Source of the DNA: Mycolicibacterium duvalii
GTDB lineage: Bacteria; Actinomycetota; Actinomycetes; Mycobacteriales; Mycobacteriaceae
Direction of reading: 5' to 3'
Length of the DNA: 64,000 bases
Assembly: GCF_010726645.1 (NCBI RefSeq)
Contig: NZ_AP022563.1
Location: 186,001-250,000, forward strand
Position 1 is the first letter of the stretch, and every line of letters begins with the position of its first letter. Under the pieces are notes generated by a model that was given only the letters and a program-made list of their open reading frames with translations, did no database searches and was not told the DNA's origin. Positions 1 through 64,000 of the stretch are shown here, piece after piece. The position numbers and the translations under genes were made by a program.

Positions 1-669
1 GGTCTGGGCCGCATCGAGCGTGAGCTGCCGGAGTGGCTGCATGCCGACGTCGCGATCCTGGGGGAGCCGTCGGGCGGCTTCATCGAAGCCGGCTGCCAGG
101 GCACTCTGCGGGTGCGGATCTCCACGACCGGTACCCGCGCGCATTCGGCGCGGTCGTGGCTGGGCGACAACGCCATTCACAAGCTGGGGGAGGTGCTCGC
201 GCGGCTGCGGGCCTACCACGCGCGCAGCGTCGACATCGACGGCTGCGTCTACCGGGAAGGCCTGTCGGCGGTGCGCATCGACGGGGGCATCGCCGGCAAC
301 GTGATCCCCGATGCGGCCTCGGTCACGGTGAACTTCCGCTTCGCGCCGGACCGCAGCATCGAGCAGGCCTATGCCCACGTCTGCGAGGTCTTCGACGGGC
401 TCGACATCACCGTCGAGCTCACCGACTCAGCGGCGGGGGCGCTGCCCGGTCTCACCCGGCCCGCAGCCGCGGCGCTGGTCGAGGCCGCCGACGGACAGGT
501 GCGCGCCAAGTACGGCTGGACCGACGTCTCACGGTTCGCCGCGTTGGGTGTTCCCGCGGTCAACTACGGTCCCGGCGACCCGAACCTGGCCCACCGCGTC
601 GACGAACGCGTCGAGGTCGCCCAGATCACCGCCGTCACGACGATGCTGCGCCGCTATTTATCCGCTTGA
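1..669 (+). CDS. dapE: Succinyl-diaminopimelate desuccinylase, C-terminal part
   Basis: The frame is open from base 1, so the N-terminal third lies outside the window; about 222 residues remain. DapE hydrolyses N-succinyl-LL-diaminopimelate to LL-diaminopimelate and succinate in the cytoplasmic lysine/meso-DAP pathway that feeds peptidoglycan. Visible M20-peptidase features are the GEPSGG segment, the dimerisation domain ([10 protein letters not shown] and the GNVIPD region) and the C-terminal AHRVDE segment that supplies a metal-binding histidine. In M. tuberculosis dapE (Rv1202) heads the same gene block, which supports the call. The N-terminal metal ligands cannot be checked here. Confidence 0.93.
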
Positions 670-691
670 CCACCCGCATACCCTGGAACGC

Positions 692-759
692 ATGTGGGGA
701 GACGACGTCACCGGCTGAGCCCGGCACGCTGCACTGATTCCTCCGCGGGCCGTGCCCGC
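692..759 (+). promoter_or_regulatory. Possible attenuator leader of the ABC-F gene
   Basis: The 109-bp gap between dapE and the ABC-F gene holds an 8-codon open frame (692-718, MWGDDVTG). It is followed by two mutually exclusive helices: GGCACG at 723-728 can pair with CGTGCC at 751-756, or GCGGGC at 745-750 can pair with GCCCGC at 754-759. A short leader peptide plus competing hairpins is the layout of ribosome-stalling attenuators upstream of several antibiotic-resistance ABC-F genes. The small frame has no good Shine-Dalgarno sequence. No clear -35 box was found; a TACCCT at 679-684 could serve as a -10 for a leaderless message. Confidence 0.3.
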
Positions 760-778
760 ACGCAGAAAGCGTCCCCTG

Positions 779-2392
779 ATGTCTTCTCCTTCCCTGGTCT
801 GCACCGACCTCGGGGTCTCCTGGCCCGACGGCACCGACGTGTTCGGCGGGCTGTCTGTCACCCTCGGCCCCGGGCGCACCGGTCTGGTGGCGCCCAACGG
901 AGCCGGCAAGAGCACGTTGCTGCGTGTCGTCGCCGGTGAGATCGAACCCACCACCGGCTCGGTGGTCGTCGACGGCACGCTGGGCTATCTGCCGCAAACG
1001 TTGCCGCAGCTGACCGGCCGCAGCGTGGCCGAGCTGCTCGGCGTGGCCGGGGTGCGGGGCGCGCTCGACGCGCTGGCTGCCGGAGACGCCTCCGAGCAGA
1101 TCTTCGCCGCCATCGGCGACGACTGGGACATCGAGGAACGCAGCCGTGCCACATTGGGCCGGCTCGGCCTCGGTCATGTCACGCTCGACCGTCCGGTGGG
1201 CACGCTCTCCGGCGGTGAACTGGTATTCCTCGGGCTGGCCCGGGAACTACTGCGCCGCCCGCAGGTGCTGCTGCTCGACGAGCCCACCAACAACCTCGAC
1301 GCCGCCGCCCGGCGGCGGCTGTACCGCGCGGTCGACGACTACCCCGGGTGCCTGCTCGTGGTCAGCCACGACCGGCTGTTGCTGGACCGGATGGATCAGA
1401 TCGCCGAGCTGCATCGCGGCGGAATCACCCTCTACGGTGGCGATTTCACCACCTATCGGGCCGCGGTGACCGCAGCCGCCGAGGCCGCCGCCGACGCGGT
1501 CCGCAGCGCCGAGCAACACCTCAAACGCCAGGCCCGGCAGCGCCAACAGGCCCGCGAGCGCGCCGACCGGCGCGCCGGCACGGCCGCGCGGAGACTCCCC
1601 GACGCGGGACTGCCGAAAATCGTTGCCGGCGCCCGGAAGCGACGGGCACAGGAGACCGCCGGCCGCACCGACGAGGTGCACGCGCGGCGCGTCGAGGACG
1701 CCCGCGCCCGGCTCGCCGACGCCGAGCAGGCGCTGCGCGACACCGATGCGCTGGTCCTCGATCTGCCCGACACCGACGTAGCGGCACGACGAACGGTGCT
1801 CTCGGTCGCCGACGTCGACGTGGTCATCGGGACGCGCCGGATCCTCGCCGGGGTCAACCTGACCGTGCGCGGTCCGGAACGTATTGCGCTGACGGGCTCC
1901 AACGGCGCCGGCAAGACGACACTGCTGCGAGTGTTGCGCGGTGAGGTCAGTCCGCAGCGGGGCGGTGTGTATGTGGCCGAGGGTCGGGTCGCCTACGTCT
2001 CGCAACGGCTCGATCTGCTCGACGACGAGAAGACGGTGGCGGCCAACCTCGCCGCCTTCGCACCGAGCCTGTCGCTGACGCGTCGTCGACATCTGCTGGC
2101 GCAGTACCTGTTCCGTGGTGACGCCGTCGACCTGCCGGTGCGGGCGCTCTCGGGCGGGGAACGTCTGCGGGCCACCCTGGCCTGTGTGTTGTCCGCCGAA
2201 CCCGCACCGCAGCTGCTGTTGCTCGACGAACCGACCAACAACCTCGACCTCGCCGGCGTGGCGCAGCTCGAAGATGCGTTACGCGCCTACCGGGGAGCGT
2301 TCATCGTGGTCAGTCATGACGACACCTTCCTCGATGCCATCGGGGTCGACCGGGTGCTGTGCCTCGCCGATCAGGCGCTAACGGAGACCTGA
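779..2392 (+). CDS. ABC-F family ATPase (ribosome-associated, two ABC domains)
   Basis: This 537-residue protein carries two ATP-binding cassettes and no membrane segment, the definition of the ABC-F class that acts on ribosomes rather than as a transporter. The first cassette has Walker A (PNGAGKST), signature LSGGE and DEPTNNLD. The second has SNGAGKTT, LSGGE and DEPTNNLD. The linker of about 90 residues between them is rich in Ala, Arg and Gln and would form the helical arm that reaches toward the P-site tRNA. The ATG at 779 is preferred over an in-frame GTG at 752, which lies inside a hairpin. Whether it protects against antibiotics or is a housekeeping translation factor cannot be told from the sequence. 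M. tuberculosis has no such gene at this site. Confidence 0.88.
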   Translation: MSSPSLVCTDLGVSWPDGTDVFGGLSVTLGPGRTGLVAPNGAGKSTLLRVVAGEIEPTTGSVVVDGTLGYLPQTLPQLTGRSVAELLGVAGVRGALDALAAGDASEQIFAAIGDDWDIEERSRATLGRLGLGHVTLDRPVGTLSGGELVFLGLARELLRRPQVLLLDEPTNNLDAAARRRLYRAVDDYPGCLLVVSHDRLLLDRMDQIAELHRGGITLYGGDFTTYRAAVTAAAEAAADAVRSAEQHLKRQARQRQQARERADRRAGTAARRLPDAGLPKIVAGARKRRAQETAGRTDEVHARRVEDARARLADAEQALRDTDALVLDLPDTDVAARRTVLSVADVDVVIGTRRILAGVNLTVRGPERIALTGSNGAGKTTLLRVLRGEVSPQRGGVYVAEGRVAYVSQRLDLLDDEKTVAANLAAFAPSLSLTRRRHLLAQYLFRGDAVDLPVRALSGGERLRATLACVLSAEPAPQLLLLDEPTNNLDLAGVAQLEDALRAYRGAFIVVSHDDTFLDAIGVDRVLCLADQALTET

Positions 2393-2394
2393 GC

Positions 2395-4401
2395 TCAGGT
2401 TCGGCCGCGCGCCAGCGCCACCGTGTCCCGGCCGAACGCGCAGTCCACCTCGTCGCAGACCCGCAGCAGCGAGTCGAGCGCGCGCCGGTCCCCGAGCTCG
2501 ACGGCGGTCCGCAGCGCACGCAACGCCACGGCGGTCTGCCCTCCCCGCTGCGCCGCCTTGACCGCGTCCCGGGCCGCTGCCACGGCGCCGAACGAGTCCC
2601 GGCGCGCGGAGTTCGTCCACGCCCGCGCCACCGCCAGCTCGGGGGCGAACAGCATCGACTTGAGTCCGTGCCGGGATTCCGCGCGTGTCAACGCCTTCCC
2701 GGCCTCGACGGCCTGGCCGAGGCGACCCAGCGCCTGGCTCAACAACATCCACGCCAACGGGCCCCAGGAATAGCCCGTCGGCGCCAGCGTGGCCGCGGAC
2801 TCCCGCAGCAACGTCACCGCGGCGGCGGGTTCACCCAGCGCGATCAGCGCATCGGCCTGCAACACCTCGCCGATCGCGCGGCCCGGCTGCCGGCGCTGGG
2901 CGTACTCGGTGAGCCGTTGCGCCAACGCCAGCGCGCGGTGCGGCTCACCGGTCATCACCAACGCGGTGGTCTGACCGTAACCACTGGTGAACCGCAGCAG
3001 CCCGGGCTGCCCGGCGGCCAGCGCCTGCTCGGCCAGCGCGTCGACGGCATCGAACGCGCCGCTGCGCGCCGACGTCAGCGCCGCCGCGGATGCCGCCCAC
3101 CCGACCGCGGTCTCGTCGGCGTCCGGTGAGGCCAGAACCGCGGTCGCCAGCTCCGTTGCGCGCGCGAGGTTTCCGGAGTTCATCGCGAACGTCGCCGACA
3201 GCGCGTCGAGCGTCGTGCGGGCCGCGGGCGTGGTCAGTTTCGCCCGGGTGCTGTGCAGGAATGCCGTGGCATGCTCGGGCGCCGACAGCATCCAGAACCG
3301 GTTGGCCGCGGTCGGCAGTGCCCACGCCAGCAACTCCGGTTCGGACAGCCGGTCCGGATCGATGTCGGCCAGCACCTCGTCGGCCTCGCGTCCCCGCCCC
3401 TGCCATGCCAGGGCGTAGCCGACCGCCAGCCGGGCGCTCAGGTTCGGCTCGAGCTGCAATGCCGCGCGCCCCAGCCGTTCGCAGAGCTCGAGCGCCCCCA
3501 GTCGCAGCGCCTCCTGCGCGGCGGAGCGCACGTCCGCCGCCGGGGGCGCCCAATCGCTGTCGAGGGCCAGCACGGCGCGCTGCAGGCGGGCCACCACTCC
3601 GTCGGCGGGTAGGTGCTCGACCACGGCGGTACGCAGCCGGCGCAACTCCGGGCCGCCGAGCCGGTCGCGCGCCGCGTCGGCGAACAACGGCTGCGCCGGG
3701 CGCAGCCCGTCCTCGGAGAGCGTGACGGCGTGCGCTCCCAGCGCGGCGTCGACAGCGTGGGCGCTGGTCAACAGCGCGGCCTGCTCGAGCGGCAGCGGAT
3801 CGCAGACCGCGAGGAATTCCAGCACCCGGCGGACGTCGGGCGCGAGACCGGCGACGAACTCGTCGACCTGCGCCCGCAGCCGGCCGTCCTCCTGGCCCGC
3901 GGGATGCAGGTCGACCCGGGCGACCAAGCCGTCCTGCCACAGTGCGGCGATCTCGGCGGGCAGCGTGGGTGTGTGGTGCGCGCTGTCGGTGGACACGGTC
4001 AGCACCGGCGTCACCGACCGGCCCACGGCCAGCTGGTAGACCAGCGCGGCCGACAGCGGATCGAGCAGGTGCGCGTCGTCGACCACCAGCAGGCGGGCGT
4101 CGCCGAGACGCTCCCGAGCGGCGCGCAACACGGCCGCCGTCGAACCCGACTCGGGCACGGCGAACAGATGCGCGAACGCCGCGAACGGAACCGGCGCGCG
4201 GGTCACGGTCGCGCGCACCCAGTCCACCCGGCCGAAATCCGGGGCGACCCGCTCCACCACGTGCTCGGCCAACGTGGTCTTGCCGACCCCGACCGGGCCG
4301 ATCAGCGCGGCGCCGGTGCCCGCCCGCAGCGCGGTGCCGACCTGTGCGAGCGCGGGTTCGCCGGGTGCGGTCACCCAGCGGACCGGCAGAGGCACAGGCA
4401 C
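2395..4401 (-). CDS. AAA ATPase with TPR-like repeats, MalT/LuxR-related but lacking the HTH
   Basis: 668 residues from a GTG start. A P-loop (GPVGVGKTTL, about residues 37-46) and Walker B (LLVVDDAHLLD, about 108-118) form an N-terminal STAND-like ATPase. From about residue 290 to the end the protein is a string of Ala/Leu-rich helical repeats (TPR-like). Relatives of this layout are usually transcription activators ending in a LuxR helix-turn-helix. Here the chain stops after the repeats with no recognisable HTH, so it may work through partner proteins. It is the positional equivalent of Rv1204c and is divergently transcribed from the LOG gene, with only about 11 bp between start codons. 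Its stop lies 2 bp from that of the ABC-F gene. Confidence 0.8.
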   Translation of the reverse strand: MPVPLPVRWVTAPGEPALAQVGTALRAGTGAALIGPVGVGKTTLAEHVVERVAPDFGRVDWVRATVTRAPVPFAAFAHLFAVPESGSTAAVLRAARERLGDARLLVVDDAHLLDPLSAALVYQLAVGRSVTPVLTVSTDSAHHTPTLPAEIAALWQDGLVARVDLHPAGQEDGRLRAQVDEFVAGLAPDVRRVLEFLAVCDPLPLEQAALLTSAHAVDAALGAHAVTLSEDGLRPAQPLFADAARDRLGGPELRRLRTAVVEHLPADGVVARLQRAVLALDSDWAPPAADVRSAAQEALRLGALELCERLGRAALQLEPNLSARLAVGYALAWQGRGREADEVLADIDPDRLSEPELLAWALPTAANRFWMLSAPEHATAFLHSTRAKLTTPAARTTLDALSATFAMNSGNLARATELATAVLASPDADETAVGWAASAAALTSARSGAFDAVDALAEQALAAGQPGLLRFTSGYGQTTALVMTGEPHRALALAQRLTEYAQRRQPGRAIGEVLQADALIALGEPAAAVTLLRESAATLAPTGYSWGPLAWMLLSQALGRLGQAVEAGKALTRAESRHGLKSMLFAPELAVARAWTNSARRDSFGAVAAARDAVKAAQRGGQTAVALRALRTAVELGDRRALDSLLRVCDEVDCAFGRDTVALARGRT

Positions 4402-4412
4402 CGCCGGAGTCT

Positions 4413-5030
4413 ATGGCTAGGTTTGAGCCCGTGTCCCGAGATCCCGACCGCGAATGGGCGGTGTGTGTCTACTGCGCCTCCGGCCCGACCCATCCCGAGT
4501 TGATCGAGCTGGCCAACCGGGTGGGCGAGGCAATCGCGCAGCGCGGCTGGACCCTGGTCTCCGGCGGCGGCAACGTCTCGGCGATGGGCGCGGTGGCCGG
4601 GGCGGCCCGTTCGCGCGGCGGCTACACCGTCGGCGTCATTCCCAAGGCGTTGATCCATCGTGAGGTCGCCGACACCGACGCCGACGAACTCGTCGTCACC
4701 GACACCATGCGGGAGCGCAAACAGGTGATGGAGGAGCGCGCGGACGCGTTTCTGGCCCTGCCCGGAGGCATCGGCACGCTCGAAGAATTCTTCGAAGCCT
4801 GGACAGCGTCGTATTTGGGTATGCACAACAAACCGATCGTGATGCTCGACACTGTTGGGCACTATGACGGTCTACTGGCCTGGTTGCGCGGGCTGGTCGG
4901 AACCGGCTACGTCAGTGCCGACGCGATGGGCATGCTCACCGTCGTCGACACTGTCGAAGCCGCTCTGGCCGCCTGCGCGCCCGGGCCGGCGTCCCACACA
5001 TCAACAGCGGAGGAAGAGCGGCAACTATGA
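4413..5030 (+). CDS. LOG family protein (cytokinin riboside 5'-monophosphate phosphoribohydrolase-like)
   Basis: 205 residues from the ATG at 4413; a GTG at 4431 is an alternative start. LOG enzymes release a purine base from a nucleoside 5'-monophosphate. The family signature PGGIGTLEE (PGGxGTxxE) and the nucleotide-binding SGGGNVSAMG segment are both present. It is the equivalent of Rv1205, whose product makes cytokinins and is a Pup-proteasome substrate in M. tuberculosis (known from that species, not shown here). The stop codon overlaps the fadD6 start as ATGA, so the two are translationally coupled. Confidence 0.88.
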   Translation: MARFEPVSRDPDREWAVCVYCASGPTHPELIELANRVGEAIAQRGWTLVSGGGNVSAMGAVAGAARSRGGYTVGVIPKALIHREVADTDADELVVTDTMRERKQVMEERADAFLALPGGIGTLEEFFEAWTASYLGMHNKPIVMLDTVGHYDGLLAWLRGLVGTGYVSADAMGMLTVVDTVEAALAACAPGPASHTSTAEEERQL

Positions 5031-6829
5031 CGGAAAGGTCGGGGACCCGACACAGTGTCGGGCTGATCGATATCGCCAAGCAGGTGCCGGGTCTGCTGAA
5101 GGACGCACCCACGATGATCCGTGGAGTCGTCACAGGCTTCGGTGCCCGCCCGTCGGCGAAGACCTCGATCGGGAAGGTGTTCCAGGATCGCGCCGACCAA
5201 TACGGCGGCAACGTGTTCCTCAAGTTCGAGGACTCCGAGATCACCTACGCTGACGCCAACGAGAAGGTGAACCGCTACGCCGCGGTACTCGCCGCCAAAG
5301 GCGTGGGCCACGGCGACGTCGTCGGGATCATGATGCGCAACTCGCCCGAGCCGATCCTGCTGATGCTCGCGGCGGTCAAGTGCGGCGCGATCTCGGGAAT
5401 GCTCAATTACAACCAGCGCGACGAGGTGCTCAAGCACAGCCTCGGCCTGCTGTCGGCGACCGCCGTCGTCGCCGAGACCGAATTCGTGGAGCCCATCACC
5501 GAGTCCGGGGCCGACACCGCGGGCCTGATCACGCTCGACGAGGTCAAGAAGCTCGCCGAGACCGCCCCGGCCACCAACCCCGACACCACGTCGGCGGTGC
5601 TGGCCAAGGACAAGGCGTTCTACATCTTCACCTCCGGCACGACCGGGATGCCGAAGGCCAGCGTGATGACGCACTACCGCTGGCTGCGGGCGCTGGCCGG
5701 CTTCGGCGGCCTCGGCATGCGGCTCAACAGCAACGACACGCTGTACTGCTGCCTGCCGCTGTACCACAACAACGCGTTGACGGTGGCGCTGTCGTCGGTG
5801 CTGAACTCCGGCGCCGCACTGGCGATCGGCAAGTCGTTCTCGGCGTCGAAGTTCTGGGACGACGTGATCCGCTACGACGCGACGGCGTTCGTCTACATCG
5901 GCGAGGTCTGCGCGTACCTGCTCAACCAGCCCGAGAAGCCGACCGACCGCCAGCACAAGGTCCGGGTGATCTGCGGCAACGGTCTGCGGCCGGCCATCTG
6001 GGACGACTTCACGGAACGGTTCGGCATCGACCGGGTCTGCGAGTTCTACTCGGCCAGCGAGAGCAACACCGCGTTCGTCAACTTCTTCAACCTCGACAAG
6101 ACCACGGGCATCTGCCCGACCCCGGTGGCGTTCGTCGAATACGACGAGTCCGGGGACCCGGTGCGCGACAAGGACGGTCGTGTGCGCAAGGTCAAGAACG
6201 GCGAGCCCGGTCTGCTGCTGTCCAAGGTCAGCAGCTTCCAGCCCTTCGACGGCTACACCGACGACAAGGAGTCGGAGAAGAAGCTGGTGCGTGATGCCTT
6301 CAAGGACGGCGACGTCTGGTTCAACACCGGCGACCTGATGCGCGATCAAGGTTTCGGGCACGCCGCGTTCACCGACCGGCTCGGCGACACCTTCCGCTGG
6401 AAAGGTGAGAACGTGGCGACCACCGAGGTGGAGGCCGCGGTGTCCACCGCCGACCAGGTCGAGGAATGCACGGTCTACGGCGTCGAGGTCCCCGATGCCG
6501 GCGGCAAGGCCGGCATGGTGGCCATCCAGCTCAAGGACGGCCAGGAGTTCGACGGCAAGGCGCTGGCCGACACCGTTTACGACCGGCTGCCGTCCTATGC
6601 GATGCCGCTGTTCGTCCGTGTCGTCGACGAGCTGGCCCACACCTCGACGTTCAAGAGCCAGAAGGTCGACCTGCGCAAAGAAGGGTACGGCGGGTCCAGC
6701 GGCGAGGGCGACGACGACGACGTCAAGATCGAGGATCCGATCTACGTACTGTCGGGCAAGCAGGAAGGCTACGTGGAGTTCTACGAGGAGTACCTGCAGG
6801 AAGTCACCGCCGGTAAGAAACCCAAGTAG
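5027..6829 (+). CDS. fadD6: Long-chain fatty acyl-CoA synthetase
   Basis: A 600-residue AMP-forming enzyme that activates fatty acids with ATP and CoA. The AMP-binding signature YIFTSGTTGMPKAS sits at about residues 199-212. The second ATP motif is FYSASE, the hinge region is FTDRLGDTFRWKGENV, and the C-terminal lysine region is STFKSQKVDLRKEGY, as in the very-long-chain (FATP-like) branch. Length matches FadD6 (about 597 residues in M. tuberculosis). The Asp-rich stretch EGDDDDVKIED near the C-terminus is a small idiosyncrasy. The start overlaps the LOG stop (ATGA) and transcription probably ends at the palindrome just downstream. Confidence 0.93.
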   Translation: MTERSGTRHSVGLIDIAKQVPGLLKDAPTMIRGVVTGFGARPSAKTSIGKVFQDRADQYGGNVFLKFEDSEITYADANEKVNRYAAVLAAKGVGHGDVVGIMMRNSPEPILLMLAAVKCGAISGMLNYNQRDEVLKHSLGLLSATAVVAETEFVEPITESGADTAGLITLDEVKKLAETAPATNPDTTSAVLAKDKAFYIFTSGTTGMPKASVMTHYRWLRALAGFGGLGMRLNSNDTLYCCLPLYHNNALTVALSSVLNSGAALAIGKSFSASKFWDDVIRYDATAFVYIGEVCAYLLNQPEKPTDRQHKVRVICGNGLRPAIWDDFTERFGIDRVCEFYSASESNTAFVNFFNLDKTTGICPTPVAFVEYDESGDPVRDKDGRVRKVKNGEPGLLLSKVSSFQPFDGYTDDKESEKKLVRDAFKDGDVWFNTGDLMRDQGFGHAAFTDRLGDTFRWKGENVATTEVEAAVSTADQVEECTVYGVEVPDAGGKAGMVAIQLKDGQEFDGKALADTVYDRLPSYAMPLFVRVVDELAHTSTFKSQKVDLRKEGYGGSSGEGDDDDVKIEDPIYVLSGKQEGYVEFYEEYLQEVTAGKKPK

Positions 6830-6836
6830 CGCGTGA

Positions 6837-6881
6837 TTTCGGCGTGTTTGTCGTCGCCGGGCGACGACAAACACGCCGAAA
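6837..6881. repeat. Perfect 20-bp palindrome (terminator-like), TTTCGGCGTG repeat copy 1
   Basis: The arms at 6837-6856 and 6862-6881 are perfect inverted copies starting TTTCGGCGTG and ending CACGCCGAAA, with a 5-base loop CCGGG. It lies 8 bp after the fadD6 stop and 24 bp before folP2, so it can act as a bidirectional hairpin terminator. There is no U-run. A degenerate relative occurs at 62208-62250. Confidence 0.85.
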
Positions 6882-6904
6882 GCGCGGAAACGTAGCCTGA
6901 AGGA

Positions 6905-7780
6905 GTGGACTCGACGTTTCTGGGGCGGCCGGTGGCCGGCGATCGCGCGCTGATCATGGCGATCGTCAACCGGACACCGGATTCGTTCTATGACCGTGGC
7001 GCCACGTTCGCCGACGAGGCCGCCAAGGAGGCGGCGCATCGCGTCATCGAGGACGGGGCCGACGTCGTCGACGTCGGCGGGGTGAAGGCCGGTCCCGGCG
7101 CGGTGGTCGACGCCGCCGAGGAGATCGCGCGGGTGGTGCCGTTCATCGAGTGGCTCCGGGCGACGTTCCCGGACCAGCTGATCTCGGTGGACACCTGGCG
7201 GGCCGAGGTCGCCAAGCAGGCCTGCGCGGCCGGCGCAGACCTGATCAACGACACCTGGAGTGGTGCCGACCCTCAGTTGGCCGAGGTGGCCGCCGAGTTC
7301 GACGCCGGCCTGGTGTGTTCGCACACCGGCGGTGCGGTGCCGCGCACCCGCCCGTTCCGGGTCAACTACGGGATCACGGAGCGCGGCGTGGTCGACGACG
7401 TCATCGCCGAGGTGACCGCCGCGGCGCGGCGCGCGGTGACGCTGGGAGTCTCAGCCGACCGCATCCTGATCGATCCGACGCACGACTTCGGCAAGAACAC
7501 TTACCACGGTCTTACTTTGTTGCGTCATGTGAAAGAGCTTGTAAACACTGGATGGCCCGTCCTGATGGCGCTGAGTAACAAGGATTTCGTCGGGGAGACT
7601 CTGGGTGTGGGTCTGACCGAACGCCTCGAGGGCACCCTGGCCGCGACCGCGCTGGCGGCCGCTGACGGTGCGGCGATGTTCCGCGTGCATGAGGTCGGGC
7701 CCACACGTCGGGTATTGGAGATGGTTGCGTCGATCAAAGGCGCCCGTCCGCCGAAACGTACGGTGAGGGGACTCGCATGA
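6905..7780 (+). CDS. folP2: Dihydropteroate synthase-like protein FolP2
   Basis: 291 residues of the pterin-binding TIM-barrel family, with IMAIVNRTPDSFYDRG near the N-terminus, ADVVDVGGVKAGPG, LISVDTWRAEVA and INDTW. FolP2 is the second mycobacterial DHPS paralogue. In M. leprae and M. tuberculosis it is reported not to replace FolP1, and its gene travels with gpgS, so a role linked to glucosylglycerate or methylglucose lipopolysaccharide has been proposed rather than folate synthesis. The GTG at 6905 is the only upstream start after an in-frame TAG. Its AGGAG abuts the start codon, so initiation may be leaderless. The ATG 17 codons later is an alternative. The stop overlaps gpgS (ATGA). Confidence 0.88.
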   Translation: MDSTFLGRPVAGDRALIMAIVNRTPDSFYDRGATFADEAAKEAAHRVIEDGADVVDVGGVKAGPGAVVDAAEEIARVVPFIEWLRATFPDQLISVDTWRAEVAKQACAAGADLINDTWSGADPQLAEVAAEFDAGLVCSHTGGAVPRTRPFRVNYGITERGVVDDVIAEVTAAARRAVTLGVSADRILIDPTHDFGKNTYHGLTLLRHVKELVNTGWPVLMALSNKDFVGETLGVGLTERLEGTLAATALAAADGAAMFRVHEVGPTRRVLEMVASIKGARPPKRTVRGLA

Positions 7781-8736
7781 CCGTGTTGTCTGATCGCGTC
7801 AACGACCTGCAATTGGATGAGGTGGCCGAGCATCGCTGGCTCGGCGATCACAGCTGGAGCCGGCCGCACTGGACCGTCGCCGAACTGGAAGCCGCCAAGC
7901 GGGGCCGCACGGTGTCGGTGGTGCTGCCGGCGCTCAACGAGGAAGAGACCGTCGCCGGCGTCGTCGAGACCATCATGCCGCTGCTGGGTGGACTGGTCGA
8001 CGAGCTGATCGTGCTGGACTCCGGGTCGACCGACGACACCGAGATCCGGGCCGTCGCCGCGGGCGCGCGGGTGGTCAGCCGTGAGGTCGCGCTGCCGGAG
8101 GTGGCGCCCCAGCCCGGGAAGGGCGAGGTGCTGTGGCGCTCACTGGCCGCCACCACCGGCGACATCATCGCCTTCGTCGACTCCGACCTGCTCGACCCGG
8201 ATCCGATGTTCGTGCCCAAGCTGCTGGGTCCGCTGCTGACCACCGACGGCGTGCACCTGGTCAAGGGGTTCTACCGCCGGCCCCTGAAAGTCAGCGGCGG
8301 CGAGGACGCCAACGGCGGGGGCCGCGTCACCGAGCTGGTGGCCCGGCCGTTGCTGGCCGCGCTGCGGCCGGAGCTGATGTGCCTGTACCAACCGTTGGGC
8401 GGGGAGTACGCCGGCACTCGAGAGCTGCTGACGTCGGTGCCGTTCGCGCCCGGCTACGGGGTGGAGATCGGCCTGCTCGTCGACACCTACGATCGCCTCG
8501 GCCTCGACGCCATCGCCCAGGTCAACCTCGGCGTGCGCACCCATCGCAACCGGCCGCTGACCGAGCTCGCGTCGATGAGCCGCCAGGTGATCGCCACGCT
8601 CTTACAGCGCTGTGGCATCCCGGACTCCGGCGTGGGGCTGACCCAGTTCTTCGCCGACGGCGAGGACTACACGCCGCGCACATCGACGGTCTCGCTGGCC
8701 GATCGCCCGCCGATGGCGAGCCTGCGTCCTCGCTGA
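7777..8736 (+). CDS. gpgS: Glucosyl-3-phosphoglycerate synthase
   Basis: A 319-residue GT81/GT-A glycosyltransferase that transfers glucose from a nucleotide sugar to 3-phosphoglycerate, the first step of the methylglucose lipopolysaccharide branch. The Rossmann start VSVVLPALNEEETV, the LDSGSTDDT segment and the metal-binding FVDSDLLDPDP (DxD) are visible. Length and synteny match Rv1208 (324 residues). It is translationally coupled to folP2 by a 4-bp overlap. Confidence 0.95.
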   Translation: MTVLSDRVNDLQLDEVAEHRWLGDHSWSRPHWTVAELEAAKRGRTVSVVLPALNEEETVAGVVETIMPLLGGLVDELIVLDSGSTDDTEIRAVAAGARVVSREVALPEVAPQPGKGEVLWRSLAATTGDIIAFVDSDLLDPDPMFVPKLLGPLLTTDGVHLVKGFYRRPLKVSGGEDANGGGRVTELVARPLLAALRPELMCLYQPLGGEYAGTRELLTSVPFAPGYGVEIGLLVDTYDRLGLDAIAQVNLGVRTHRNRPLTELASMSRQVIATLLQRCGIPDSGVGLTQFFADGEDYTPRTSTVSLADRPPMASLRPR

Positions 8737-8761
8737 CCGCTCGGTCAGGCACTATCGAGGT

Positions 8762-9109
8762 GTGACGCTCGTCCTGCTCTACCTCGTCGTGCTGGTGCTC
8801 GTCGGCATCGTGCTGTTCGCCGTCGGCAGCCTGCTGTTCGGTCGTGGCGAGGCGCTGCCGCCGTTGCCGCGTGGCACCACCGCCACGGTGCTCCCGGTCG
8901 CCGACGTGACCGGCGCCGACGTCGCTGCGCTCAAGTTCACCCAGACGTTGCGGGGCTACAAGGCCGGCGAAGTCGACTGGGTACTCGAACGCCTGGGCCG
9001 GGAGATCGACTCGCTGCGCGCCCAATTGGCGCACCTGCGCGACGCCGAGGAGTCCGGCGATCTGCGCGTCGAGGCTCACCCCGGCGCGCCGCACCGGGAC
9101 GACGCGTGA
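8762..9109 (+). CDS. Membrane-anchored DivIVA-domain protein
   Basis: 115 residues from a GTG start. One N-terminal transmembrane helix (LLYLVVLVLVGIVLFAVGSL) is followed by a short DivIVA-type motif (FTQTLRGYKAGEVDWVLERL) and a coiled-coil-like tail of charged heptads. The DivIVA consensus is known to mark proteins that recognise curved or growing membrane zones. This one could tether partners to the membrane near sites of cell-wall growth, but its function is not established. It corresponds in position to Rv1209. Its stop overlaps the tag start (GTGA). Confidence 0.8.
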   Translation: MTLVLLYLVVLVLVGIVLFAVGSLLFGRGEALPPLPRGTTATVLPVADVTGADVAALKFTQTLRGYKAGEVDWVLERLGREIDSLRAQLAHLRDAEESGDLRVEAHPGAPHRDDA

Positions 9110-9714
9110 CCGGCGCCGCTGAGGATCGCCGCGTCCGATGCGGATGGATCGACCAATCCCGGCTCTCGCCAGCGGATTTCGTGCTCTACCGCGACTACCA
9201 CGACAACGAATGGGGCCGACCGCTGCGGGATTCGCCGGCGCTGTTCGAGCGGATCAGCCTGGAGGCGTTCCAGAGCGGGCTGTCGTGGTTGATCATCCTG
9301 CGTAAGCGGGAGAACTTCCGTGCGGCGTTCGACGGCTTCGACGTCGAGCGGGTTGCGCGCTACACCGACCGCGACGTCGAACGGTTGCTGGCCGACCCCG
9401 GAATCGTCCGCAACCGCGCCAAGATCGAGGCCACCGTGGCGAACGCCCGTGCCACCGTCGACCTCGCCGAGCAGGGCGTCGACCTCGGCGAATGGCTGTG
9501 GTCGTTCGCGCCCGCGGATGCCGCCACCCGGCCCCGCCCGGCCGACCTGTCGCGGGTGGCGGCGGTGACGCCCGAGTCGACGGCGATGGCCAAGGACCTC
9601 AAGCGCCGCGGGTTCCGGTTCGTGGGGCCCACGACGGCGTATGCGTTGATGCAGGCCACCGGGATGGTCGACGACCATGTCGCCAACTGCTGGGTGCCCC
9701 GCGGCAGAGACTGA
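9106..9714 (+). CDS. tag: DNA-3-methyladenine glycosylase I
   Basis: A 202-residue HhH-superfamily base-excision enzyme that removes 3-methyladenine from DNA. Family hallmarks are RCGWIDQS near the N-terminus, YHDNEWGRPLRDSPALFE, LEAFQSGLSWLIILRKRENFRAAF and the zinc/substrate region FVGPTTAYALMQATGMVDDH ending VANCW. It overlaps the upstream DivIVA-domain gene by 4 bp and is the equivalent of Rv1210 (tagA). No SOS box was seen directly upstream. Confidence 0.95.
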   Translation: MTGAAEDRRVRCGWIDQSRLSPADFVLYRDYHDNEWGRPLRDSPALFERISLEAFQSGLSWLIILRKRENFRAAFDGFDVERVARYTDRDVERLLADPGIVRNRAKIEATVANARATVDLAEQGVDLGEWLWSFAPADAATRPRPADLSRVAAVTPESTAMAKDLKRRGFRFVGPTTAYALMQATGMVDDHVANCWVPRGRD

Positions 9715-9875
9715 CCGATATCGCCGGGTCTTTGCACACGACCTGCCCGGGATAGGGAACAATAGAGAGTCTGTAGCAGTTCAGAGCCGGGCGCTGTCGG
9801 AATTCGCAGGGCAGCGCGACGCTCGCGGGACACACTGGGCCCTGACGGGCACGTCCACTGTGGAGGGAGCACTCG

Positions 9876-10043
9876 ATGGCGGCGATGAAGCCCCGGACCG
9901 GAGACGGTCCACTGGAAGCGACCAAGGAGGGGCGCGGCATCGTGATGCGGGTACCACTGGAGGGCGGTGGCCGGCTCGTCGTCGAACTCACCCCTGAAGA
10001 GGCGGCCGCTCTCGGGGACGAACTCCGGGGCGTCACCAGCTAG
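9876..10043 (+). CDS. Small conserved DUF3117 protein
   Basis: A 55-residue protein starting MAAMKPRTGDGPLEATKEGR, with a central VMRVPLEGGGRLVVELT and a C-terminal EEAAALGDEL. This is the highly conserved actinobacterial DUF3117 family (equivalent of Rv1211). Its function is unknown. A GGAGGGAG sequence sits 6-9 bp before the ATG. It lies alone between tag and the convergent glgM. The 160 bp upstream contain TTGCAC around 9732 and an AT-richer TAGGGAACAAT stretch that could form its promoter, but this is weak. The protein is too short for most ORF cut-offs. Confidence 0.88.
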   Translation: MAAMKPRTGDGPLEATKEGRGIVMRVPLEGGGRLVVELTPEEAAALGDELRGVTS

Positions 10044-10054
10044 CTTCGCGGCGG

Positions 10055-11218
10055 CTACAGCGCGACCTGGCGGTAGACCTGCAGGGTCTCCTCGGCGATG
10101 TGCGCCCAGGAGAATTCGTCGATGCACCGTTGCCGCCCGGCCGCACCGTAGCGCCGGGCCCGGTCCGGATCGCCGACCAGGGCGTTGACCGCCAGCGCCA
10201 GCTCCCGTTCGAATTCCGTCGGGTTATCGGCGGCGTAGTGCACCAGCAGCCCGGTGCGTTCGTCGTCGACCACCTCGGGGATGCCGCCGACATCGGAGGC
10301 GACCACGGCCGTCGCGCACGCCATCGCCTCCAGATTGACGATGCCCAACGGTTCATACACCGATGGACACACGAATACCGTTGCCGCGGAGAGGATCTCG
10401 CAGATCTGGTGGATCGGCAGCATCTCCCGCACCCAGAACACGCCGGAGCGGGCCGCAGACAGCCGCTGCACCGCCGAGGCCACCTCCTCGGCGATCTCGG
10501 GTGTGTCCGGCGCGCCCGCGCACAGCACCAGCTGGACGTCGGGGGCGAAGTGGTGGGCGGCGGCCACCAAGTGGGCGACGCCTTTCTGGCGGGTGATGCG
10601 GCCGACGAACGCGACGATGGGGCGATCCGGGTCGACGCCGAGGGTGCGCAGCACCGACGCCTCGGGGTCGGGCGGGACCGGCCGCCAGGTCTCGGTGTCG
10701 ATGCCGTTGCGCACCACGTGCACGCGGTCGGGGTCCAGCGCCGGGTAGGTGGTCAGCACGTCGGTCCGCATCCCGGAGCTGACCGCGATGACGGCGGCGG
10801 CCGCTTCGACGGCGGTCTTCTCCACCCACGACGAGATGCGGTAGCCGCCGCCGAGCTGCTCGGCCTTCCACGGCCGCATCGGTTCCAGGGAGTGCGCGGT
10901 GAGCACATGGGGCACGTCGTACAGCAGTCCGGCCAGATGCCCGGCCATCCCGGTGTACCAGGTGTGGGAATGGACCACGGTGGCCGCCGAGGCCGCGTTG
11001 ACCATGGTCAGGTCCGCCGACAACGTGGCCAGCGCCGGGTTGGCGCCCCGCAGAGCGGGGTCGGGTGCCGCTACCGTCACCCCGGCGCGCGGGGCGCCCA
11101 TGCAGTGGACGTCGACATCGCACAACCGGCGCAGCTGGGCGACGAGCTCGGTGACGTGCACTCCCGCGCCGCCGTACACCTCGGGTGGATACTCTCGTGT
11201 CATCATCGCCACCCGCAT
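10055..11218 (-). CDS. glgM: Alpha-maltose-1-phosphate synthase (glycogen synthase-like GlgM)
   Basis: A 387-residue GT-B glycosyltransferase starting MRVAMMTREYPPEVYGGAGV. It has the donor-site regions GRITRQKGVAHL and the acceptor/E-x7-E segment VYEPLGIVNLEAMACATAVV. In mycobacteria GlgM (annotated glgA, Rv1212c) joins ADP-glucose and glucose-1-phosphate to make maltose-1-phosphate for the GlgE alpha-glucan pathway (known). Length is identical to the M. tuberculosis protein. The ATG at 11218 is chosen because the conserved N-terminus begins there, although the frame stays open far upstream. It is divergent from glgC across 144 bp. Confidence 0.93.
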   Translation of the reverse strand: MRVAMMTREYPPEVYGGAGVHVTELVAQLRRLCDVDVHCMGAPRAGVTVAAPDPALRGANPALATLSADLTMVNAASAATVVHSHTWYTGMAGHLAGLLYDVPHVLTAHSLEPMRPWKAEQLGGGYRISSWVEKTAVEAAAAVIAVSSGMRTDVLTTYPALDPDRVHVVRNGIDTETWRPVPPDPEASVLRTLGVDPDRPIVAFVGRITRQKGVAHLVAAAHHFAPDVQLVLCAGAPDTPEIAEEVASAVQRLSAARSGVFWVREMLPIHQICEILSAATVFVCPSVYEPLGIVNLEAMACATAVVASDVGGIPEVVDDERTGLLVHYAADNPTEFERELALAVNALVGDPDRARRYGAAGRQRCIDEFSWAHIAEETLQVYRQVAL

Positions 11219-11362
11219 GCTGCTGACCGTATCCAACTTCCCCAGGGGCTGGCGCAACATCGTGAATTGTCTTGACGGACAGACGCCGCTGACCCCGCCC
11301 GACGCGCGCGTTATTGGCATGAATGGTTGGCCGCCATCCCGGCGTGCGGATAGGTTGGCAGC

Positions 11363-12577
11363 ATGAGGGAAGCGCCACACGTGCTTGGCATCGTCCTCGC
11401 CGGAGGAGAGGGCAAGCGGTTGTACCCGCTGACGGCCGACCGCGCCAAGCCTGCGGTGCCTTTCGGAGGTGCCTATCGGCTGATCGACTTCGTGCTGTCG
11501 AATCTGGTCAACGCCCGTTTTCTGCGGATCTGTGTTCTCACGCAGTACAAATCGCATTCGCTGGACCGGCACATTTCGCAGAACTGGCGGCTCTCGGGGC
11601 TTGCCGGTGAGTACATCACGCCGGTCCCCGCGCAGCAGCGGCTCGGTCCCCGCTGGTACACCGGATCGGCCGACGCCATCTACCAGTCGATGAACCTGAT
11701 CTACGACGAGGATCCGGACTACATCGTGATCTTCGGTGCCGACCACGTCTACCGGATGGACCCCGAGCAGATGGTCGCGCAGCACATCGAGAGCGGCGCG
11801 GGTGCCACGGTGGCCGGCATCCGGGTGCCACGCGCCGAAGCCAGCGCGTTCGGCTGCATCGACGCCGACGACTCCGGCCGGATCCGGTCGTTCATCGAGA
11901 AGCCCGCGGACCCGCCGGGCACCCCCGACGATCCCGATCAGACGTTCGTGTCCATGGGCAACTACATCTTCACCACCAAGGTGCTCATCGACGCGATCCG
12001 CGCCGACGCCGAGGACGACGACTCCGACCACGACATGGGTGGCGACATCATCCCGCGGCTGGTCTCCGACGGCATGGCCGCGGTCTACGACTTCAGCAAC
12101 AACGAGGTGCCCGGCGCCACGGAGCGCGATCACGGGTACTGGCGCGACGTCGGGACCCTCGATGCGTTCTACGACGCCCACATGGATCTGGTGTCGGTGC
12201 ACCCGATCTTCAACCTGTACAACAAGCGCTGGCCGATCCGCGGTGGGTCGGAGAACCTGGCTCCGGCGAAGTTCGTCAACGGCGGCTCGGCCCAGGAGTC
12301 GGTCGTCGGCGCCGGCAGCATCATCTCGGCGGCGTCGGTGCGCAACTCGGTGCTGTCGTCGAACGTGTCCATCGATGACGGCGCGATCGTCGAGGGCAGC
12401 GTGATCATGCCGGGCGTGCGGATCGGGCGCGGTGCGGTGGTGCGGCACGCGATCCTGGACAAGAACGTCGTGGTGGGCCCCGGCGAGATGGTCGGGGTCG
12501 ACCTGGACAAGGACCGCGAGCGGTTCTCGATCAGCGCCGGCGGTGTGGTGGCGGTCGGTAAGGGCGTCTGGGTCTGA
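11363..12577 (+). CDS. glgC: Glucose-1-phosphate adenylyltransferase
   Basis: A 404-residue ADP-glucose pyrophosphorylase that makes ADP-glucose from ATP and glucose-1-phosphate. The N-terminal nucleotidyltransferase domain shows [19 protein letters not shown] and the substrate-binding FIEKP. The C-terminal left-handed beta-helix hexapeptide region spans about residues 300-400 (for example [20 protein letters not shown]). The product feeds the divergently encoded GlgM. The 144-bp intergenic region must hold both promoters; no clear operator was found in it. Confidence 0.96.
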
Positions 12578-12579
12578 CC

Positions 12580-12592
12580 GTCGGAGTCCGAC
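12580..12592. terminator. Small palindrome between convergent genes
   Basis: GTCGGA at 12580-12585 and TCCGAC at 12587-12592 form a perfect 6-bp stem in the 15-bp gap between glgC and the convergent frameshifted gene. A one-base spacer leaves too tight a loop unless the inner pairs open, so terminator function is only suggested. Confidence 0.25.
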
Positions 12593-13074
12593 TCAGTCCG
12601 CCGGCACCCGACGGGCACGGTCCGAGGGCGGCCACACGTAGGGCAGGTCGTCGGCCACGCCGGGGAACAGCGGCCGGTAATGGTCCGGGTCCTTGCGGAG
12701 CAACGCCGCCTGGTGGGAGCGGTGAAACGCGGTATCGCCCAGCCAGGGCGGCAGCTCACCGGCCGCGGCGAGGTCGTCCTCGGTGCGGACCACGCTGAGA
12801 CCGGTGCCGGCGGCCAGGTCGGTGCCCAGGGTGGCCGCGCAGGTGTCTGCGCGGCCCTGCGCACACCACACCTGGCAGATCTGCAGACCGTACCTGACCA
12901 GAGCTTCCTCGTAGCCGGCCCACATGGCCGCAGCCGGGTGGCGCCACCACCCGTATCCGGGGACCGTCAAGGCGCGCAGCACCTGGATCGTCTCGACCCG
13001 CTGTTACCGAGCCGGCGGGTGTCGAGCACCTGCGCGGAGGTCGTGAAGCCCGGATACGGCAGGAACGTCTGCAT
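12593..13074 (-). pseudogene. Frameshifted pyrimidine-dimer-glycosylase-like (MSMEG_6728-type) gene
   Basis: The first codons (ATG at 13074) read MQTFLPYPGFTTSAQVLDTR followed by RLG. The reading then has to change frame at about 13003-13006 to continue as VLRALTVPGYGWWRHPAAAM and on to the stop at 12593. One base appears to be missing in the codon after RLG (expected K/Q-Q-R-V-E-T-I-Q), and in the unshifted frame translation stops after about 35 residues. With the base restored the product would be about 160 residues, a normal length for this family of small DNA-repair-like cytoplasmic proteins. The rest of the gene looks undamaged, so this is either a recent mutation or a sequencing error. 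It occupies the place of PE14/Rv1215c/Rv1216c of M. tuberculosis. Confidence 0.72.
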
Positions 13075-13102
13075 GTGGTCCGGATACCCGATTCGGCGTC
13101 CG

Positions 13103-14731
13103 TCAGGCGGCGTCGCGGTGCCGGTAGACGAACCCGGCCAGCGCCGTCAGCGCGACCGCCAGCGCTGCCATCACCATCAGCGTGCCGGCCGACAGCTGCT
13201 GGGGCGCAGTGATCCGGCCGACCGGTGAGAGATCGACCAGCCACTGCGGAAGACGCAGCAGCGCAGCCAGATACAGTGACGTGACTACGAAAGTGACGGC
13301 CAGCCAACCGATCCACGGCTGGCGGAGCGCCACCGCGACCGCGGCGACCCCGGCCAGCACCGCCAGCGCCGGCACGAATGCCAGCCCGGCCCCGGTCAGC
13401 CGCAGCACGGTATCGGCCGCACCGACGGTCAGCCCGGCACCCAGTCCGTTGCCGAGCCCGGCGCAGGCCATCAGGACCGTCGAGCCGAGCACCGACGCAG
13501 CGACCGCCGTGGACAACCAGCGCCAGCGCGAAACCGGCCGGGCCAGAACGGCTTCACCGAGACCGCAGCGTTCGTCTGCGTAGACCCGCAACACCGTCGC
13601 CACCGCGTAGGCGCTGGCCGCCGCGGCCAGGAACTGCGACATTGCCGTGTGGACGCCATCAGTGCCCTCGGCGTTGAGCATCCGGGCGATCAGCTCATTG
13701 TCGACGGCCGCGTCCAGAAGTGACTGCGTCATCGACCCGAAGGCCAGCCCCGCACCGAACAAGCCGACCGACCAACCGACCATCTGTCCACGCTGGAGCA
13801 CCAGATGCAGGCCGAAGACTCCACCGACCGGGCGCGCGTGGGGCCGGTCGCCGGTGGAAGCGATGGTGCCGTCGTCGTACTGGCGACGTTGTTCGAGGTT
13901 GCCCGCGACGATGACGAGTCCGACGGCGAGCGCGATCAGCGCCACCAGCGGCCACCAGCGCACGTCGACGAAGGCTCGCATCTGCTGGGCCCACGCGATG
14001 GGGGAGAACCAGCTCAGCGTGCTGCCGGAGTGGTCGATGACGTCGCCGAGTCCACGGACCAGGACGGCCAGGGCGAGGACGGCCAGCGCTGCGCCGGTTG
14101 CGGCGCGTGCCGTGCGCCACAGCTGGGCGGTGACCGCGGCCACCGCCGCGAACACCATGGCGACCGCGGCGACGCCGACGCACATGGCCGCGCTGTTCAT
14201 CACGTCCAGCCCGGTGGCCGCCAGCGCCGCGGTCATCGTCACGGCCAGGGTCGTGTTGACTGCTCCCGCAAGGGTCAGGGCCGCGGTGGTGCGGGCGTGC
14301 CGGCCCACCACCGACGCGAGCACCAACTCTGCGGACCCGTCCTCCTCTGCCGCACGGGTATGCCGGATCACGGTGAGAACGGCCAGAATCGACGCGGCCA
14401 CGATGAGCGTCAGCATCAGCTCGTTGGCGAGCATCGTCCCGAGCGCGGTCTCGTTCACGCCGAAAACGGGTCCGCTCATCAGTGTGCCTGCAGGCGTCTT
14501 GAGCAGTTCGACGCGCGCCCACCGCTGCTCCTCTTCGGGATACGCCAGCTCGAGAGCCCCCGGGGTGTAACCCACCAGTGCCGTCAGCACGGCCAGCCAC
14601 ACCGTCAGCCGCAGCCTGTCGCGTCTCAGTGCGAAGCCGAACAGCTGCCGGGTACCGGTCCAGGGAGAACCGGCCGGCGTGGCAGCGTGGCGCGCGTGCG
14701 TCTCCGGTGCGGTCCGCGTGGTGGCACTCAT
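13103..14731 (-). CDS. ABC exporter permease (tetronasin-transporter type)
   Basis: 542 residues with roughly twelve hydrophobic segments and no ATPase domain. It begins [15 protein letters not shown] with a cytoplasmic N-terminus, followed by [20 protein letters not shown]. It is the membrane subunit paired with the ATPase encoded just upstream; the two overlap as ATGA (14728-14731). The order TetR-ATPase-permease and the lengths match Rv1219c-Rv1218c-Rv1217c. That system is known to affect susceptibility to several drug classes in M. tuberculosis. The substrate here is unknown. The ATG at 14731 is chosen because of the coupling; the open frame upstream overlaps the ATPase gene. Confidence 0.86.
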
Positions 14732-15651
14732 CGGCCGGCTCCGTTGAATTCCTTTTCCCCCGCGCCGTGATACTCGTGCAGGAACATGTCCTCCAGCGAT
14801 GCCGGAGTGACCGTCAGATCCTCGATCCCACAGCGGGTCAGGTCGGTCATGGCGCGATCCAGGTCGTCGCGGTCCACCGAGAACCGCACCCGGTCCCGCT
14901 CGGTGTGCAGGTCCTCGACATACGGGGCAGCGCGCAGGTCGGCCGGAGCCCGGGTGCGTGCCGAGACCGTGGTGCGCATCAGGTGCCGCATCTCGGCCAG
15001 GCTGCCGGACCGCACGGTGCGGCCGGCGCGGATGATCGTGACGGCGTCGCAAAGCTTTTCGACTTCGGCGAGGATATGGCTGGATAGCAGCACCGCCGCG
15101 CCCTGTCCGACGGCTTCGCGGACACACTGCGCGAACGCCTGTTCCATCAGCGGGTCCAGACCGGAGGTGGGTTCGTCGAGGATGTAGAGCTCGCTTCGGG
15201 TGCTGAACGCAGCGATGATCGCGACCTTCTGCCGGTTGCCTTTCGAGTAGGTGCGTGATTTCTTGTGCGGGTCGAGTTCAAAGCGTTCGATCAGCTCGTC
15301 GCGCCGGGCGGTGTCGACTGTGTCCTGCCCACGGAGCCGGGCGAGGAAGTCGATGGCCTGCATGCCCGTGAGATTCGGCCACAGCGTGACATCACCCGGG
15401 ACATACGCGATCCGGCGGTGCAAGCGCACGGCTTCACGCCACGGGTCACCGTCGAGCAGTCGTACCGTGCCGGCGTCTGCGCGCAGCAGGCCCAGCAGCA
15501 CCCGGATCGTGGTGGACTTGCCGGCACCGTTGGGCCCGAGGAATCCACGCACCTGTCCGCGCGCGACAGCCAGATCGAGGCCGTCGAGGGCCCGGGTGCG
15601 GCCGAACGACTTGGCCAGTCCGTGGATCTCGACCGCTGGAGTGTCAGTCAT
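14728..15651 (-). CDS. ABC exporter ATP-binding protein
   Basis: 307 residues with a complete nucleotide-binding domain: Walker [11 protein letters not shown], signature YSKGNRQK (a degenerate SGG-type motif usual in this drug-exporter subfamily), Walker [14 protein letters not shown] and switch histidine SSHI. The C-terminal roughly 80 residues are the accessory domain typical of DrrA-like proteins. It overlaps its TetR regulator by 8 bp at the start and the permease by 4 bp at the stop, so the three form a tightly coupled operon. Equivalent of Rv1218c. Confidence 0.92.
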
Positions 15652-16306
15652 CGTGCTCTCCTTCTGCCGATGTCAGCGAAAGTCCCTGCGCCCGCCGAGT
15701 CGCGAACGCGTCGTACATGGTGGAGTCGGTCATCAGGCCGTTGGTGTAGATCTCGAGCGCGGGGAGCACCATGTCTTCGCTGTAGTCGCGCAGGACCGCC
15801 CGTAGGTCGGTCGGGTTGTCGTGCATCTGCAGGTACAGCAGAAAGGCGCCGCCTCCGGCCATGGCCAGGAATCGGGCTCTGGCCTTCGGGTCCGGACTCG
15901 GTTTGACGGTGCCCGCTCGCACGCCCGCCTCGATGTAGACCTCGGTGTTGGTGATCATGGTGCGCCACAACGTCCTTGCCAGTTCGCCGCCCTCTCGGAG
16001 GGTGCGCACCAGGTAGGCCATCATCGGCGCGTACTCCTCGATCTCGGCGATCTGGGCGAACCACGTTGCGGGATCGGAGGATTGGATCGACTCGGTCTTG
16101 CTGGCGAGGACGGTCTGGGCGATGTGATCGTCGCAGGCCCTGCGTAGGCCCTCCTTGGAGCCGAAATGATGGTTGACCAAGCCGGGGCTCACCCCGGCGG
16201 CCGCAGCGATCGCCCGTACGCCGACGTCGAAGCCGTCGCGCCCGAACAGTTCCAGCGCTGCGTCGCGGATGCGCGCGGCCGTCGTCAGATCGCCTACTGA
16301 ACGCAT
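15644..16306 (-). CDS. TetR family regulator of the ABC exporter
   Basis: 220 residues from the ATG at 16306. The N-terminal helix-turn-helix (about residues 10-55: [20 protein letters not shown] then [17 protein letters not shown]) is typical TetR. The C-terminal half is a ligand/dimer domain. It is the first gene of the exporter operon and closely resembles Rv1219c, which represses its own operon in M. tuberculosis. An inverted repeat covers its start codon (see the operator entry), consistent with autoregulation. Confidence 0.92.
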
Positions 16307-16343
16307 GTTCAATATGTTAAACGTGCGTTCAATTGGCGGTCAA
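16298..16343 (-). promoter_or_regulatory. Leaderless promoter and nested palindromic operator of the TetR-exporter operon
   Basis: Reading the minus strand, TTGACC (16343-16338) and TAACAT (16319-16314) are 18 bp apart. The ATG starts 7 bp after the -10, so the transcript should begin at or next to the start codon. The outer inverted repeat TGAACGCATG/CGTGCGTTCA (16298-16307 and 16322-16331, 9 of 10 matching) encloses a second imperfect 16-bp palindrome at 16308-16323. Both overlap the -10 and the start codon, the right place for TetR repression. Confidence 0.65.
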
Positions 16344-16345
16344 GG

Positions 16346-16418
16346 CTTCGCGGCGGAACAGCATTCCGGGTCGTGAAAAGTGCCGCGCAGCGACCAGGAA
16401 TGCTGTTCCGCGGCGAAG
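16346..16418. repeat. Long palindromic repeat (GGAACAGCATTCC type), intact copy
   Basis: Two 22-bp arms (16346-16367 and 16397-16418) are inverted copies with one mismatch and share the core GGAACAGCATTCC. An inner GGTCG/CGACC stem and a 15-20-base loop complete a long hairpin. It lies between the O-methyltransferase stop (16425) and the exporter operon promoter, so it can terminate methyltransferase transcription. The same core is the sequence interrupted by the insertion sequence at 47.3-48.8 kb. Confidence 0.85.
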
Positions 16419-16424
16419 AAGGGG

Positions 16425-17087
16425 TCAGTCGCGGGCGGCGACGAGCAGGCCGTCACCCAGCGGGATCAACACCGGTGTGAGCCGTTCGTCCTCGGCGATC
16501 AGGCGGGCGCCCTCGCGGACGGCGGCGACCTCGTCGTCCTTGGCCGACGCGTCGCCCGCGCGGCCGCCCAACGCTGCGCGGTGCACCACGATCGCGCCAC
16601 CGGGGCGCAGCAGTCGGACCCCCTCGACGACGAACTGTGGTTGGTCGATCGGGTCACCGTCGATGAACACCAGGTCGTAGGATTCGTCGGCCAGTCGCGT
16701 CAGCACCTCTTGGGCGCGGCCGCTGATCAGCCGCGTCCGGCCCGGCCCGGCCCCGGCCTCGGTGTAGGCCTGTTTGGCGATGCGCTGGTGCTCGGGCTCC
16801 ACATCGATGGTGGTGAGCACGCCGTCCTCGCGCATGCCCGACAACAGCCACAAGCCGCTGACACCCGCGCCGGTGCCGACCTCGACCACAGCGCGCGCGC
16901 CCGTCAGTTTCGCCAGCACGCACAGCAGTGCGCCCACCGCGGGGGTCACCGCCCCGGCGCCGATGTCGACGGCGCGTTCCCGGGCCGCCGCGACGATCGC
17001 GTCCTCGGAGATCGAGTTCTCCGCGTGGGCGACGATCGCCTCGGCCGGAGTCGGCCGCGCGGCTCCGGGCTGGTCGGTGTCGGGCAT
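16425..17087 (-). CDS. SAM-dependent O-methyltransferase
   Basis: 220 residues of the class I, catechol-OMT-like family. The SAM-binding region [16 protein letters not shown] is followed by [13 protein letters not shown], and the metal/substrate segment is [10 protein letters not shown]. Equivalent of Rv1220c, always next to sigE in mycobacteria. The substrate is unknown. It is divergent from sigE, and the 166-bp gap carries the sigE control region. The small N-terminal extension [11 protein letters not shown] looks disordered. Confidence 0.86.
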
Positions 17088-17253
17088 GCCCGCAGCGTAG
17101 AGGCTGGCTGTCGTGGCCGGGTTGCGACACGCCCGCTGTCAGCGGCCGGATTCGACGCCGTTTCCGCTGGTCGAATGTGGGGTACGCCGGGTTCTCAGGA
17201 AATGTTCAGTTAGCTCATATGCCTGCCACACGACGACAGGAGACGGTGTTCGC
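17088..17253 (+). promoter_or_regulatory. sigE upstream control region
   Basis: This 166-bp gap between divergent genes holds the closely spaced near-repeats GTTCTCAG (17191-17198) and TGTTCAGT (17203-17210), reminiscent of the tandem sites bound by MprA upstream of sigE in M. tuberculosis. AGGAG at 17238-17242 is the likely ribosome-binding site, 11 bp before the ATG. No convincing -35/-10 pair could be fixed by eye. MprA control is inferred from the known biology of sigE. Confidence 0.4.
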
Positions 17254-18066
17254 ATGACAGACGGCACGGCCCGGGAACCCGGACGGCGCGGGAACAACGT
17301 CGCGGACGTCCGTGTTGTCGATGACGTGCGGTCGACACCCGGGGACGTGCCGGGTCTGACGGCGTCCGCCACCACCCCACTCGATGCGGAGGAACCAGCG
17401 ATCACCACACAGCCCGTGCAGGCCGGCACCATCGCCGCGCCCGTGACCATGGCGCACCTCGAGCAGTACACCGACGGTGACTGGGTCGAGCCGAGCGACG
17501 AGCCCACCGGTACGGCGGTGTTCGACGCCACCGGCGACAAGGCCTCGATGCCCAGCTGGGACGAGCTGGTCCGGCAGCACGCCGACCGCGTGTACCGCCT
17601 GGCCTACCGGTTGTCCGGCAACCAGCACGACGCCGAGGATCTCACCCAGGAGACGTTCATCCGGGTGTTCCGCTCGGTGCAGAACTACCAGCCGGGCACC
17701 TTCGAGGGCTGGCTGCACCGCATCACCACCAACCTGTTCCTCGACATGGTCCGTCGGCGGGCCCGCATCCGCATGGAGGCGTTGCCGGAGGACTACGAGC
17801 GGGTCCCGGCCGACGAGCCCAACCCCGAGCAGATCTACCACGACTCCCGGTTGGCGCCCGATCTTCAGGCCGCCCTGGACTCACTGGCACCCGAGTTCCG
17901 CGCCGCAGTGGTGTTGTGCGACATCGAGGGCCTGTCCTACGAGGAGATCGGCGCCACGCTGGGCGTGAAGCTGGGGACGGTGCGCAGCCGCATCCACCGG
18001 GGCCGGCAGGCGCTGCGCGACTACCTGGCCCGCCATCCGGAGATCGACACGGCCCGCTCGGCCTGA
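17254..18066 (+). CDS. sigE: ECF RNA polymerase sigma factor SigE
   Basis: 270 residues from the ATG at 17254. The conserved part starts at about residue 75. Region 2 contains [20 protein letters not shown] and [12 protein letters not shown]; region 4 contains [18 protein letters not shown] and [15 protein letters not shown]. SigE directs the response to surface, oxidative and phosphate stress in mycobacteria. The first about 75 residues are variable and acidic/Thr-rich, as in other SigE proteins, which are known to use several start codons. The anti-sigma gene rseA follows. Confidence 0.96.
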
Positions 18067-18138
18067 GCGGCTCACCGACCTGAGCCTGTCGCGCTACATT
18101 CGAATACGTCCGTCGAGATGGCCGTCGAGAGGAGTCGG

Positions 18139-18534
18139 GTGGTGTTCGAGCGTGGACACGCGTTCCGGCGCGCCTTCTCCTGGCTGCCCTCGCCGTTCGC
18201 CTCGCAGAGCGACTCGCCGGTGGGACCGCGTCAATTCGGCTCGACCGAGCACCTCTCGGTCGAGGCGATCGCGGCCTACGTCGACGGGGAGCTGCGGATG
18301 ACCGCTCATCTGCGTGCCGCGCAACACCTGTCGATGTGCCCCGAGTGCGCCCTGGAGGTCGACGCCCAACGTCAGGCCCGGGAAGTCCTGCGGGACTCCT
18401 GCCCGGTGGCGATGCCGAGCTCACTGCTGGGCCTGTTGTCCCAGATCCCGCACGACATCCCACCGGAGGCCGGACCGGTGGACCCGGCGCAGCTTGCCGA
18501 CGGCGCGCAGCGCGACCGCCGCAAGCGTCGGTAG
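18139..18534 (+). CDS. rseA: Anti-sigma-E factor RseA
   Basis: About 131 residues with the zinc-associated anti-sigma (ZAS) motif HLSMCPEC (HxxxCxxC) at about residues 59-66, preceded by STEHLSVEAIAAYVDGELRM. The start is taken at GTG 18139, since GAGAGGAG lies 5-6 bp upstream; GTG 18142 and ATG 18118 are alternatives. RseA binds SigE under reducing conditions and releases it on oxidation or after phosphorylation and Clp proteolysis (known in M. tuberculosis, Rv1222). It has no membrane segment. It lies between sigE and htrA. Confidence 0.93.
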   Translation: MVFERGHAFRRAFSWLPSPFASQSDSPVGPRQFGSTEHLSVEAIAAYVDGELRMTAHLRAAQHLSMCPECALEVDAQRQAREVLRDSCPVAMPSSLLGLLSQIPHDIPPEAGPVDPAQLADGAQRDRRKRR

Positions 18535-18592
18535 GGTGGATGCGGGTCGACCATCGACGTGCGTCGGCGCTTGCTGACGCCCTGAACAGTAG

Positions 18593-20092
<1,500 letters not shown>

Positions 20093-20094
20093 TC

Positions 20095-20511
20095 GTGTTC
20101 GCCAACGTCGGCTGGGGCGAGATGCTGCTCCTGGTGGTCGCCGGGCTGGTCATCCTCGGTCCCGAGCGGCTGCCCGGGGCGATCCGCTGGACTGCGAATG
20201 CGCTCCGGCAGGCCCGCGATTACATCACCGGGGCGACCAGCCAGCTGCGGCAGGACCTCGGCCCCGAGTTCGAGGACCTGCGGGAGCCGCTGTCGGAGCT
20301 GCAGAAGTTGCGCGGGATGACGCCGCGCGCCGCGCTGACCAAGCACCTGCTCGACGGCGACGACTCGATCTTCACCGGCCGGTTCGACACGCCCCAAACG
20401 CCTCAGAAGCCACAGTCCGGACCCGGTCCGACGCCGGCGCCCCCCGTGACGTCAGCATCGGCGCCGCCCGCTCCGAGTGGGCCTGTACCGTTCGACACCG
20501 ACGCCACCTAG
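20095..20511 (+). CDS. tatB: Sec-independent protein translocase TatB
   Basis: 138 residues. A single N-terminal helix ([20 protein letters not shown]) runs into an amphipathic helix and a Pro/Ala-rich tail, the TatB plan. The conserved FANVGWGEM start and GPERLP hinge are present. TatB forms the TatBC receptor for folded, twin-arginine exported proteins. It begins 2 bp after htrA, so it is cotranscribed with the SigE module as in M. tuberculosis (Rv1224). The GTG start is fixed by the conserved N-terminus. Confidence 0.94.
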
Positions 20512-20516
20512 TCACG

Positions 20517-20539
20517 ACGCGGCCGGGTGGCCGCCGCGT
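20517..20539. terminator. Hairpin between convergent tatB and mrp
   Basis: ACGCGGC (20517-20523) and GCCGCGT (20533-20539) form a perfect 7-bp stem with a 9-base loop, 5 bp after the tatB stop in the 52-bp gap between convergent genes. There is no U-run. It is probably a bidirectional terminator of the L-shaped kind common in actinobacteria. Confidence 0.5.
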
Positions 20540-20563
20540 GGTGCGGCCCCGTGCCGGACGGGC

Positions 20564-21691
20564 TCAGCGACCGGCGGGGTCGAGCCCCAGCGACATCCCG
20601 GCCAGGCCACGCTTGCGGCCGGCCAGTGCGTCGGCGATCTTGCGCAACTCGGCGCCTGCAAGCGAATCCGGGGCGCTGAGCACCAGCGGCACCCCGGAGT
20701 CGCCGGCGGAGACCAGGTCGGGATCCAGCGGCACCTGACCCAGCAGCGGCACGTCGGCGCCGACCGCGCGGGACAGGTTCTCGGAGACCTTGCGGCCCCC
20801 GCCCTCGCCGAACATCTTCAGCACCGGACCGTCGACCATGTTCTCGACCACGCCCGCGATGCGCTGGCGGGTCTGGAGCGCGATGGCGCCGGCGCGCTCG
20901 GCGACCTCGGCGGCGGCCATCTGGGGTGTGGTGACGACGAGGATCTCCGCACCCGGAATCAACTGCGCCACCGAGATCGCGATGTCGCCGGTGCCCGGCG
21001 GCAAGTCCAGCAGCAGCACATCCAGATCACCCCAGTACACGTCGGCGAGGAACTGCTGCAGCGCCCGGTGCAGCATCGGGCCGCGCCACACCACCGGGGT
21101 GTTGCCCTGGGTGAACATCGCGATCGAGATCACCCGGACGTCGTGGGCCACCGGCGGCACGATCATCGAATCGACCTGGACCGGGCGGTCTTCGGTGCCC
21201 ATCATGCGCGGCACGGAATGTCCGTAGATGTCGGCGTCGACCACGCCAACGGACAGGCCGCGCGCCGCCATCGCGGCGGCCAGGTTGACCGTGATGCTGG
21301 ACTTGCCGACCCCGCCCTTGCCGCTGGCGACCGCGTACACCCGGGTCAGCGATCCGGGCTGGGCGAAGGGGATGACGGGCTCGCGGGAGTCGCCGCGCAG
21401 CTGGCGACGCAACTCGGCGCGCTGTTCGTCGTTCATCACGTCGAGACTGACCTTGACCGAACCGGTACCCGGTACGTCGCTGACGGCACGGCTGACCTGG
21501 TCGGAGATCTCGGTCTTCTTCGGGCACGCCGCGGTGGTCAAGTAGATCTCGACGTGCACGGAGCCGTCGGGCCCGGCGGTGACGTTCTTGACCATGCCGA
21601 TCTCGGTGATCGGCCGCCGCAGTTCGGGGTCGATCACCTTGCTCAGCGCGGCGCGGACCGCCGATTCCAGGTCACTCGGGGTTGCAGACAT
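20564..21691 (-). CDS. mrp: Iron-sulfur cluster carrier ATPase Mrp/ApbC
   Basis: 375 residues from the ATG at 21691; an in-frame GTG sits one codon upstream. An N-terminal MIP18/DUF59 domain (VRAALSKVIDPELRRPITEI) is followed by the deviant Walker A of the MRP/MinD family, SGKGGVGKSS. DADIYGHS and LLDLPPGTGD (Walker B) follow. The usual CxxC pair near the C-terminus that holds the bridging cluster is not evident, so cluster binding may differ. Equivalent of Rv1229c. The gene for the secreted transglycosylase follows 48 bp upstream on the same strand. Confidence 0.92.
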   Translation of the reverse strand: MSATPSDLESAVRAALSKVIDPELRRPITEIGMVKNVTAGPDGSVHVEIYLTTAACPKKTEISDQVSRAVSDVPGTGSVKVSLDVMNDEQRAELRRQLRGDSREPVIPFAQPGSLTRVYAVASGKGGVGKSSITVNLAAAMAARGLSVGVVDADIYGHSVPRMMGTEDRPVQVDSMIVPPVAHDVRVISIAMFTQGNTPVVWRGPMLHRALQQFLADVYWGDLDVLLLDLPPGTGDIAISVAQLIPGAEILVVTTPQMAAAEVAERAGAIALQTRQRIAGVVENMVDGPVLKMFGEGGGRKVSENLSRAVGADVPLLGQVPLDPDLVSAGDSGVPLVLSAPDSLAGAELRKIADALAGRKRGLAGMSLGLDPAGR

Positions 21692-21739
21692 CACCGGCGA
21701 GTCTAGGCCTCATGACCGCGGTGAATCGAATGCGGGCGC

Positions 21740-23113
21740 TCAGCCCATCGGGCCGGGAGCAGGTCCCAGCGCGGGCGGCATCCCCGCCGGCGGTGCCGCG
21801 GGCTGCGGACCGGGTGCGGGCCCCGGCGCCGGCGGGCCCGCGGGCACCCCGGGCACCGGCGCGATGGCGGGTACCGGTCCGAGGGCGGGCGCCGGTCCGA
21901 GGGCAGGCGCGGGCGTCGCGGCCGGAGCCGGCATGTCCTTGATGCAGAACACGGCGCATTCAGGCTGGGCGGGGGTCTGCACCCACGGCGGCACCCAGGC
22001 GGGCGGCGTCGGCGCGACGGGCGGCGTGGCCTGCGGCGCGGGTGCCGGTCCGGGCAGCGGACCCAGCGACTGACCCGGTACGAAGCCGGGCACGTTGGTG
22101 CTGATCTGGCTGGCCGCGTCGGTGCGGGTCATCAGCGGGATGAGCGAGAGCGGATCGTCGGCGGGCAGGCCGGTGGCGTTACGGGGCAGCCCCGGCCCGA
22201 GGCCCTCCTGGCGGCTCAGGTGACCGGCGACCATTGTCGCGGTGTCGAGTTCGAGTTCGGGCACGCTGCCGGTGATCGGCGGCAGGTCGACGGGCACGAC
22301 GCCGGTGGCGTACGCCGCCGCCCAGGCCAGCACGTTGCGGGTGTAGGCCATCGAGTTGTTGTAGCGCAGGATCGCCGCGATGACGTCGGACTGGTTGCGC
22401 AGGTTGACGTTTCCGCTGCACAGATAGCGGGCGGCGGCCAGCGACGCGTCGAAGACGTTCTGCACGTCGGCCTTGCCGTCGCCGTCACCGTCGGAGGCGT
22501 AGCGCGACCACGTGCCCGGCAGGAACTGCATCGGGCCCATCGCCCGCGCGTAGGTGACCCGGTCGGCGGTACGGCTCTGCACGATGATCTCGTTGCCGGG
22601 CAGCGAGCCGTCCAACGCCGGTCCGTAGATCGGCCGCACCGCGGTGCCGCGGGCGTCGGTGGCTCCGCCGTAGGCGTGCATCGACTCGATGCGGCCGATA
22701 CCGGCCAGCAGGTTCCAGCTGACGCCGCAGTTCGGGTACGCGGTGGCCATCATCGCTTCGGCGTTGCGGTAGGCGGCCAGGGCGGTCGACGGGATGCGCA
22801 GGGTGCCGGGTGCGTTGACGACCGCCGCCGGCGGCGGCGCCGTCGCGCTGGACGCCGCGACACGCATCGGGGCGGGCGGCTTGGCGACGGCCACGACGGC
22901 GGGGCCGGAGAGGTCTTTCTTGGGCTGCGCGACCGCGGCCAGCGGGAGTACCCCCGCGTCGCGGGCCGCGACGGTGGTCGGAGCGGATGCGCCGACGGCG
23001 CCGGCCAGCAGCAGCGGAGTCAGGACCGCGGCGACGCCGACGGCCGGGTTCCGCACTATTCGCCCAGCTCGACTCCTCGCTGCTCCGAGGGTCGATCCCG
23101 CCCGTATGTGCAC
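21740..23113 (-). CDS. Secreted lytic transglycosylase with proline-rich tail
   Basis: 457 residues from a GTG start. A signal/anchor helix (VGVAAVLTPLLLAGAVGASA) lies at about residues 25-45. The SLT-like domain runs from about residue 125 to 270, with the catalytic-type Glu in LLAGIGRIES, the ARAMGPMQFLPGTW motif and ILRYNNSMAYT, as in mycobacterial membrane-bound lytic transglycosylases. The last about 110 residues are Pro/Ala/Gly repeats (PAPALGPAPALGPVPA), probably wall-spanning. It would cleave peptidoglycan glycan strands. Equivalent of Rv1230c. The TTGAG before the start is a weak ribosome site. Confidence 0.86.
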   Translation of the reverse strand: MHIRAGSTLGAARSRAGRIVRNPAVGVAAVLTPLLLAGAVGASAPTTVAARDAGVLPLAAVAQPKKDLSGPAVVAVAKPPAPMRVAASSATAPPPAAVVNAPGTLRIPSTALAAYRNAEAMMATAYPNCGVSWNLLAGIGRIESMHAYGGATDARGTAVRPIYGPALDGSLPGNEIIVQSRTADRVTYARAMGPMQFLPGTWSRYASDGDGDGKADVQNVFDASLAAARYLCSGNVNLRNQSDVIAAILRYNNSMAYTRNVLAWAAAYATGVVPVDLPPITGSVPELELDTATMVAGHLSRQEGLGPGLPRNATGLPADDPLSLIPLMTRTDAASQISTNVPGFVPGQSLGPLPGPAPAPQATPPVAPTPPAWVPPWVQTPAQPECAVFCIKDMPAPAATPAPALGPAPALGPVPAIAPVPGVPAGPPAPGPAPGPQPAAPPAGMPPALGPAPGPMG

Positions 23114-23198
23114 TCAACCGTCCTAGCCGTCGTCGCTTGTGAACCCCGTCACCATACCTATTCGGCATCAGCTGTGTAACAGCAATCGCCGCACGGTC

Positions 23199-23744
23199 TC
23201 AGTCAGTTTTTCGGGTCCGGCGGTCGCCGGGGTCCGGTTTGCTCGTCCCGTCGTCGCCTGTGCCGTCGACGGGACGCAGTTCGGCCAGCAGGTCGCGGAT
23301 CTCGTCGAGTTCACGCCGGAGGTAGTCGCGGGTGGCGACTTCGCCGACGGCCAGGCGCAGGGCCGCCAGTTCGCGGGCCAGATACTCGGTGTCGGCCTTG
23401 GTCTGCTGGGCGCGCCGGCGGTCCTCCTCGAGGGCGACGCGGTCGCGGTTCTCCTGCCGGTTCTGGGCCAGCAGGATCAAGGGTGCCGCGTAGGCGGCCT
23501 GCGTCGAGAACGCGAGGTTGAGCAGGATGAACGGGTAGGGGTCCCACTGCCAGGCGAACGCGCCGATGTTGAGCAGGATCCACACGATGACCACGACGGT
23601 CTGGCCGGCCAGGTAGCGGCCGGTGCCCAGGAAGCGGGCGATGGCCTCGCTGACGCGGCCGACCGCTTCCACGTTCAGCCGGGGGGTCAGGTACCGCGAG
23701 GTCCTCGGGGTGTCGAGGCGGCGCCGGGCCGAGGCGTCACTCAT
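23199..23744 (-). CDS. DUF1003 membrane protein
   Basis: 181 residues. Two adjacent transmembrane helices at about residues 45-90 (TVVVIVWILLNIGAFAW and PFILLNLAFSTQAAYAAPLI) surround the conserved WDPYPF motif that defines DUF1003. The C-terminal half is a long charged coiled coil (ENRDRVALEEDRRRAQQTK). Its function is unknown. It overlaps the MgtE-N/CBS gene by 4 bp (ATGA), and both are conserved neighbours in mycobacteria (Rv1231c-Rv1232c), suggesting a joint role in ion homeostasis (inference). Confidence 0.85.
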   Translation of the reverse strand: MSDASARRRLDTPRTSRYLTPRLNVEAVGRVSEAIARFLGTGRYLAGQTVVVIVWILLNIGAFAWQWDPYPFILLNLAFSTQAAYAAPLILLAQNRQENRDRVALEEDRRRAQQTKADTEYLARELAALRLAVGEVATRDYLRRELDEIRDLLAELRPVDGTGDDGTSKPDPGDRRTRKTD

Positions 23745-25036
23745 GGGGTTCCCTGGCCGGTGACGATGACCGTTTCCGCCTCGCGTTCGCGCCAGTCGTC
23801 GGGCAGCAGGTGGTCGAGGACGTCGTCGACCGACACCGCGCCCAGCAGATGGTTCTCCTCGTCGACGACGGGACCGCACACCAGGTTGTAGGCGGCGAAG
23901 TAGCGGGCGAGCGCGCCGAGCGAGTCCTGGGGGCGCAGGCTGGGCAGGTCGGTGTCGAGGATGCCGCTGACCAGTTCGGCCGGGGGCTCGCGCAGCAGTC
24001 GCTGCAGGTGTACGCATCCCAGGTAGCGGCCGGTCGGGGTCGCGGTGGGGGGGCGTGCCACGAACACCAGGGACGCCACCGCCGGGCTGAGGTCGGGGTC
24101 GCGCACCCGCGCGAGGGCTTCGGCCACGGTGTTGTCTGGTGCCAGCACCACCGGCTCGGAGGTCATCAGCCCGCCCGCGGTGTTGGGGGAGTGGGCGAGC
24201 AGGCGCCGCACATCCTCGGAGTCCTCCGGATCCATCCGGCGCAGCCACTGCTCCGCGTCGGCGGGTGTCATGGTGCCCAGCAGGTCGGCGGCGTCGTCGG
24301 GATCCATCGCCTCGAGCACCTCGGCGGCGCGCTGCGTCGACAGTTGCCGCAGCACGGTGATGCTGTCCTCTTCGGGCAGTTCCTGCAAGACGTCGGCCAG
24401 GCGTTCGTCGTCGAGAGCGTTGACCACCTCGTAGCGCCGTTTGGCGGGCAACTCGCGGATCGCGTCGGCCACCTCGATGGGCCGTTGCCCCTCGAACTGC
24501 TCGAGCAACTGGGCGACCCCCTGGTCGGGCATCGCCAGCCCGGACGGGGTCAAGCCCTGGACATGGTTCCATTCGACGGTGTAGACGTTGCTGCGCCGGC
24601 CCAGTCGGCGCTGCTGGCGGACCGCGACCTTGGTGACCATCCAGTCCCGGGTCCGGGTCTGCTCGATGGCCAGATCCACCACGATGACGTCGACTCCGGC
24701 CAGCTGCTCCAGATCGGGGTCGTCCACCCGCACCCGGGTCTCGAGCACCTGCCCGAGCACCAGCACCTCGCCGGGTCGCTGCGAGAAGCGGCGCAGCGAG
24801 ACGTTGCCGGTCGACAGGGTCACCGCGCCGGGTTCGATCGCCGTGACCCGCAGGATGGGAACGAAAATTCTTCTCCGGCTGAGCAATTCGATGACCAGCC
24901 CGAGCACCCGGGGCTGTTGGCGGATGACACTGATCCCGATGACGACATCGCGCACCCGGCCGATGGACTCCCCGTCAGGGCCCAGCACCACCATGCCCGC
25001 GAGGCGGGCTGCATAGACCCTGTTGACCGACGCCAT
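23741..25036 (-). CDS. MgtE intracellular N-domain/CBS-domain protein lacking the channel
   Basis: 431 residues. An N-terminal PRC-barrel-like segment (GMVVLGPDGESIGRVRDVVI) is repeated in part at about residue 150. The helical MgtE-N domain follows (VNALDDERLADVLQELPEED, AMDPDDAADLLGTMTPADAE), then paired CBS motifs (LMTSEPVVLAPDNTVAEAL, GAVSVDDVLDHLLPDDWRE). In MgtE channels these cytosolic domains sense Mg2+ and close the pore, but no transmembrane domain is present here. It may regulate another protein, possibly the DUF1003 product coupled to it. Only 20 bp separate it from the divergent CitE-like gene. Confidence 0.88.
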   Translation of the reverse strand: MASVNRVYAARLAGMVVLGPDGESIGRVRDVVIGISVIRQQPRVLGLVIELLSRRRIFVPILRVTAIEPGAVTLSTGNVSLRRFSQRPGEVLVLGQVLETRVRVDDPDLEQLAGVDVIVVDLAIEQTRTRDWMVTKVAVRQQRRLGRRSNVYTVEWNHVQGLTPSGLAMPDQGVAQLLEQFEGQRPIEVADAIRELPAKRRYEVVNALDDERLADVLQELPEEDSITVLRQLSTQRAAEVLEAMDPDDAADLLGTMTPADAEQWLRRMDPEDSEDVRRLLAHSPNTAGGLMTSEPVVLAPDNTVAEALARVRDPDLSPAVASLVFVARPPTATPTGRYLGCVHLQRLLREPPAELVSGILDTDLPSLRPQDSLGALARYFAAYNLVCGPVVDEENHLLGAVSVDDVLDHLLPDDWREREAETVIVTGQGTP

Positions 25037-25056
25037 GGTTGTAAAGGGTAGAGAGT

Positions 25057-26019
25057 ATGGACGTGGATAACCGGTATCGACCCCGTCGGACGTGCCTGTC
25101 CGTGCCGGGTAGCAGCATGAAGATGATCCAGAAGGCCAAGGACCTGGCCGCCGACCAGGTGTTTCTCGACCTCGAGGACGCCGTGGCGCCGGACGCGAAA
25201 AGCCAAGCGCGCGTTGCCGTTGCGGGTGCGCTGGCCGAGCCTGGCTGGGCGGGGCAGCTGCGCGGTGTGCGGGTCAACGACTGGACCACGCCGTGGACCC
25301 ACGCCGACGTGATCGACGTGGTGGCACGCGCGGGCGCCCACCTCGACGTGGTGATTCTGCCCAAGGTCACCGACGTCTCCCACGTGCAGGCGCTGGATCT
25401 GTTGCTGACCCAACTGGAAGCCACCCACGGTCTGCCGGCCGGCCGGATCGGGATCGAGGCACAGATCGAGGACGCCCGGGGCCTGACCGCCGTCGACGCG
25501 ATCGCGGCCGGCCCGCGGGTGCAGGCGCTGGTGTTGGGGCCGGGGGATCTGGCGGCCAGCCTGAACATGCGCACGTTGGAGGTGGGCGAGCAGCCTGAGG
25601 GGTATGACCTCGGCGACGCCTACCACCACGTGTGGATGCGCATCTTGATCGCCGCTCGGGCCAACGGCATCGCCGCGATCGACGGGCCCTACGTCAAAGT
25701 GCGCGATGTCGACGGGTTCCGGCGCGTGGCCGGACGGTCGGCTGCGCTGGGCTATGACGGCAAATGGGTGCTGCATCCCGACCAGATCGCCGCGGGCAAC
25801 GAGATATTCAGCCCGCGCCAAGAGGCCTACGACCGCGCCGAGCTCATCCTGGAAGCCTATGAGTGGCACACCTCGCGCGCGGGCGGCGCGCGTGGTGCCG
25901 CGATGCTCGGCGACGAGATGATCGACGAGGCCAGCCGCAAGATGGCGCTGGTGGTCGCCTCCAAAGGCCGCGCCGCCGGAATGCAGCGCACTGGCGAGCG
26001 GTTCACACCGCCCGAGTAG
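25057..26019 (+). CDS. HpcH/HpaI aldolase/citrate lyase beta (CitE)-like protein
   Basis: A 320-residue TIM-barrel enzyme with RTCLSVPGSSMKMIQKA, FLDLEDAVAPDAK (acidic metal ligands), RVNDW, a VVILPKV strand and GIEAQIED. These are hallmarks of the CitE-like/L-malyl-CoA lyase group that cleaves or forms C-C bonds in acyl-CoA thioesters, with Mg2+. C-terminal GYDGKWVLHPDQI is also typical. Which acyl-CoA is used cannot be read from the sequence. M. tuberculosis lacks this gene at the site. It is divergent from the MgtE-N/CBS gene with overlapping promoter space. Confidence 0.85.
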   Translation: MDVDNRYRPRRTCLSVPGSSMKMIQKAKDLAADQVFLDLEDAVAPDAKSQARVAVAGALAEPGWAGQLRGVRVNDWTTPWTHADVIDVVARAGAHLDVVILPKVTDVSHVQALDLLLTQLEATHGLPAGRIGIEAQIEDARGLTAVDAIAAGPRVQALVLGPGDLAASLNMRTLEVGEQPEGYDLGDAYHHVWMRILIAARANGIAAIDGPYVKVRDVDGFRRVAGRSAALGYDGKWVLHPDQIAAGNEIFSPRQEAYDRAELILEAYEWHTSRAGGARGAAMLGDEMIDEASRKMALVVASKGRAAGMQRTGERFTPPE

Positions 26020-26043
26020 ACCCCGCCGGCCCGATCGGGGCGG

Positions 26044-26688
26044 TCAGCCCCCGGCGGCCAGCATCGACAGGCTCACCACCACCGACAACACCAGCGTCAC
26101 CGCGCCGACGGCGATCCCGGCGACGGCGATGCCGTGCCCGGCCTGCCGGGTCTGCTTGATCTGGTTGAGCGCGACGATTCCCAGCACGATGCCGATGATC
26201 GAGCCGATGCCGCAGCACACACCGACGATCGACGCCACCAGCGACCCGATCGCCAGCGGATTCGTGCCTTCCGGTGGCGGCGGACCGTAGCTCCAGTCCG
26301 TACCCGAATAGCCCATCGAGGGCGGATAGCCGCCGGGGGCGCTGCCGTAGGGCGGTGGCGGTGGATAGGACCCGCCGGCGTATCCGCCGGCATCGGGGTA
26401 GGTCGGGGGTCCCTGGTCGCCGTAGGGCGGCGGATATGCCGGGGGCGGCGGGTACGCCGGGGGCGGGAACTCCCCGGAACCTCCGTACCCGCCCGGCGGT
26501 GGGTATCCCGGGGTTGCGAATCCACCGTCGGCCGGGGGTGCACCGTAGGCCGGTGGGGGCGGGTAGTCCGGCGTGGCCGCGGACTGCTCGATCGACGGCG
26601 CTTCGTAGCCCGCCGGTGGCGGTTCGGACCCGCCGGCGGACGATTCGGAAGCGTCGTTTCGGCGTGCGTCGTCGTCCGGACTTGTCAT
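26044..26688 (-). CDS. Proline/tyrosine-rich DUF4190 membrane protein
   Basis: 214 residues. The first about 130 are low-complexity repeats of the PPPPAYPPP/GGY type. Two transmembrane helices follow: LAIGSLVASIVGVCCGIGSI plus IGIVLGIVAL, then IAVAGIAVGAVTLVLSVVVS, with the NQIKQTRQAG turn between them that is typical of DUF4190. Similar proteins are actinobacterial membrane proteins of unknown function with disordered cytoplasmic tails. Equivalent of Rv1233c. It is divergent from the YflT-like gene across 126 bp. Confidence 0.85.
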   Translation of the reverse strand: MTSPDDDARRNDASESSAGGSEPPPAGYEAPSIEQSAATPDYPPPPAYGAPPADGGFATPGYPPPGGYGGSGEFPPPAYPPPPAYPPPYGDQGPPTYPDAGGYAGGSYPPPPPYGSAPGGYPPSMGYSGTDWSYGPPPPEGTNPLAIGSLVASIVGVCCGIGSIIGIVLGIVALNQIKQTRQAGHGIAVAGIAVGAVTLVLSVVVSLSMLAAGG

Positions 26689-26814
26689 GCTGATCAACCT
26701 AGCGTAGGTACCGGGGGCGCGAGGCGGGCCCGATTGCGGGCACCATGTCGGTGTCGGGGTCGTTGGAAAAGCAGTGCAATCGATGCAGGACGCGTACGTG
26801 AAGGAGTGCCGATC

Positions 26815-27342
26815 ATGACCAGCCCGTTCCAGCCAGGGCAGAACCGCGGCGCAGCGCCGGGCGTCCCAGGGTCCGGACAGGGCCGTGCGCCGGGTCTGCC
26901 GACTCCACCGAAGGGATGGCCCATCGGGTCGTACCCGACCTACGCCGAGGCGCAGCGCGCGGTGGATTACCTGTCCGATCAGCAGTTCCCGGTGCAGCAG
27001 GTCACCATCGTCGGTGTCGATCTGATGCAGGTCGAGCGGGTGACCGGCCGGTTGAGCTGGCCCAAGGTGCTCGGCGGGGGCGTGTTGACCGGTGCGTGGC
27101 TGGGCCTGTTCATCGGTCTGATCCTCGGCTTCTTCAGCCCGAGCCCGTGGAGCGCGCTGGCCACCGGGCTGATCGCGGGCGTCTTCTTCGGTCTGATCAC
27201 CTCGGCGGTCCCCTACGCGATGGCCAAGGGCACCCGGGATTTCAGCTCGACGTTGCAGCTGGTGGCCGGCCGCTACGACGTGCTGTGCGACCCGCAGAAC
27301 GCCGAGCGTGGCCGCGATCTGTTGGCACGGCTGCACATCTGA
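26815..27342 (+). CDS. General stress protein (YflT-like) with two transmembrane helices
   Basis: 175 residues, the same length as Rv1234. A disordered N-terminus is followed by GSYPTYAEAQRAVDYLSDQQ and VQQVTIVGVDLMQVERV, the stress-protein-17M fold. Two glycine-rich membrane helices (VLTGAWLGLFIGLILGFF and LATGLIAGVFFGLITSAVPY) form the centre. The role is not known beyond the stress-protein label. The ATG at 26815 has GGAG 12 bp upstream. The SUFU-domain gene starts 2 bp after its stop, so the two are probably cotranscribed. Confidence 0.83.
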   Translation: MTSPFQPGQNRGAAPGVPGSGQGRAPGLPTPPKGWPIGSYPTYAEAQRAVDYLSDQQFPVQQVTIVGVDLMQVERVTGRLSWPKVLGGGVLTGAWLGLFIGLILGFFSPSPWSALATGLIAGVFFGLITSAVPYAMAKGTRDFSSTLQLVAGRYDVLCDPQNAERGRDLLARLHI

Positions 27343-27343
27343 C

Positions 27344-27937
27344 GTGACCGCAGACATCCTGGAGGCGGTCCGCGCTCACCTGGGGGCGCATTTCGCCGTG
27401 GGCGATGACACTGCGCCCGATGAAGCCAGCGTCACCTTCCTGGGGGCCGAGCGGATGGCCATCCTGCGCTTCGCCGACCCCGGTTCGACTGTGGCGCATT
27501 ATGTCTCGCTCGGATGCAGCCGTCATCCGATGGTGGATCCGGGCGAGTTCGTCACCGACCCGGTCCGTGGACCGCGGGCCGAGATCGTCGTCACGCTGCG
27601 CGGCCCGTCGCCGCTGGGATTGGCGCGGTCCGTCGCGATCGTCGCGGCCGCGCCGGCGGTGGAGGGGCTGGTTCTCGAGCCGGACGCGCTGATCGACCTG
27701 GAGACCCCGGTCTGGCAGGATGCGCCGTTCACCGCTTTCCTGTTGGGGCGCAGCGATATCGACGATGTCGCGCTGCCCGATCCGCTGTCACCGGTGGCAG
27801 TGCTCGCCGCGGTCCCGATCACCCCGACCGAGGCGGCGTGGGTGCGGCTCAAGGGTGCCGACGCGATGCGGGAGGCGTGGGAGCAGGACGGGGTGGACGT
27901 GGCAGATCCCCACCGTAGAGCGGCGAGTCCGGCCTGA
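27344..27937 (+). CDS. Suppressor-of-fused (SUFU) domain protein
   Basis: 197 residues from GTG 27344, directly after the preceding stop. The chain matches the SUFU fold: VRAHLGAHF at the N-terminus, VAHYVSLGCSRHPM, RAEIVVTLRG, then a conserved FLLGRSDIDD and a C-terminal PITPTEAAWVRLKGADAM. Bacterial SUFU-domain proteins often accompany toxin-immunity loci, but no toxin is adjacent here. Function is open. The stop lies 4 bp from the convergent corA stop. In M. tuberculosis the trehalose importer lpqY-sugABC begins at this point; here it is absent. Confidence 0.75.
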   Translation: MTADILEAVRAHLGAHFAVGDDTAPDEASVTFLGAERMAILRFADPGSTVAHYVSLGCSRHPMVDPGEFVTDPVRGPRAEIVVTLRGPSPLGLARSVAIVAAAPAVEGLVLEPDALIDLETPVWQDAPFTAFLLGRSDIDDVALPDPLSPVAVLAAVPITPTEAAWVRLKGADAMREAWEQDGVDVADPHRRAASPA

Positions 27938-27941
27938 CCCG

Positions 27942-29006
27942 TCACAACCAGTCGTTGCGCCGGAACGTGCGGTACAGCGACACGCAGACCAGCACCATCA
28001 GCACCAGCACGGCGGGGTAGCCCCACGCCCATTCCAGCTCGGGCATGTGCTCGAAGTTCATCCCGTAGATTCCCGCCATCGCGGTCGGCACCGCGGCGAT
28101 GGCCACCCAGGCCGAGATCTTGCGCATGTCCAGGTTCTGCTGCAGCGCGACCTTGCCGAGCGCGGCCTGCACCAGAGAGCTGAGCAGATCGTCGTAGCCG
28201 GCGATGCGGTCGGCGGCCTTGATGGTGTGGTCGAGCACGTCGCCCATGTAGCGGCGGATCTCCACGTTGATCAGGTCGGCGTGCTCGGCGCCGATGCGCT
28301 GCAGGTCGGTGGCCAGCGGGCCGACGGCCCGGCGCATCTCGAGGACCTCCCGCTTGAGCAGGTAGATGCTCTCGATGTTGGTCTGCGAACGCGGCGAGAA
28401 GATGTTCTCCTCCATCACGTCGATGTCACCCTCGATGAGCTCGGTGACGTCGAGGTAGCTGTCGACGACGCTGTCGGCGATCGCGTGCATGACGGAGTAG
28501 GGGCCGAGCTCCAGTGTGGACGGGGATGCCTCGAGGCGTTTGCGCACCCCGGCCAGGCCGCTGTGGTCCCCGTGGCGCACGGTGACGACGAAGTCGGGTC
28601 CGACGAAGATCATGATCTCGCCGGTCTCGACGATCTCGCGCGCCTTGGCCATGGATTCGTGCTCGACGTAGGTCACCGTCTTGAGCACCAGGAACAACGT
28701 GTCGTCGTAGCGTTCGAGTTTGGGGCGCTGGTGGGCGTGCACCGCATCCTCGACGGCGAGCCGATGCAGCGAGTACACCTCGGCGACGGCCTGCATCTGC
28801 TGTTCGTCGGGTTCGTGCAAGCCGATCCACACGAAGGCGTCGCGGCCGGCGGCCTCGATCTCGCGGACCTTGTCCAGCGCGTCGCGGTGGGTGTAGCGGC
28901 CCGGTATCCGGGCGCCGTCGCTGTAGACGCCGCAGTCCACCACCGCGTCGGTCACGCCGACGTCGGAGGCGCGGTGCTCGCGCGATCGGGTCCGAAACGA
29001 CGGCAT
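27942..29006 (-). CDS. corA: CorA-type magnesium/cobalt channel
   Basis: 354 residues. The long cytosolic N-terminal domain ends in the conserved pair of C-terminal membrane helices, with the YGMN signature (IYGMNFEHMPELEWAWGYPA) at the pore mouth and a basic RTFRRNDWL tail. The pentamer admits Mg2+ by membrane potential. Equivalent of Rv1239c (366 residues). The 115 bp between it and the divergent malic-enzyme gene holds both promoters. No Mg-riboswitch-like structure was recognised there. Confidence 0.94.
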   Translation of the reverse strand: MPSFRTRSREHRASDVGVTDAVVDCGVYSDGARIPGRYTHRDALDKVREIEAAGRDAFVWIGLHEPDEQQMQAVAEVYSLHRLAVEDAVHAHQRPKLERYDDTLFLVLKTVTYVEHESMAKAREIVETGEIMIFVGPDFVVTVRHGDHSGLAGVRKRLEASPSTLELGPYSVMHAIADSVVDSYLDVTELIEGDIDVMEENIFSPRSQTNIESIYLLKREVLEMRRAVGPLATDLQRIGAEHADLINVEIRRYMGDVLDHTIKAADRIAGYDDLLSSLVQAALGKVALQQNLDMRKISAWVAIAAVPTAMAGIYGMNFEHMPELEWAWGYPAVLVLMVLVCVSLYRTFRRNDWL

Positions 29007-29121
29007 CGATTCTCCCTCCCGCCCGGATATACCGGGATGCTACGCGTCTCACCTCGCCGTACCGGCTCACGGCGGGGGAACCGAGCGTTGTGAGAAATCC
29101 CTGTGGACTACCCTGACGGCC

Positions 29122-30333
29122 GTGGTTGAAGAAGCAGCTGTGTCCTCGCCCGAGTCGTCCTCGTCGACGCGGACCCCGCAGGTTGTCGTCGAGGACAGCG
29201 AGATCTTCGACTCGCACGAGGGTGGCAAGCTCTCGGTCGAGCTGAAGTATCCGCTGGACACCCAGCGTGCGCTGTCGATCGCGTACACCCCGGGGGTCGC
29301 GCAGGTCAGCCGGGCCATCGCCACCGATCGCACGCTGGCGGCCAAGTACACGTGGGCGCACCGACTGGTGGCCGTGGTCAGCGACGGCAGTGCCGTGCTT
29401 GGTCTCGGCGACATCGGGGCCGCCGCGTCACTGCCGGTGATGGAGGGCAAGAGCGCGCTGTTCAAAGCCTTCGCCGGGCTGGATTCCATCCCGATCGTGC
29501 TGGACACCAAGGACCCCGACGAGATCGTCGAGACGTTGATCCGGCTGCGCCCGACGTTCGGTGCGGTCAACCTGGAGGACATCTCCGCGCCGCGCTGCTT
29601 CGAGATCGAGCGCCGCGTCATCGAAGCTCTGGACTGCCCGGTCATGCACGACGACCAGCACGGCACCGCCATCGTGGTGCTCGCCGCGCTGACCGGCGCG
29701 TGCACGGTGCTCGACCGCGACATGAGCGCGCTTCGGGTGGTGGTCTCGGGCGCCGGCGCGGCCGGTGTGGCCTGCACCAACATCCTGCTGGCCAAGGGCA
29801 TCAAGGACATCACCGTCCTCGACTCCAAGGGCATCATCGGCGCCGACCGCACCGACCTCAACCCGTTCAAGGCCGAATTGGCCGAGCGCACCAACCCGAG
29901 TGGGCGCACCGGCGGTCTGGCCGAGGCGCTCGACGGCGCCGACATGTTCCTCGGCCTGTCGGCCGGAGTGGTGCCCGAGGAACTCATCGCGACGATGGCG
30001 CCCAACGGCATCGTGTTCGCGCTGTCGAATCCCGACCCCGAGATCCACCCCGATGCTGCGCGCAAGCACGCCGCGGTGGTGGCCACGGGTCGCAGCGACT
30101 TCCCGAACCAGATCAACAACGTCCTGGCCTTCCCCGGCGTGTTCCGGGGTGCGCTCGACGCGCATGCCCGCCGCATCACCGAGAAGATGAAGGTGGCTGC
30201 CGCGGAAGCGATTTTCTCCGTCGTCGGCGATGATCTGGCCGTCGACCACATCGTGCCCTCCGCGCTGGACCCAAGGGTGGGTCCCGCGGTCGCGGCGGCG
30301 GTGGCCGCAGCAGCGCAGGAACCGGTCGGCTGA
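29122..30333 (+). CDS. Malic enzyme (NAD(P)-dependent, short bacterial type)
   Basis: 403 residues. The malic N-domain shows YTPGVAQVSRAIA and the catalytic lysine region MEGKSALFKAFAGLDSIP. The metal-site VNLEDISAPRCFEIE and CPVMHDDQHGTAIVVLAALT follow, then the NAD-binding VVVSGAGAAGVACTNILL. It decarboxylates malate to pyruvate and CO2. In M. tuberculosis the gene after corA is mdh (Rv1240), so this is a different malate-consuming enzyme in the same place. The first about 20 residues are Ser/Thr-rich; GTG 29140 is an alternative start. It is followed without a gap by lpqZ. Confidence 0.9.
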   Translation: MVEEAAVSSPESSSSTRTPQVVVEDSEIFDSHEGGKLSVELKYPLDTQRALSIAYTPGVAQVSRAIATDRTLAAKYTWAHRLVAVVSDGSAVLGLGDIGAAASLPVMEGKSALFKAFAGLDSIPIVLDTKDPDEIVETLIRLRPTFGAVNLEDISAPRCFEIERRVIEALDCPVMHDDQHGTAIVVLAALTGACTVLDRDMSALRVVVSGAGAAGVACTNILLAKGIKDITVLDSKGIIGADRTDLNPFKAELAERTNPSGRTGGLAEALDGADMFLGLSAGVVPEELIATMAPNGIVFALSNPDPEIHPDAARKHAAVVATGRSDFPNQINNVLAFPGVFRGALDAHARRITEKMKVAAAEAIFSVVGDDLAVDHIVPSALDPRVGPAVAAAVAAAAQEPVG

Positions 30334-31196
30334 CCCGCATCGCGGGGCGGCGACGAGCGTGGCGGTGGATCGCCGCGCTGATCGCGACGGTTGCGCTGGC
30401 TGGATGCGGCGGAGCGCCGCCCCCGCCCTCGATCCCGGTGGCCGCCACGGCGGATTCCGAAGCGCAGCTCGTGGCACACCTGTATGTCGCGGCGTTGCGC
30501 TATTACGGCCACCCCGCACACGTGCAGACCGCCGATGATCCGTTGAAGCAGTTGGATTCCGGGGAGGCGACGGTGGCACCGGGTTTCACCGGCGAACTGC
30601 TGGAACGGTTCGATCCCACCGCGACGGTGCGCGCCGCCGCCCAGGTGTACCGAAAGTTGTTGTCGACGCTGCCCGAAGGCATTGCCGCGGGCGACTACAC
30701 CACCGCCGCGGAGGACAAGCCGGCGATCGCGGTCACCGAGCAGACTGCCGACGCCTGGGCCGGGCGTGATCTCCGGACGTTCGCGCGCCGCTGCGCGGAG
30801 GTGACCGTCGGCGCCGTCTCCGATGTGCGCACGCCGGCGCGGGTCGGTACCTGCAGGGTGCCCGGGGGGCCGCGTTTCGGCGAGGCCTCAGCGCTGTTCG
30901 CCGCACTGGAGTCCGCGCAGGTGCAGGCCGCGTGGACCACGACGGCGGCTCCGGGGGTCCCGTCGGACGTGGTGGTGCTCGCCGACGATCACTCGCTGAT
31001 CCGGGCCGAGAACCTGGTGCCGCTGTACCGGCGCAACGAGTTGAGCGAGACCCAGGTGCTCGCGCTCAACGAGATCGCCGGCGTGCTGGACACCGGGTCG
31101 CTGGCCGACATGCGGCGGCAGGTCGCCGAGGGCACCGATCCCGGCCTGGTGGCCGACGGATGGCTGCAGGCCCATCCGCTCGGGGTGGGCAGCTAG
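30330..31196 (+). CDS. lpqZ: Lipoprotein LpqZ, osmoprotectant-binding-like, probable CTG start
   Basis: About 288 residues if read from the CTG at 30330. The first canonical in-frame start, ATG 30438, would delete the whole signal peptide and lipobox. The upstream codons encode an Arg-rich n-region and WIAALIATVALAGCGG, a clear lipobox (LAGC). The CTG overlaps the malic-enzyme TGA and has AGGAA 9 bp upstream. No ATG or GTG exists in this frame between. The body (QLVAHLYVAALRYYGHPAHV, VPLYRRNELSETQVLALNEI) is the OpuAC/ProX-like substrate-binding family of LpqZ (Rv1244). A sequencing error is the alternative explanation for the start. Confidence 0.78.
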   Translation: MTRIAGRRRAWRWIAALIATVALAGCGGAPPPPSIPVAATADSEAQLVAHLYVAALRYYGHPAHVQTADDPLKQLDSGEATVAPGFTGELLERFDPTATVRAAAQVYRKLLSTLPEGIAAGDYTTAAEDKPAIAVTEQTADAWAGRDLRTFARRCAEVTVGAVSDVRTPARVGTCRVPGGPRFGEASALFAALESAQVQAAWTTTAAPGVPSDVVVLADDHSLIRAENLVPLYRRNELSETQVLALNEIAGVLDTGSLADMRRQVAEGTDPGLVADGWLQAHPLGVGS

Positions 31197-31200
31197 CGCG

Positions 31201-32034
31201 TCACCGCCGCGGACGGTGGTTGGCGCGGGCCAGGATCTTGGGCAGCATGCGCTGGATGCCCGATCCGGTGATCCGGGTGACGGCTTCGAACGCCCGCGCG
31301 TCGTTGCCGATCAGCACGCGCCGCTTGTTGCGGCGCACGCCCTCGAGGATGACGCGCGCGGCCTCGTCCGGGGTGGTCCTGGCCATCTGCGTGTCGAACT
31401 CGTGGGCGAGTTCCTTCGGGTCCAGTCCCTCGGCGGCGGTGGCGTTGCGGGCGATGGCGGTCTTGATGCCGCCGGGGTGCACACAGGTCACCTTGACCGG
31501 GTGACCGGTCAACGCCATCTCCTGGGCGAGCGCCTCGGTGAACCCGCGGACCGCGAACTTCGCGGCGCAGTACGGCGCCTGGCCCGGCATGCCGAGCAAC
31601 CCGAACACACTGGAGATGTTGACGATGTGGCCGTCCCCGGACGCGATCAGGTGCGGCAGGAAGATCTTGGAGCCGTTGACCACGCCCCAGTAGTCGACGT
31701 CGAAGACCCGCTCGAGATCTTTGAACTCGGTGACCTCGATGTCACCGGTGTAGGCGATGCCGGCGTTGTTGTAGATCTGGTTGACCTTGCCGAAGTGCTT
31801 GACGACCTCGTCGGCGTAGGCCTCGAACGCCGCGCGTTCGGTCACGTCCAGCCGGTCGGATTTGACGTTGACGCCAAGGGCTTTGAGCTGAGCCTCGGTG
31901 GCAGCGAGCCCCTCGGTGTCGACGTCGCAGATCGCCACCGACGCGCCCGCGCGGCCGAGTGCGACGGCCAGCGCCGCCCCGATCCCCGAACCGGCGCCCG
32001 TCACGACGGCCACTTTGCCGGCGAAGCCTTCCAT
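31201..32034 (-). CDS. Short-chain dehydrogenase/reductase, copy A
   Basis: 277 residues of the classical SDR fold: TGAGSGIG cofactor loop at about residue 13, NNAGIA, catalytic Ser in SSVFG and YCAAK (YxxxK). Acidic CDVD after strand 2 suggests NAD(H) preference. Equivalent of Rv1245c. The start ATG 32034 has AGGAG 5 bp upstream, which excludes the GTG at 32040. It lies 38 bp downstream of a highly similar gene, and the two appear to be an operon that arose by tandem duplication. Substrate unknown. Confidence 0.9.
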   Translation of the reverse strand: MEGFAGKVAVVTGAGSGIGAALAVALGRAGASVAICDVDTEGLAATEAQLKALGVNVKSDRLDVTERAAFEAYADEVVKHFGKVNQIYNNAGIAYTGDIEVTEFKDLERVFDVDYWGVVNGSKIFLPHLIASGDGHIVNISSVFGLLGMPGQAPYCAAKFAVRGFTEALAQEMALTGHPVKVTCVHPGGIKTAIARNATAAEGLDPKELAHEFDTQMARTTPDEAARVILEGVRRNKRRVLIGNDARAFEAVTRITGSGIQRMLPKILARANHRPRR

Positions 32035-32072
32035 AGTCACTCCTGGTCAGTCGTTCGTTCTGGTGGGTGGCG

Positions 32073-32903
32073 TCAGTGCACCGGGGGCAGGAACCGCGAG
32101 ATCGCACTGGAGAACAGCGTCTGGTACCTCGCGCCCGACAGCCGGACGAGGAAGTCGAGCACCTTGGCGTCCGGGCCGACGAGCACGCGGGCCTTCTTCT
32201 TGCGGACCCCGTCGAGGATCTCCTTGGCGGCCTTCTCCGGCGTCGTCATCGTCAGCCGCTTGTCGAAGAACGTGGTCAGATTCTCCCGGTCGACGCCGTC
32301 GGCGGCGGTCGAGTTGCGCATGATGGCGGTCTTGATGCCGCCGGGGTGCACGCTGGTCACCGCGACGGGCTGGCCGCTGATCGCCATCTCCTGATAGAGC
32401 GACTCGGTGAAGCCGCGCACCGCGAACTTCGCCGAGTTGTACGCGGCCTGGCCCGGCACCGAGAAGATGCCGAACAGACTCGACACGTTGATCACGTGGC
32501 CGTCGCCGGACGCGATGAGGTGGGGCAGGAACGCCTTGGTGCCGTTGACCACGCCCCAGAAGTCGACGTCGATGACGCGTTCGATGTCCTTGAACGGGGT
32601 CACCTCGACATCGCCCACGTAGGCGATGCCGGCGTTGTTGTAGATCTGGTTGACCTTGCCGAAGTGCTCGGCCACCGCGTCGGCGTACACCTCGAACGCC
32701 TCACGCTCGGTCACGTTGAGCCGGTCGGTCTTGACCTGCGCCCCGATGGCCTTGAGCCGGTCCTCGGTCGCGGCCAGCCCTTCGGCGTCGATGTCGCTGA
32801 TCGCCACGTGGGCGCCCGAGCGGCCCAGCTCTATCGCCAGCGCCTGACCGATGCCTGAACCGGCCCCGGTCACGACGGCCACCTTTCCGGCGAAGCCCTG
32901 CAT
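32073..32903 (-). CDS. Short-chain dehydrogenase/reductase, copy B
   Basis: 276 residues, aligned with copy A without gaps over most of its length. They share FAGKVAVVTGAGSGIG, HFGKVNQIYNNAGIAY, VHPGGIKTAI and the KFAVRGFTE segment; divergence is concentrated in the last about 60 residues. The catalytic lysine motif is YNSAK. The ATG at 32903 has AAGGAG 5 bp upstream. M. tuberculosis has a single gene here, so one copy is an addition in this lineage or a loss there. Substrate unknown. Confidence 0.9.
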   Translation of the reverse strand: MQGFAGKVAVVTGAGSGIGQALAIELGRSGAHVAISDIDAEGLAATEDRLKAIGAQVKTDRLNVTEREAFEVYADAVAEHFGKVNQIYNNAGIAYVGDVEVTPFKDIERVIDVDFWGVVNGTKAFLPHLIASGDGHVINVSSLFGIFSVPGQAAYNSAKFAVRGFTESLYQEMAISGQPVAVTSVHPGGIKTAIMRNSTAADGVDRENLTTFFDKRLTMTTPEKAAKEILDGVRKKKARVLVGPDAKVLDFLVRLSGARYQTLFSSAISRFLPPVH

Positions 32904-33026
32904 ATCCACTCCTTGCTCACGGTCGACTCGTGTCGAGGTTAGTCGTTACCTGCGGTCCCGCGTAAATCAGGGCGGCGCGTTGGCCGCCGGCGTAATGCAC
33001 GGAGGGCCGCGGACGACAGACACAGC

Positions 33027-33383
33027 ATGAACCTGACGTACTTGGCGGTGGTGGGACTGGTCGCCTCGGCGATGACGGCCGGCGCCGTGCTCACCGCGGC
33101 ACCTGCGCAGGCCGACACCGGAGCCGACGTGTTCCTGGCCGCGCTGCGCGACTCCGGCATCGACATCGTCGATGACGCCGCCGCGGTGCGGGTGGGCCAG
33201 TCGGTGTGCCCCCTGCTGGTCGAGCCCGGCCAGAACGCCGCCAACGTCGCCGCCGAGGTGGCCGACGCGCTGGGCCGACCGCTCGGGCCGGCCACGATCT
33301 TCACCGGCCTGGCCATCCAGATCTTCTGCCCCCGCGCGGTTACCGCGTTGACCGACGGCCGCCCTTTCTCGTTCTTCGGCTGA
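33027..33383 (+). CDS. Small secreted DUF732 protein
   Basis: 118 residues. A cleavable signal peptide (hydrophobic VVGLVASAMTAGAVLTAAPAQA) is followed by the mycobacterial DUF732 domain, with two conserved cysteines (VGQSVCPLL and IFCPRAV) and a central DADxF-like segment (ADVFLAALRDSGIDIVDDAA). DUF732 proteins are small exported proteins, numerous in mycobacteria, with no agreed function. The gene stands alone between the SDR pair (divergent, 123 bp) and the MerR gene (convergent, 9 bp). Confidence 0.85.
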   Translation: MNLTYLAVVGLVASAMTAGAVLTAAPAQADTGADVFLAALRDSGIDIVDDAAAVRVGQSVCPLLVEPGQNAANVAAEVADALGRPLGPATIFTGLAIQIFCPRAVTALTDGRPFSFFG

Positions 33384-33392
33384 TCGCCGACG

Positions 33393-34160
33393 TCACCGAT
33401 CGGCCCGATCGGCGTTGGCGTGGATCGCCGCGCGGCAGTAGGCGGCCAAACCCGGCAGCCCGAATGACTCGTCGTAGGTGGCGACGTACCTCGGGTCGCT
33501 GACGTACATGTCACCCAGATTGCGGTGGAAAGCCGGCGGACAATCGTAAAACCAGCGGTTCACGTGCAGGCGGTGCTGCTCTGCGGCGTTCATCGCCTCG
33601 TCCGAGTCGGCCGGCAGCCCTGCGCGGAACGCATCGGAGAGGGCCTTCTCCACGGCTTCGCCCTCGGCCTTGATGCGGACCCACTCGTCCTTGCCGTACG
33701 TCTTCGCCCGGCGCTGCGACTCCTTCCACTCGTCGGTCTCGCCGAACTTCTGCTCGGCCTCCGCCTGGTAGTCGTCGAAGTCGTCGCCGAACAGTTCGCG
33801 CATGTCGTCGTCGGTCATGGGGGTGTTCGCCATGATTTTCTCCAATGCCTGATCGATTGCCTCGACGAGACCAGTGAGCTCGTCGATCCGGGACATGACG
33901 CGTTCACGCTGGCGCATCAGGTGGCTGACCTCGTCGCCTTCGTCGAGCAGGCGCGCGATCTCGTCGAGAGACAGCTCGAGTCGGCGGTACACGATGACCT
34001 GAGACAACCGCGTCAGATCGGCCGACGTGTACACCCGGTACCCCGAAGCGGCCCGCCGGCTCGGGGTCAGCAACCCGATGGCGTCGTAGTGGTGCAACGT
34101 GCGGACCGTGATGCCGAATCGCTGCGCGACTTCGCCCACGGTGAGTTCGTCCACCCACAT
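33393..34160 (-). CDS. MerR family regulator with TipAS ligand domain
   Basis: About 255 residues. The winged HTH (LTVGEVAQRFGITVRTLHHY, RVYTSADLTRLSQVIVYRRL) and dimer helix occupy the first about 120 residues. The C-terminal half matches TipAS (WVRIKAEGEAVEKAL, HRLHVNRWFYDCPPAFHRNL, RYVATYDESFGLPGLAAYCR), which traps thiopeptide and other antibiotics in TipA. The start is uncertain: ATG 34160 abuts its AGGAG, GTG 34154 has ideal spacing and GTG 34172 is also open. A MerR-type promoter lies immediately upstream, so autoactivation on drug binding is likely. Confidence 0.88.
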   Translation of the reverse strand: MWVDELTVGEVAQRFGITVRTLHHYDAIGLLTPSRRAASGYRVYTSADLTRLSQVIVYRRLELSLDEIARLLDEGDEVSHLMRQRERVMSRIDELTGLVEAIDQALEKIMANTPMTDDDMRELFGDDFDDYQAEAEQKFGETDEWKESQRRAKTYGKDEWVRIKAEGEAVEKALSDAFRAGLPADSDEAMNAAEQHRLHVNRWFYDCPPAFHRNLGDMYVSDPRYVATYDESFGLPGLAAYCRAAIHANADRADR

Positions 34161-34179
34161 CTCCTGCGTCACGTCGACC

Positions 34180-34210
34180 AGGCTGGTGCCTTACGCCGCG
34201 TGAGGGTCAA
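34180..34210 (-). promoter_or_regulatory. MerR-type promoter with 19-bp spacer and dyad operator
   Basis: On the minus strand TTGACC (34210-34205) is followed by a 19-bp spacer and a weak CAGCCT -10 (34185-34180). The spacer contains the dyad CCTCACGCGGCGTAAGG (34205-34189, 14 of 17 positions symmetric). Long spacers filled by a dyad are the mark of MerR-activated promoters, so this is probably the binding site of the TipAS-domain regulator encoded just downstream. Confidence 0.6.
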
Positions 34211-34233
34211 GTACCCGCCGGGTCGGGCACCGG

Positions 34234-37200
34234 CTAGGCGAACGCCTCGTCGATGATCTCCTGCTGTTCGACGGCGTGCACCTTCGACGAGCCCGACGAC
34301 GGTGCCGACATCGCCCGCCGGGAGATCCGCTTGATGCCGGTGAAATGGTCGGGCAGCACTTCGGGCAGCGTCAACCCGAGCGTCGGCCACGCGCCCTGAT
34401 TGGCCGGCTCCTCCTGCACCCAGAACCGCTCGTCGGCGTTGGGGTAGCGGTCGATGGTTTCGGCCAACCGGCGTCTGGGCAGCGGGGCCAACTGCTCGAG
34501 TCGCACGATCGCGACGTCGTCGCGCTCGTCCTTCTTCTTGCGCGCGGCCAGCTCGTAGTACAGCTTGCCGCTGGTCAGCAGCACCCGCGACACCTTCGAC
34601 CGGTCCCCGGTGCCGTCGGTGTAGGTGGGCTCCTCGATCACCGAGCGGAACTTGTTCTCGGTGAACTCCGTCAGATCGCTGACCGCGGCCTTGTTGCGCA
34701 GCATCGATTTCGGCGTGAACACGATCAACGGCCGGTGGATGCCGTCGAGCCCATGCCGGCGCAGCAGGTGGAAGTAGTTGGCCGGCGTGGAGGGCACCGC
34801 GATCGTCATCGAACCCTCGGCCCACAGCTGCAGGAATCGCTCGATACGGCCCGAGGTGTGGTCGGGACCCTGGCCCTCGTGACCGTGCGGCAGGAGCAGA
34901 ACCACGTCGGAGAGCTGGCCCCACTTGGCTTCGCCGGAGCTGATGAACTCGTCGATGATCGACTGCGCCCCGTTGACGAAGTCGCCGAACTGGGCCTCCC
35001 ACAGCACCAGCGCGTCGGGGTTGCCCACCGAGTAGCCGTACTCGAAGCCCACCGCCGCGAACTCCGACAGCGCCGAGTCGTACACCATGAACTTGCCGCC
35101 GGTCGGGTTGCCGTCGGCGTCGGTGGTGAGCAGCTGCAGCGGTGTGAACTCGACGCCGGTCTTGCGGTCGATGATCACCGAGTGCCGCTGGGTGAACGTG
35201 CCGCGGCGGGTGTCCTGACCGGTCAGCCGGATGGTGCGGCCCTCGGCCAGGAACGAGCCCAGGGCCAGCAGCTCGGCGAAGGCCCAGTCCACCTTGCCCT
35301 CGTAGGCCATCTCGCGGCGCTTCTCGAGCACCGGTTTGACCCGCGGGTGCACGCTGAAGTCCTCCGGGAAGGACAGATGGGCATCGCCGATGCGCTGCAG
35401 TAGCGCCTTCTCCACCGCGGTCTTCATGCCGGCCGGCACCATCTGGTCGGACTCCACCGAACTGCTCGGCCCGATCGCGTGCTTCTCCAGCTCGCGCACC
35501 TCGTTGAAGACGTTCTCGAGCTGCCCCTGGTAGTCGCGCAGCGCGTCTTCGGCTTCCTTCATGGAGATGTCGCCGCGGCCGATCAGCGCTTCGGTGTAGG
35601 TCTTGCGGACGCCGCGTTTGGTGTCGATGACGTCGTACATCGTCGGCTGGGTCATCGAGGGGTCGTCGCCCTCGTTGTGGCCCCGCCTGCGGTAGCAGAG
35701 CATGTCGATGACGACGTCCTTCTTGAACTTCTGCCGGAAGTCGACGGCCAGTTTGGCCACCCAGACGCAGGCCTCGGGGTCGTCGCCGTTGACGTGGAAG
35801 ATCGGCGCGCCGATCATCTTCGCGACGTCGGTGCAGTACTCCGAGGACCGCGAGTCGGTCGGTGACGTGGTGAACCCGATCTGGTTGTTGACGATGATGT
35901 GGATGGTGCCGCCGGTGCGGTAACCGCGCAGCAGCGCCAGGTTCAGCGTCTCGGCCACCACACCCTGACCGGCGAAGGCCGCGTCGCCGTGCAGCATCAT
36001 CGGCACGACCGGGAAGTCGCCGGACTCCTCGGCGTCGGTGTCGCCGTCCTCGATGAGGTCCTGCTTGGCGCGCACCAGGCCCTCCAGCACCGGGTCCACC
36101 GCTTCCAGGTGGCTGGGATTGGCCACCAGCGACACCGAGATGTCGTTGTCACCGAACATCTGGATGTAGGTGCCGTTGGCGCCGAGGTGGTACTTCACGT
36201 CGCCGGAACCGTGGGCCTGCGACGGGTTCAGGTTGCCCTCGAACTCGGTGAAGATCTGCTTGTACGGCTTGCCGACGATGTTGGCCAGTACGTTGAGGCG
36301 GCCGCGGTGGGGCATCCCGATGACGACCTCGTCGAGGGCGTGCTCGGCGCACTGGTCGATCGCGGCATCCATCATCGGGATGACCGTCTCCGCGCCCTCC
36401 AGCGAGAACCGTTTCTGCCCAACGTATTTCGTCTGCAAGAAGGTCTCGAAGGCTTCGGCGGCGTTCAGCTTGCTCAGGATGTACTTCTGCTGGGCGACGG
36501 TCGGCTTCTCGTGCTTGATCTCAACACGGTCCTGCAGCCATTGCTGCTGCTCGGGCTCGAGGATGTGGGTGTACTCCACGCCGATGTGCCGGCAGTACGC
36601 GTCGCGCAGCAGGCCGAGGATGTCGCGCAGCTTCTTGTACTGCGCCCCGGCGAAGCCGTTGACCTTGAATTCCCGGTCGAGGTCCCACAGCGTCAGGCCG
36701 TGGGTGTTGACGTCGAGGTCGGGGTGGCTGCGGAAGCGGGTGTTGTCCAGCCGCAGCGGGTCGATGTCGGCCATCAGGTGACCGCGGTTGCGGTACGCCG
36801 CGATCAGCTCGATGACGCGGGCGTTCTTGTCCTCGATGGAGTCCGGGTTGTCGATCCGCCAGCGCACCGGTTCGTAGGGGATCCCGAGCTCGCGGAAGAT
36901 CTCGTCGTAGAACTCGTCGTCGAGCAGTAGCTGGTGGATGGTGCGCAGGAAGTCGCCGGACTCCGCGCCCTGGATGATGCGGTGGTCGTAGGTGGACGTC
37001 AGCGTCATCAACTTGCCGACGCCGAGCTCGGCGATGCGCTCCTCGCTGGCGCCCTGGAACTCCGCCGGGTACTCCATGGCTCCGGCGCCGATGATCGCGC
37101 CCTGGCCCTGCATCAGTCGCGGCACCGAGTGCACGGTGCCGATGGTGCCGGGGTTGGTCAGCGAAATCGTCACGCCGCCAAAATCTTCGGCGGTCAGCTT

Positions 37201-38058
37201 GCCGTCCCGCGCCCGCCGCACGATGTCCTCGTAGGCGGCGATGAACTGTCCGAAGCGCATGGTCTCGCACTTCTTGATGGCCGCAACGACCAGCGACCGC
37301 TTCCCGTCCTTGCCCTGCAGATCGATGGCCAGGCCCAGGTTGGTGTGGGCCGGGGTGACCGCGTTCGGCTTGCCGTCGACCTCGGCGTAGTGCCGGTTCA
37401 TGTTCGGGAACTTCTTGACCGCTTGCACGATCGCGTAGCCGAGCAGGTGGGTGAACGAGATCTTGCCGCCGCGGGTGCGCTTGAGGTGGTTGTTGATGAC
37501 GATGCGGTTGTCGATCATCGCCTTGGCCGGGATGGCGCGCACGCTGGTGGCCGTCGGCACGTCGCGCGACGCGTTCATGTTCTTCACCACGGCCGCGGCG
37601 GCGCCGCGCAGCACGGTGGTCTCGTCACCGTCGGCGTCGGAGTCGGCGCTCGTCTGCGCCGCAGGCTTCTTGTCGCTCTTGTCGCTCTTTTCCGGGGCCT
37701 TGTCCGGCGATTTCGACGGCGGGGACGTCTTCGCCGCCGGCTTCTTGTCGGCGGTGCCCTTGACCTTCTCGGACGTCTCGGACCTGGCTGGCTCAGCGGT
37801 GGCCTTCTTCGCGTCCTGCGCGGAGCTGCCGTTGCTGCCCGAGGACTTGGGCGGCGGCGCCGGTGCGGGTTCCGGGGGTGCGCTGGGCGCCGACGACCTG
37901 CCGTTGCCGGTGGTCGCACCGCCGGTGGTGGGCTCCGGGTTGTAGTCGACGAGGAACTCGTGCCAACTCGGGTCCACCGAAGAGGGATCCTCGCGGAACT
38001 TGCGATACATCTCTTCGACCAACCACTCGTTCTGACCGAATGGTGAAGGTGAATTCAC
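34234..38058 (-). CDS. kgd: Multifunctional 2-oxoglutarate metabolism enzyme Kgd/SucA
   Basis: 1274 residues from GTG 38058. The N-terminal helix [20 protein letters not shown] is followed by a long Lys/Pro/Ala linker (about residues 45-145), then an E2-like acyltransferase domain with [16 protein letters not shown]. The ThDP-dependent E1 domain follows, with [30 protein letters not shown] and NNQIGFTTS. It acts at the 2-oxoglutarate node of the TCA cycle (decarboxylase, carboligase or dehydrogenase E1/E2), regulated in other species by GarA and acetyl-CoA. It is some 40 residues longer than Rv1248c, all in the linker. Confidence 0.96.
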
Positions 38059-38231
38059 GGCTGCTGTTCGCCTCAATTCTTCGCTTCCGGCCAGCGCCGC
38101 CAGTGGCAGCCGGCCACCTCAATCAACTCAATCTCAACCCTGTGTGCGGGTACCCCGCTTGTCCGCCGTATAAAGGCTAGCGCTTCTGTCGGATACCGGA
38201 GCACGCAACGGCGACCGCCGCGAGATCACGT

Positions 38232-38975
38232 TCACCACGGCTGGGCGGGCACCAGATGCAGAGCCGACGGCCAGCGCGCCGGCGGCTCCCCGAACGCCGA
38301 GTGGGCGTTGGCGACGATCTTCTTGCCCATCATGCGATTACCGACTCCGCCGACCACCGCGCCCACCCCGACCGGCATCAACTTGCCGAACGCGATGGCT
38401 CCGCGTTTGAGCGTGTAGCGCTTGACGAAGTACCGCAGCAGCCGCGAATTCATCTGTGACAGTGCGGGCAGAGGCAACGAGGCGGCCCCATCGGCCAACC
38501 AGCCACCGCTGGTGCGGCGCGGCCCGAGCAGGTCGGCGACGGCGCGCTTGCTGTCCTCGCCGACCAGGACGGCGAGCACCAGCGCGCGGCGCCGCTCCCG
38601 TTCGTCGATGGGAATTCCGTACACCTCCGCCATCGCCAGCACGTACAGCGCGGTGGCCTCCAGGAACACCACCGTCTCGCCGGCGACCGCCGACATCGCC
38701 ACCAAGGTGCCGATGCCCGGGAAAGCCGCGGCCGAACCGACCGCGGCGCCGCTGGCCATCACCGCGGCCATGTACCGCTTGTCGAGGACGGCGACAAGGT
38801 CGGCGGGAGTGGCGGTGGGCTGATCGGCGCGCAACCGGTCGACGTAGGCCTTGACCGCGGGGCCCTGGACCCGCGCCCCGCGCTCGATGATCCGCGACAG
38901 CACCTTCGCCGCCGTCCCGGCATCCGAGTTCTGGACAGCCGGCGACTCGTCGGCGGCGCGTGATCGGGCTCTCAT
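38232..38975 (-). CDS. Conserved hydrophobic protein, Rv1249c type
   Basis: 247 residues from ATG 38975, with AGGAGGGG 6 bp upstream. A hydrophobic region (YMAAVMASGAAVGSAAAFPG, LVAMSAVAGETVVFLEATAL, about residues 75-125) suggests membrane association. The remainder is helical, with a basic KRYTLKRGAIAFGKLMPVGV followed by GVGAVVGGVGNRMMGKKIVA. No catalytic motif is recognised. It lies 173 bp upstream of kgd on the same strand, as in M. tuberculosis. The gap between them contains an AT-rich TTTATA stretch (38165-38175 region) that may belong to the kgd promoter. Confidence 0.78.
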   Translation of the reverse strand: MRARSRAADESPAVQNSDAGTAAKVLSRIIERGARVQGPAVKAYVDRLRADQPTATPADLVAVLDKRYMAAVMASGAAVGSAAAFPGIGTLVAMSAVAGETVVFLEATALYVLAMAEVYGIPIDERERRRALVLAVLVGEDSKRAVADLLGPRRTSGGWLADGAASLPLPALSQMNSRLLRYFVKRYTLKRGAIAFGKLMPVGVGAVVGGVGNRMMGKKIVANAHSAFGEPPARWPSALHLVPAQPW

Positions 38976-39010
38976 CGCTGGCCCCTCCTGTATCAACCTG
39001 GACGGCTGCT

Positions 39011-39091
39011 CACCCACAGGTTAGTGGGTGGCGCGATCCGGGAGGTCAACGCACGAGCGCCCGCGCACGTGCCCGGCGTGACCGCGGTCAC
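39011..39091. promoter_or_regulatory. Palindromes in the divergent promoter region upstream of the Bcr-type pump
   Basis: In the 166-bp gap between divergent genes, CACCCAC/GTGGGTG (39011-39017 and 39024-39030) form a perfect 7-bp inverted repeat with a 6-base spacer. GTGACCGCGGTCAC (39078-39091) is a perfect 14-bp palindrome. Either could be an operator for a dimeric repressor of the pump. No regulator gene is adjacent. Confidence 0.4.
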
Positions 39092-39141
39092 TGTGCGGTG
39101 ATTCGGGAAGAAATTAATGGGAAGCGTCGCTAACGAATTTC

Positions 39142-40392
39142 ATGGCAGGATTTCGTGACGTGGATGGGAAGCAGCCGGGACGCACCCGGATGATCGTGGT
39201 GCTGGGCCTGCTGGTGGCACTGGGGCCGTTGACCATCGACATGTACCTGCCGGCGCTGCCCAAGATCGCCGATGATCTGGCGGTCACGTCATCGGTGGTG
39301 CAGCTGACCCTGACCGGCACGTTGGCCGGACTGGCCCTCGGACAGCTGATCATCGGACCGCTGTCGGATTCCCTGGGGCGACGCAAGCCGCTGATGGCCG
39401 GGATCGTGCTGCACATGCTGGCCTCGCTGCTGTGCATGTTCGCCACCGACATCACGGTGCTCGGCATCGCGCGAGGACTGCAGGGCATGGGCGCGGCCGC
39501 CGGGATGGTGGTGGCCATCGCCGTGGTCGGCGACCTTTATGCGGATTCGGTGGCGGCCACGGTGATGTCCCGACTGATGCTGGTGCTCGGGGTGGCTCCG
39601 GTGCTCGCGCCGTCGCTGGGCGCGGCTGTACTGGCGCGCGGGTCGTGGCACTGGGTGTTCGCCGCGCTGGTCGTGGTGGCTGCGGCGTTGCTGCTGATGT
39701 CGGCGCTGGCGCTGCCCGAGACGCTGCCCGTCGATCACCGCCGGCCGCTGCGGGTGCGCGGCATCTCGCTGACCTACCTGGAATTGTTGCGCGACGTCCG
39801 GTTCGTGATCCTGGTGCTGGTCGGTGCGTTGGGTATGTCCGGGCTGTTCGCCTACATCGCCGGCGCATCGTTTGTCCTGCAGGGCCGTTTCGGTCTCGGC
39901 CAGACCGCGTTCGCGCTGGTGTTCGGTGCCGGTGCGGTGGCACTCATCGGCACCACCCAGTGCAACGTGCTGTTGCTGCGCAGGTTCGCCCCGCAGCAGA
40001 TCATGGTGTGGGCGCTGGCGGCGGCGGTGGTGTCGGGTCTGGTGTTCGTCGCGCTGGCGGCCACCGGTATCGGCGGGCTTGTCGGCTTCGTGGTGCCGGT
40101 GTGGGCGATCTTGGGCGCGATGGGGCTGGTGATTCCGAACGCGCCGGCAGTGGCATTGACCCGTCACCCCGACGCGGCGGGCACCGCGGCCGCCCTGCTC
40201 GGTGCGGTGCAGTTCGGGGCCGGCGCTGCCGTCGCGCCGGTGGTCGGCATCCTCGGCAACGACGAGTTGGCCATGGCGCTGGTGATGGCGTCCGGTGTGT
40301 CGCTGGCGCTGCTCGCGCTGCTGGCGACGGGCTCGCACAAGGTCGTGAAGAGCAGCGACGCCGCCGAACCCGTCGCCGCCCGGCACGGCTGA
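39142..40392 (+). CDS. MFS drug efflux transporter, Bcr/CflA type
   Basis: 416 residues with twelve predicted helices. The Bcr/CflA pattern is clear: LGPLTIDMYLPALPKIADDL in helix 1, then LALGQLIIGPLSDSLGRRKP (motif A), ARGLQGMGAAAGMVVAIAVV and GVAPVLAPSLGAAV (motif C of drug/proton antiporters). It should export drugs or sulfonamide-like compounds by proton exchange; the substrate is unknown. M. tuberculosis lacks it here. A hairpin terminator follows, and a second, unrelated MFS pump gene lies downstream. Confidence 0.9.
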   Translation: MAGFRDVDGKQPGRTRMIVVLGLLVALGPLTIDMYLPALPKIADDLAVTSSVVQLTLTGTLAGLALGQLIIGPLSDSLGRRKPLMAGIVLHMLASLLCMFATDITVLGIARGLQGMGAAAGMVVAIAVVGDLYADSVAATVMSRLMLVLGVAPVLAPSLGAAVLARGSWHWVFAALVVVAAALLLMSALALPETLPVDHRRPLRVRGISLTYLELLRDVRFVILVLVGALGMSGLFAYIAGASFVLQGRFGLGQTAFALVFGAGAVALIGTTQCNVLLLRRFAPQQIMVWALAAAVVSGLVFVALAATGIGGLVGFVVPVWAILGAMGLVIPNAPAVALTRHPDAAGTAAALLGAVQFGAGAAVAPVVGILGNDELAMALVMASGVSLALLALLATGSHKVVKSSDAAEPVAARHG

Positions 40393-40415
40393 CCGAGCGC
40401 GGTCGTGTCGGACTT

Positions 40416-40452
40416 GTCCGGCCCGCGGTGCCCCCGTACCGTCGGGCCGGAC
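40416..40452 (+). terminator. Strong hairpin terminator after the Bcr-type gene
   Basis: GTCCGGCCCG (40416-40425) and CGGGCCGGAC (40443-40452) are perfect inverted copies, extended inward by CGGT/ACCG with one bulged base. It begins 23 bp after the stop codon. There is no U-run, as is normal for high-GC actinobacterial terminators. Confidence 0.7.
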
Positions 40453-40509
40453 TGTTCGTCACCGATCGTCTTCGCCCCGCACTGATTCTTCGATTCGCCT
40501 GAGTTCGTG

Positions 40510-42312
40510 ATGCCTGAAACCTCGTCCATGCCCCGTCGGGGCACCGATTCTGCGCCTCCGCAGGCCACCACACCGTGGCCTGCGCTGTGGGCGTTGCTGA
40601 TCGGCTTCTTCATGATCCTGGTCGACGCCACCATCGTGGCGGTGGCCAACCCGGCGATCATGGCGAGCCTGGATGTCGGTTATGACGCCGTGATCTGGGT
40701 GACGAGCGCCTACCTGTTGGCCTATGCCGTTCCGTTGCTGGTGGCGGGTCGGCTGGGCGACCGGTTCGGCCCCAAGAACGTCTACTTGGCCGGTCTCGCG
40801 GTGTTCACCCTGGCGTCGTTGTGGTGCGGACTCGCCGACTCACTCGGCATGCTGGTGGCCGCTCGCGTGGTGCAGGGCGCGGGAGCGGCGCTGCTGACCC
40901 CGCAGACGCTGGCGGTGATCACCCGGACGTTCCCCGCCCACCGGCGCGGCGTCGCGATGAGCGTCTGGGGTGCCACCGCCGGGGTAGCCACGTTGGTCGG
41001 TCCGTTGGCCGGTGGGGTGTTGGTCGACACGCTGGGCTGGCCTTGGATCTTCATCGTCAACGTGCCGGTCGGGGTGTTGGGCCTGGTGCTGGCTGTGTGG
41101 CTGGTGCCGGCGCTGCCGACACAGACCCACAGCTTCGACATCCCCGGCGTGGTCTTGTCCGGGATCGGTCTGTTCCTGATCGTGTTCGCCCTGCAGGAAG
41201 GCCAGGCCCAGGACTGGGCGCCGTGGATCTGGGCGTCGCTGGCCATCGGCCTGGTGGTGATGGCGGCGTTCGTCTACTGGCAGGCGATCGACACCGGCGA
41301 GCCGCTGATCCCGCTGAGCATCTTCAGCGACCGCGACTTCTCGATGTCCAACCTGGGTGTGGCCACCATCGGGTTCGTGGCGACGGGCATGTTGTTGCCG
41401 CTGATGTTCTACGCGCAGGCGGTGTGCGGGCTGTCGCCGACGCGGGCCGCGATGCTGGTTGCGCCGATGGCCGTGGCCACCGGTGTCCTGGCACCCTTCG
41501 TCGGCAGGATCGTCGACCGGTCCCATCCCCGGCCGGTGATCGGCTTCGGCTTCGCGACGCTGGCGATCGGGGTGACGTGGTTGTCGATCGAGATGACGCC
41601 GACGACGCCGATCTGGCGCCTGGTGGTGCCGCTCACGCTGCTGGGCGTGGCGATGGCGTTCATCTGGTCGCCGCTGGCCGCGACCGCCACCCGCAACCTG
41701 CCCACCCGACTGGCCGGCGCCGGTTCGGGGGTCTACAACACCACGCGGCAGGTCGGTTCGGTGGTCGGCAGCGCCGGAATGGCCGCGTTCATGGCGTCAC
41801 GGCTGTCGGCGGAGATGCCCGGCGCCGTCGACGTCCCGTCGCGCTCGGAGGGCCCGGTCGGGGGCTTGCCGGCGTTCCTGCACGCGCCGTTCGCCGCGGC
41901 GATGTCGCAGGCCATGCTGCTGCCCGCGTTCGTCGCGCTGTTCGGCGTGATCGCTGCGATTTTCTTCCTCGGCAGGCCGGCCCCGCGTTCGACGACCGTG
42001 GTGCCGCTGCCCGGGCCGTCGGCATCCGGCCAGGTCGAGGATCGCGATGGTGCCTACGGGAACGACGGTGACGACGCGGACGATGCGGACTACATCGACG
42101 ACGATGAGTACGTCGAGTTCCTCGTCTCCGACGCGTCCCGGCCGGCCGACGCCGTCGGGAACGGCTCACCCGATCGGCTGGCCGACGACACGAAGACCGT
42201 GCAGCACGAGTGGCGGTCGATCCTGGACCGGATGCTCGACGAACCTCTCGACCCCGGAACCGACCGCGCCGTCGACCATCCCGACACCTACGGTCGGCAC
42301 TCGCGTCACTGA
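40510..42312 (+). CDS. MFS drug transporter, EmrB/QacA 14-helix type, with acidic C-terminal tail
   Basis: 600 residues. Fourteen helices are expected. Motif A appears as [17 protein letters not shown] and motif C as [20 protein letters not shown], and the signature [16 protein letters not shown] is in helix 2. It is the equivalent of Rv1250. The last about 100 residues are outside the membrane and include a highly acidic block ([17 protein letters not shown]). ATG 40510 is preferred over the adjacent GTG 40507. It ends in a 7-bp overlap with the convergent FAD-protein gene. Confidence 0.9.
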
Positions 42313-43700
42313 CGCGCGTCGTCGATCAAGTCGACCAGTCGGTCGTTGGCCTTGCGCAGCATCGCCGACAGCGCGCCGATCGCCTTCTCGCGAACCCGGG
42401 GCTTGTCGGGGAACAACGGGAACGCGTCGCGCAGCACGTTGAGCCGCGCGGAGCTCAACCAATCCATCAGCGCGGGCTCCTCCAGCCATCGCAGCTGGGC
42501 GCGGTTGTCGCTCAACAGGATCCGCAACCAGTCGATGGGGGCGTCGGGGTGGGGGATCGGCACGCACAGGTCGTTGCGCACCTCGTCGTCACCGTAGGTC
42601 GCCTCCACGTGCGCGATGAACGCCGCGCTGAAGACCTGCTGGCAACCCCGGACACTCTGCAGCACCATCCGGTCGCCGTCGAACACCGGCACCGACGGTG
42701 GTCTCGGCAGCCCCTGGGTGGTGCAGTCGACGACCAGCGAGCGGCCCGTCGGGACGGCGCCGCCGCGCAGGACCAACCGGTCCTCGTCGACGTGCTGCAG
42801 ATGCCCGAGCCGCACCACGTCGGAGATCAGCCGCAGTTGCTCGAGCTCGACCACCGACACGATGGCGCAGTGGTACATCGTCGGGCGCACCTCGGGGTCC
42901 AGCCGCAGCAGGTTCTCATCGGCCTCGAGCCTGTCGAGCAGGTCGTCGACCGAGGCGGCCTCGATGACGGCCTCCATTCGGGAGCCGATCGACGCGCGCA
43001 GCGCTTTGACGAACGTCGCCCCGGGTTGAATGTTCGCCCGGTTGAGCAGCCAGGAGTCCCGCGGCATGATCCAGCGCAGCCGGTCGGCCGGCACGCCGTG
43101 ACGCAGCAACCACAGGCAGCAGTCCATGCCCGTCTTGCCGCCGCCGACGATGGTGAAATGCCGGTGCTCGGCGGCACGTCCCGGCAGGTCGTTGGGAGCG
43201 ATCACGTCGACGCCGGGGGCCGCGGAGAACGGCGGCCGTCGCATCGACTGCACGACGGTCAGCAGGTACGTCGCATCGACCACCCGCCGTCGCACGGCGA
43301 CGGTGTGCTCGGTGCCGTCGAGGGTGCGGAAGCGGTTCCCGCCGACATAGCGGGCGGCCGGATAGTAGGACAGCCGGCCGGTGGGCAGCAGATGGTGGCG
43401 CATCACCTGGTCGTAGTACGCGCACACCTCGCTGCCGGAGGCGAGTTCGAAAAAGCCCGCGTTGAACCCCGATTCGTCGATGCGGTCCTCGGACGGCAGC
43501 GGCTGGGAATTGACGCCGTAGTACGCCGAGGGTTGATGCAACCGCACGAACGGATACACCGAGTTCCAATGCCCACCGGGCTGGTGGTTCTGGTCCACCA
43601 GCACGACGGTGTAGTCGGTTTCGGCGAGCAACGTGTCGACGAACGCCATGCCCATGGCGCCCGCCCCGATGACGAGGTAGTCAGCTTCGATGCTGGTCAC
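42306..43700 (-). CDS. FAD/NAD(P)-binding monooxygenase-like flavoprotein
   Basis: 464 residues from GTG 43700. The N-terminal FAD motif [19 protein letters not shown] (GxGxxG) is followed by the flavin-binding [20 protein letters not shown] and a second Rossmann loop, [12 protein letters not shown] (GxGxxG for NADP). This order resembles flavin monooxygenases and L-ornithine hydroxylase relatives, but the substrate cannot be given. It is not part of the M. tuberculosis block. Upstream on the same strand lies a gene relic and then the nuclease-helicase. Confidence 0.78.
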
Positions 43701-43711
43701 TGTCCGACAGG

Positions 43712-43830
43712 CTAGTCCAACAGCACCGCAGGGTTGAGATACCCGGCCGGGTCCAAGGCCGTTTCGACGGTTCGCATCGCCGCGATGTCGGCGTCGGCCC
43801 GACGAGCTGTTCAACCAGCGGTTCGGTCAT
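43712..43830 (-). pseudogene. Relic of a FAD-linked oxidase: both ends kept, middle deleted
   Basis: An ATG at 43830 overlaps the helicase TGA (ATGA) and reads MTEPLVEQLVG. After about 12 codons the frame must shift to read ADADIAAMRTVETALDPAGY followed by LNPAVLLD and the TAG at 43712. The second piece is the standard C-terminus of FAD-linked (GlcD/D-2-hydroxyacid dehydrogenase type) oxidases; compare the ALDPDGILNPG ending of the intact gene at 58704-60065. The simplest reading is an oxidase gene once coupled to the helicase and reduced to about 120 bp by an internal deletion of more than 1 kb. That the first piece is its N-terminus is inference. Confidence 0.6.
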
Positions 43831-46800
43831 CTCGACGGTGTCTCACACGGGGTCAGCGCGAGAAACGCACCCAGCTCGACCAGCCGGTCGGGGGTGGACG
43901 GCAGATATTCGGTCAGCTGCGCCGAGCGCACCACGACTGCCAGGTACTTGGCCCGGCTGATCGCCACGTTGAGGCGATTGCGATTGAGCAGGAACGACAT
44001 TCCGCGCGGAACGTCGTCGACCGAGGACGCCGTCATCGACACGAAGACCACCGGCGCCTGCCGGCCCTGGAACTTGTCCACCGTCCCGACCCGCACGTCG
44101 GTCAGCCCGGCGGCGTCGAGGTGGCGCCGAACCATGACCACCTGCGCGTTGTACGGCGTCACGACCAGCATGTCGCCCTGGTCCAGGGGCCGAGTGCCGT
44201 GTTCGTCGGTCCAGCGGGTGCCCAGCAGACGCCGGATCTCGGCGACGATGGCTGCTGCCTCCTGCGGGCTGTCGGTCGCGTTGCCGGTGTGATCGATCAG
44301 CAGGGCGCGTACCCCGGCGGGCACACCCTCGACCCGGCGGGTGGCGGCGACGGCCTCGGGGCGCAGCCGCCCGCCGTAGGACAGCCGGGACACCGCCCGG
44401 CACACCGCCGGGTGCATGCGAAACGAGCGATCGAGGAAGTAACCGCGCTCTTCTGGCAGCGTGTGGTGCCCGTCGACCAGCCAGCCCAGCGCCGACCCGT
44501 CGACGGGCTCGGGGTGATTACCCTGGCTGACCTGGGGCAGCTGCTGCGGATCCCCGAGCAGCAGCAGGTTGCGCGCCGCGCGGGCCACCGCGATGGTGTT
44601 GGCCAGGCTGAACTGGCCCGCCTCCTCGACCACCAGCAGGTCCAGGCTCTTCTCGGCGATCTTGGTGGCGTTGGCGAAATCCCAAGCGGTGCCGCCGACC
44701 ACGCAGCCGTCGTGGTCGGCGATGAAGGGGCCGAACTCCGGGTTGGTCAGCTCGGTCCAGCCGGAACGCACCGAGTTGAGTTTCTTGCCGACCACGGCGG
44801 CGTCCACCCCGGCGGCGATGATGTCGCCGAACAGGTTCTCCACCACCGCGTGCGACTGGGCGACCACGCCGATGCGCCACCGGTGGGTGTTGACCAGCCC
44901 GGCGATGACCCGTGCCGCGGTGAACGTCTTGCCGGTGCCCGGCGGACCGTGCACGGCCAGATACGAGGAATCGAGGTCGAGCAGTGCGGCGGTGATGTCG
45001 GCCACGACGTCGCCGGTGCGGGGCAGTCCGGCACCGCCCACGGTGCGCGGCGATCGGCGTACCAGAACGTCGGTGATGGCGTCGGCGGGCAGGCGGGGCA
45101 GCCCGTCGGCGACCACGGCCGCCGCGGCGGCGATCGCGTCCTGCAGCGGCTGGGTGCCGATCGGCGCGTCCGGGGTGAGCGCGAACGGGATCTGGTCGAA
45201 CACGTCACCGTCTTTGGGCGGGCGTTCGCAGATCACCACTTCGGTGGGGGCCTCGGGGTCGTCGCAGCCGAGCACCGTCACCTTGCCGAAGCCGCGCCGG
45301 TCGGGATCCTCGGCCAGCCCCTGCGGTGCGGGCGGGTCGTAGAGCGCGTACATGTTCGACGTGAGTTCGCCGGTGGCGATCTCGCCGCGCAGCCGCACGT
45401 GGCGCTGCGGCTTGCGCGCCCGCGGCGGCTGGTGCCAGTCGGCGACGATCTCATGGTCCTCGGCCAGGAACACCCCGCTGCTGTCGGCCCATTCTTCGAC
45501 CGGGTTGTTCACCCGGTCGAAGTGGCCCCACCAGAACGGTTTGTCCTCGCGTCGGTGAAAACCCTTGGCGGCGGCGAACATCGCCGCGGCGACCTGATCC
45601 GGGGTGCGCTCGGCCACCGCGTCCCCGGCGAACGCGCACAGCGCCCGGTCGACGTGGTCGGCCGGCGGATCGGCGCCGGCGGCGGCCTCGCGGGCCGCCG
45701 CGGCGGTCACCGGGCCGCGCGGCGGTACCTCGGATTCGATCGCGCGGGCCATCAACCAGTCCCGCAATCGCCGGGTTGAGCGGCAGTCGTAGCGGTTGTA
45801 CTCCTCGATCTGCTTGAGCACCGTGGCAGCCTCGTCGCGCCGGCCGCTGTCCCGGAGCTCGCAGTAGCGGGCGTACTCGGTGATCGACGCGGTGGCGGTG
45901 GTGACGTCGCCGGTACGCAACTCGGCGCCCATGTAGAGCGGTTCCAGCGACTTGATGCTGTAGTTCTCGGTGCCGACCCGAATGCTCTTGCGCACCAACG
46001 GATACAGGTCGACCAGGACGCCGTCGCGCAACAGCTCGTCGATGTCGTGTTCCCCGACTCCATAGCGGCCCGCCAACCGCAGCAGTGTGCTCTTCTCGTA
46101 GGCCGCGTAGTGGTAGATGTGCATCCCGGGATGGCGGCGCCGCTGTTTGCGCACCATGTCCAGGAAGTCCACCAGCGCCTGACGTTCGTCGGGCCGGTTG
46201 TGCGCCCAGAACGGACGGAAGTCATCGGCGATCGTCAGGACGCCCCACAGGTACTCCAGGCCCCATTCGCGGCCGTCCTCGGTCCACAGCGGATCGCCCT
46301 CGAAGTCGAAGAACAGATCGCCTTTGTTCGCGTCGGGCAGCACCATCAGCGGCTGCGCGTCGACGACCTGATAGGGCGGTTTGCCGTCCACCGGCGCGCT
46401 GACCTGCAGGCGGGCCTGCGATCTGAGGGCGGTGAAGGTGCGCGGCGACAGGTCGGCGGGTGCCTCGCCGTCGTGGGCCGCCAGCTCGGCGACCGTACCG
46501 ATGCCCGCGTCGAGCAGCCGTGCTCGCGCACCGGCCCGCATTCCGGCCACCAGCAGCAGGTCGTCGTGCGCGCGCACCTGGGTTTCGCACTCGGCGCACC
46601 GGAAACAGGCGCGCACCTGCTCGTCCTCCCACGCCACCGGCCGGCCGCCGGCGAGGTGACGGTCGAGCAGGTCCTGCAACGCGTCTCGGCGCGGCCGGTA
46701 GACCGGGAGCAGCTCGGCGACGGGATAGCTGACGATGCTGCCGTCGCCGAGCATCAGGTCCACGTCCTCGGCCACCGGGACCCCGGCCTCGGTCAGAGTC

Positions 46801-47258
46801 TGCGCGTAGGCCGCCAGCTGCAGCAGTGCCTCCACCTTGACCGAGCGGGCCAGCTTGGTGTCACGCAGCCGGTAACGCGATCCCTCGGGGCCGTCCTCGA
46901 GGAGCATGAAGTCGGCGAACCCGACGAACCGGCCGTCGAACATCGCCGCCTGGTAGATGACCGGAGCGCCCCGGCGCACCGCGCGCAGGGTCTGTTCACC
47001 GGCCGCGCTCAAGCCGTCCAGCGTGTAGGGCGGCCGGCCGATGACGGTGACGTCGGCCTGTCCGCGCAACTGGTCGAGATGACGCCGTTCGTGCTCGTCG
47101 CCCAGCTCGGCGGTACGGGCCAGCAACTCGTCATCGCCGGAAACGGCAGGCCCCCAACCCAATCGCGCATCGAAACTGCGCAGCAACGCGTACTCGCAGC
47201 GCGCCGCGGCGGCGAGGTCGGACGCGCTGAACAGCACACGCCCCTCGATGACGAACAC
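43827..47258 (-). CDS. RecB-like iron-sulfur nuclease fused to SF1 helicase (TM0106 family)
   Basis: 1143 residues from GTG 47258. The N-terminal PD-(D/E)xK RecB/Cas4-like nuclease has a cysteine at position 21 and the trio ACFRCAEC at about 205-213, matching the four-cysteine [4Fe-4S] staple. An RNase-H-like region follows (DLFFDFEGDP, about 310). The helicase part carries HGPPGTGKTFTAARVI, VVEEAGQFS (Walker B), LLGDPQQLPQV, RVGTVDKFQGRQAPVVFVSM and LNRNRLNVAISRAK. Probably DNA end-processing or repair; equivalent of Rv1251c. The insertion sequence lies about 60 bp upstream of its start and may have changed its promoter. Confidence 0.88.
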   Translation of the reverse strand: MFVIEGRVLFSASDLAAAARCEYALLRSFDARLGWGPAVSGDDELLARTAELGDEHERRHLDQLRGQADVTVIGRPPYTLDGLSAAGEQTLRAVRRGAPVIYQAAMFDGRFVGFADFMLLEDGPEGSRYRLRDTKLARSVKVEALLQLAAYAQTLTEAGVPVAEDVDLMLGDGSIVSYPVAELLPVYRPRRDALQDLLDRHLAGGRPVAWEDEQVRACFRCAECETQVRAHDDLLLVAGMRAGARARLLDAGIGTVAELAAHDGEAPADLSPRTFTALRSQARLQVSAPVDGKPPYQVVDAQPLMVLPDANKGDLFFDFEGDPLWTEDGREWGLEYLWGVLTIADDFRPFWAHNRPDERQALVDFLDMVRKQRRRHPGMHIYHYAAYEKSTLLRLAGRYGVGEHDIDELLRDGVLVDLYPLVRKSIRVGTENYSIKSLEPLYMGAELRTGDVTTATASITEYARYCELRDSGRRDEAATVLKQIEEYNRYDCRSTRRLRDWLMARAIESEVPPRGPVTAAAAREAAAGADPPADHVDRALCAFAGDAVAERTPDQVAAAMFAAAKGFHRREDKPFWWGHFDRVNNPVEEWADSSGVFLAEDHEIVADWHQPPRARKPQRHVRLRGEIATGELTSNMYALYDPPAPQGLAEDPDRRGFGKVTVLGCDDPEAPTEVVICERPPKDGDVFDQIPFALTPDAPIGTQPLQDAIAAAAAVVADGLPRLPADAITDVLVRRSPRTVGGAGLPRTGDVVADITAALLDLDSSYLAVHGPPGTGKTFTAARVIAGLVNTHRWRIGVVAQSHAVVENLFGDIIAAGVDAAVVGKKLNSVRSGWTELTNPEFGPFIADHDGCVVGGTAWDFANATKIAEKSLDLLVVEEAGQFSLANTIAVARAARNLLLLGDPQQLPQVSQGNHPEPVDGSALGWLVDGHHTLPEERGYFLDRSFRMHPAVCRAVSRLSYGGRLRPEAVAATRRVEGVPAGVRALLIDHTGNATDSPQEAAAIVAEIRRLLGTRWTDEHGTRPLDQGDMLVVTPYNAQVVMVRRHLDAAGLTDVRVGTVDKFQGRQAPVVFVSMTASSVDDVPRGMSFLLNRNRLNVAISRAKYLAVVVRSAQLTEYLPSTPDRLVELGAFLALTPCETPSR

Positions 47259-47331
47259 GCCGCCACTGTAGGCCAGCGCCCCGACACCCCCACGCTCTCG
47301 CCTCGTCCGCGGAACAGACGGTATGGGGAGG

Positions 47332-47414
47332 CTGGGGCCTCACCACATGTGAACGTGGGTTGCCGTCAGGAATTGGGTCCTGGCCGGTAGAGCCACAACT
47401 GTGGGAGGCCCCAG
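47332..47414 (+). promoter_or_regulatory. Left-end hairpin covering the transposase ribosome-binding site
   Basis: CTGGGGCCTC (47332-47341) pairs perfectly with GAGGCCCCAG (47405-47414), and CCACA with TGTGG (47343-47347 and 47400-47404), with one unpaired A. An inner stem CAGGA/TCCTG (47367-47371 and 47378-47382) fills the loop. The 3' arm contains the GGAGG ribosome site and ends on the first base of the GTG start. Read-through transcripts from outside would therefore hide the start. Confidence 0.7.
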
Positions 47415-48496
47415 TGAAGATTCAGCGTACGAGTGTTGGTTTGGATGTGCACGCACGTTCGGTGTTCGGGTGTGCACTAGATGGTCAGACCGGTGAGGTG
47501 TTTCAGCGTCGGTTGTGTCCAGATCACCGGGAGATCCTGGACTGGGTGAACGGGTTGGCTGGGCCGGTAGCGGTGGCTTACGAGGCCGGCCCGACCGGTT
47601 TCGGGCTGGCCCGCTTCCTCGGCGGGGCCGGGGTCCAGTGTCTGGTGGCGGCGCCGTCGAAGTTGGTACGGCCGTCGGGAGATCGGGTCAAGACCGATGC
47701 GCGCGATGCCGCGCATCTGGCTCGGTTGCTGCATCTGGGTGAGATCACCGCGGTCGAGGTGCCCAGCGCCGAGCGGGAAGCGGCCAGGGAGCTGGTGCGT
47801 GCCCGCGAGGATTGCCGTGCTGATCTGATGCGGGCCCGCCACCGAGTGTCGGCGTTGTTGCTGCGCCACGGTGTGGTCTATAGCGGCGGAACCTCCTGGA
47901 CGGTGGTCCACCACGCCTGGCTGCAGCGGCAACGCTTCGACACCGCGCCGGCCCAGGCTGCTTATGACACTGCGGTGGAGACGATGTTGGCGTGCGGGGA
48001 TCGGCGTGACCGCCTCGATGCCGCGATCACCGACATGGCCCGCGAAAGCGAGTTCAGCGCGGTGGTGCGCCGGCTGGGATGTCTACGCGGAGTCTCCACC
48101 CTCACCGCGTTCGGTCTGGCTGTGGAAATCGGTGACTGGTCACGGCTGAGCGGCCGCACCATCGGGGCCTATCTGGGATTGGTGCCCAGCGAGCACTCTT
48201 CGGGACAATCCCGAGTGCAGGGCTCGATTACCCGCACCGGCAACTCGCACGCCCGGCGGTTGTTGATCGAGGCGGCCTGGCATCACCGCCGCCCCTACCG
48301 TCCCGGTGTCGCGCTACGGCGGCGCTGGCAGGATGCCAGCCCGGCCGCACGTCGACGGGGCCAACAAGCCAACCAGCGTCTACACACCCGCTGGCTGCGC
48401 TTTGATGCCCGCACCAAACGCCCTGCGGTGGCCAACACCGCGATCGCGCGCGAGTTGGCCGGCTGGTGCTGGTCGTTAGCCGTGCTCGACGACTAG
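47414..48496 (+). CDS. IS110-family transposase (DEDD recombinase)
   Basis: 360 residues from GTG 47414 (KIQRTSVGLDVHARSVFG). The RuvC-like N-domain carries the acidic set Asp11 (GLDVH), Glu57 (YEAGP), Asp95 and Asp98 (TDARDAAHLARLL). The C-terminal Transposase_20 domain has LVPSEHSSGQSR (from about residue 256), the region that includes the conserved catalytic serine, and TRTGNSHARRLLIEAAW. Both domains are complete and no frameshift is seen, so the enzyme is probably active. Recombinases of this family are known to be guided by a bridge RNA/seekRNA from the element's own non-coding end. An upstream in-frame GTG at 47360 lies within the 5' hairpin loop and is not preferred. Confidence 0.94.
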   Translation: MKIQRTSVGLDVHARSVFGCALDGQTGEVFQRRLCPDHREILDWVNGLAGPVAVAYEAGPTGFGLARFLGGAGVQCLVAAPSKLVRPSGDRVKTDARDAAHLARLLHLGEITAVEVPSAEREAARELVRAREDCRADLMRARHRVSALLLRHGVVYSGGTSWTVVHHAWLQRQRFDTAPAQAAYDTAVETMLACGDRRDRLDAAITDMARESEFSAVVRRLGCLRGVSTLTAFGLAVEIGDWSRLSGRTIGAYLGLVPSEHSSGQSRVQGSITRTGNSHARRLLIEAAWHHRRPYRPGVALRRRWQDASPAARRRGQQANQRLHTRWLRFDARTKRPAVANTAIARELAGWCWSLAVLDD

Positions 48497-48799
48497 GTCC
48501 ACCTGTTGATCGTCCAGTGAAAGTGCTCTCGGAGCCGGGCAGGCGGGCACGCTGACGGTGACCCGCGCGGAATGCTCTGAGCACTCCGTTGATCTCACAA
48601 CGGATCACGCTCGTGAATAGACAGCGGTCCACCGTCACTCCAAACACCGTCCTGCGGTAGCCAACCCGCGCATTTCAGACTGACGAAGCCGTCGCCAAGA
48701 CACGCGCGCCAGCCCGTTCCACGCACCTCACTGGCCAAAGAAGCGGCGGCCACGACGACGGTTGTGGCCGCCGCTTCACCCTGCCCACTTGACAAAACA
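48497..48799 (+). ncRNA. Candidate bridge RNA/seekRNA in the right end of the IS
   Basis: About 300 bp of non-coding, structured sequence follow the transposase. AGTGCTC (48522-48528) pairs with GAGCACT (48579-48585) and encloses an inner hairpin (GCGGG/CCCGC and CAC/GTG, 48543-48566, with one bulged A). The 5' side of the internal loop has CGGAGC (48530-48535), which can pair with the lower strand of the left target (CGGAAC) with one G-T wobble. The 3' side has GGAATGCT (48569-48576), perfectly complementary to AGCATTCC of the right target. CATTTCAGAC (48671-48680) resembles the predicted circle junction CATATCAGAC. The fold was made by hand and is untested. Confidence 0.5.
48740..48777 (+). 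terminator. 14-bp perfect hairpin near the right end of the IS
   Basis: GAAGCGGCGGCCAC (48740-48753) and GTGGCCGCCGCTTC (48764-48777) are perfect inverted copies with a 10-base loop. The hairpin lies inside the element, about 30 bp before the right end. It would end transcripts of the transposase and the candidate guide RNA, and could also block transcription entering from lprE. Confidence 0.7.
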
Positions 48800-48881
48800 C
48801 TCCCCATATCAGCATTCCTGGCTGTGCTCAGGGGCCGATCAGCAGCCGGGAACTCTCTTCCGCGGACGCCCGCCGGGCCGA

Positions 48882-49445
48882 TCAGCGCGGGGCGTTGCCG
48901 ATCAGCTCGACGCCGCTGCCGTTCCAGCGGAACCGCACGGTGCTGGCGAGCCCGGGAACCCCGCTGGAGTACGTCAGCGCGACGGTGTCGCCGGTGCTCG
49001 CCGTCGAGTCCAGGCCGTTGAAGCCGTAGGTGTCGGGTACCCCGGTCGGGATGAACTTGCCGAGGTGGAACAGCACCGCGCGGGTGTTCGGGTTCTCGGC
49101 GTTGGTGTTGGCCTCGACGATCACCGCCGACAGCTGCGCGCACTCGTTGTAGTTGCCGGCCAGCGGTTCGGGGCTCCACCCCTGATTCGAGCGTGGATCG
49201 GGCGGCAACTCGGAGACCGCGCGCAGGATCTCGGGGTCCGCCAGATTGACCGCGCAGGGATCCTCGGCGGCGGTGGGGCCGGGGGCCGGCGGGCTGGGCA
49301 CCGGCGACGGCGCAGGGGCCGCCGCGGGCGTCGGCACCGCGGTCGGGCCCGGGGTCTTGGACACCGTGGAGTCGCCCGAACTGCACGCCACCACCGTCAG
49401 CAGCGCAGCGCCCACGACAGTGCCGAGGGTCACCGAGCGCTTCAC
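48882..49445 (-). CDS. lprE: LppP/LprE family lipoprotein
   Basis: 187 residues from GTG 49445. A short basic n-region (KRSVTLG), hydrophobic VVGAALLTVVAC and lipobox (VVAC) are followed by a Pro/Ala/Thr-rich linker. The conserved domain begins DPCAVNLADPEILRAVSELP, then has YNECAQLSAVIVEANTNAEN and HLGKFIPTGVPDTYGFNGLD; the two cysteines are probably paired. Equivalent of Rv1252c; function unknown. Its natural terminator-like palindrome downstream has been split by the insertion sequence. It is divergent from deaD across 87 bp. Confidence 0.88.
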   Translation of the reverse strand: MKRSVTLGTVVGAALLTVVACSSGDSTVSKTPGPTAVPTPAAAPAPSPVPSPPAPGPTAAEDPCAVNLADPEILRAVSELPPDPRSNQGWSPEPLAGNYNECAQLSAVIVEANTNAENPNTRAVLFHLGKFIPTGVPDTYGFNGLDSTASTGDTVALTYSSGVPGLASTVRFRWNGSGVELIGNAPR

Positions 49446-49532
49446 AACAGCGCACCGTACCGTGCGGAGCCGGTCACCTCGCCCAGGCACGCGGGGAGGA
49501 AACACCCCCGGTTGGCATAGACTCCCACCACG

Positions 49533-51224
49533 ATGAGCCCCTCCGATCCGGCGCCCGACAGTGCTGATGCACCCGACGACCTGAGTTTCGCTGACCTGCA
49601 GATTCACCCCGCCGTGCTGCAGGCGGTCAACGACGTCGGCTACGAGTCGCCGTCCCCGATCCAGGCCGCGACCATCCCGGCCATGTTGGAGGGCTCCGAC
49701 GTCGTCGGCCTGGCGCAGACCGGCACCGGCAAAACCGCGGCCTTCGCGATCCCGCTGCTGTCGAAGATCGACACCGACAGCCGCAACACCCAGGCGCTGG
49801 TGCTCGCGCCCACCCGCGAGCTGGCGCTGCAGGTCGCCGAGGCGTTCAGCCGCTACGGCGCGCACCTGCGCGTCAACGTGCTCCCGGTCTACGGCGGCAG
49901 CTCCTACGGTCCCCAGCTGGCCGGGCTCAAGCGGGGCGCGCAGATCGTCGTCGGCACTCCCGGCCGGGTGATCGACCACCTGGAGAAGGGCAGCCTGGAC
50001 CTGTCGCACCTGGACTACTTGGTGCTCGACGAGGCCGACGAGATGCTGCAGATGGGCTTCGCCGAGGACGTCGAACGGATCCTGGCCGACACCCCCGAGT
50101 ACAAGCAGGTCGCGCTGTTCTCGGCGACCATGCCGCCGGCCATCAAGAAGATCACCGCCAAGTACCTGCACGACCCGGTCGAGGTCACGGTCAAAGCCAA
50201 GACCCAGACCGCCGAGAACATCACGCAGCGCTACTTCCAGGTGTCGTATCCGCGCAAGATGGATGCGCTGACCCGGCTGCTCGAAACCGAGCAGGGTGAC
50301 GCGATGATCGTGTTCGTCCGCACCAAGCAGGCCACCGAGGAGGTCGCCGAGAAGCTGCGCGCCCGGGGCTTCGCGGCGGCGGCGATCAACGGCGACATCC
50401 CGCAGGCGGTCCGCGAACGCACCATCAGCCAGCTCAAGGACGGGACCATCGACATCCTGGTGGCCACCGACGTGGCGGCGCGCGGCCTGGACGTCGAGCG
50501 CATCAGCCACGTGGTGAACTTCGACATTCCGCACGACCCCGAGTCCTACGTGCACCGCATCGGGCGCACCGGACGCGCGGGCAGATCGGGCACCGCGCTG
50601 CTGTTCGTGACGCCGCGGGAACGCCACCTGCTCGGCGCCATCGAGCGGGTCACCCGGCAGAAGCTCGTCGAGTCCGAGCTGCCGTCGGTCGAAGACGTCA
50701 ACGAGAAGCGGGTCGCGAAGTTCCGCGACTCGATCACCGATGCGCTGGAGAAGCCCGGCATCGAGCTGTTCCGCAAGCTGGTCGAGGGCTACGAGCGCGA
50801 CCACGACGTGCCGATGGCCGACATCGCCGCCGCGCTGGCACTGCAGAGCCGCAACGGCGAAGAGTTCCTGATGTCCGAGCCGCCGCCGGAGAAGAAGCGC
50901 GAACGCCGCGACAAGCCCGCCCGCGAGGACCGGCCCCCGCGCGAGCGGCGCAGTGACCTGGCGACCTACCGCATCTCGGTCGGCAAGCGCCACAAGGTGG
51001 CGCCCGGTGCCATCGTCGGCGCCATCGCCAACGAGGGCGGGCTGCACCGCTCCGACTTCGGGCACATCGCGATCAAGCTGGACTACTCGTTGGTCGAGCT
51101 CCCCGCCAAACTGCCCGGCAAGACGCTGAAGGCGTTGGCGAACACCCGGATTCAAGGCCAGCTGATCAACCTCGAGCCAGATCGCGGCGCCAAACCGCAT
51201 CGCGGAAAGTACAAATCGAGGTGA
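49533..51224 (+). CDS. deaD: DEAD-box ATP-dependent RNA helicase
   Basis: 563 residues. The Q motif (FADLQIHPAVLQAVNDVGYE and SPIQAATIP), motif I AQTGTGKT, motif II VLDEADEM, motif III SAT and motif VI HRIGRTGRAGR are all present. The C-terminal RNA-binding DbpA/CsdA-type domain (RISVGKRHKVAPGAIVGAIA) follows a Lys/Arg-rich linker (KKRERRDKPAREDRPPRER). It unwinds structured RNA in ribosome assembly and cold adaptation. Equivalent of Rv1253. The acyltransferase start overlaps its stop (GTGA). Confidence 0.95.
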   Translation: MSPSDPAPDSADAPDDLSFADLQIHPAVLQAVNDVGYESPSPIQAATIPAMLEGSDVVGLAQTGTGKTAAFAIPLLSKIDTDSRNTQALVLAPTRELALQVAEAFSRYGAHLRVNVLPVYGGSSYGPQLAGLKRGAQIVVGTPGRVIDHLEKGSLDLSHLDYLVLDEADEMLQMGFAEDVERILADTPEYKQVALFSATMPPAIKKITAKYLHDPVEVTVKAKTQTAENITQRYFQVSYPRKMDALTRLLETEQGDAMIVFVRTKQATEEVAEKLRARGFAAAAINGDIPQAVRERTISQLKDGTIDILVATDVAARGLDVERISHVVNFDIPHDPESYVHRIGRTGRAGRSGTALLFVTPRERHLLGAIERVTRQKLVESELPSVEDVNEKRVAKFRDSITDALEKPGIELFRKLVEGYERDHDVPMADIAAALALQSRNGEEFLMSEPPPEKKRERRDKPAREDRPPRERRSDLATYRISVGKRHKVAPGAIVGAIANEGGLHRSDFGHIAIKLDYSLVELPAKLPGKTLKALANTRIQGQLINLEPDRGAKPHRGKYKSR

Positions 51225-52375
51225 CGTTGTCCGACAGGACAGCGGCCCAAGGCGGCCTGGAGTCGATCACCGCGACCGGACGCGTCGACTCACTGACCGG
51301 GATCCGCGCGGTCGCCGCGCTGTTGGTGGTCCTGACCCATGCGGCCTACACCACCGGCAAGTACCCGCAGGGCTACGTCGGCCTGGTGTACTCCCGGATG
51401 GAGATCGGGGTGCCGATCTTCTTCGTGCTCTCGGGATTCCTGTTGTTCGGTCCGTGGGTTTGGGCGGCGAGCCGCCAGTCGGCGCCGCCGTCGGTGCGCC
51501 GCTACGCCTGGCATCGCGTGCGCCGCATCATGCCGGCCTACGTCGTCACCGTCGTCGCGGCCTACCTCGTCTACCACTTCCGCACGGCGGGCCCGAATCC
51601 CGGCCACACCTGGGAGGGGTTGTTCCGCAACCTGACCTTGACCCAGATCTACACCGACGATTACCTGTTCTCCTTCCTGCACCAGGGCCTCACCCAGATG
51701 TGGAGCCTGGCTGTCGAGGTGGCGTTCTACGTGGTGCTGCCCGTGCTGGCCTACCTGCTGCTGGTGGTGCTGTGCCGGCGCCGGTGGCGCCCAGGCCTGT
51801 TGTTGGCGGGGCTGGCCGGTCTCGCGCTGGTGTCACCGGCGTGGCTGGTCCTGGTGCACAGCGTCGACTGGCTGCCCGACGGCGCACGGCTGTGGTTGCC
51901 GGGTTATCTGGCCTGGTTCGTCGGCGGCATGGTGCTGGCCGCGCTGCAACCACTCGGCATCCGTGCCTATGCGCTGGTGTGTCTGCCGCTGGCGCTGATC
52001 TGCTACGTCATCGTGTCCACGCCGATCGGCGGGGCGCCGACCACCTCACCCGCCGAGGTGTGGGAAGCGCTGGCCAAGACCGCGTTCTACGCGGTGATCG
52101 CCACCCTGGTGGTCGCGCCGCTGGCGCTGCGCGGGCGCCCCGGCAGCGAGCGGCCCGGCTGGTATGAGCGTCTGCTGGCGAGCCGGCCCATGGTCTTTCT
52201 CGGGGAGATCTCCTACGAGATCTTCCTGATCCACCTGATCCTGATGGAGGTGGTGATGGTGGAGATCGTGCGCTACCCGATCTACACCGGCTCGGTGTGG
52301 TGGTTGTTCGTCGGCACGATGGCGGTGACGATCCCGGTGGCCTGGGTGCTGCACCGGTTCACCCGGGTGCGTTGA
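51221..52375 (+). CDS. Membrane acyltransferase family 3 (OafA/YrhL-like)
   Basis: 384 residues with about ten transmembrane helices. SLTGIRAVAALLVVLTHAAY contains the catalytic-type histidine of the family, and the conserved PIFFVLSGFLLF and RRYAWHRVRRIMPAY follow. It should transfer acyl groups to an envelope carbohydrate or lipid, but the acceptor is unknown. Equivalent of Rv1254. It overlaps deaD by 4 bp and faces the TetR gene tail-to-tail with a 4-bp gap. Confidence 0.9.
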   Translation: MTLSDRTAAQGGLESITATGRVDSLTGIRAVAALLVVLTHAAYTTGKYPQGYVGLVYSRMEIGVPIFFVLSGFLLFGPWVWAASRQSAPPSVRRYAWHRVRRIMPAYVVTVVAAYLVYHFRTAGPNPGHTWEGLFRNLTLTQIYTDDYLFSFLHQGLTQMWSLAVEVAFYVVLPVLAYLLLVVLCRRRWRPGLLLAGLAGLALVSPAWLVLVHSVDWLPDGARLWLPGYLAWFVGGMVLAALQPLGIRAYALVCLPLALICYVIVSTPIGGAPTTSPAEVWEALAKTAFYAVIATLVVAPLALRGRPGSERPGWYERLLASRPMVFLGEISYEIFLIHLILMEVVMVEIVRYPIYTGSVWWLFVGTMAVTIPVAWVLHRFTRVR

Positions 52376-52379
52376 CCGG

Positions 52380-52970
52380 CTAGGAGGCCGGCTGATCGGC
52401 GGTGTGGGCCGGCAGTAGGGTCGGCACCACGAACTCCTCGAGCATGCTGCGCTCGTCGTCTTCGTCGCGGCCGGGGAAGACCAGCAGCGACGTCATCACC
52501 CGCACCAGCCAGCGGGCGCGGTGGGCCACCAGGTCGGTGTCGTCGGGGCCCAGCGAGATCACGAACGCCTCGGTCAAGGCGCTGATCACCTGCGACTGCT
52601 CGGCCATCTCCCCGCCGATCGGTCGCTGGGTGGTGGCGAACCACGACGCCAGCGTCGGGCTCTGCCGCACGTTGCGCAACGACGACAGCATGCCCTCGAT
52701 CAACCGCTGCCGGGGATCCCGGATCGCGGTGATCTGATCGGTCATCTCGCGGTACAGCCGGTAGCTCTCCCGGTTCACGAACGCCGTGTAGAGCGCCTCG
52801 CGGTTCTCGAAGTAGCGGTACAGCGTGGCGCGCGAACATCCCGCCGCCGAGGCGATCTCGTGCATCCCGACGGTGGCGGCCTCTTTGCTGGCGAACAGCT
52901 CGCCGGCGGCGTCGAGGATGCGGTCGGCGGCCACCTCGGTGCGCTGCGCCGCCAGCCAGTCACCGGCCAT
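52380..52970 (-). CDS. TetR family regulator next to cyp130
   Basis: 196 residues. The N-terminal HTH (ILDAAGELFASKEAATVGMH, EIASAAGCSRATLYRYFENR) is standard TetR and the C-terminal ligand domain is unassigned. Its start overlaps the stop of the P450 gene (TGATG), so it is cotranscribed as the second gene of that operon and is its likely regulator. Palindromic sites lie over the operon start at 54223-54258. Equivalent of Rv1255c. Confidence 0.9.
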   Translation of the reverse strand: MAGDWLAAQRTEVAADRILDAAGELFASKEAATVGMHEIASAAGCSRATLYRYFENREALYTAFVNRESYRLYREMTDQITAIRDPRQRLIEGMLSSLRNVRQSPTLASWFATTQRPIGGEMAEQSQVISALTEAFVISLGPDDTDLVAHRARWLVRVMTSLLVFPGRDEDDERSMLEEFVVPTLLPAHTADQPAS

Positions 52971-54223
52971 CAGCGAGTCACCGTGAACGGCACCGACAGT
53001 GGTCGCCGCACGTAGTTGCCGCCCGACCAGACGATCCCGGCCTCGTCGACCTCGAATTCGGGGATCTGGGTCAACAGTTCGGTCAGCGCGACGCGGGACT
53101 GCATCCGGGCCGCGGCGGCGCCCAGGCAGTGGTGCGCGCCGTGACTGAACGTCAGGATGTTCCGCGGCCGGCGGGTGACGTCGAGCTCCCCGGCATCCGG
53201 GCCGTACTGCCGTTCGTCACGGTTACCCGACCCGTAGAGCAGCATGGCGCGCCGTCCCCGCGGGATCGTCACCCCCGCCACCGTCACGTCGCGGGTGACG
53301 GTGCGGCCCAGCATCTGCACCGGTGAGGTCAGCCGCAACAGCTCGTCGACCGCGTCGGGGATCAGCCCGGGATCGGCGGTCAGCAGGCCGCGCTGGTCGG
53401 GCCGCTGATGCAGCAGCTGCACCGACCCGCCGAGCATCCCGGTGGTGGTGTCGTTTCCGCCGGTGACCATCGTGAACGTGAACGCCAGAATCGACAGCAC
53501 CCCGGAGATGTCGCCGTCGGCGCCGACGCCGGCAGCCACGAGGTGCGAGACCGTGTCGTCTTCTGGATCGACGCGGCGCCGCTCGATCAAGGCGGTGAAG
53601 TACCCCATCATGTCGCCGAGGGCGTCGCCGAGCGTGTGCAACGCACCGCCGATGCCCCCCTCGGCGGTGTTGGCGGCCACGATCGCGTCGGTCCAGCCGT
53701 CGAACTGGCCACGATCGGATTCCGGCACGCCGAGGTAGTGCGCGACCACCATCGAGGGCAGCGGTTTGAACAGCTCGGCGACGATATCGCCGCCGCCGTT
53801 GGCGCGGATGCGCGCGATCCGCTCCCGAACGAAGGCCCGAACCGTCGGCTCGACGGCCTCGACCTGACGGGGTGTGAAGCCGCGCGAGACCAGACGGCGG
53901 AACTCGGTGTGCACCGGCGGATCCTGCATCACCATCGGCGGGTTGTCGGCCAGCCCGATCAGGTCGAGTTCGCCGTAGTTGACGGTCAGGCCCTGCGCGG
54001 AGGAGAACGTCTGATGGTCGCGTGCCGCGGCCCAGATGTCGGCGTGCCGGGACAGTACGTAGTAGTCGCCAGGCTCGGCGCTGTCGGGCCGGTCGGCGGG
54101 GACGACGTGGTGGACCGGGTCATGGTCGCGCAACGCGCGGTACATCGGCCAAGGGTCGGCCCAGGTCGCGGCGTCACACAACTCGAACCGGGCCGACGAC
54201 GCGTGAGACAGAACCGCATTCAT
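52970..54223 (-). CDS. cyp130: Cytochrome P450, CYP130-like
   Basis: 417 residues. The haem-ligand loop FSHGAHHCLGAAAARMQ has the cysteine at about residue 366. The I-helix oxygen-activation motif is FTMVTGGNDTTTGM, and the ExxR and PERF-like regions (ELLRLTSPVQMLGR, GSGNRDERQYGPD) are present. It needs ferredoxin and a reductase as partners; none is encoded nearby. Equivalent of Rv1256c, which binds azoles and dealkylates aryl amines in M. tuberculosis (known). It appears to be translated from a leaderless message. Confidence 0.9.
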   Translation of the reverse strand: MNAVLSHASSARFELCDAATWADPWPMYRALRDHDPVHHVVPADRPDSAEPGDYYVLSRHADIWAAARDHQTFSSAQGLTVNYGELDLIGLADNPPMVMQDPPVHTEFRRLVSRGFTPRQVEAVEPTVRAFVRERIARIRANGGGDIVAELFKPLPSMVVAHYLGVPESDRGQFDGWTDAIVAANTAEGGIGGALHTLGDALGDMMGYFTALIERRRVDPEDDTVSHLVAAGVGADGDISGVLSILAFTFTMVTGGNDTTTGMLGGSVQLLHQRPDQRGLLTADPGLIPDAVDELLRLTSPVQMLGRTVTRDVTVAGVTIPRGRRAMLLYGSGNRDERQYGPDAGELDVTRRPRNILTFSHGAHHCLGAAAARMQSRVALTELLTQIPEFEVDEAGIVWSGGNYVRRPLSVPFTVTR

Positions 54224-54258
54224 GTCTTATTCGTATGACAGCCGACGGCAATTGTCAA
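54223..54258 (-). promoter_or_regulatory. Consensus-like leaderless promoter with TetR-type dyads for cyp130-tetR
   Basis: On the minus strand TTGACA (54258-54253) and TACGAA (54235-54230) are separated by exactly 17 bp. The ATG begins 6 bp after the -10, so transcription should start on its A. TGTC/GACA half-sites form a dyad over the -10 and start (54223-54240), and TGACA/TGTCA form another across the spacer (54236-54257). Both positions suit repression by the TetR protein of this operon. Confidence 0.7.
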
Positions 54259-54292
54259 TCAATGGTCGACCCCCGTGGGCCCCGCCGGCCGG

Positions 54293-54311
54293 ATCGGTAA
54301 GGCTAACCTCA
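54293..54311 (+). promoter_or_regulatory. IdeR iron box upstream of irtAB
   Basis: The 19-bp stretch around GGTAAGGCTAACCTCA matches the IdeR consensus at 15 of 19 positions, including the whole AGGCTAACCT core. It lies 63 bp before the irtA start and just ahead of a TACAAC -10-like sequence (54313-54318). Iron-loaded IdeR would therefore block transcription. This fits the known iron repression of irtAB. Confidence 0.75.
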
Positions 54312-54373
54312 GTACAACTGTCGGGTACTGCCGCCCGCTTTCCGGGCTCGGCACGCAGGCGAGAGGAGAGGCG

Positions 54374-56953
54374 ATGGCTCGCGGATTCCAGGGCGCGGTG
54401 CTGCGCGGGCTCGGCGCCCGCGACCACCGGGCCACCGTGGTCGACAAGGACTACCTGGCGCCCCATTTCGTCCGCATCCGTCTCGTCGCGCCCACGCTGT
54501 TCGACGACGTGGTGGTCGAACCGACGACCTGGCTGCGGTTCTGGTTCCCCGACCCCGACGGCTCGGACACCGAGTTTCAGCGCGCCTACACGATCACCGA
54601 GTCCGACCCGCAGACCGGACGGTTGGCCGTCGACATGGTCTTGCACGAACCGGCCGGCCCGGCATCGACCTGGGCCCGCGAGGTCGAACCGGGCGCGGTG
54701 ATCTCGGTGGTTTCGCTGGGCTCCAAGGGTTTTCGCATCCCCGAGGATCCACTGGACCGGCCGGCGGGGTATCTGCTGATCGGCGACTCGGCGTCCACGC
54801 CGGCGATCAACGGGATCATCGGCGCCGTCCCCGACGACATCCCGATCGAGTGCTACCTCGAAACGCACGACGACCAGGACGCGTTGATCCCGCTCGCCGA
54901 CCACCCGCGGCTGACAGTGCACCGGGTACCGCGCACCGACGCCGGTTCGCTGGCCGCCGCCGTCGAGGCGCGGGACTGGTCGAACTGGCACGCCTGGGTC
55001 GGACCGGAGGCGGGATCACTCAAACCGCTGCGCGCCCGTCTGCGCGACGAGTTCGGGTTTCCCAAACAGGAGATCCACGCACAGGCCTACTGGACGCAGG
55101 GCCGGGCGATGGGCTCGCACCGGGACGGCGACGATGCCGATTCGACGCCGGCGCCGACGCCCGCACCGGCGGCGCCCGCGCCGGAGCGAGCGCGGGGGCG
55201 GTGGCGGGCCGAGGCCGGTGGACGGCTCCTGGCGCCGCTGCGCACGCCGCTGGTCGTGGCCGGAGCGCTGCAGGCGATGATCACGCTGGTCGAGCTCGCC
55301 CCGTTCGTGCTGCTTGTCGAGCTGGCCCGGCTGCTGCTCACCGATACGGGGCAGGACCGGTTGTGGGGGCTGGGACTGGCCGCGGTCTCGCTGCTCGGTG
55401 TCGGCGCCGTGCTCGCGGCCGGGTTGACGCTGTGGCTGCACCGGCTGGACGCCCGCTTCGCTCATCAGCTGCGCAACCGACTGCTGACGAAGATGTCCCG
55501 GCTCCCGCTGGGTTGGTTCACCGTGCGCGGGTCGGCATCGGTCAAACGACTCGTCTCCGACGACACGCTGGCGCTGCACTATCTGGTGACGCACGCCATC
55601 CCCGACGCGGTGGCCGCGGTCGTGGCGCCGGTCGCGGTGCTGGTCTACCTCTTCGTCATCGACTGGCGCATCGCGCTGCTGTTGTTCGTGCCGGTGCTGA
55701 CCTATCTGGTGCTCATGTGGGTGATGATGGTGCAGTCGGGCGCCAAGATCACCCAGGCGCCGCGCTGGGCCGAACGGATGACCGCCCAGGCCGGCGCCTA
55801 CTTGGAGGGTCAACCCGTGGTCCGGGTATTCGGCGGGGTGGCCGGGTCGACCTTCCGGCAGCGGCTCGACGACTACATCGAGTTCCTCAACAGCTGGCAG
55901 CGCCCCTTCGTCGGCAAGAAGACGCTGATGGACATCGTCACCCGGCCCTCGACATTCCTGTGGCTGATCCTGGCCGCCGGTGTACCGCTGGTGGCCTGGG
56001 GGCGGATGGATCCGGTCAACCTGCTGCCGTTCCTGTTGCTGGGCACCAGCTTCGGGGCGCGGCTGCTGGGGATCGGCTACGGCATGGGCGGCATCCAGAG
56101 CGGGATGCAGGCCGCCCGGCGGATCCAGACCGCCCTCGACGAGGCCGAGCTCGACGCGGCCCCAGGGGCTGCTGTCACCGCTGCCGCGTCCGGCACGCTG
56201 GAGTTCGACCACGTCAGCTTCGGCTACCGCCCGGGGGCGCCGGTGATCTACGACGTGACCCTGACACTGCGGCCGGGCACGGTCACCGCACTGGTCGGAC
56301 CGTCCGGTGCCGGTAAGTCCACGCTCGCCGCGCTGGCCGCCCGGTTCCACGACGTTGCCGCCGGCGTGATCCGGGTCGACGGGCGGGACATCCGGACGCT
56401 GTCGGCCGACGAGCTCTACCGCCGAGTCGGTTTCGTGCTGCAGGACACCCAGCTGGTGCACGGCACGGTCGCGGAGAACATCGCGCTGGCTGTGCCCGAC
56501 GCCGGCATCGACCGCATCCGCGCAGCCGCCCGGGACGCGCAGATCCACGAGCGCATTCTGCGGATGCCCGACGGCTACGACACCGTGCTGGGGGCAGGCT
56601 CGACTCTGTCGGGCGGGGAACGGCAACGGTTGACCATCGCCCGCGCGATCCTCGCCGACACCCCGGTGCTGGTGCTCGACGAGGCCACCGCATTCGCCGA
56701 CCCCGAGTCGGAATACCTTGTCCAGCAGGCCCTCAACCGGCTCACCCGGGACCGTACCGTGCTGGTCATCGCGCACCGGTTGCACACCGTCACCCACGCC
56801 GACCAGATCGTGGTGCTCGACCACGGCAGGATCGCCGAGATCGGTACCCACGAGGACCTGCTCGCGCGAGGTGGGCGCTACCGTGCGCTGTGGGACACCG
56901 GGATTGCCGGTGCGGAGGCGCCTGGCCCTGACCGCGCGGGGGCGCGGCGATGA
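54374..56953 (+). CDS. irtA: Siderophore importer subunit IrtA (reductase domain plus ABC half-transporter)
   Basis: 859 residues, the same length as M. tuberculosis IrtA. An N-terminal siderophore-interaction (FAD) domain (about residues 1-270; [20 protein letters not shown]) reduces ferric siderophore. A Pro/Ala linker precedes six membrane helices (about 300-570) and the [31 protein letters not shown]. With IrtB it imports ferric (carboxy)mycobactin across the inner membrane despite an exporter-type fold. The start ATG has GAGAGGAG upstream. It is coupled to irtB by ATGA and controlled by an IdeR box. Confidence 0.96.
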
Positions 56954-58686
56954 TCGCGACTCTGCTGAGGCTGCTGCCCGACGACCGTCGTGGCCAGGTC
57001 GGCCGATACGCGGCGCTGACACTGCTCTCGGTGCTGCTGCGCGCCGGCGCAACGGTGTTGTTGATTCCGCTGCTCGCTGCGCTTTTCGGCGACGCGCCCG
57101 CACAGGCCTGGCGGTGGCTGGGCTGGCTGACTGCGGTGACGCTCATCGGGTGGCTGGTCGACACCGCCACTGCGCGGCGGGGATTCGACCTCGGTTTCAC
57201 GGTGCTCGATCGGGCGCAGCACGACATGGCCGACGCGCTGCCCGAGGTCAGCCTGAGCTGGTTCGACCAGGAGAACACCGCGACCGCGCGGCAGGCGATC
57301 GCCGCGACCGGGCCGGAACTGGTCGGTCTGGTGGTCAACCTGTTGACCCCGTTGATCGGTGCGGTGCTGCTGCCGGCGGCGATCAGCCTGGCGCTGTTGT
57401 CCGTGTCGGTGCCGCTCGGGCTGGCGGCGCTGGGCGGGGTGGCGGTGCTGTTCGGTGCGCTGTGGTTGTCCGGGCGGCTCGGTCGCGCCGCTGACGCGGT
57501 GGCCGACCAGACCAACACGGCGTTGACCGAACGCATCATCGAGTTCGCGCGCACCCAGCAGGCCCTGCGCGCTGCCCGCCGCGTCGAACCGGCGCGCAGC
57601 CTGGTGGGCGGCGCCCTGCAGACTCAGCACGGCGCCGGTCTGCGGCTGCTCACCATGCAGATTCCAGGTCAGCTGTTGTTCAGTGTCGCCAGTCAGCTGG
57701 CGCTGATCCTGTTCGCGGGGATGACCACCTGGTTGACGGTGCGCGGCGATCTCGGTGTCGCCGAAGCGGTGGCGCTGATCGTGGTGTTGGCCCGCTACCT
57801 GGAACCCTTCAGCGTGGTCAGCGATCTCGCCCCGGCCATCGAGTCGATCCGTGCCACCCTCGGCAGGATCCGAGCCGTGCTCGATGCCCCGAAGCTGCGC
57901 TTCGGTGCGCAACCGCGGGTCGGCCAGAACGATGCCCCGGCAATCACTTTCGACGATGTCAGCTTCGGCTACGGAGACCAACAGGTGCTGGACCGGATGA
58001 GCTTCACGTTGTCGCCCGGCTCCACCACGGCGATCGTCGGGCCCTCGGGCTCGGGCAAGACCACCATCCTGGCGCTGATCGCCGGTCTGCACGAGCCGGG
58101 GGAGGGCCGGGTGCTCATCGACGGCGTCGACCTGGCGGCGCTGGATGCCGACGCCCGTCGCGGTGTGGTCAGCGTGGTTTTCCAGCACCCGTATCTGTTC
58201 GACGGTGCGGTGCGCGACAATGTCCTCGCCGGAGACCCCACCGCCGATGCCGCGGCGGTTTCGACGGCCATGCAGTTGGCGCGGGTGGACGAACTGATCG
58301 CGCGGCTGCCCGACGGGGACGCGACCGTCGTGGGCGAGGGCGGGACCGCACTGTCGGGCGGTGAGCGGCAGCGGGTCAGTATCGCGCGAGCGCTGCTCAA
58401 GCCGGCCCCGGTCCTGCTCGTCGACGAGGCGACCAGTGCGCTGGACACCGAGAACGAGGCCGCCGTCGTCGACGCCCTGACCGTTGACCCGCGCCCCCGC
58501 ACCCGCGTCATCGTCGCGCACCGGCTCGCCAGCATCCGCCACGCCGACCGCGTGCTGTTCGTCGTGGACGGACGGGTGGTCGAGGACGGAACGATCGACG
58601 AATTGCTCTCGGCCGGTGGTCGATTCGCGCGGTTCTGGAGTCAGCAGCAGGCTGCGTCGAGCTGGCAGATCACCACTCGCACCTGA
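56950..58686 (+). CDS. irtB: Siderophore importer subunit IrtB (ABC half-transporter)
   Basis: 578 residues. Six membrane helices are followed by the [12 protein letters not shown] (about residue 362), the Q-loop [19 protein letters not shown] and [11 protein letters not shown]. There is no reductase domain, as expected for IrtB. It begins inside the irtA stop (ATGA). In M. tuberculosis the pair lies far away (Rv1348-Rv1349), so the operon sits in an unusual place here, between cyp130 and the FAD-linked oxidase. Confidence 0.95.
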
Positions 58687-58703
58687 CGGTTCTGCCGGGC
58701 TGG

Positions 58704-60065
58704 CTAGAACCCGGCTCCGGGGTTGAGAATGCCGTCGGGGTCCAGGGCCGCCTTGATCCGGCGGTTGAGCTCCATGACCTCGGGGCCGAGCTGCCCGGCC
58801 AGCCAGGGCCGCTTCAGGCGTCCGACACCGTGTTCGCCGGTGATGGTCCCGCCCAGTCCGACGGCCAGATCCATGATCTCGCCGAACGCCTGCTGGGCGC
58901 GCTGTTCCATCGCGGCATCGGCGGGGTCGAAGACGATGAGCGGGTGGGTGTTGCCGTCTCCGGCGTGGGCGATCACCGAGATCACCACATCGCGGTCGGC
59001 GGCGATCTTCTCCACACCGCTGACCAACTCGGCCAGCGCGGGCAGCGGAACCCCGACGTCTTCGAGCAGCAGTGAGCCCTTGGCCTCCACGGCGGGGATC
59101 GCGAATCGGCGGGCAGCTACGAAGGCTTCGCCCTCGTCCGGGTCCGATGTCGAAAACACCTCTGTGGCACCGTGTTCGGTGAACACCGCGGCCATGAACT
59201 CGACGTCCTCGGTGCCGGCGGCGCCGCGGTCGTCGGAGGAGGCGACCAGCATGGCCGCCGCCGTGCGGTCCAGGCCCATCTTCAGCTTGTCCTCGACGGC
59301 GTTGATCGCCACCGAGTCCATGAACTCCAGCATCGACGGTCGGATCTTGCCGGTGATGGTGACCACCGCGTCACAGGCGGCGCTGACCGAATCGAACGTC
59401 GACACCACGGTGGCGCCCCGATGTTGGGCCGGAAGCAATTTCACCGTCACCTCGGTCACCACCCCGAGGGTGCCCTCGCTGCCGACGAACAGCTTCGTCA
59501 ACGGCAGCCCCGCGGCGTCCTTGAGGCGTGGACCACCCAGGCGCACTGCGGTGCCGTCGGCCAGCACCACCTGCAGACCGAGCACGTAGTCGGTGGTCAC
59601 CCCGTATTTCACGCAGCACAGGCCACCGGCGTTGGTTGCGACGTTGCCGCCGATGCTGCAGATCTCGAACGATGACGGGTCTGGCGGGTACCACAGCCCG
59701 TACTCGGCGACCGCTTTCTTCACCTCGGCGTTGAGCAGCCCCGGCTGCACCACCGCGGTGCGGGTGACCGGGTCGACGCTGATGTCGCGCATCTTCTCGG
59801 TGGACAGCACGATTCCGCCGTCGAGCGCCGTGGCGCCTCCGGACAGGCCGGTGCCCATGCCGCGCGGAACCACCGCGATCCGGTGCGCGGCGGCCCAGCG
59901 CAGCACCTGCTGGACGTCCTCGGTGCGGCGCGGGCGGACGACGGCCAGCGGGGTGCCGGCAGCGGGGTCGGCGGCGCGATCCTGCCGATAGGACGCCAGG
60001 ATGTCGGGGTCGGTCAGCACCATCCCGTCGGGAAGTTCGGCGATCAGCCCGGCCAGCGCGTCCAC
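58704..60065 (-). CDS. FAD-linked oxidase (GlcD/glycolate oxidase-like)
   Basis: 453 residues. The FAD_binding_4 (PCMH) domain covers about residues 35-210, with VVPRGMGTGLSGGATAL, EICSIGGNVATNAGGLCCVK and KLFVGSEGTLGVVTEVTV. The C-terminal FAD-oxidase domain has VIAHAGDGNTHPLI (metal/substrate His) and TGEHGVGRLKRPWL, and ends ALDPDGILNPGAGF. It oxidises a 2-hydroxy acid such as glycolate or lactate; the exact acid is unknown. Equivalent of Rv1257c. It is followed by tap 9 bp upstream on the same strand and is convergent with irtB. Confidence 0.92.
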   Translation of the reverse strand: MDALAGLIAELPDGMVLTDPDILASYRQDRAADPAAGTPLAVVRPRRTEDVQQVLRWAAAHRIAVVPRGMGTGLSGGATALDGGIVLSTEKMRDISVDPVTRTAVVQPGLLNAEVKKAVAEYGLWYPPDPSSFEICSIGGNVATNAGGLCCVKYGVTTDYVLGLQVVLADGTAVRLGGPRLKDAAGLPLTKLFVGSEGTLGVVTEVTVKLLPAQHRGATVVSTFDSVSAACDAVVTITGKIRPSMLEFMDSVAINAVEDKLKMGLDRTAAAMLVASSDDRGAAGTEDVEFMAAVFTEHGATEVFSTSDPDEGEAFVAARRFAIPAVEAKGSLLLEDVGVPLPALAELVSGVEKIAADRDVVISVIAHAGDGNTHPLIVFDPADAAMEQRAQQAFGEIMDLAVGLGGTITGEHGVGRLKRPWLAGQLGPEVMELNRRIKAALDPDGILNPGAGF

Positions 60066-60074
60066 CCGGCAATC

Positions 60075-61310
60075 CTAGTCCGGAGGTGTCACCGGTTCGT
60101 CGAGATCGCGCAGCGTCGGCAGGAACACCGCGACCAGACCCAAGAGCAGCATCGGAATCGACAACGCGAGGAACGTGGTGCGCAGACCTGCGCTGTCGGC
60201 CAGCGGGCCGGCCACGATCAAGCCGACCGGCCCGGCGGCGTAGGCCAGCGACCCCATCACCCCGACGACGCGTCCGCGCAGGTGTTGCGGGGCCCTGGTC
60301 TGCATCACGTAGTTGTAGATCGGCTGGATCGGGCCGTAGGCGAACCCGCCGATCGCGGCCATCGCCAGGATCAGCGGCAGCGGCGGCAGGAACGCGATCA
60401 CGGTCATGGTGGCGCCCAGCGTGAGCACCGCGGCGAGCATGGTCGCGCGGCGGTTGACGAAACGTGAGGTCACCGCGTAACCGAGCGCCCCGACCAGGCC
60501 ACCCAGCGACAGCGCCATCAGCACCCAGCCCAGCTGTGCGGGCTCGTCGCGGTCGGTGAAGTACTTCGGGAACAGCACGCTCTCCATCGGCATGTACAGC
60601 CCGACGACCACCAGGTCGATCAACGCCAGCACGCGCAGCACCCGCAGGTTCCAGACGAAGCGCAGCCCTTCGACGATCCCGGCCCACACCCGGTCGGGCA
60701 GTTCGGTGCGGTCCGGGACCCCGGCACCTGCCAGTCGCAGCGCCGCGATCAACCCGATCGACACGGCGAACGTCGCCGCGGTGACCCACATGGTGTTGAC
60801 CCCGCCCAGGGTGGCGATCAGCAGGCCCCCGATGCCGGGCCCGACGATGTATGCCAGGTTGAAGACGGCTTCGTAATACGAGTTGGCTTTGTCCAGCGTC
60901 CAGCCGGCCCGCGCCGCGGCCTCGGGCAGCATGGTCTCGCGCGCGGTCATGCCGGCCGGATCGAAGAAGGCGCCCAGCGCGGCCAGCGTCGCCAGCACCG
61001 CGACGTTGACCGCCTCGACACCGAAGGTCAGCGCGATCACCGGCACCGCGGCCACCGAGAGTCCGGACAGCAGATCGGAGATCATCGACACCCGGCGCCT
61101 GCCCAGATAGTCCACGGCGGCGCCGGCGAACAGCGTTGCCACCAGCAGCGGCAACGTGGCCGCCATCGCCACCACGGAGGCTTCCAGCGCCGAGCCGTTG
61201 CGCTGCAGCACCAGCCACGGGAACGCGATGATCGAGATGCCGTTGCCCGCACCGGCCATCAGCGCCGCGGACAGTATCAGCAGGATAGGCCCGCGTTCGC
61301 CGGTGCTCAT
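60075..61310 (-). CDS. tap: MFS multidrug efflux pump Tap-like
   Basis: 411 residues with twelve helices. The N-terminus [20 protein letters not shown], motif [37 protein letters not shown], the loop [20 protein letters not shown] and [20 protein letters not shown] closely resemble M. tuberculosis Tap (Rv1258c). That pump exports tetracycline, aminoglycosides and other drugs and is induced via WhiB7. No obvious WhiB7-type promoter was identified in the 70-bp gap shared with the divergent udgB. ATG 61310 is used; the frame is open upstream but overlaps udgB. Confidence 0.9.
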
Positions 61311-61380
61311 GATCGCGGTGAATGTACCGCCGCGCGATGGCGGCGGCGACCGAATTTCGCCGGCCGGGCACACTGGGCGG

Positions 61381-62217
61381 GTGACTCTGCCGCACCCGCG
61401 CACCGGTGGCGCGTTCACCTCTCCGGTGCGGCCCGGGTCTGGCTGGCCCGGGGACCCGGCCACGGCGCGCACCGCGGTGGCCAGCACGCCAGCCGAGGTG
61501 GCGGCCATCGCCGCCGGGGCCCGCACGCTCGAGCAGATCGACGCCGGCGTATCGGTGTGCCGGGCCTGTCCGCGGCTGGTGACGTGGCGCGAGCAGGTCG
61601 CCGTCGACAAGCGCAAGGCCTACGCCGATCAGCCCTACTGGGGCCGGCCCGCCCCCGGGTTCGGCGCGGCACGGCCGCGGATCTGGATCGTCGGCCTGGC
61701 CCCGGCCGCCCACGGCGCCAACCGCACCGGGCGGGTGTTCACCGGGGACCGCTCGGGCGACTTCCTGTTCGCGTCGTTGTACCGTAGCGGCCTGGCCAAC
61801 CAGGAACTCTGCGTGGACAGCGCGGACGGGCTGACGCTCGACGGCGTCCGGGTGGCCGCGTCCGTGCGCTGCGCGCCGCCGGCCAACGCGCCCACCCCGG
61901 CGGAACGCGGTACGTGCGAGCCATGGCTCGATGCGGAGTGGCGGTTGACGAAGTCCGACGTGCGGGTGATCATCGCGCTCGGCGGTTTCGCCTGGCAGGC
62001 GGCGCTGGCGATGATCCGGCGGGCCGGCGGCGCCGTCGGCGTCCCGGCGCCCAAGTTCGGCCACGGCGTCACCGCGACCCTGAGCACCCCGGACGGCCCG
62101 GTGCAGCTGCTCGGGTGCTTCCACCCCAGCCAGCAGAACACCTTCACCGGCCGGTTGACGCCCGAGATGATGGACGACGTCTTCGCCACCGCCCGGCACC
62201 TGGCGAGTTCGGCGTGA
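61381..62217 (+). CDS. udgB: Type 5 uracil-DNA glycosylase UdgB
   Basis: 278 residues from GTG 61381. The motif A region [16 protein letters not shown], the motif-B region [16 protein letters not shown] and the cluster cysteines ([19 protein letters not shown] and ERGTCEPW) identify the iron-sulfur family 5 UDG, which removes uracil, ethenocytosine and hypoxanthine from DNA. Equivalent of Rv1259. The N-terminal about 20 residues are shorter than in M. tuberculosis. The stop codon lies inside a palindrome of the TTTCGGCGTG repeat family, probably its terminator. Confidence 0.92.
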
Positions 62218-62250
62218 TCGGCGTCGCTCAGCGTCGACAACCACGCCGAA
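62208..62250. repeat. Degenerate TTTCGGCGTG-type palindrome, copy 2
   Basis: TTCGGCGTG (62208-62216) and CACGCCGAA (62242-62250) are perfect arms. The interior continues pairing with a few mismatches (GGCGTCGC with GCGTCGAC). The left arm overlaps the TGA of udgB. It shares both arms and the CGACAA interior of the perfect repeat at 6837-6881. Likely a terminator. Confidence 0.6.
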
Positions 62251-62301
62251 ATCGCCGGAAAGCCGGGGAACGGAGCGGCGGCGCGGGGCGTTGACCCGGT
62301 A

Positions 62302-63351
62302 ATGCGTCTCTCAGTCCTCGACCTCGTCCCTGTCCGGTCCGACCAGAGCACCGCCGACGCGCTGGCCGCGACGACGCGGCTGGCCCAGGTCGCCGACGGG
62401 CTCGGCTACACCCGGTACTGGGTGGCGGAGCATCACAACATGCCCTCGGCCGCCGCGACCAGCCCGCCGGTGCTGATCGCGCACCTGGCCGCGCACACCT
62501 CGGCGCTGCGGCTGGGTTCGGGCGGGGTGATGCTGCCCAACCACGCGCCGCTGGCGGTGGCCGAGCAGTTCGCGCTGCTGGAGGCCGCCCACCCGGGTCG
62601 CATCGATCTGGGTATCGGCCGCGCACCAGGCTCGGACCCGGTCACCTCGTTGGCGCTGCGCGGTGCCGCCGGCCGGGACGACCGCGACATCGAAGCCTTC
62701 CCCGACTACCTCGACGACGTGGTCGCGCTGATGAGCAGCGCGGGCGTGCGGGTGGCGCTGCCGCGCGACCTGATGCGGGAGAACTATGTCCTCAAGGCCA
62801 CGCCGGCCGCGGTCACCGAACCCCGGCTGTGGCTGCTCGGCTCATCGATGTACTCGGCACGCCTAGCGGCGGCCAAAGGGCTGCCCTACGTCTTCGCCCA
62901 CCATTTCTCCGGCCAGGGCACCGAGGAGGCTCTGCACCTGTACCGCAACAACTTCCGGCCCAGTGAGACGACGCCCGAACCGGTCACCTTCCTGACGGTC
63001 AACGCGGTGGTGGCCGACACGGACGACGAGGCGATGCGGCTGATCCAGCCGAACCTGCAGATGATGGCCAAGCTGCGCACCGGTCAGCCGCTCGGTCCGC
63101 TCGATGTGGTCGAGGATGCCGAGGCCCGCGCGCTCAGCGCGCGTGAGCAGACAGTGGTCGAGGGCGGTCTGCGCCAGGCGGTCGTCGGAGCACCGGAGCG
63201 GGCTGCGGAGCAACTACGGGCCTTGGCCGAGCGGTTCGGCGTGGACGAGGTCATGATCCACCCCGTCGCGTCGGCCTACCGCGGAGTGGACCCCGCGACG
63301 GCGCCGGCCCGGGAAGCGACTCTGGAGTTGTTGGCCAAGCACCTGCTCTAG
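62302..63351 (+). CDS. Luciferase-like flavin-dependent oxidoreductase (LLM class)
   Basis: 349 residues starting MRLSVLDLVPVRSDQSTADA. The bacterial-luciferase barrel is shown by YWVAEHHNMPSAAATSPPVL, LGSGGVMLPNHAPLAVAEQF and HPGRIDLGIGRAPGSDP. This subgroup (related to Rv0791c) uses FMN; neither substrate nor cofactor is proven here. It is not at this place in M. tuberculosis. Its TAG shares two bases with the TAG of the convergent Ddn-like gene (CTAG at 63348-63351). Confidence 0.88.
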   Translation: MRLSVLDLVPVRSDQSTADALAATTRLAQVADGLGYTRYWVAEHHNMPSAAATSPPVLIAHLAAHTSALRLGSGGVMLPNHAPLAVAEQFALLEAAHPGRIDLGIGRAPGSDPVTSLALRGAAGRDDRDIEAFPDYLDDVVALMSSAGVRVALPRDLMRENYVLKATPAAVTEPRLWLLGSSMYSARLAAAKGLPYVFAHHFSGQGTEEALHLYRNNFRPSETTPEPVTFLTVNAVVADTDDEAMRLIQPNLQMMAKLRTGQPLGPLDVVEDAEARALSAREQTVVEGGLRQAVVGAPERAAEQLRALAERFGVDEVMIHPVASAYRGVDPATAPAREATLELLAKHLL

Positions 63352-63806
63352 GAACGCGGGCGAAGGCGCACGATCGGAATCGGGCGACTGGTCCGCTTCT
63401 GGTAACGGTTGTAGCGGTTCGAATTCTGCTTGTTGACCAACTCCCACATCCGGGCGTAGTCGGGGTCATCGGGCAGCACCGGCGTCGCGGTGACCTTCAG
63501 TCGGCGGGTGCCCAGGTTGATCTCGATGTTCGGATCGGCTTTGAGGTTGTGGTACCAGCCGGGCGCCTTCGGATCCCCACCCTTGGACGCGACCACCAGG
63601 TAGTCGCCCCGGTCCGGGAAATAGGACAGCGTGGTGGTGCGCGCCTTGCCGGTCTTGGCGCCGACCGTGTGCAACAGCAGGCTCGGAGCCACCCCGGGCA
63701 GCGGGATGCGGTGACCCACACGGCCATTGGTGCGCTGGTAGATGGTGTCGTGCAACATCAACAACCGGTATCCGACGTTCTGTTCGACCCACTGCGTCAG
63801 GCTCAT
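63348..63806 (-). CDS. F420-dependent nitroreductase-family protein (Ddn-like)
   Basis: 152 residues of the deazaflavin-dependent split-barrel family: LLLHTVGAKTGKARTTTLSY, DYLVVASKGGDPKAPGWYHN and LKADPNIEINLGTRRLKVTA are the conserved F420-binding segments. Family members reduce quinones and activate nitroimidazole prodrugs; the physiological substrate here is unknown. Equivalent of Rv1261c. The HIT-family gene precedes it on the same strand with a 3-bp gap, so the two are likely cotranscribed. Confidence 0.92.
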   Translation of the reverse strand: MSLTQWVEQNVGYRLLMLHDTIYQRTNGRVGHRIPLPGVAPSLLLHTVGAKTGKARTTTLSYFPDRGDYLVVASKGGDPKAPGWYHNLKADPNIEINLGTRRLKVTATPVLPDDPDYARMWELVNKQNSNRYNRYQKRTSRPIPIVRLRPRS

Positions 63807-63809
63807 GGG

Positions 63810-64000
63810 TCAATCCTTGTCCGCGGCGTCCGGTCGCGCCAGTGCCTCCCGTAGAATCCGTCCGGTTTCCTCGCGGTCGGGGTCGCGGCGCAGCAGCAGG
63901 CCCTTGGCGAAGGACAGCTTGTCGCCGTCGCGGCGCGGCACCACGTGCAGATGGATGTGAAACACCGACTGGAAGGCGGCCCTGCCGTCATTGATGGCGA
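63810..64000 (-). CDS. HIT family protein, C-terminal part
   Basis: The frame runs off the window; 62 residues are visible. It contains NDGRAAFQSVFHIHLHVVPR, which holds the histidine triad HxHxH of nucleotide hydrolases/transferases, then DGDKLSFAKGLLLRRDPD and a charged tail ending AADKD. Equivalent of Rv1262c. Nothing can be said about its start or promoter. Confidence 0.88.
   Translation of the reverse strand, partial: AINDGRAAFQSVFHIHLHVVPRRDGDKLSFAKGLLLRRDPDREETGRILREALARPDAADKD

What the first reader, a model, noticed from the sequence alone, without database searches (positions are those of the whole stretch)
48522..48585. Bridge-RNA-like internal loop whose two sides match the left and right target
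A 7-bp stem encloses an internal loop around a small hairpin. CGGAGC on the 5' side can pair with the lower strand of the left target (CGGAAC, one G-T wobble). GGAATGCT on the 3' side is exactly complementary to the upper strand of the right target (AGCATTCC). This is the arrangement described for the target-binding loop of IS110 bridge RNAs. The target is independently defined by the interrupted palindrome. An 8-base match alone could arise by chance; its location in the right place of the right structure is what makes it notable.
Basis: partly seen in the sequence, partly recalled or inferred. Interest (0 to 1): 0.82.

Follow-up and report, generated by a model that had tools for sequence, protein, structure and literature searches.

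The report
RNA-guided transposon targeting a palindromic repeat
A mobile DNA element in a mycobacterial genome sits inside a repeated palindromic sequence, and a folded RNA that it is predicted to make carries two short stretches that would base-pair with that landing site and so likely choose it; it is a further member of the known bridge-RNA transposons, and one of the two stretches lies elsewhere than first reported.

Summary
Half right. The element (47316-48810) is an IS110/IS1111-family IS whose 3' non-coding region fits a bridge RNA (seekRNA). GGAATGCT (48569-48576) is very likely the right-target guide: at this register 63 unique guide/target pairs (window and relatives) give 253 of 315 Watson-Crick matches (shuffled 99.9, maximum 134), and 15 further pairs from other genomes 67 of 75 (shuffled 29). 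The left guide is not CGGAGC and the AGTGCTC/GAGCACT stem is not conserved. The left guide is most likely GAATAGAC (48615-48622), 3' of a hairpin; it covaries with the left junction, mainly at two positions. The target loop is closed by a compensated stem (UGACGGUG/CACCGUCA). The top-strand guide precedes the bottom-strand guide, as published for IS1111-type seekRNAs. A donor loop follows (CCGUC, CAUUUCAG) that matches the element's own ends, with one mismatch here. An uninterrupted orthologous site in a related genome confirms the insertion point. The target, GAAYAGCATTCC, belongs to a dispersed palindromic repeat: 14 pattern hits in this genome, 10 of them GGAATAGCATTCC, which the two guides spell exactly from GAAT on. 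Known kind, new member. The apparent tuning of the guides to a repeat is the most interesting part. Transcription and activity are untested.

The parts
47310..47315 (+). left half-target CGGAAC (GAAC next to the junction)
   Evidence: uninterrupted orthologous site in L112
47316..48810 (+). the insertion sequence (left end AGACGGTATGGGG.., right end ..CTCCCCATATC); AG at 47316-47317 and 48811-48812 is the shared core
   Evidence: ends shared by relatives; empty site; 7-nt left and 3-nt right extensions with sTIR ATGGGGAG/CTCCCCAT
47414..48496 (+). transposase gene, GTG start at 47414 (searches used 47417-48493 or 47417-48496)
   Evidence: Pfam DEDD_Tnp_IS110 and Transposase_20; NCBIfam NF033542 'IS110 family RNA-guided transposase' 208 bits
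48542..48712 (+). predicted bridge RNA / long seekRNA (outer ends approximate)
   Evidence: 57-sequence alignment A1, 92.8% of cells paired, 15 of 34 pairs changed on both sides, 0 of 500 shuffles as high
48553..48560 (+). 5' arm of target-loop stem (UGACGGUG; GGAG-type in most relatives)
48569..48576 (+). right-target guide GGAATGCT, pairs with the top strand AGCATTCC
48578..48613 (+). apical hairpin between the two guides (UGAGC..GCUCG)
48615..48622 (+). left-target guide GAATAGAC, pairs with the bottom strand of GAAC|AGAC (one U.G)
48630..48637 (+). 3' arm of target-loop stem (CACCGUCA)
48647..48651 (+). right-donor guide CCGTC, complementary to GACGG of the left end
   Evidence: 37 of 43 elements pair 5 of 5 counting G.U, the other 6 pair 4 of 5
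48671..48678 (+). left-donor guide CATTTCAG, copy of the right end CATATC-AG with one mismatch
48740..48777 (+). GC-rich hairpin, possible terminator of the RNA
   Evidence: similar hairpin with other letters in the relatives printed; function inferred
48789..48794 (+). TTGACA, would give a promoter with GACGGT (17-nt spacer) when the ends join in a circle
   Evidence: TTGACA in the last 35 nt of 56 of 57 distinct elements; promoter function inferred
48811..48818 (+). right half-target AGCATTCC
16355..16409 (.). uninterrupted copy of the target repeat, GGAACAGCATTCC on both strands

Best explanation
[quoted passage not shown] Shown by comparison: the element's ends, the insertion point, the covariation of the right guide with the right target and of the left guide with the left target, the compensated stems, and the complementarity of a second loop (CCGUC, CAUUUCAG) to the element's own ends. 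Inferred from the published IS110/IS1111 mechanism: the ends join in a circle, which brings TTGACA 17 nt from GACGGT as a promoter; the transposase binds the RNA, holds target and circle junction by the two loops, and exchanges strands at the AG core. The target is one arm of a dispersed palindromic repeat whose commonest form in this genome, GGAATAGCATTCC, is spelt from GAAT on by the two guides (GAAT-AG and AG-CATTCC). So the element is likely programmed to a repeat rather than to a single site.
For: Right guide: 253 of 315 Watson-Crick matches at target positions 3-7 over 63 unique pairs (69 of 77 elements usable, window included) against 99.9 +- 8.9 shuffled, maximum 134 of 5000; one pair per guide, 165 of 200 against 59.5. 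Pairs not in the first set, from other genomes: 15 pairs, 67 of 75 against 29.0 +- 4.6, 0 of 5000. Register scan (53 distinct RNAs): this register z 16.3, every other scanned register below 3. Left guide: best register z 4.6 (41 distinct RNAs); positions -1,-2: 101 of 106 against 87.3 +- 1.7, 0 of 5000; one per guide 45 of 48 against 34.1. Structure: 34 pairs, 92.8% of cells paired, 15 pairs changed on both sides against 6.4 shuffled, covariation score 0.144 against 0.060, 0 of 500. Donor loop. Empty orthologous site: L112. Repeat target; further ends in CCGCGGAAT|AG or AG|CGTTCC in G019 (two left ends), G196 (one left, one right end) and G159 (two right ends). Transposase.
Against: No expression, binding or transposition data. 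The element is single-copy in its genome, and its left-donor guide has one mismatch to its own right end (CATTTC against CATATC), so this copy may be inactive. Left-guide support rests mostly on two positions; position -1 alone is not significant (23 of 24 against 21.2, 456 of 5000), and beyond -2 identity is low (25 of 53 at -3, 16 of 53 at -4). Shuffles do not remove relatedness. Misfits exist: L024 (1 of 5) and L059 (2 of 5); in the donor loop L011, L020, L046, L061, L075 and L078 (right-donor guide 4 of 5) and L017 and L059 (CATACC against CATATC). The window's own left target is GAAC, one wobble away from its guide. The target is itself nearly palindromic, so the window alone could not tell strands apart. 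L112's site has core AT, not AG.
Confidence: 0.92

Rival explanations
1. One reading: CGGAGC and GGAATGCT are the two sides of one loop closed by AGTGCTC/GAGCACT, in the IS621 order (bottom-strand guide first).
For: The letters and the isolated fold exist; CGGAGC matches CGGAAC in 5 of 6 with a possible wobble.
Against: No left-target register above z 2.1 upstream of the right guide (fixed offsets); stem analogue in 4 of 57 elements against 1.2 expected; absent in L082, which has the same right target; L002 has CGGAAC at that place with left target GAAAT; GAGC belongs to the conserved, compensated apical stem.
Confidence: 0.03
2. The transposase protein recognises the palindromic repeat, and the conserved RNA fold serves another role, such as a terminator or 3' UTR; the complementarity is incidental.
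For: The target is a palindromic repeat, which proteins often bind; a GC-rich hairpin ends the region.
Against: The RNA segment changes with the target base for base across the family and in pairs from other genomes, which a protein reader would not need. Relatives with transposases 63-84% identical to this one have quite different targets.
Confidence: 0.03
3. The RNA system is as described, but this copy is a decayed relic that no longer moves.
For: Single copy; left-donor guide mismatch; left target off the guide by a wobble; scaffold letters changed (CTGAGC where nearly all relatives have ATGAGC or a near form).
Against: The transposase frame is intact over nearly the whole NF033542 model (2-337 of 343). 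G019, a genome of the same genus, holds two contig ends that match the left end in 115 of 115 bases with flanks CCGCGGAAT, which suggests recent movement of a near-identical element. The nested copy L002 shares the U in the donor guide.
Confidence: 0.3

Closest known systems
IS1111-type seekRNA elements (ISEc11, ISKpn4, ISPa11; Siddiquee et al. 2024, PMC11187229, parts 1-5 of 9 read)
   Same: Non-coding region downstream of tnp; 7-nt left and 3-nt right extensions; top-strand match 5' of bottom-strand match; promoter at the circle junction (predicted here); natural retargeting between relatives; ISPa11 also targets REP palindromes.
   Different: sTIR is 8 bp here and 3 bp in 28 of 43 elements (range 2-11) against usually 11-13 bp; left-target information is nearly confined to two bases in the family; actinobacterial lineage; no RNA data.
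IS621 bridge RNA (Durrant et al. 2024, PMC11208160; abstract, outline and sections 6 and 12 read)
   Same: Two loops, one for target and one for donor, each with a left and a right guide.
   Different: [quoted passage not shown] here the RNA is downstream and both loops have the top-strand guide first. The core is AG here; CT in IS621 is recalled.
REP-targeting IS110-family elements (ISPa11, ISPpu9, ISPpu10; Tobes and Pareja 2006, PMC1525189, passages read)
   Same: Insertion into a dispersed extragenic palindrome.
   Different: Different hosts and repeat; here the guides that spell the repeat are identified.
ISCro4 (PDB 9t56)
   Same: Weak sequence similarity of the transposase (E 4e-4).
   Different: Best stretch is residues 35-131 only; its guides were not compared.

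Membership tests
IS110 superfamily (DEDD transposase) | DEDD RuvC-like N-terminal domain plus Transposase_20 C-terminal domain | tested here: met
IS110 superfamily (DEDD transposase) | structured non-coding RNA with guides that covary with target and donor | tested here: met
   donor covariation rests on few natural variants
IS1111 group | long non-coding region downstream of tnp | tested here: met
   314 nt downstream (48497-48810), 98 nt upstream (47316-47413)
IS1111 group | top-strand guide precedes bottom-strand guide | tested here: met
IS1111 group | 7-nt left and 3-nt right extensions outside the sTIR | tested here: met
   left 42 of 43 (script tally), right 42 of 43 (counted from the printed rows; the script's own tally tested the wrong length and printed 0)
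IS1111 group | sub-terminal inverted repeats of 11-13 bp (Siddiquee) or 7-17 bp (Durrant) | tested here: inconclusive
   8 bp in the window, but a perfect run of at least 7 bp in only 8 of 43 elements, window included
IS1111 group | transposase clusters with IS1111 transposases | not tested
   no tree with named transposases was built; full-length plasmid relatives annotated as ISEc45 and ISSso6 family are 39% identical. GLVPSEHSSG fits the GL-P----S(t)G motif quoted.
IS621-type bridge RNA | RNA upstream of tnp with the bottom-strand guide 5' in each loop | tested here: not met
bridge RNA / seekRNA | RNA is transcribed and bound by the transposase | not testable with these tools
   needs RNA-seq and pull-down

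The most novel reading that the evidence does not exclude
A lineage of actinobacterial bridge RNAs is programmed to a dispersed palindromic repeat of its genus and follows the repeat's variants: the window's left guide reads GAAT where the host repeat is GGAATAG, while a near relative in another genome reads AAAT where its host repeat is GAAATAG. So the guide RNA and the repeat co-evolve, and the repeats act as a standing landing pad for the element.
Probability: 0.35. Interest if true: 0.55.

Novelty: new member of a known kind. Interest (0 to 1): 0.42.

Why it matters
It places both guides of a mycobacterial IS110/IS1111-family bridge RNA by covariation, corrects the left guide, and gives a rule (letters between CCGCG and ATGAGC, letters before AGAC) that reads likely targets of this lineage from sequence. 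Fifty-seven distinct natural RNAs, most with a paired target, are a ready set for studying which target positions matter; here the right half carries most of the information. It also connects an RNA-guided transposon to a repeat family found in several genomes of the genus.

Tried and rejected
Rfam: nothing meaningful in 47000-49200 (two hits far below gathering). First automatic right-end detection stopped at the donor guide's own copy of the right end in twelve loci; redone with the TTGACA anchor. A whole-region alignment was too gappy and was replaced by an anchored one. Left-target guides upstream of the right guide, and guides for the opposite strands, were scanned at fixed offsets and rejected. 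Loci: the scan kept the best 80 of 369 candidates. L002, L027, L028 and L056 had no right end, leaving 77 with the window; 8 of these 77 had a truncated or N-bearing right flank and were left out; 9 of 29 new loci could not be parsed by the script, among them L083, whose right end lies beyond a nested insertion. The new loci overlap the first set (5 of the 20 parsed pairs were already there and were not counted). Targets of other sub-lineages were not compared with repeats in their hosts. Named plasmid relatives were not analysed for their own guides. No structure prediction and no covariance model were run. Literature: among the titles listed I saw none on a mycobacterial seekRNA or bridge RNA; two reviews that hold the words were not opened, and one search listed 20 of 211. 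This says nothing about papers outside the held library. Of the papers, I saw abstract, outline and sections 6 and 12 of PMC11208160, parts 1-5 of 9 of PMC11187229, passages of PMC12500396 and PMC1525189, and listings of the rest.

Full report
What is there. The stretch 48522-48585 begins 25 nt after the stop codon of an IS110-family transposase (stop 48494-48496). Pfam gives DEDD_Tnp_IS110 and Transposase_20; NCBIfam gives NF033542, 'IS110 family RNA-guided transposase', 208 bits. The element is single-copy in its genome. One scan of public genomes kept the best 80 of 369 relatives, 63-84% protein identity, mostly actinobacterial. Copies in one genome and flanks of the rest fix the ends: AGACGGTATG on the left, CATATC on the right, with AG at both junctions. 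That the host is a mycobacterium follows from its kinship: L083, in a genome of the same genus, is the same locus as L002 of Mycolicibacterium hippocampi.

Insertion point. The gene beside the insertion was sought in 61 genomes, the own one included. One of them, L112, has the orthologous site uninterrupted: CCGCGAAATATCATTCCGGGCAGTGCTC, which lines up without a gap across the junction with the window's joined flanks CCGCGGAAC|AG|CATTCCTGGCTGTGCTC (23 of 28 identical, compared by eye; the wider BLAST alignment has gaps). In L112 the site is a perfect 21-bp palindrome with core AT.

Right guide. In the relatives the letters between CCGCG and ATGAGC change with the right flank. At fixed register, 63 unique pairs (69 of 77 elements with a usable right flank, window included) give 253 of 315 Watson-Crick matches at target positions 3-7 against 99.9 +- 8.9 shuffled, maximum 134 of 5000; with one pair per guide, 165 of 200 against 59.5. 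L024 (1 of 5) and L059 (2 of 5) do not fit. A second genome set gave 29 loci: 20 could be parsed, 15 were pairs not in the first set, 67 of 75 matches against 29.0 +- 4.6, none of 5000 shuffles as high; some of these are close to each other or to the first set. A scan from 75 nt before to 45 nt after the right guide and from 40 before to 110 after the left guide, for both strands, found this register alone for the right target (z 16.3, others below 3). The six copies in isolate Bu41 change even the core letter: guide ..TTT, right flank AAA...

Left guide. The same scan finds left-target signal only just before AGAC, 3' of the apical hairpin (z 4.6, next 2.8). Positions -1 and -2 agree in 101 of 106 cells against 87.3 +- 1.7 (0 of 5000); with one pair per guide, 45 of 48 against 34.1. 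Position -1 alone is not significant (456 of 5000), and positions -3 (25 of 53) and beyond are weak. In the window GTGAAT|AGAC faces GCGGAAC|AGAC: three identities and one U.G. In L082 the guide GAAAATAGAC faces CGCGAAAT|AGAC. Upstream of the right guide, where CGGAGC lies, nothing exceeds z 2.1. L002 carries CGGAAC there with left target GCTGAAAT, and L082 has neither CGGAGC nor AGTGCTC.

Structure. An anchored alignment of 57 distinct RNAs gives a fold with covariation. Counting a named 34-pair structure: 92.8% of cells paired (88.4 shuffled), 15 pairs changed on both sides (6.4), covariation score 0.144 (0.060), 0 of 500 shuffles as high, and collapse to 27-39% paired when the partners are slid by 1-3 columns. 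The structure was drawn on the same alignment, so the slid controls favour it, and the outermost helix is the weakest (81.7% of cells). The window has a compensated form of the target-loop stem (UGACGGUG/CACCGUCA where most relatives have GGAG-type arms).

Donor loop. A second loop carries CCGUC, complementary to GACGG of the left end (37 of 43 elements 5 of 5 counting G.U, 6 of 43 4 of 5), then CAUAUCAG, a copy of the right end with its core (41 of 59 match 6 of 6, 18 of 59 match 5 of 6). Natural variants follow: L017 has CGATC with GATCG; L047, L069 and L072 have TCGTC with GACGA; L037 has CATATT with CATATT; L076 has AATATC with AATATC; L025 has ATATG with right end CATATG. L011, L020, L046, L061, L075 and L078 (right-donor guide) and L017 and L059 (left-donor guide) do not follow. 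The window has one mismatch (CATTTC against CATATC).

Order and group. In both loops the top-strand guide comes first. Siddiquee et al. (PMC11187229) report this order for IS1111-type seekRNAs and the reverse for the IS110-type ISEc21. The downstream position and the 7-nt/3-nt extensions (42 of 43 on each side, right side counted from the rows) also fit IS1111; the sTIR is 8 bp here but at least 7 bp in only 8 of 43 elements. TTGACA stands near the right end in 56 of 57 distinct elements and, in a circle, lies 17 nt before GACGGT. That this is the promoter is inferred from the published junction promoters.

The target is a repeat. GRAAYANCATTCC occurs 14 times in this genome, control 0. Ten are GGAATAGCATTCC. 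Twelve of the 14 lie in a CGGAAY context at nine uninterrupted places; six of them form three pairs of opposite arms 42-43 bp apart, i.e. a palindrome of about 65 bp, and others have a degenerate second arm; two of the 14 look like chance. One uninterrupted copy lies in this window (16355-16409). Of 10 genomes that I chose because they hold the element, pieces of it or its empty site (the own genome among them), 8 have the wider pattern, 2 to 35 times; in G196 the 2 hits equal its control, G018 and G013 have none. The two guides spell GAAT-AG-CATTCC, the commonest form here. Of 20 stretches fetched around further ends, those of this sub-lineage sit in the same repeat: two left ends in G019 and one in G196 (CCGCGGAAT|AGAC), right ends in G196 (one) and G159 (two) (AG|CGTTCC; G196's guide GAGAATGCT pairs with one G.U); the left and right ends of G196 may belong to one copy. 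L083's site has GAAATAGCATTCC but not the rest of the repeat. L082's host has mainly GAAATAGCATTCC (6 of 8), matching its guide AAAT; L083's guide GAAT differs from its GAAAT target, and its host has 22 GAAATATCATTCC and 2 GAAATAGCATTCC among 28 hits. So guide-repeat tuning is suggestive (two of three), not shown.

Verdict. Target choice by pairing is strongly supported by comparison; transcription, binding and movement are untested.

Noticed in passing
window 16355-16409: Intact copy of the palindromic repeat that the element targets (GGAACAGCATTCC on both arms); nine uninterrupted places with such arms in the genome, function unknown.
   Followed up: partly
L002 / L083 (G184:C2): The element of this relative is interrupted in the donor-loop region by a further insertion of roughly 1.2 kb; both outer flanks still fit its guides (one wobble).
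   Followed up: partly
L003-L008: All six copies in one genome have right flank AAAGCGTG with left junction ..T|AG; the core's second base differs between the two junctions, which would place strand exchange between the two core bases.
   Followed up: no
L003 and L007: Identical right flanks in the stretch shown but different left flanks, as if a rearrangement had occurred between copies.
   Followed up: no
L032, L043, L047, L048, L057, L078 (right flanks): Elements from different genera share similar right flanks (GT(A)..then ..GACGTTG..), so separate guides may converge on one gene site.
   Followed up: no
L029: The left-guide segment is tandemly duplicated (CCCTCGACCCTAGAC twice).
   Followed up: no
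window 48740-48777: GC-rich hairpin before the right end, present with other letters in the relatives printed; possible terminator or read-through block.
   Followed up: partly
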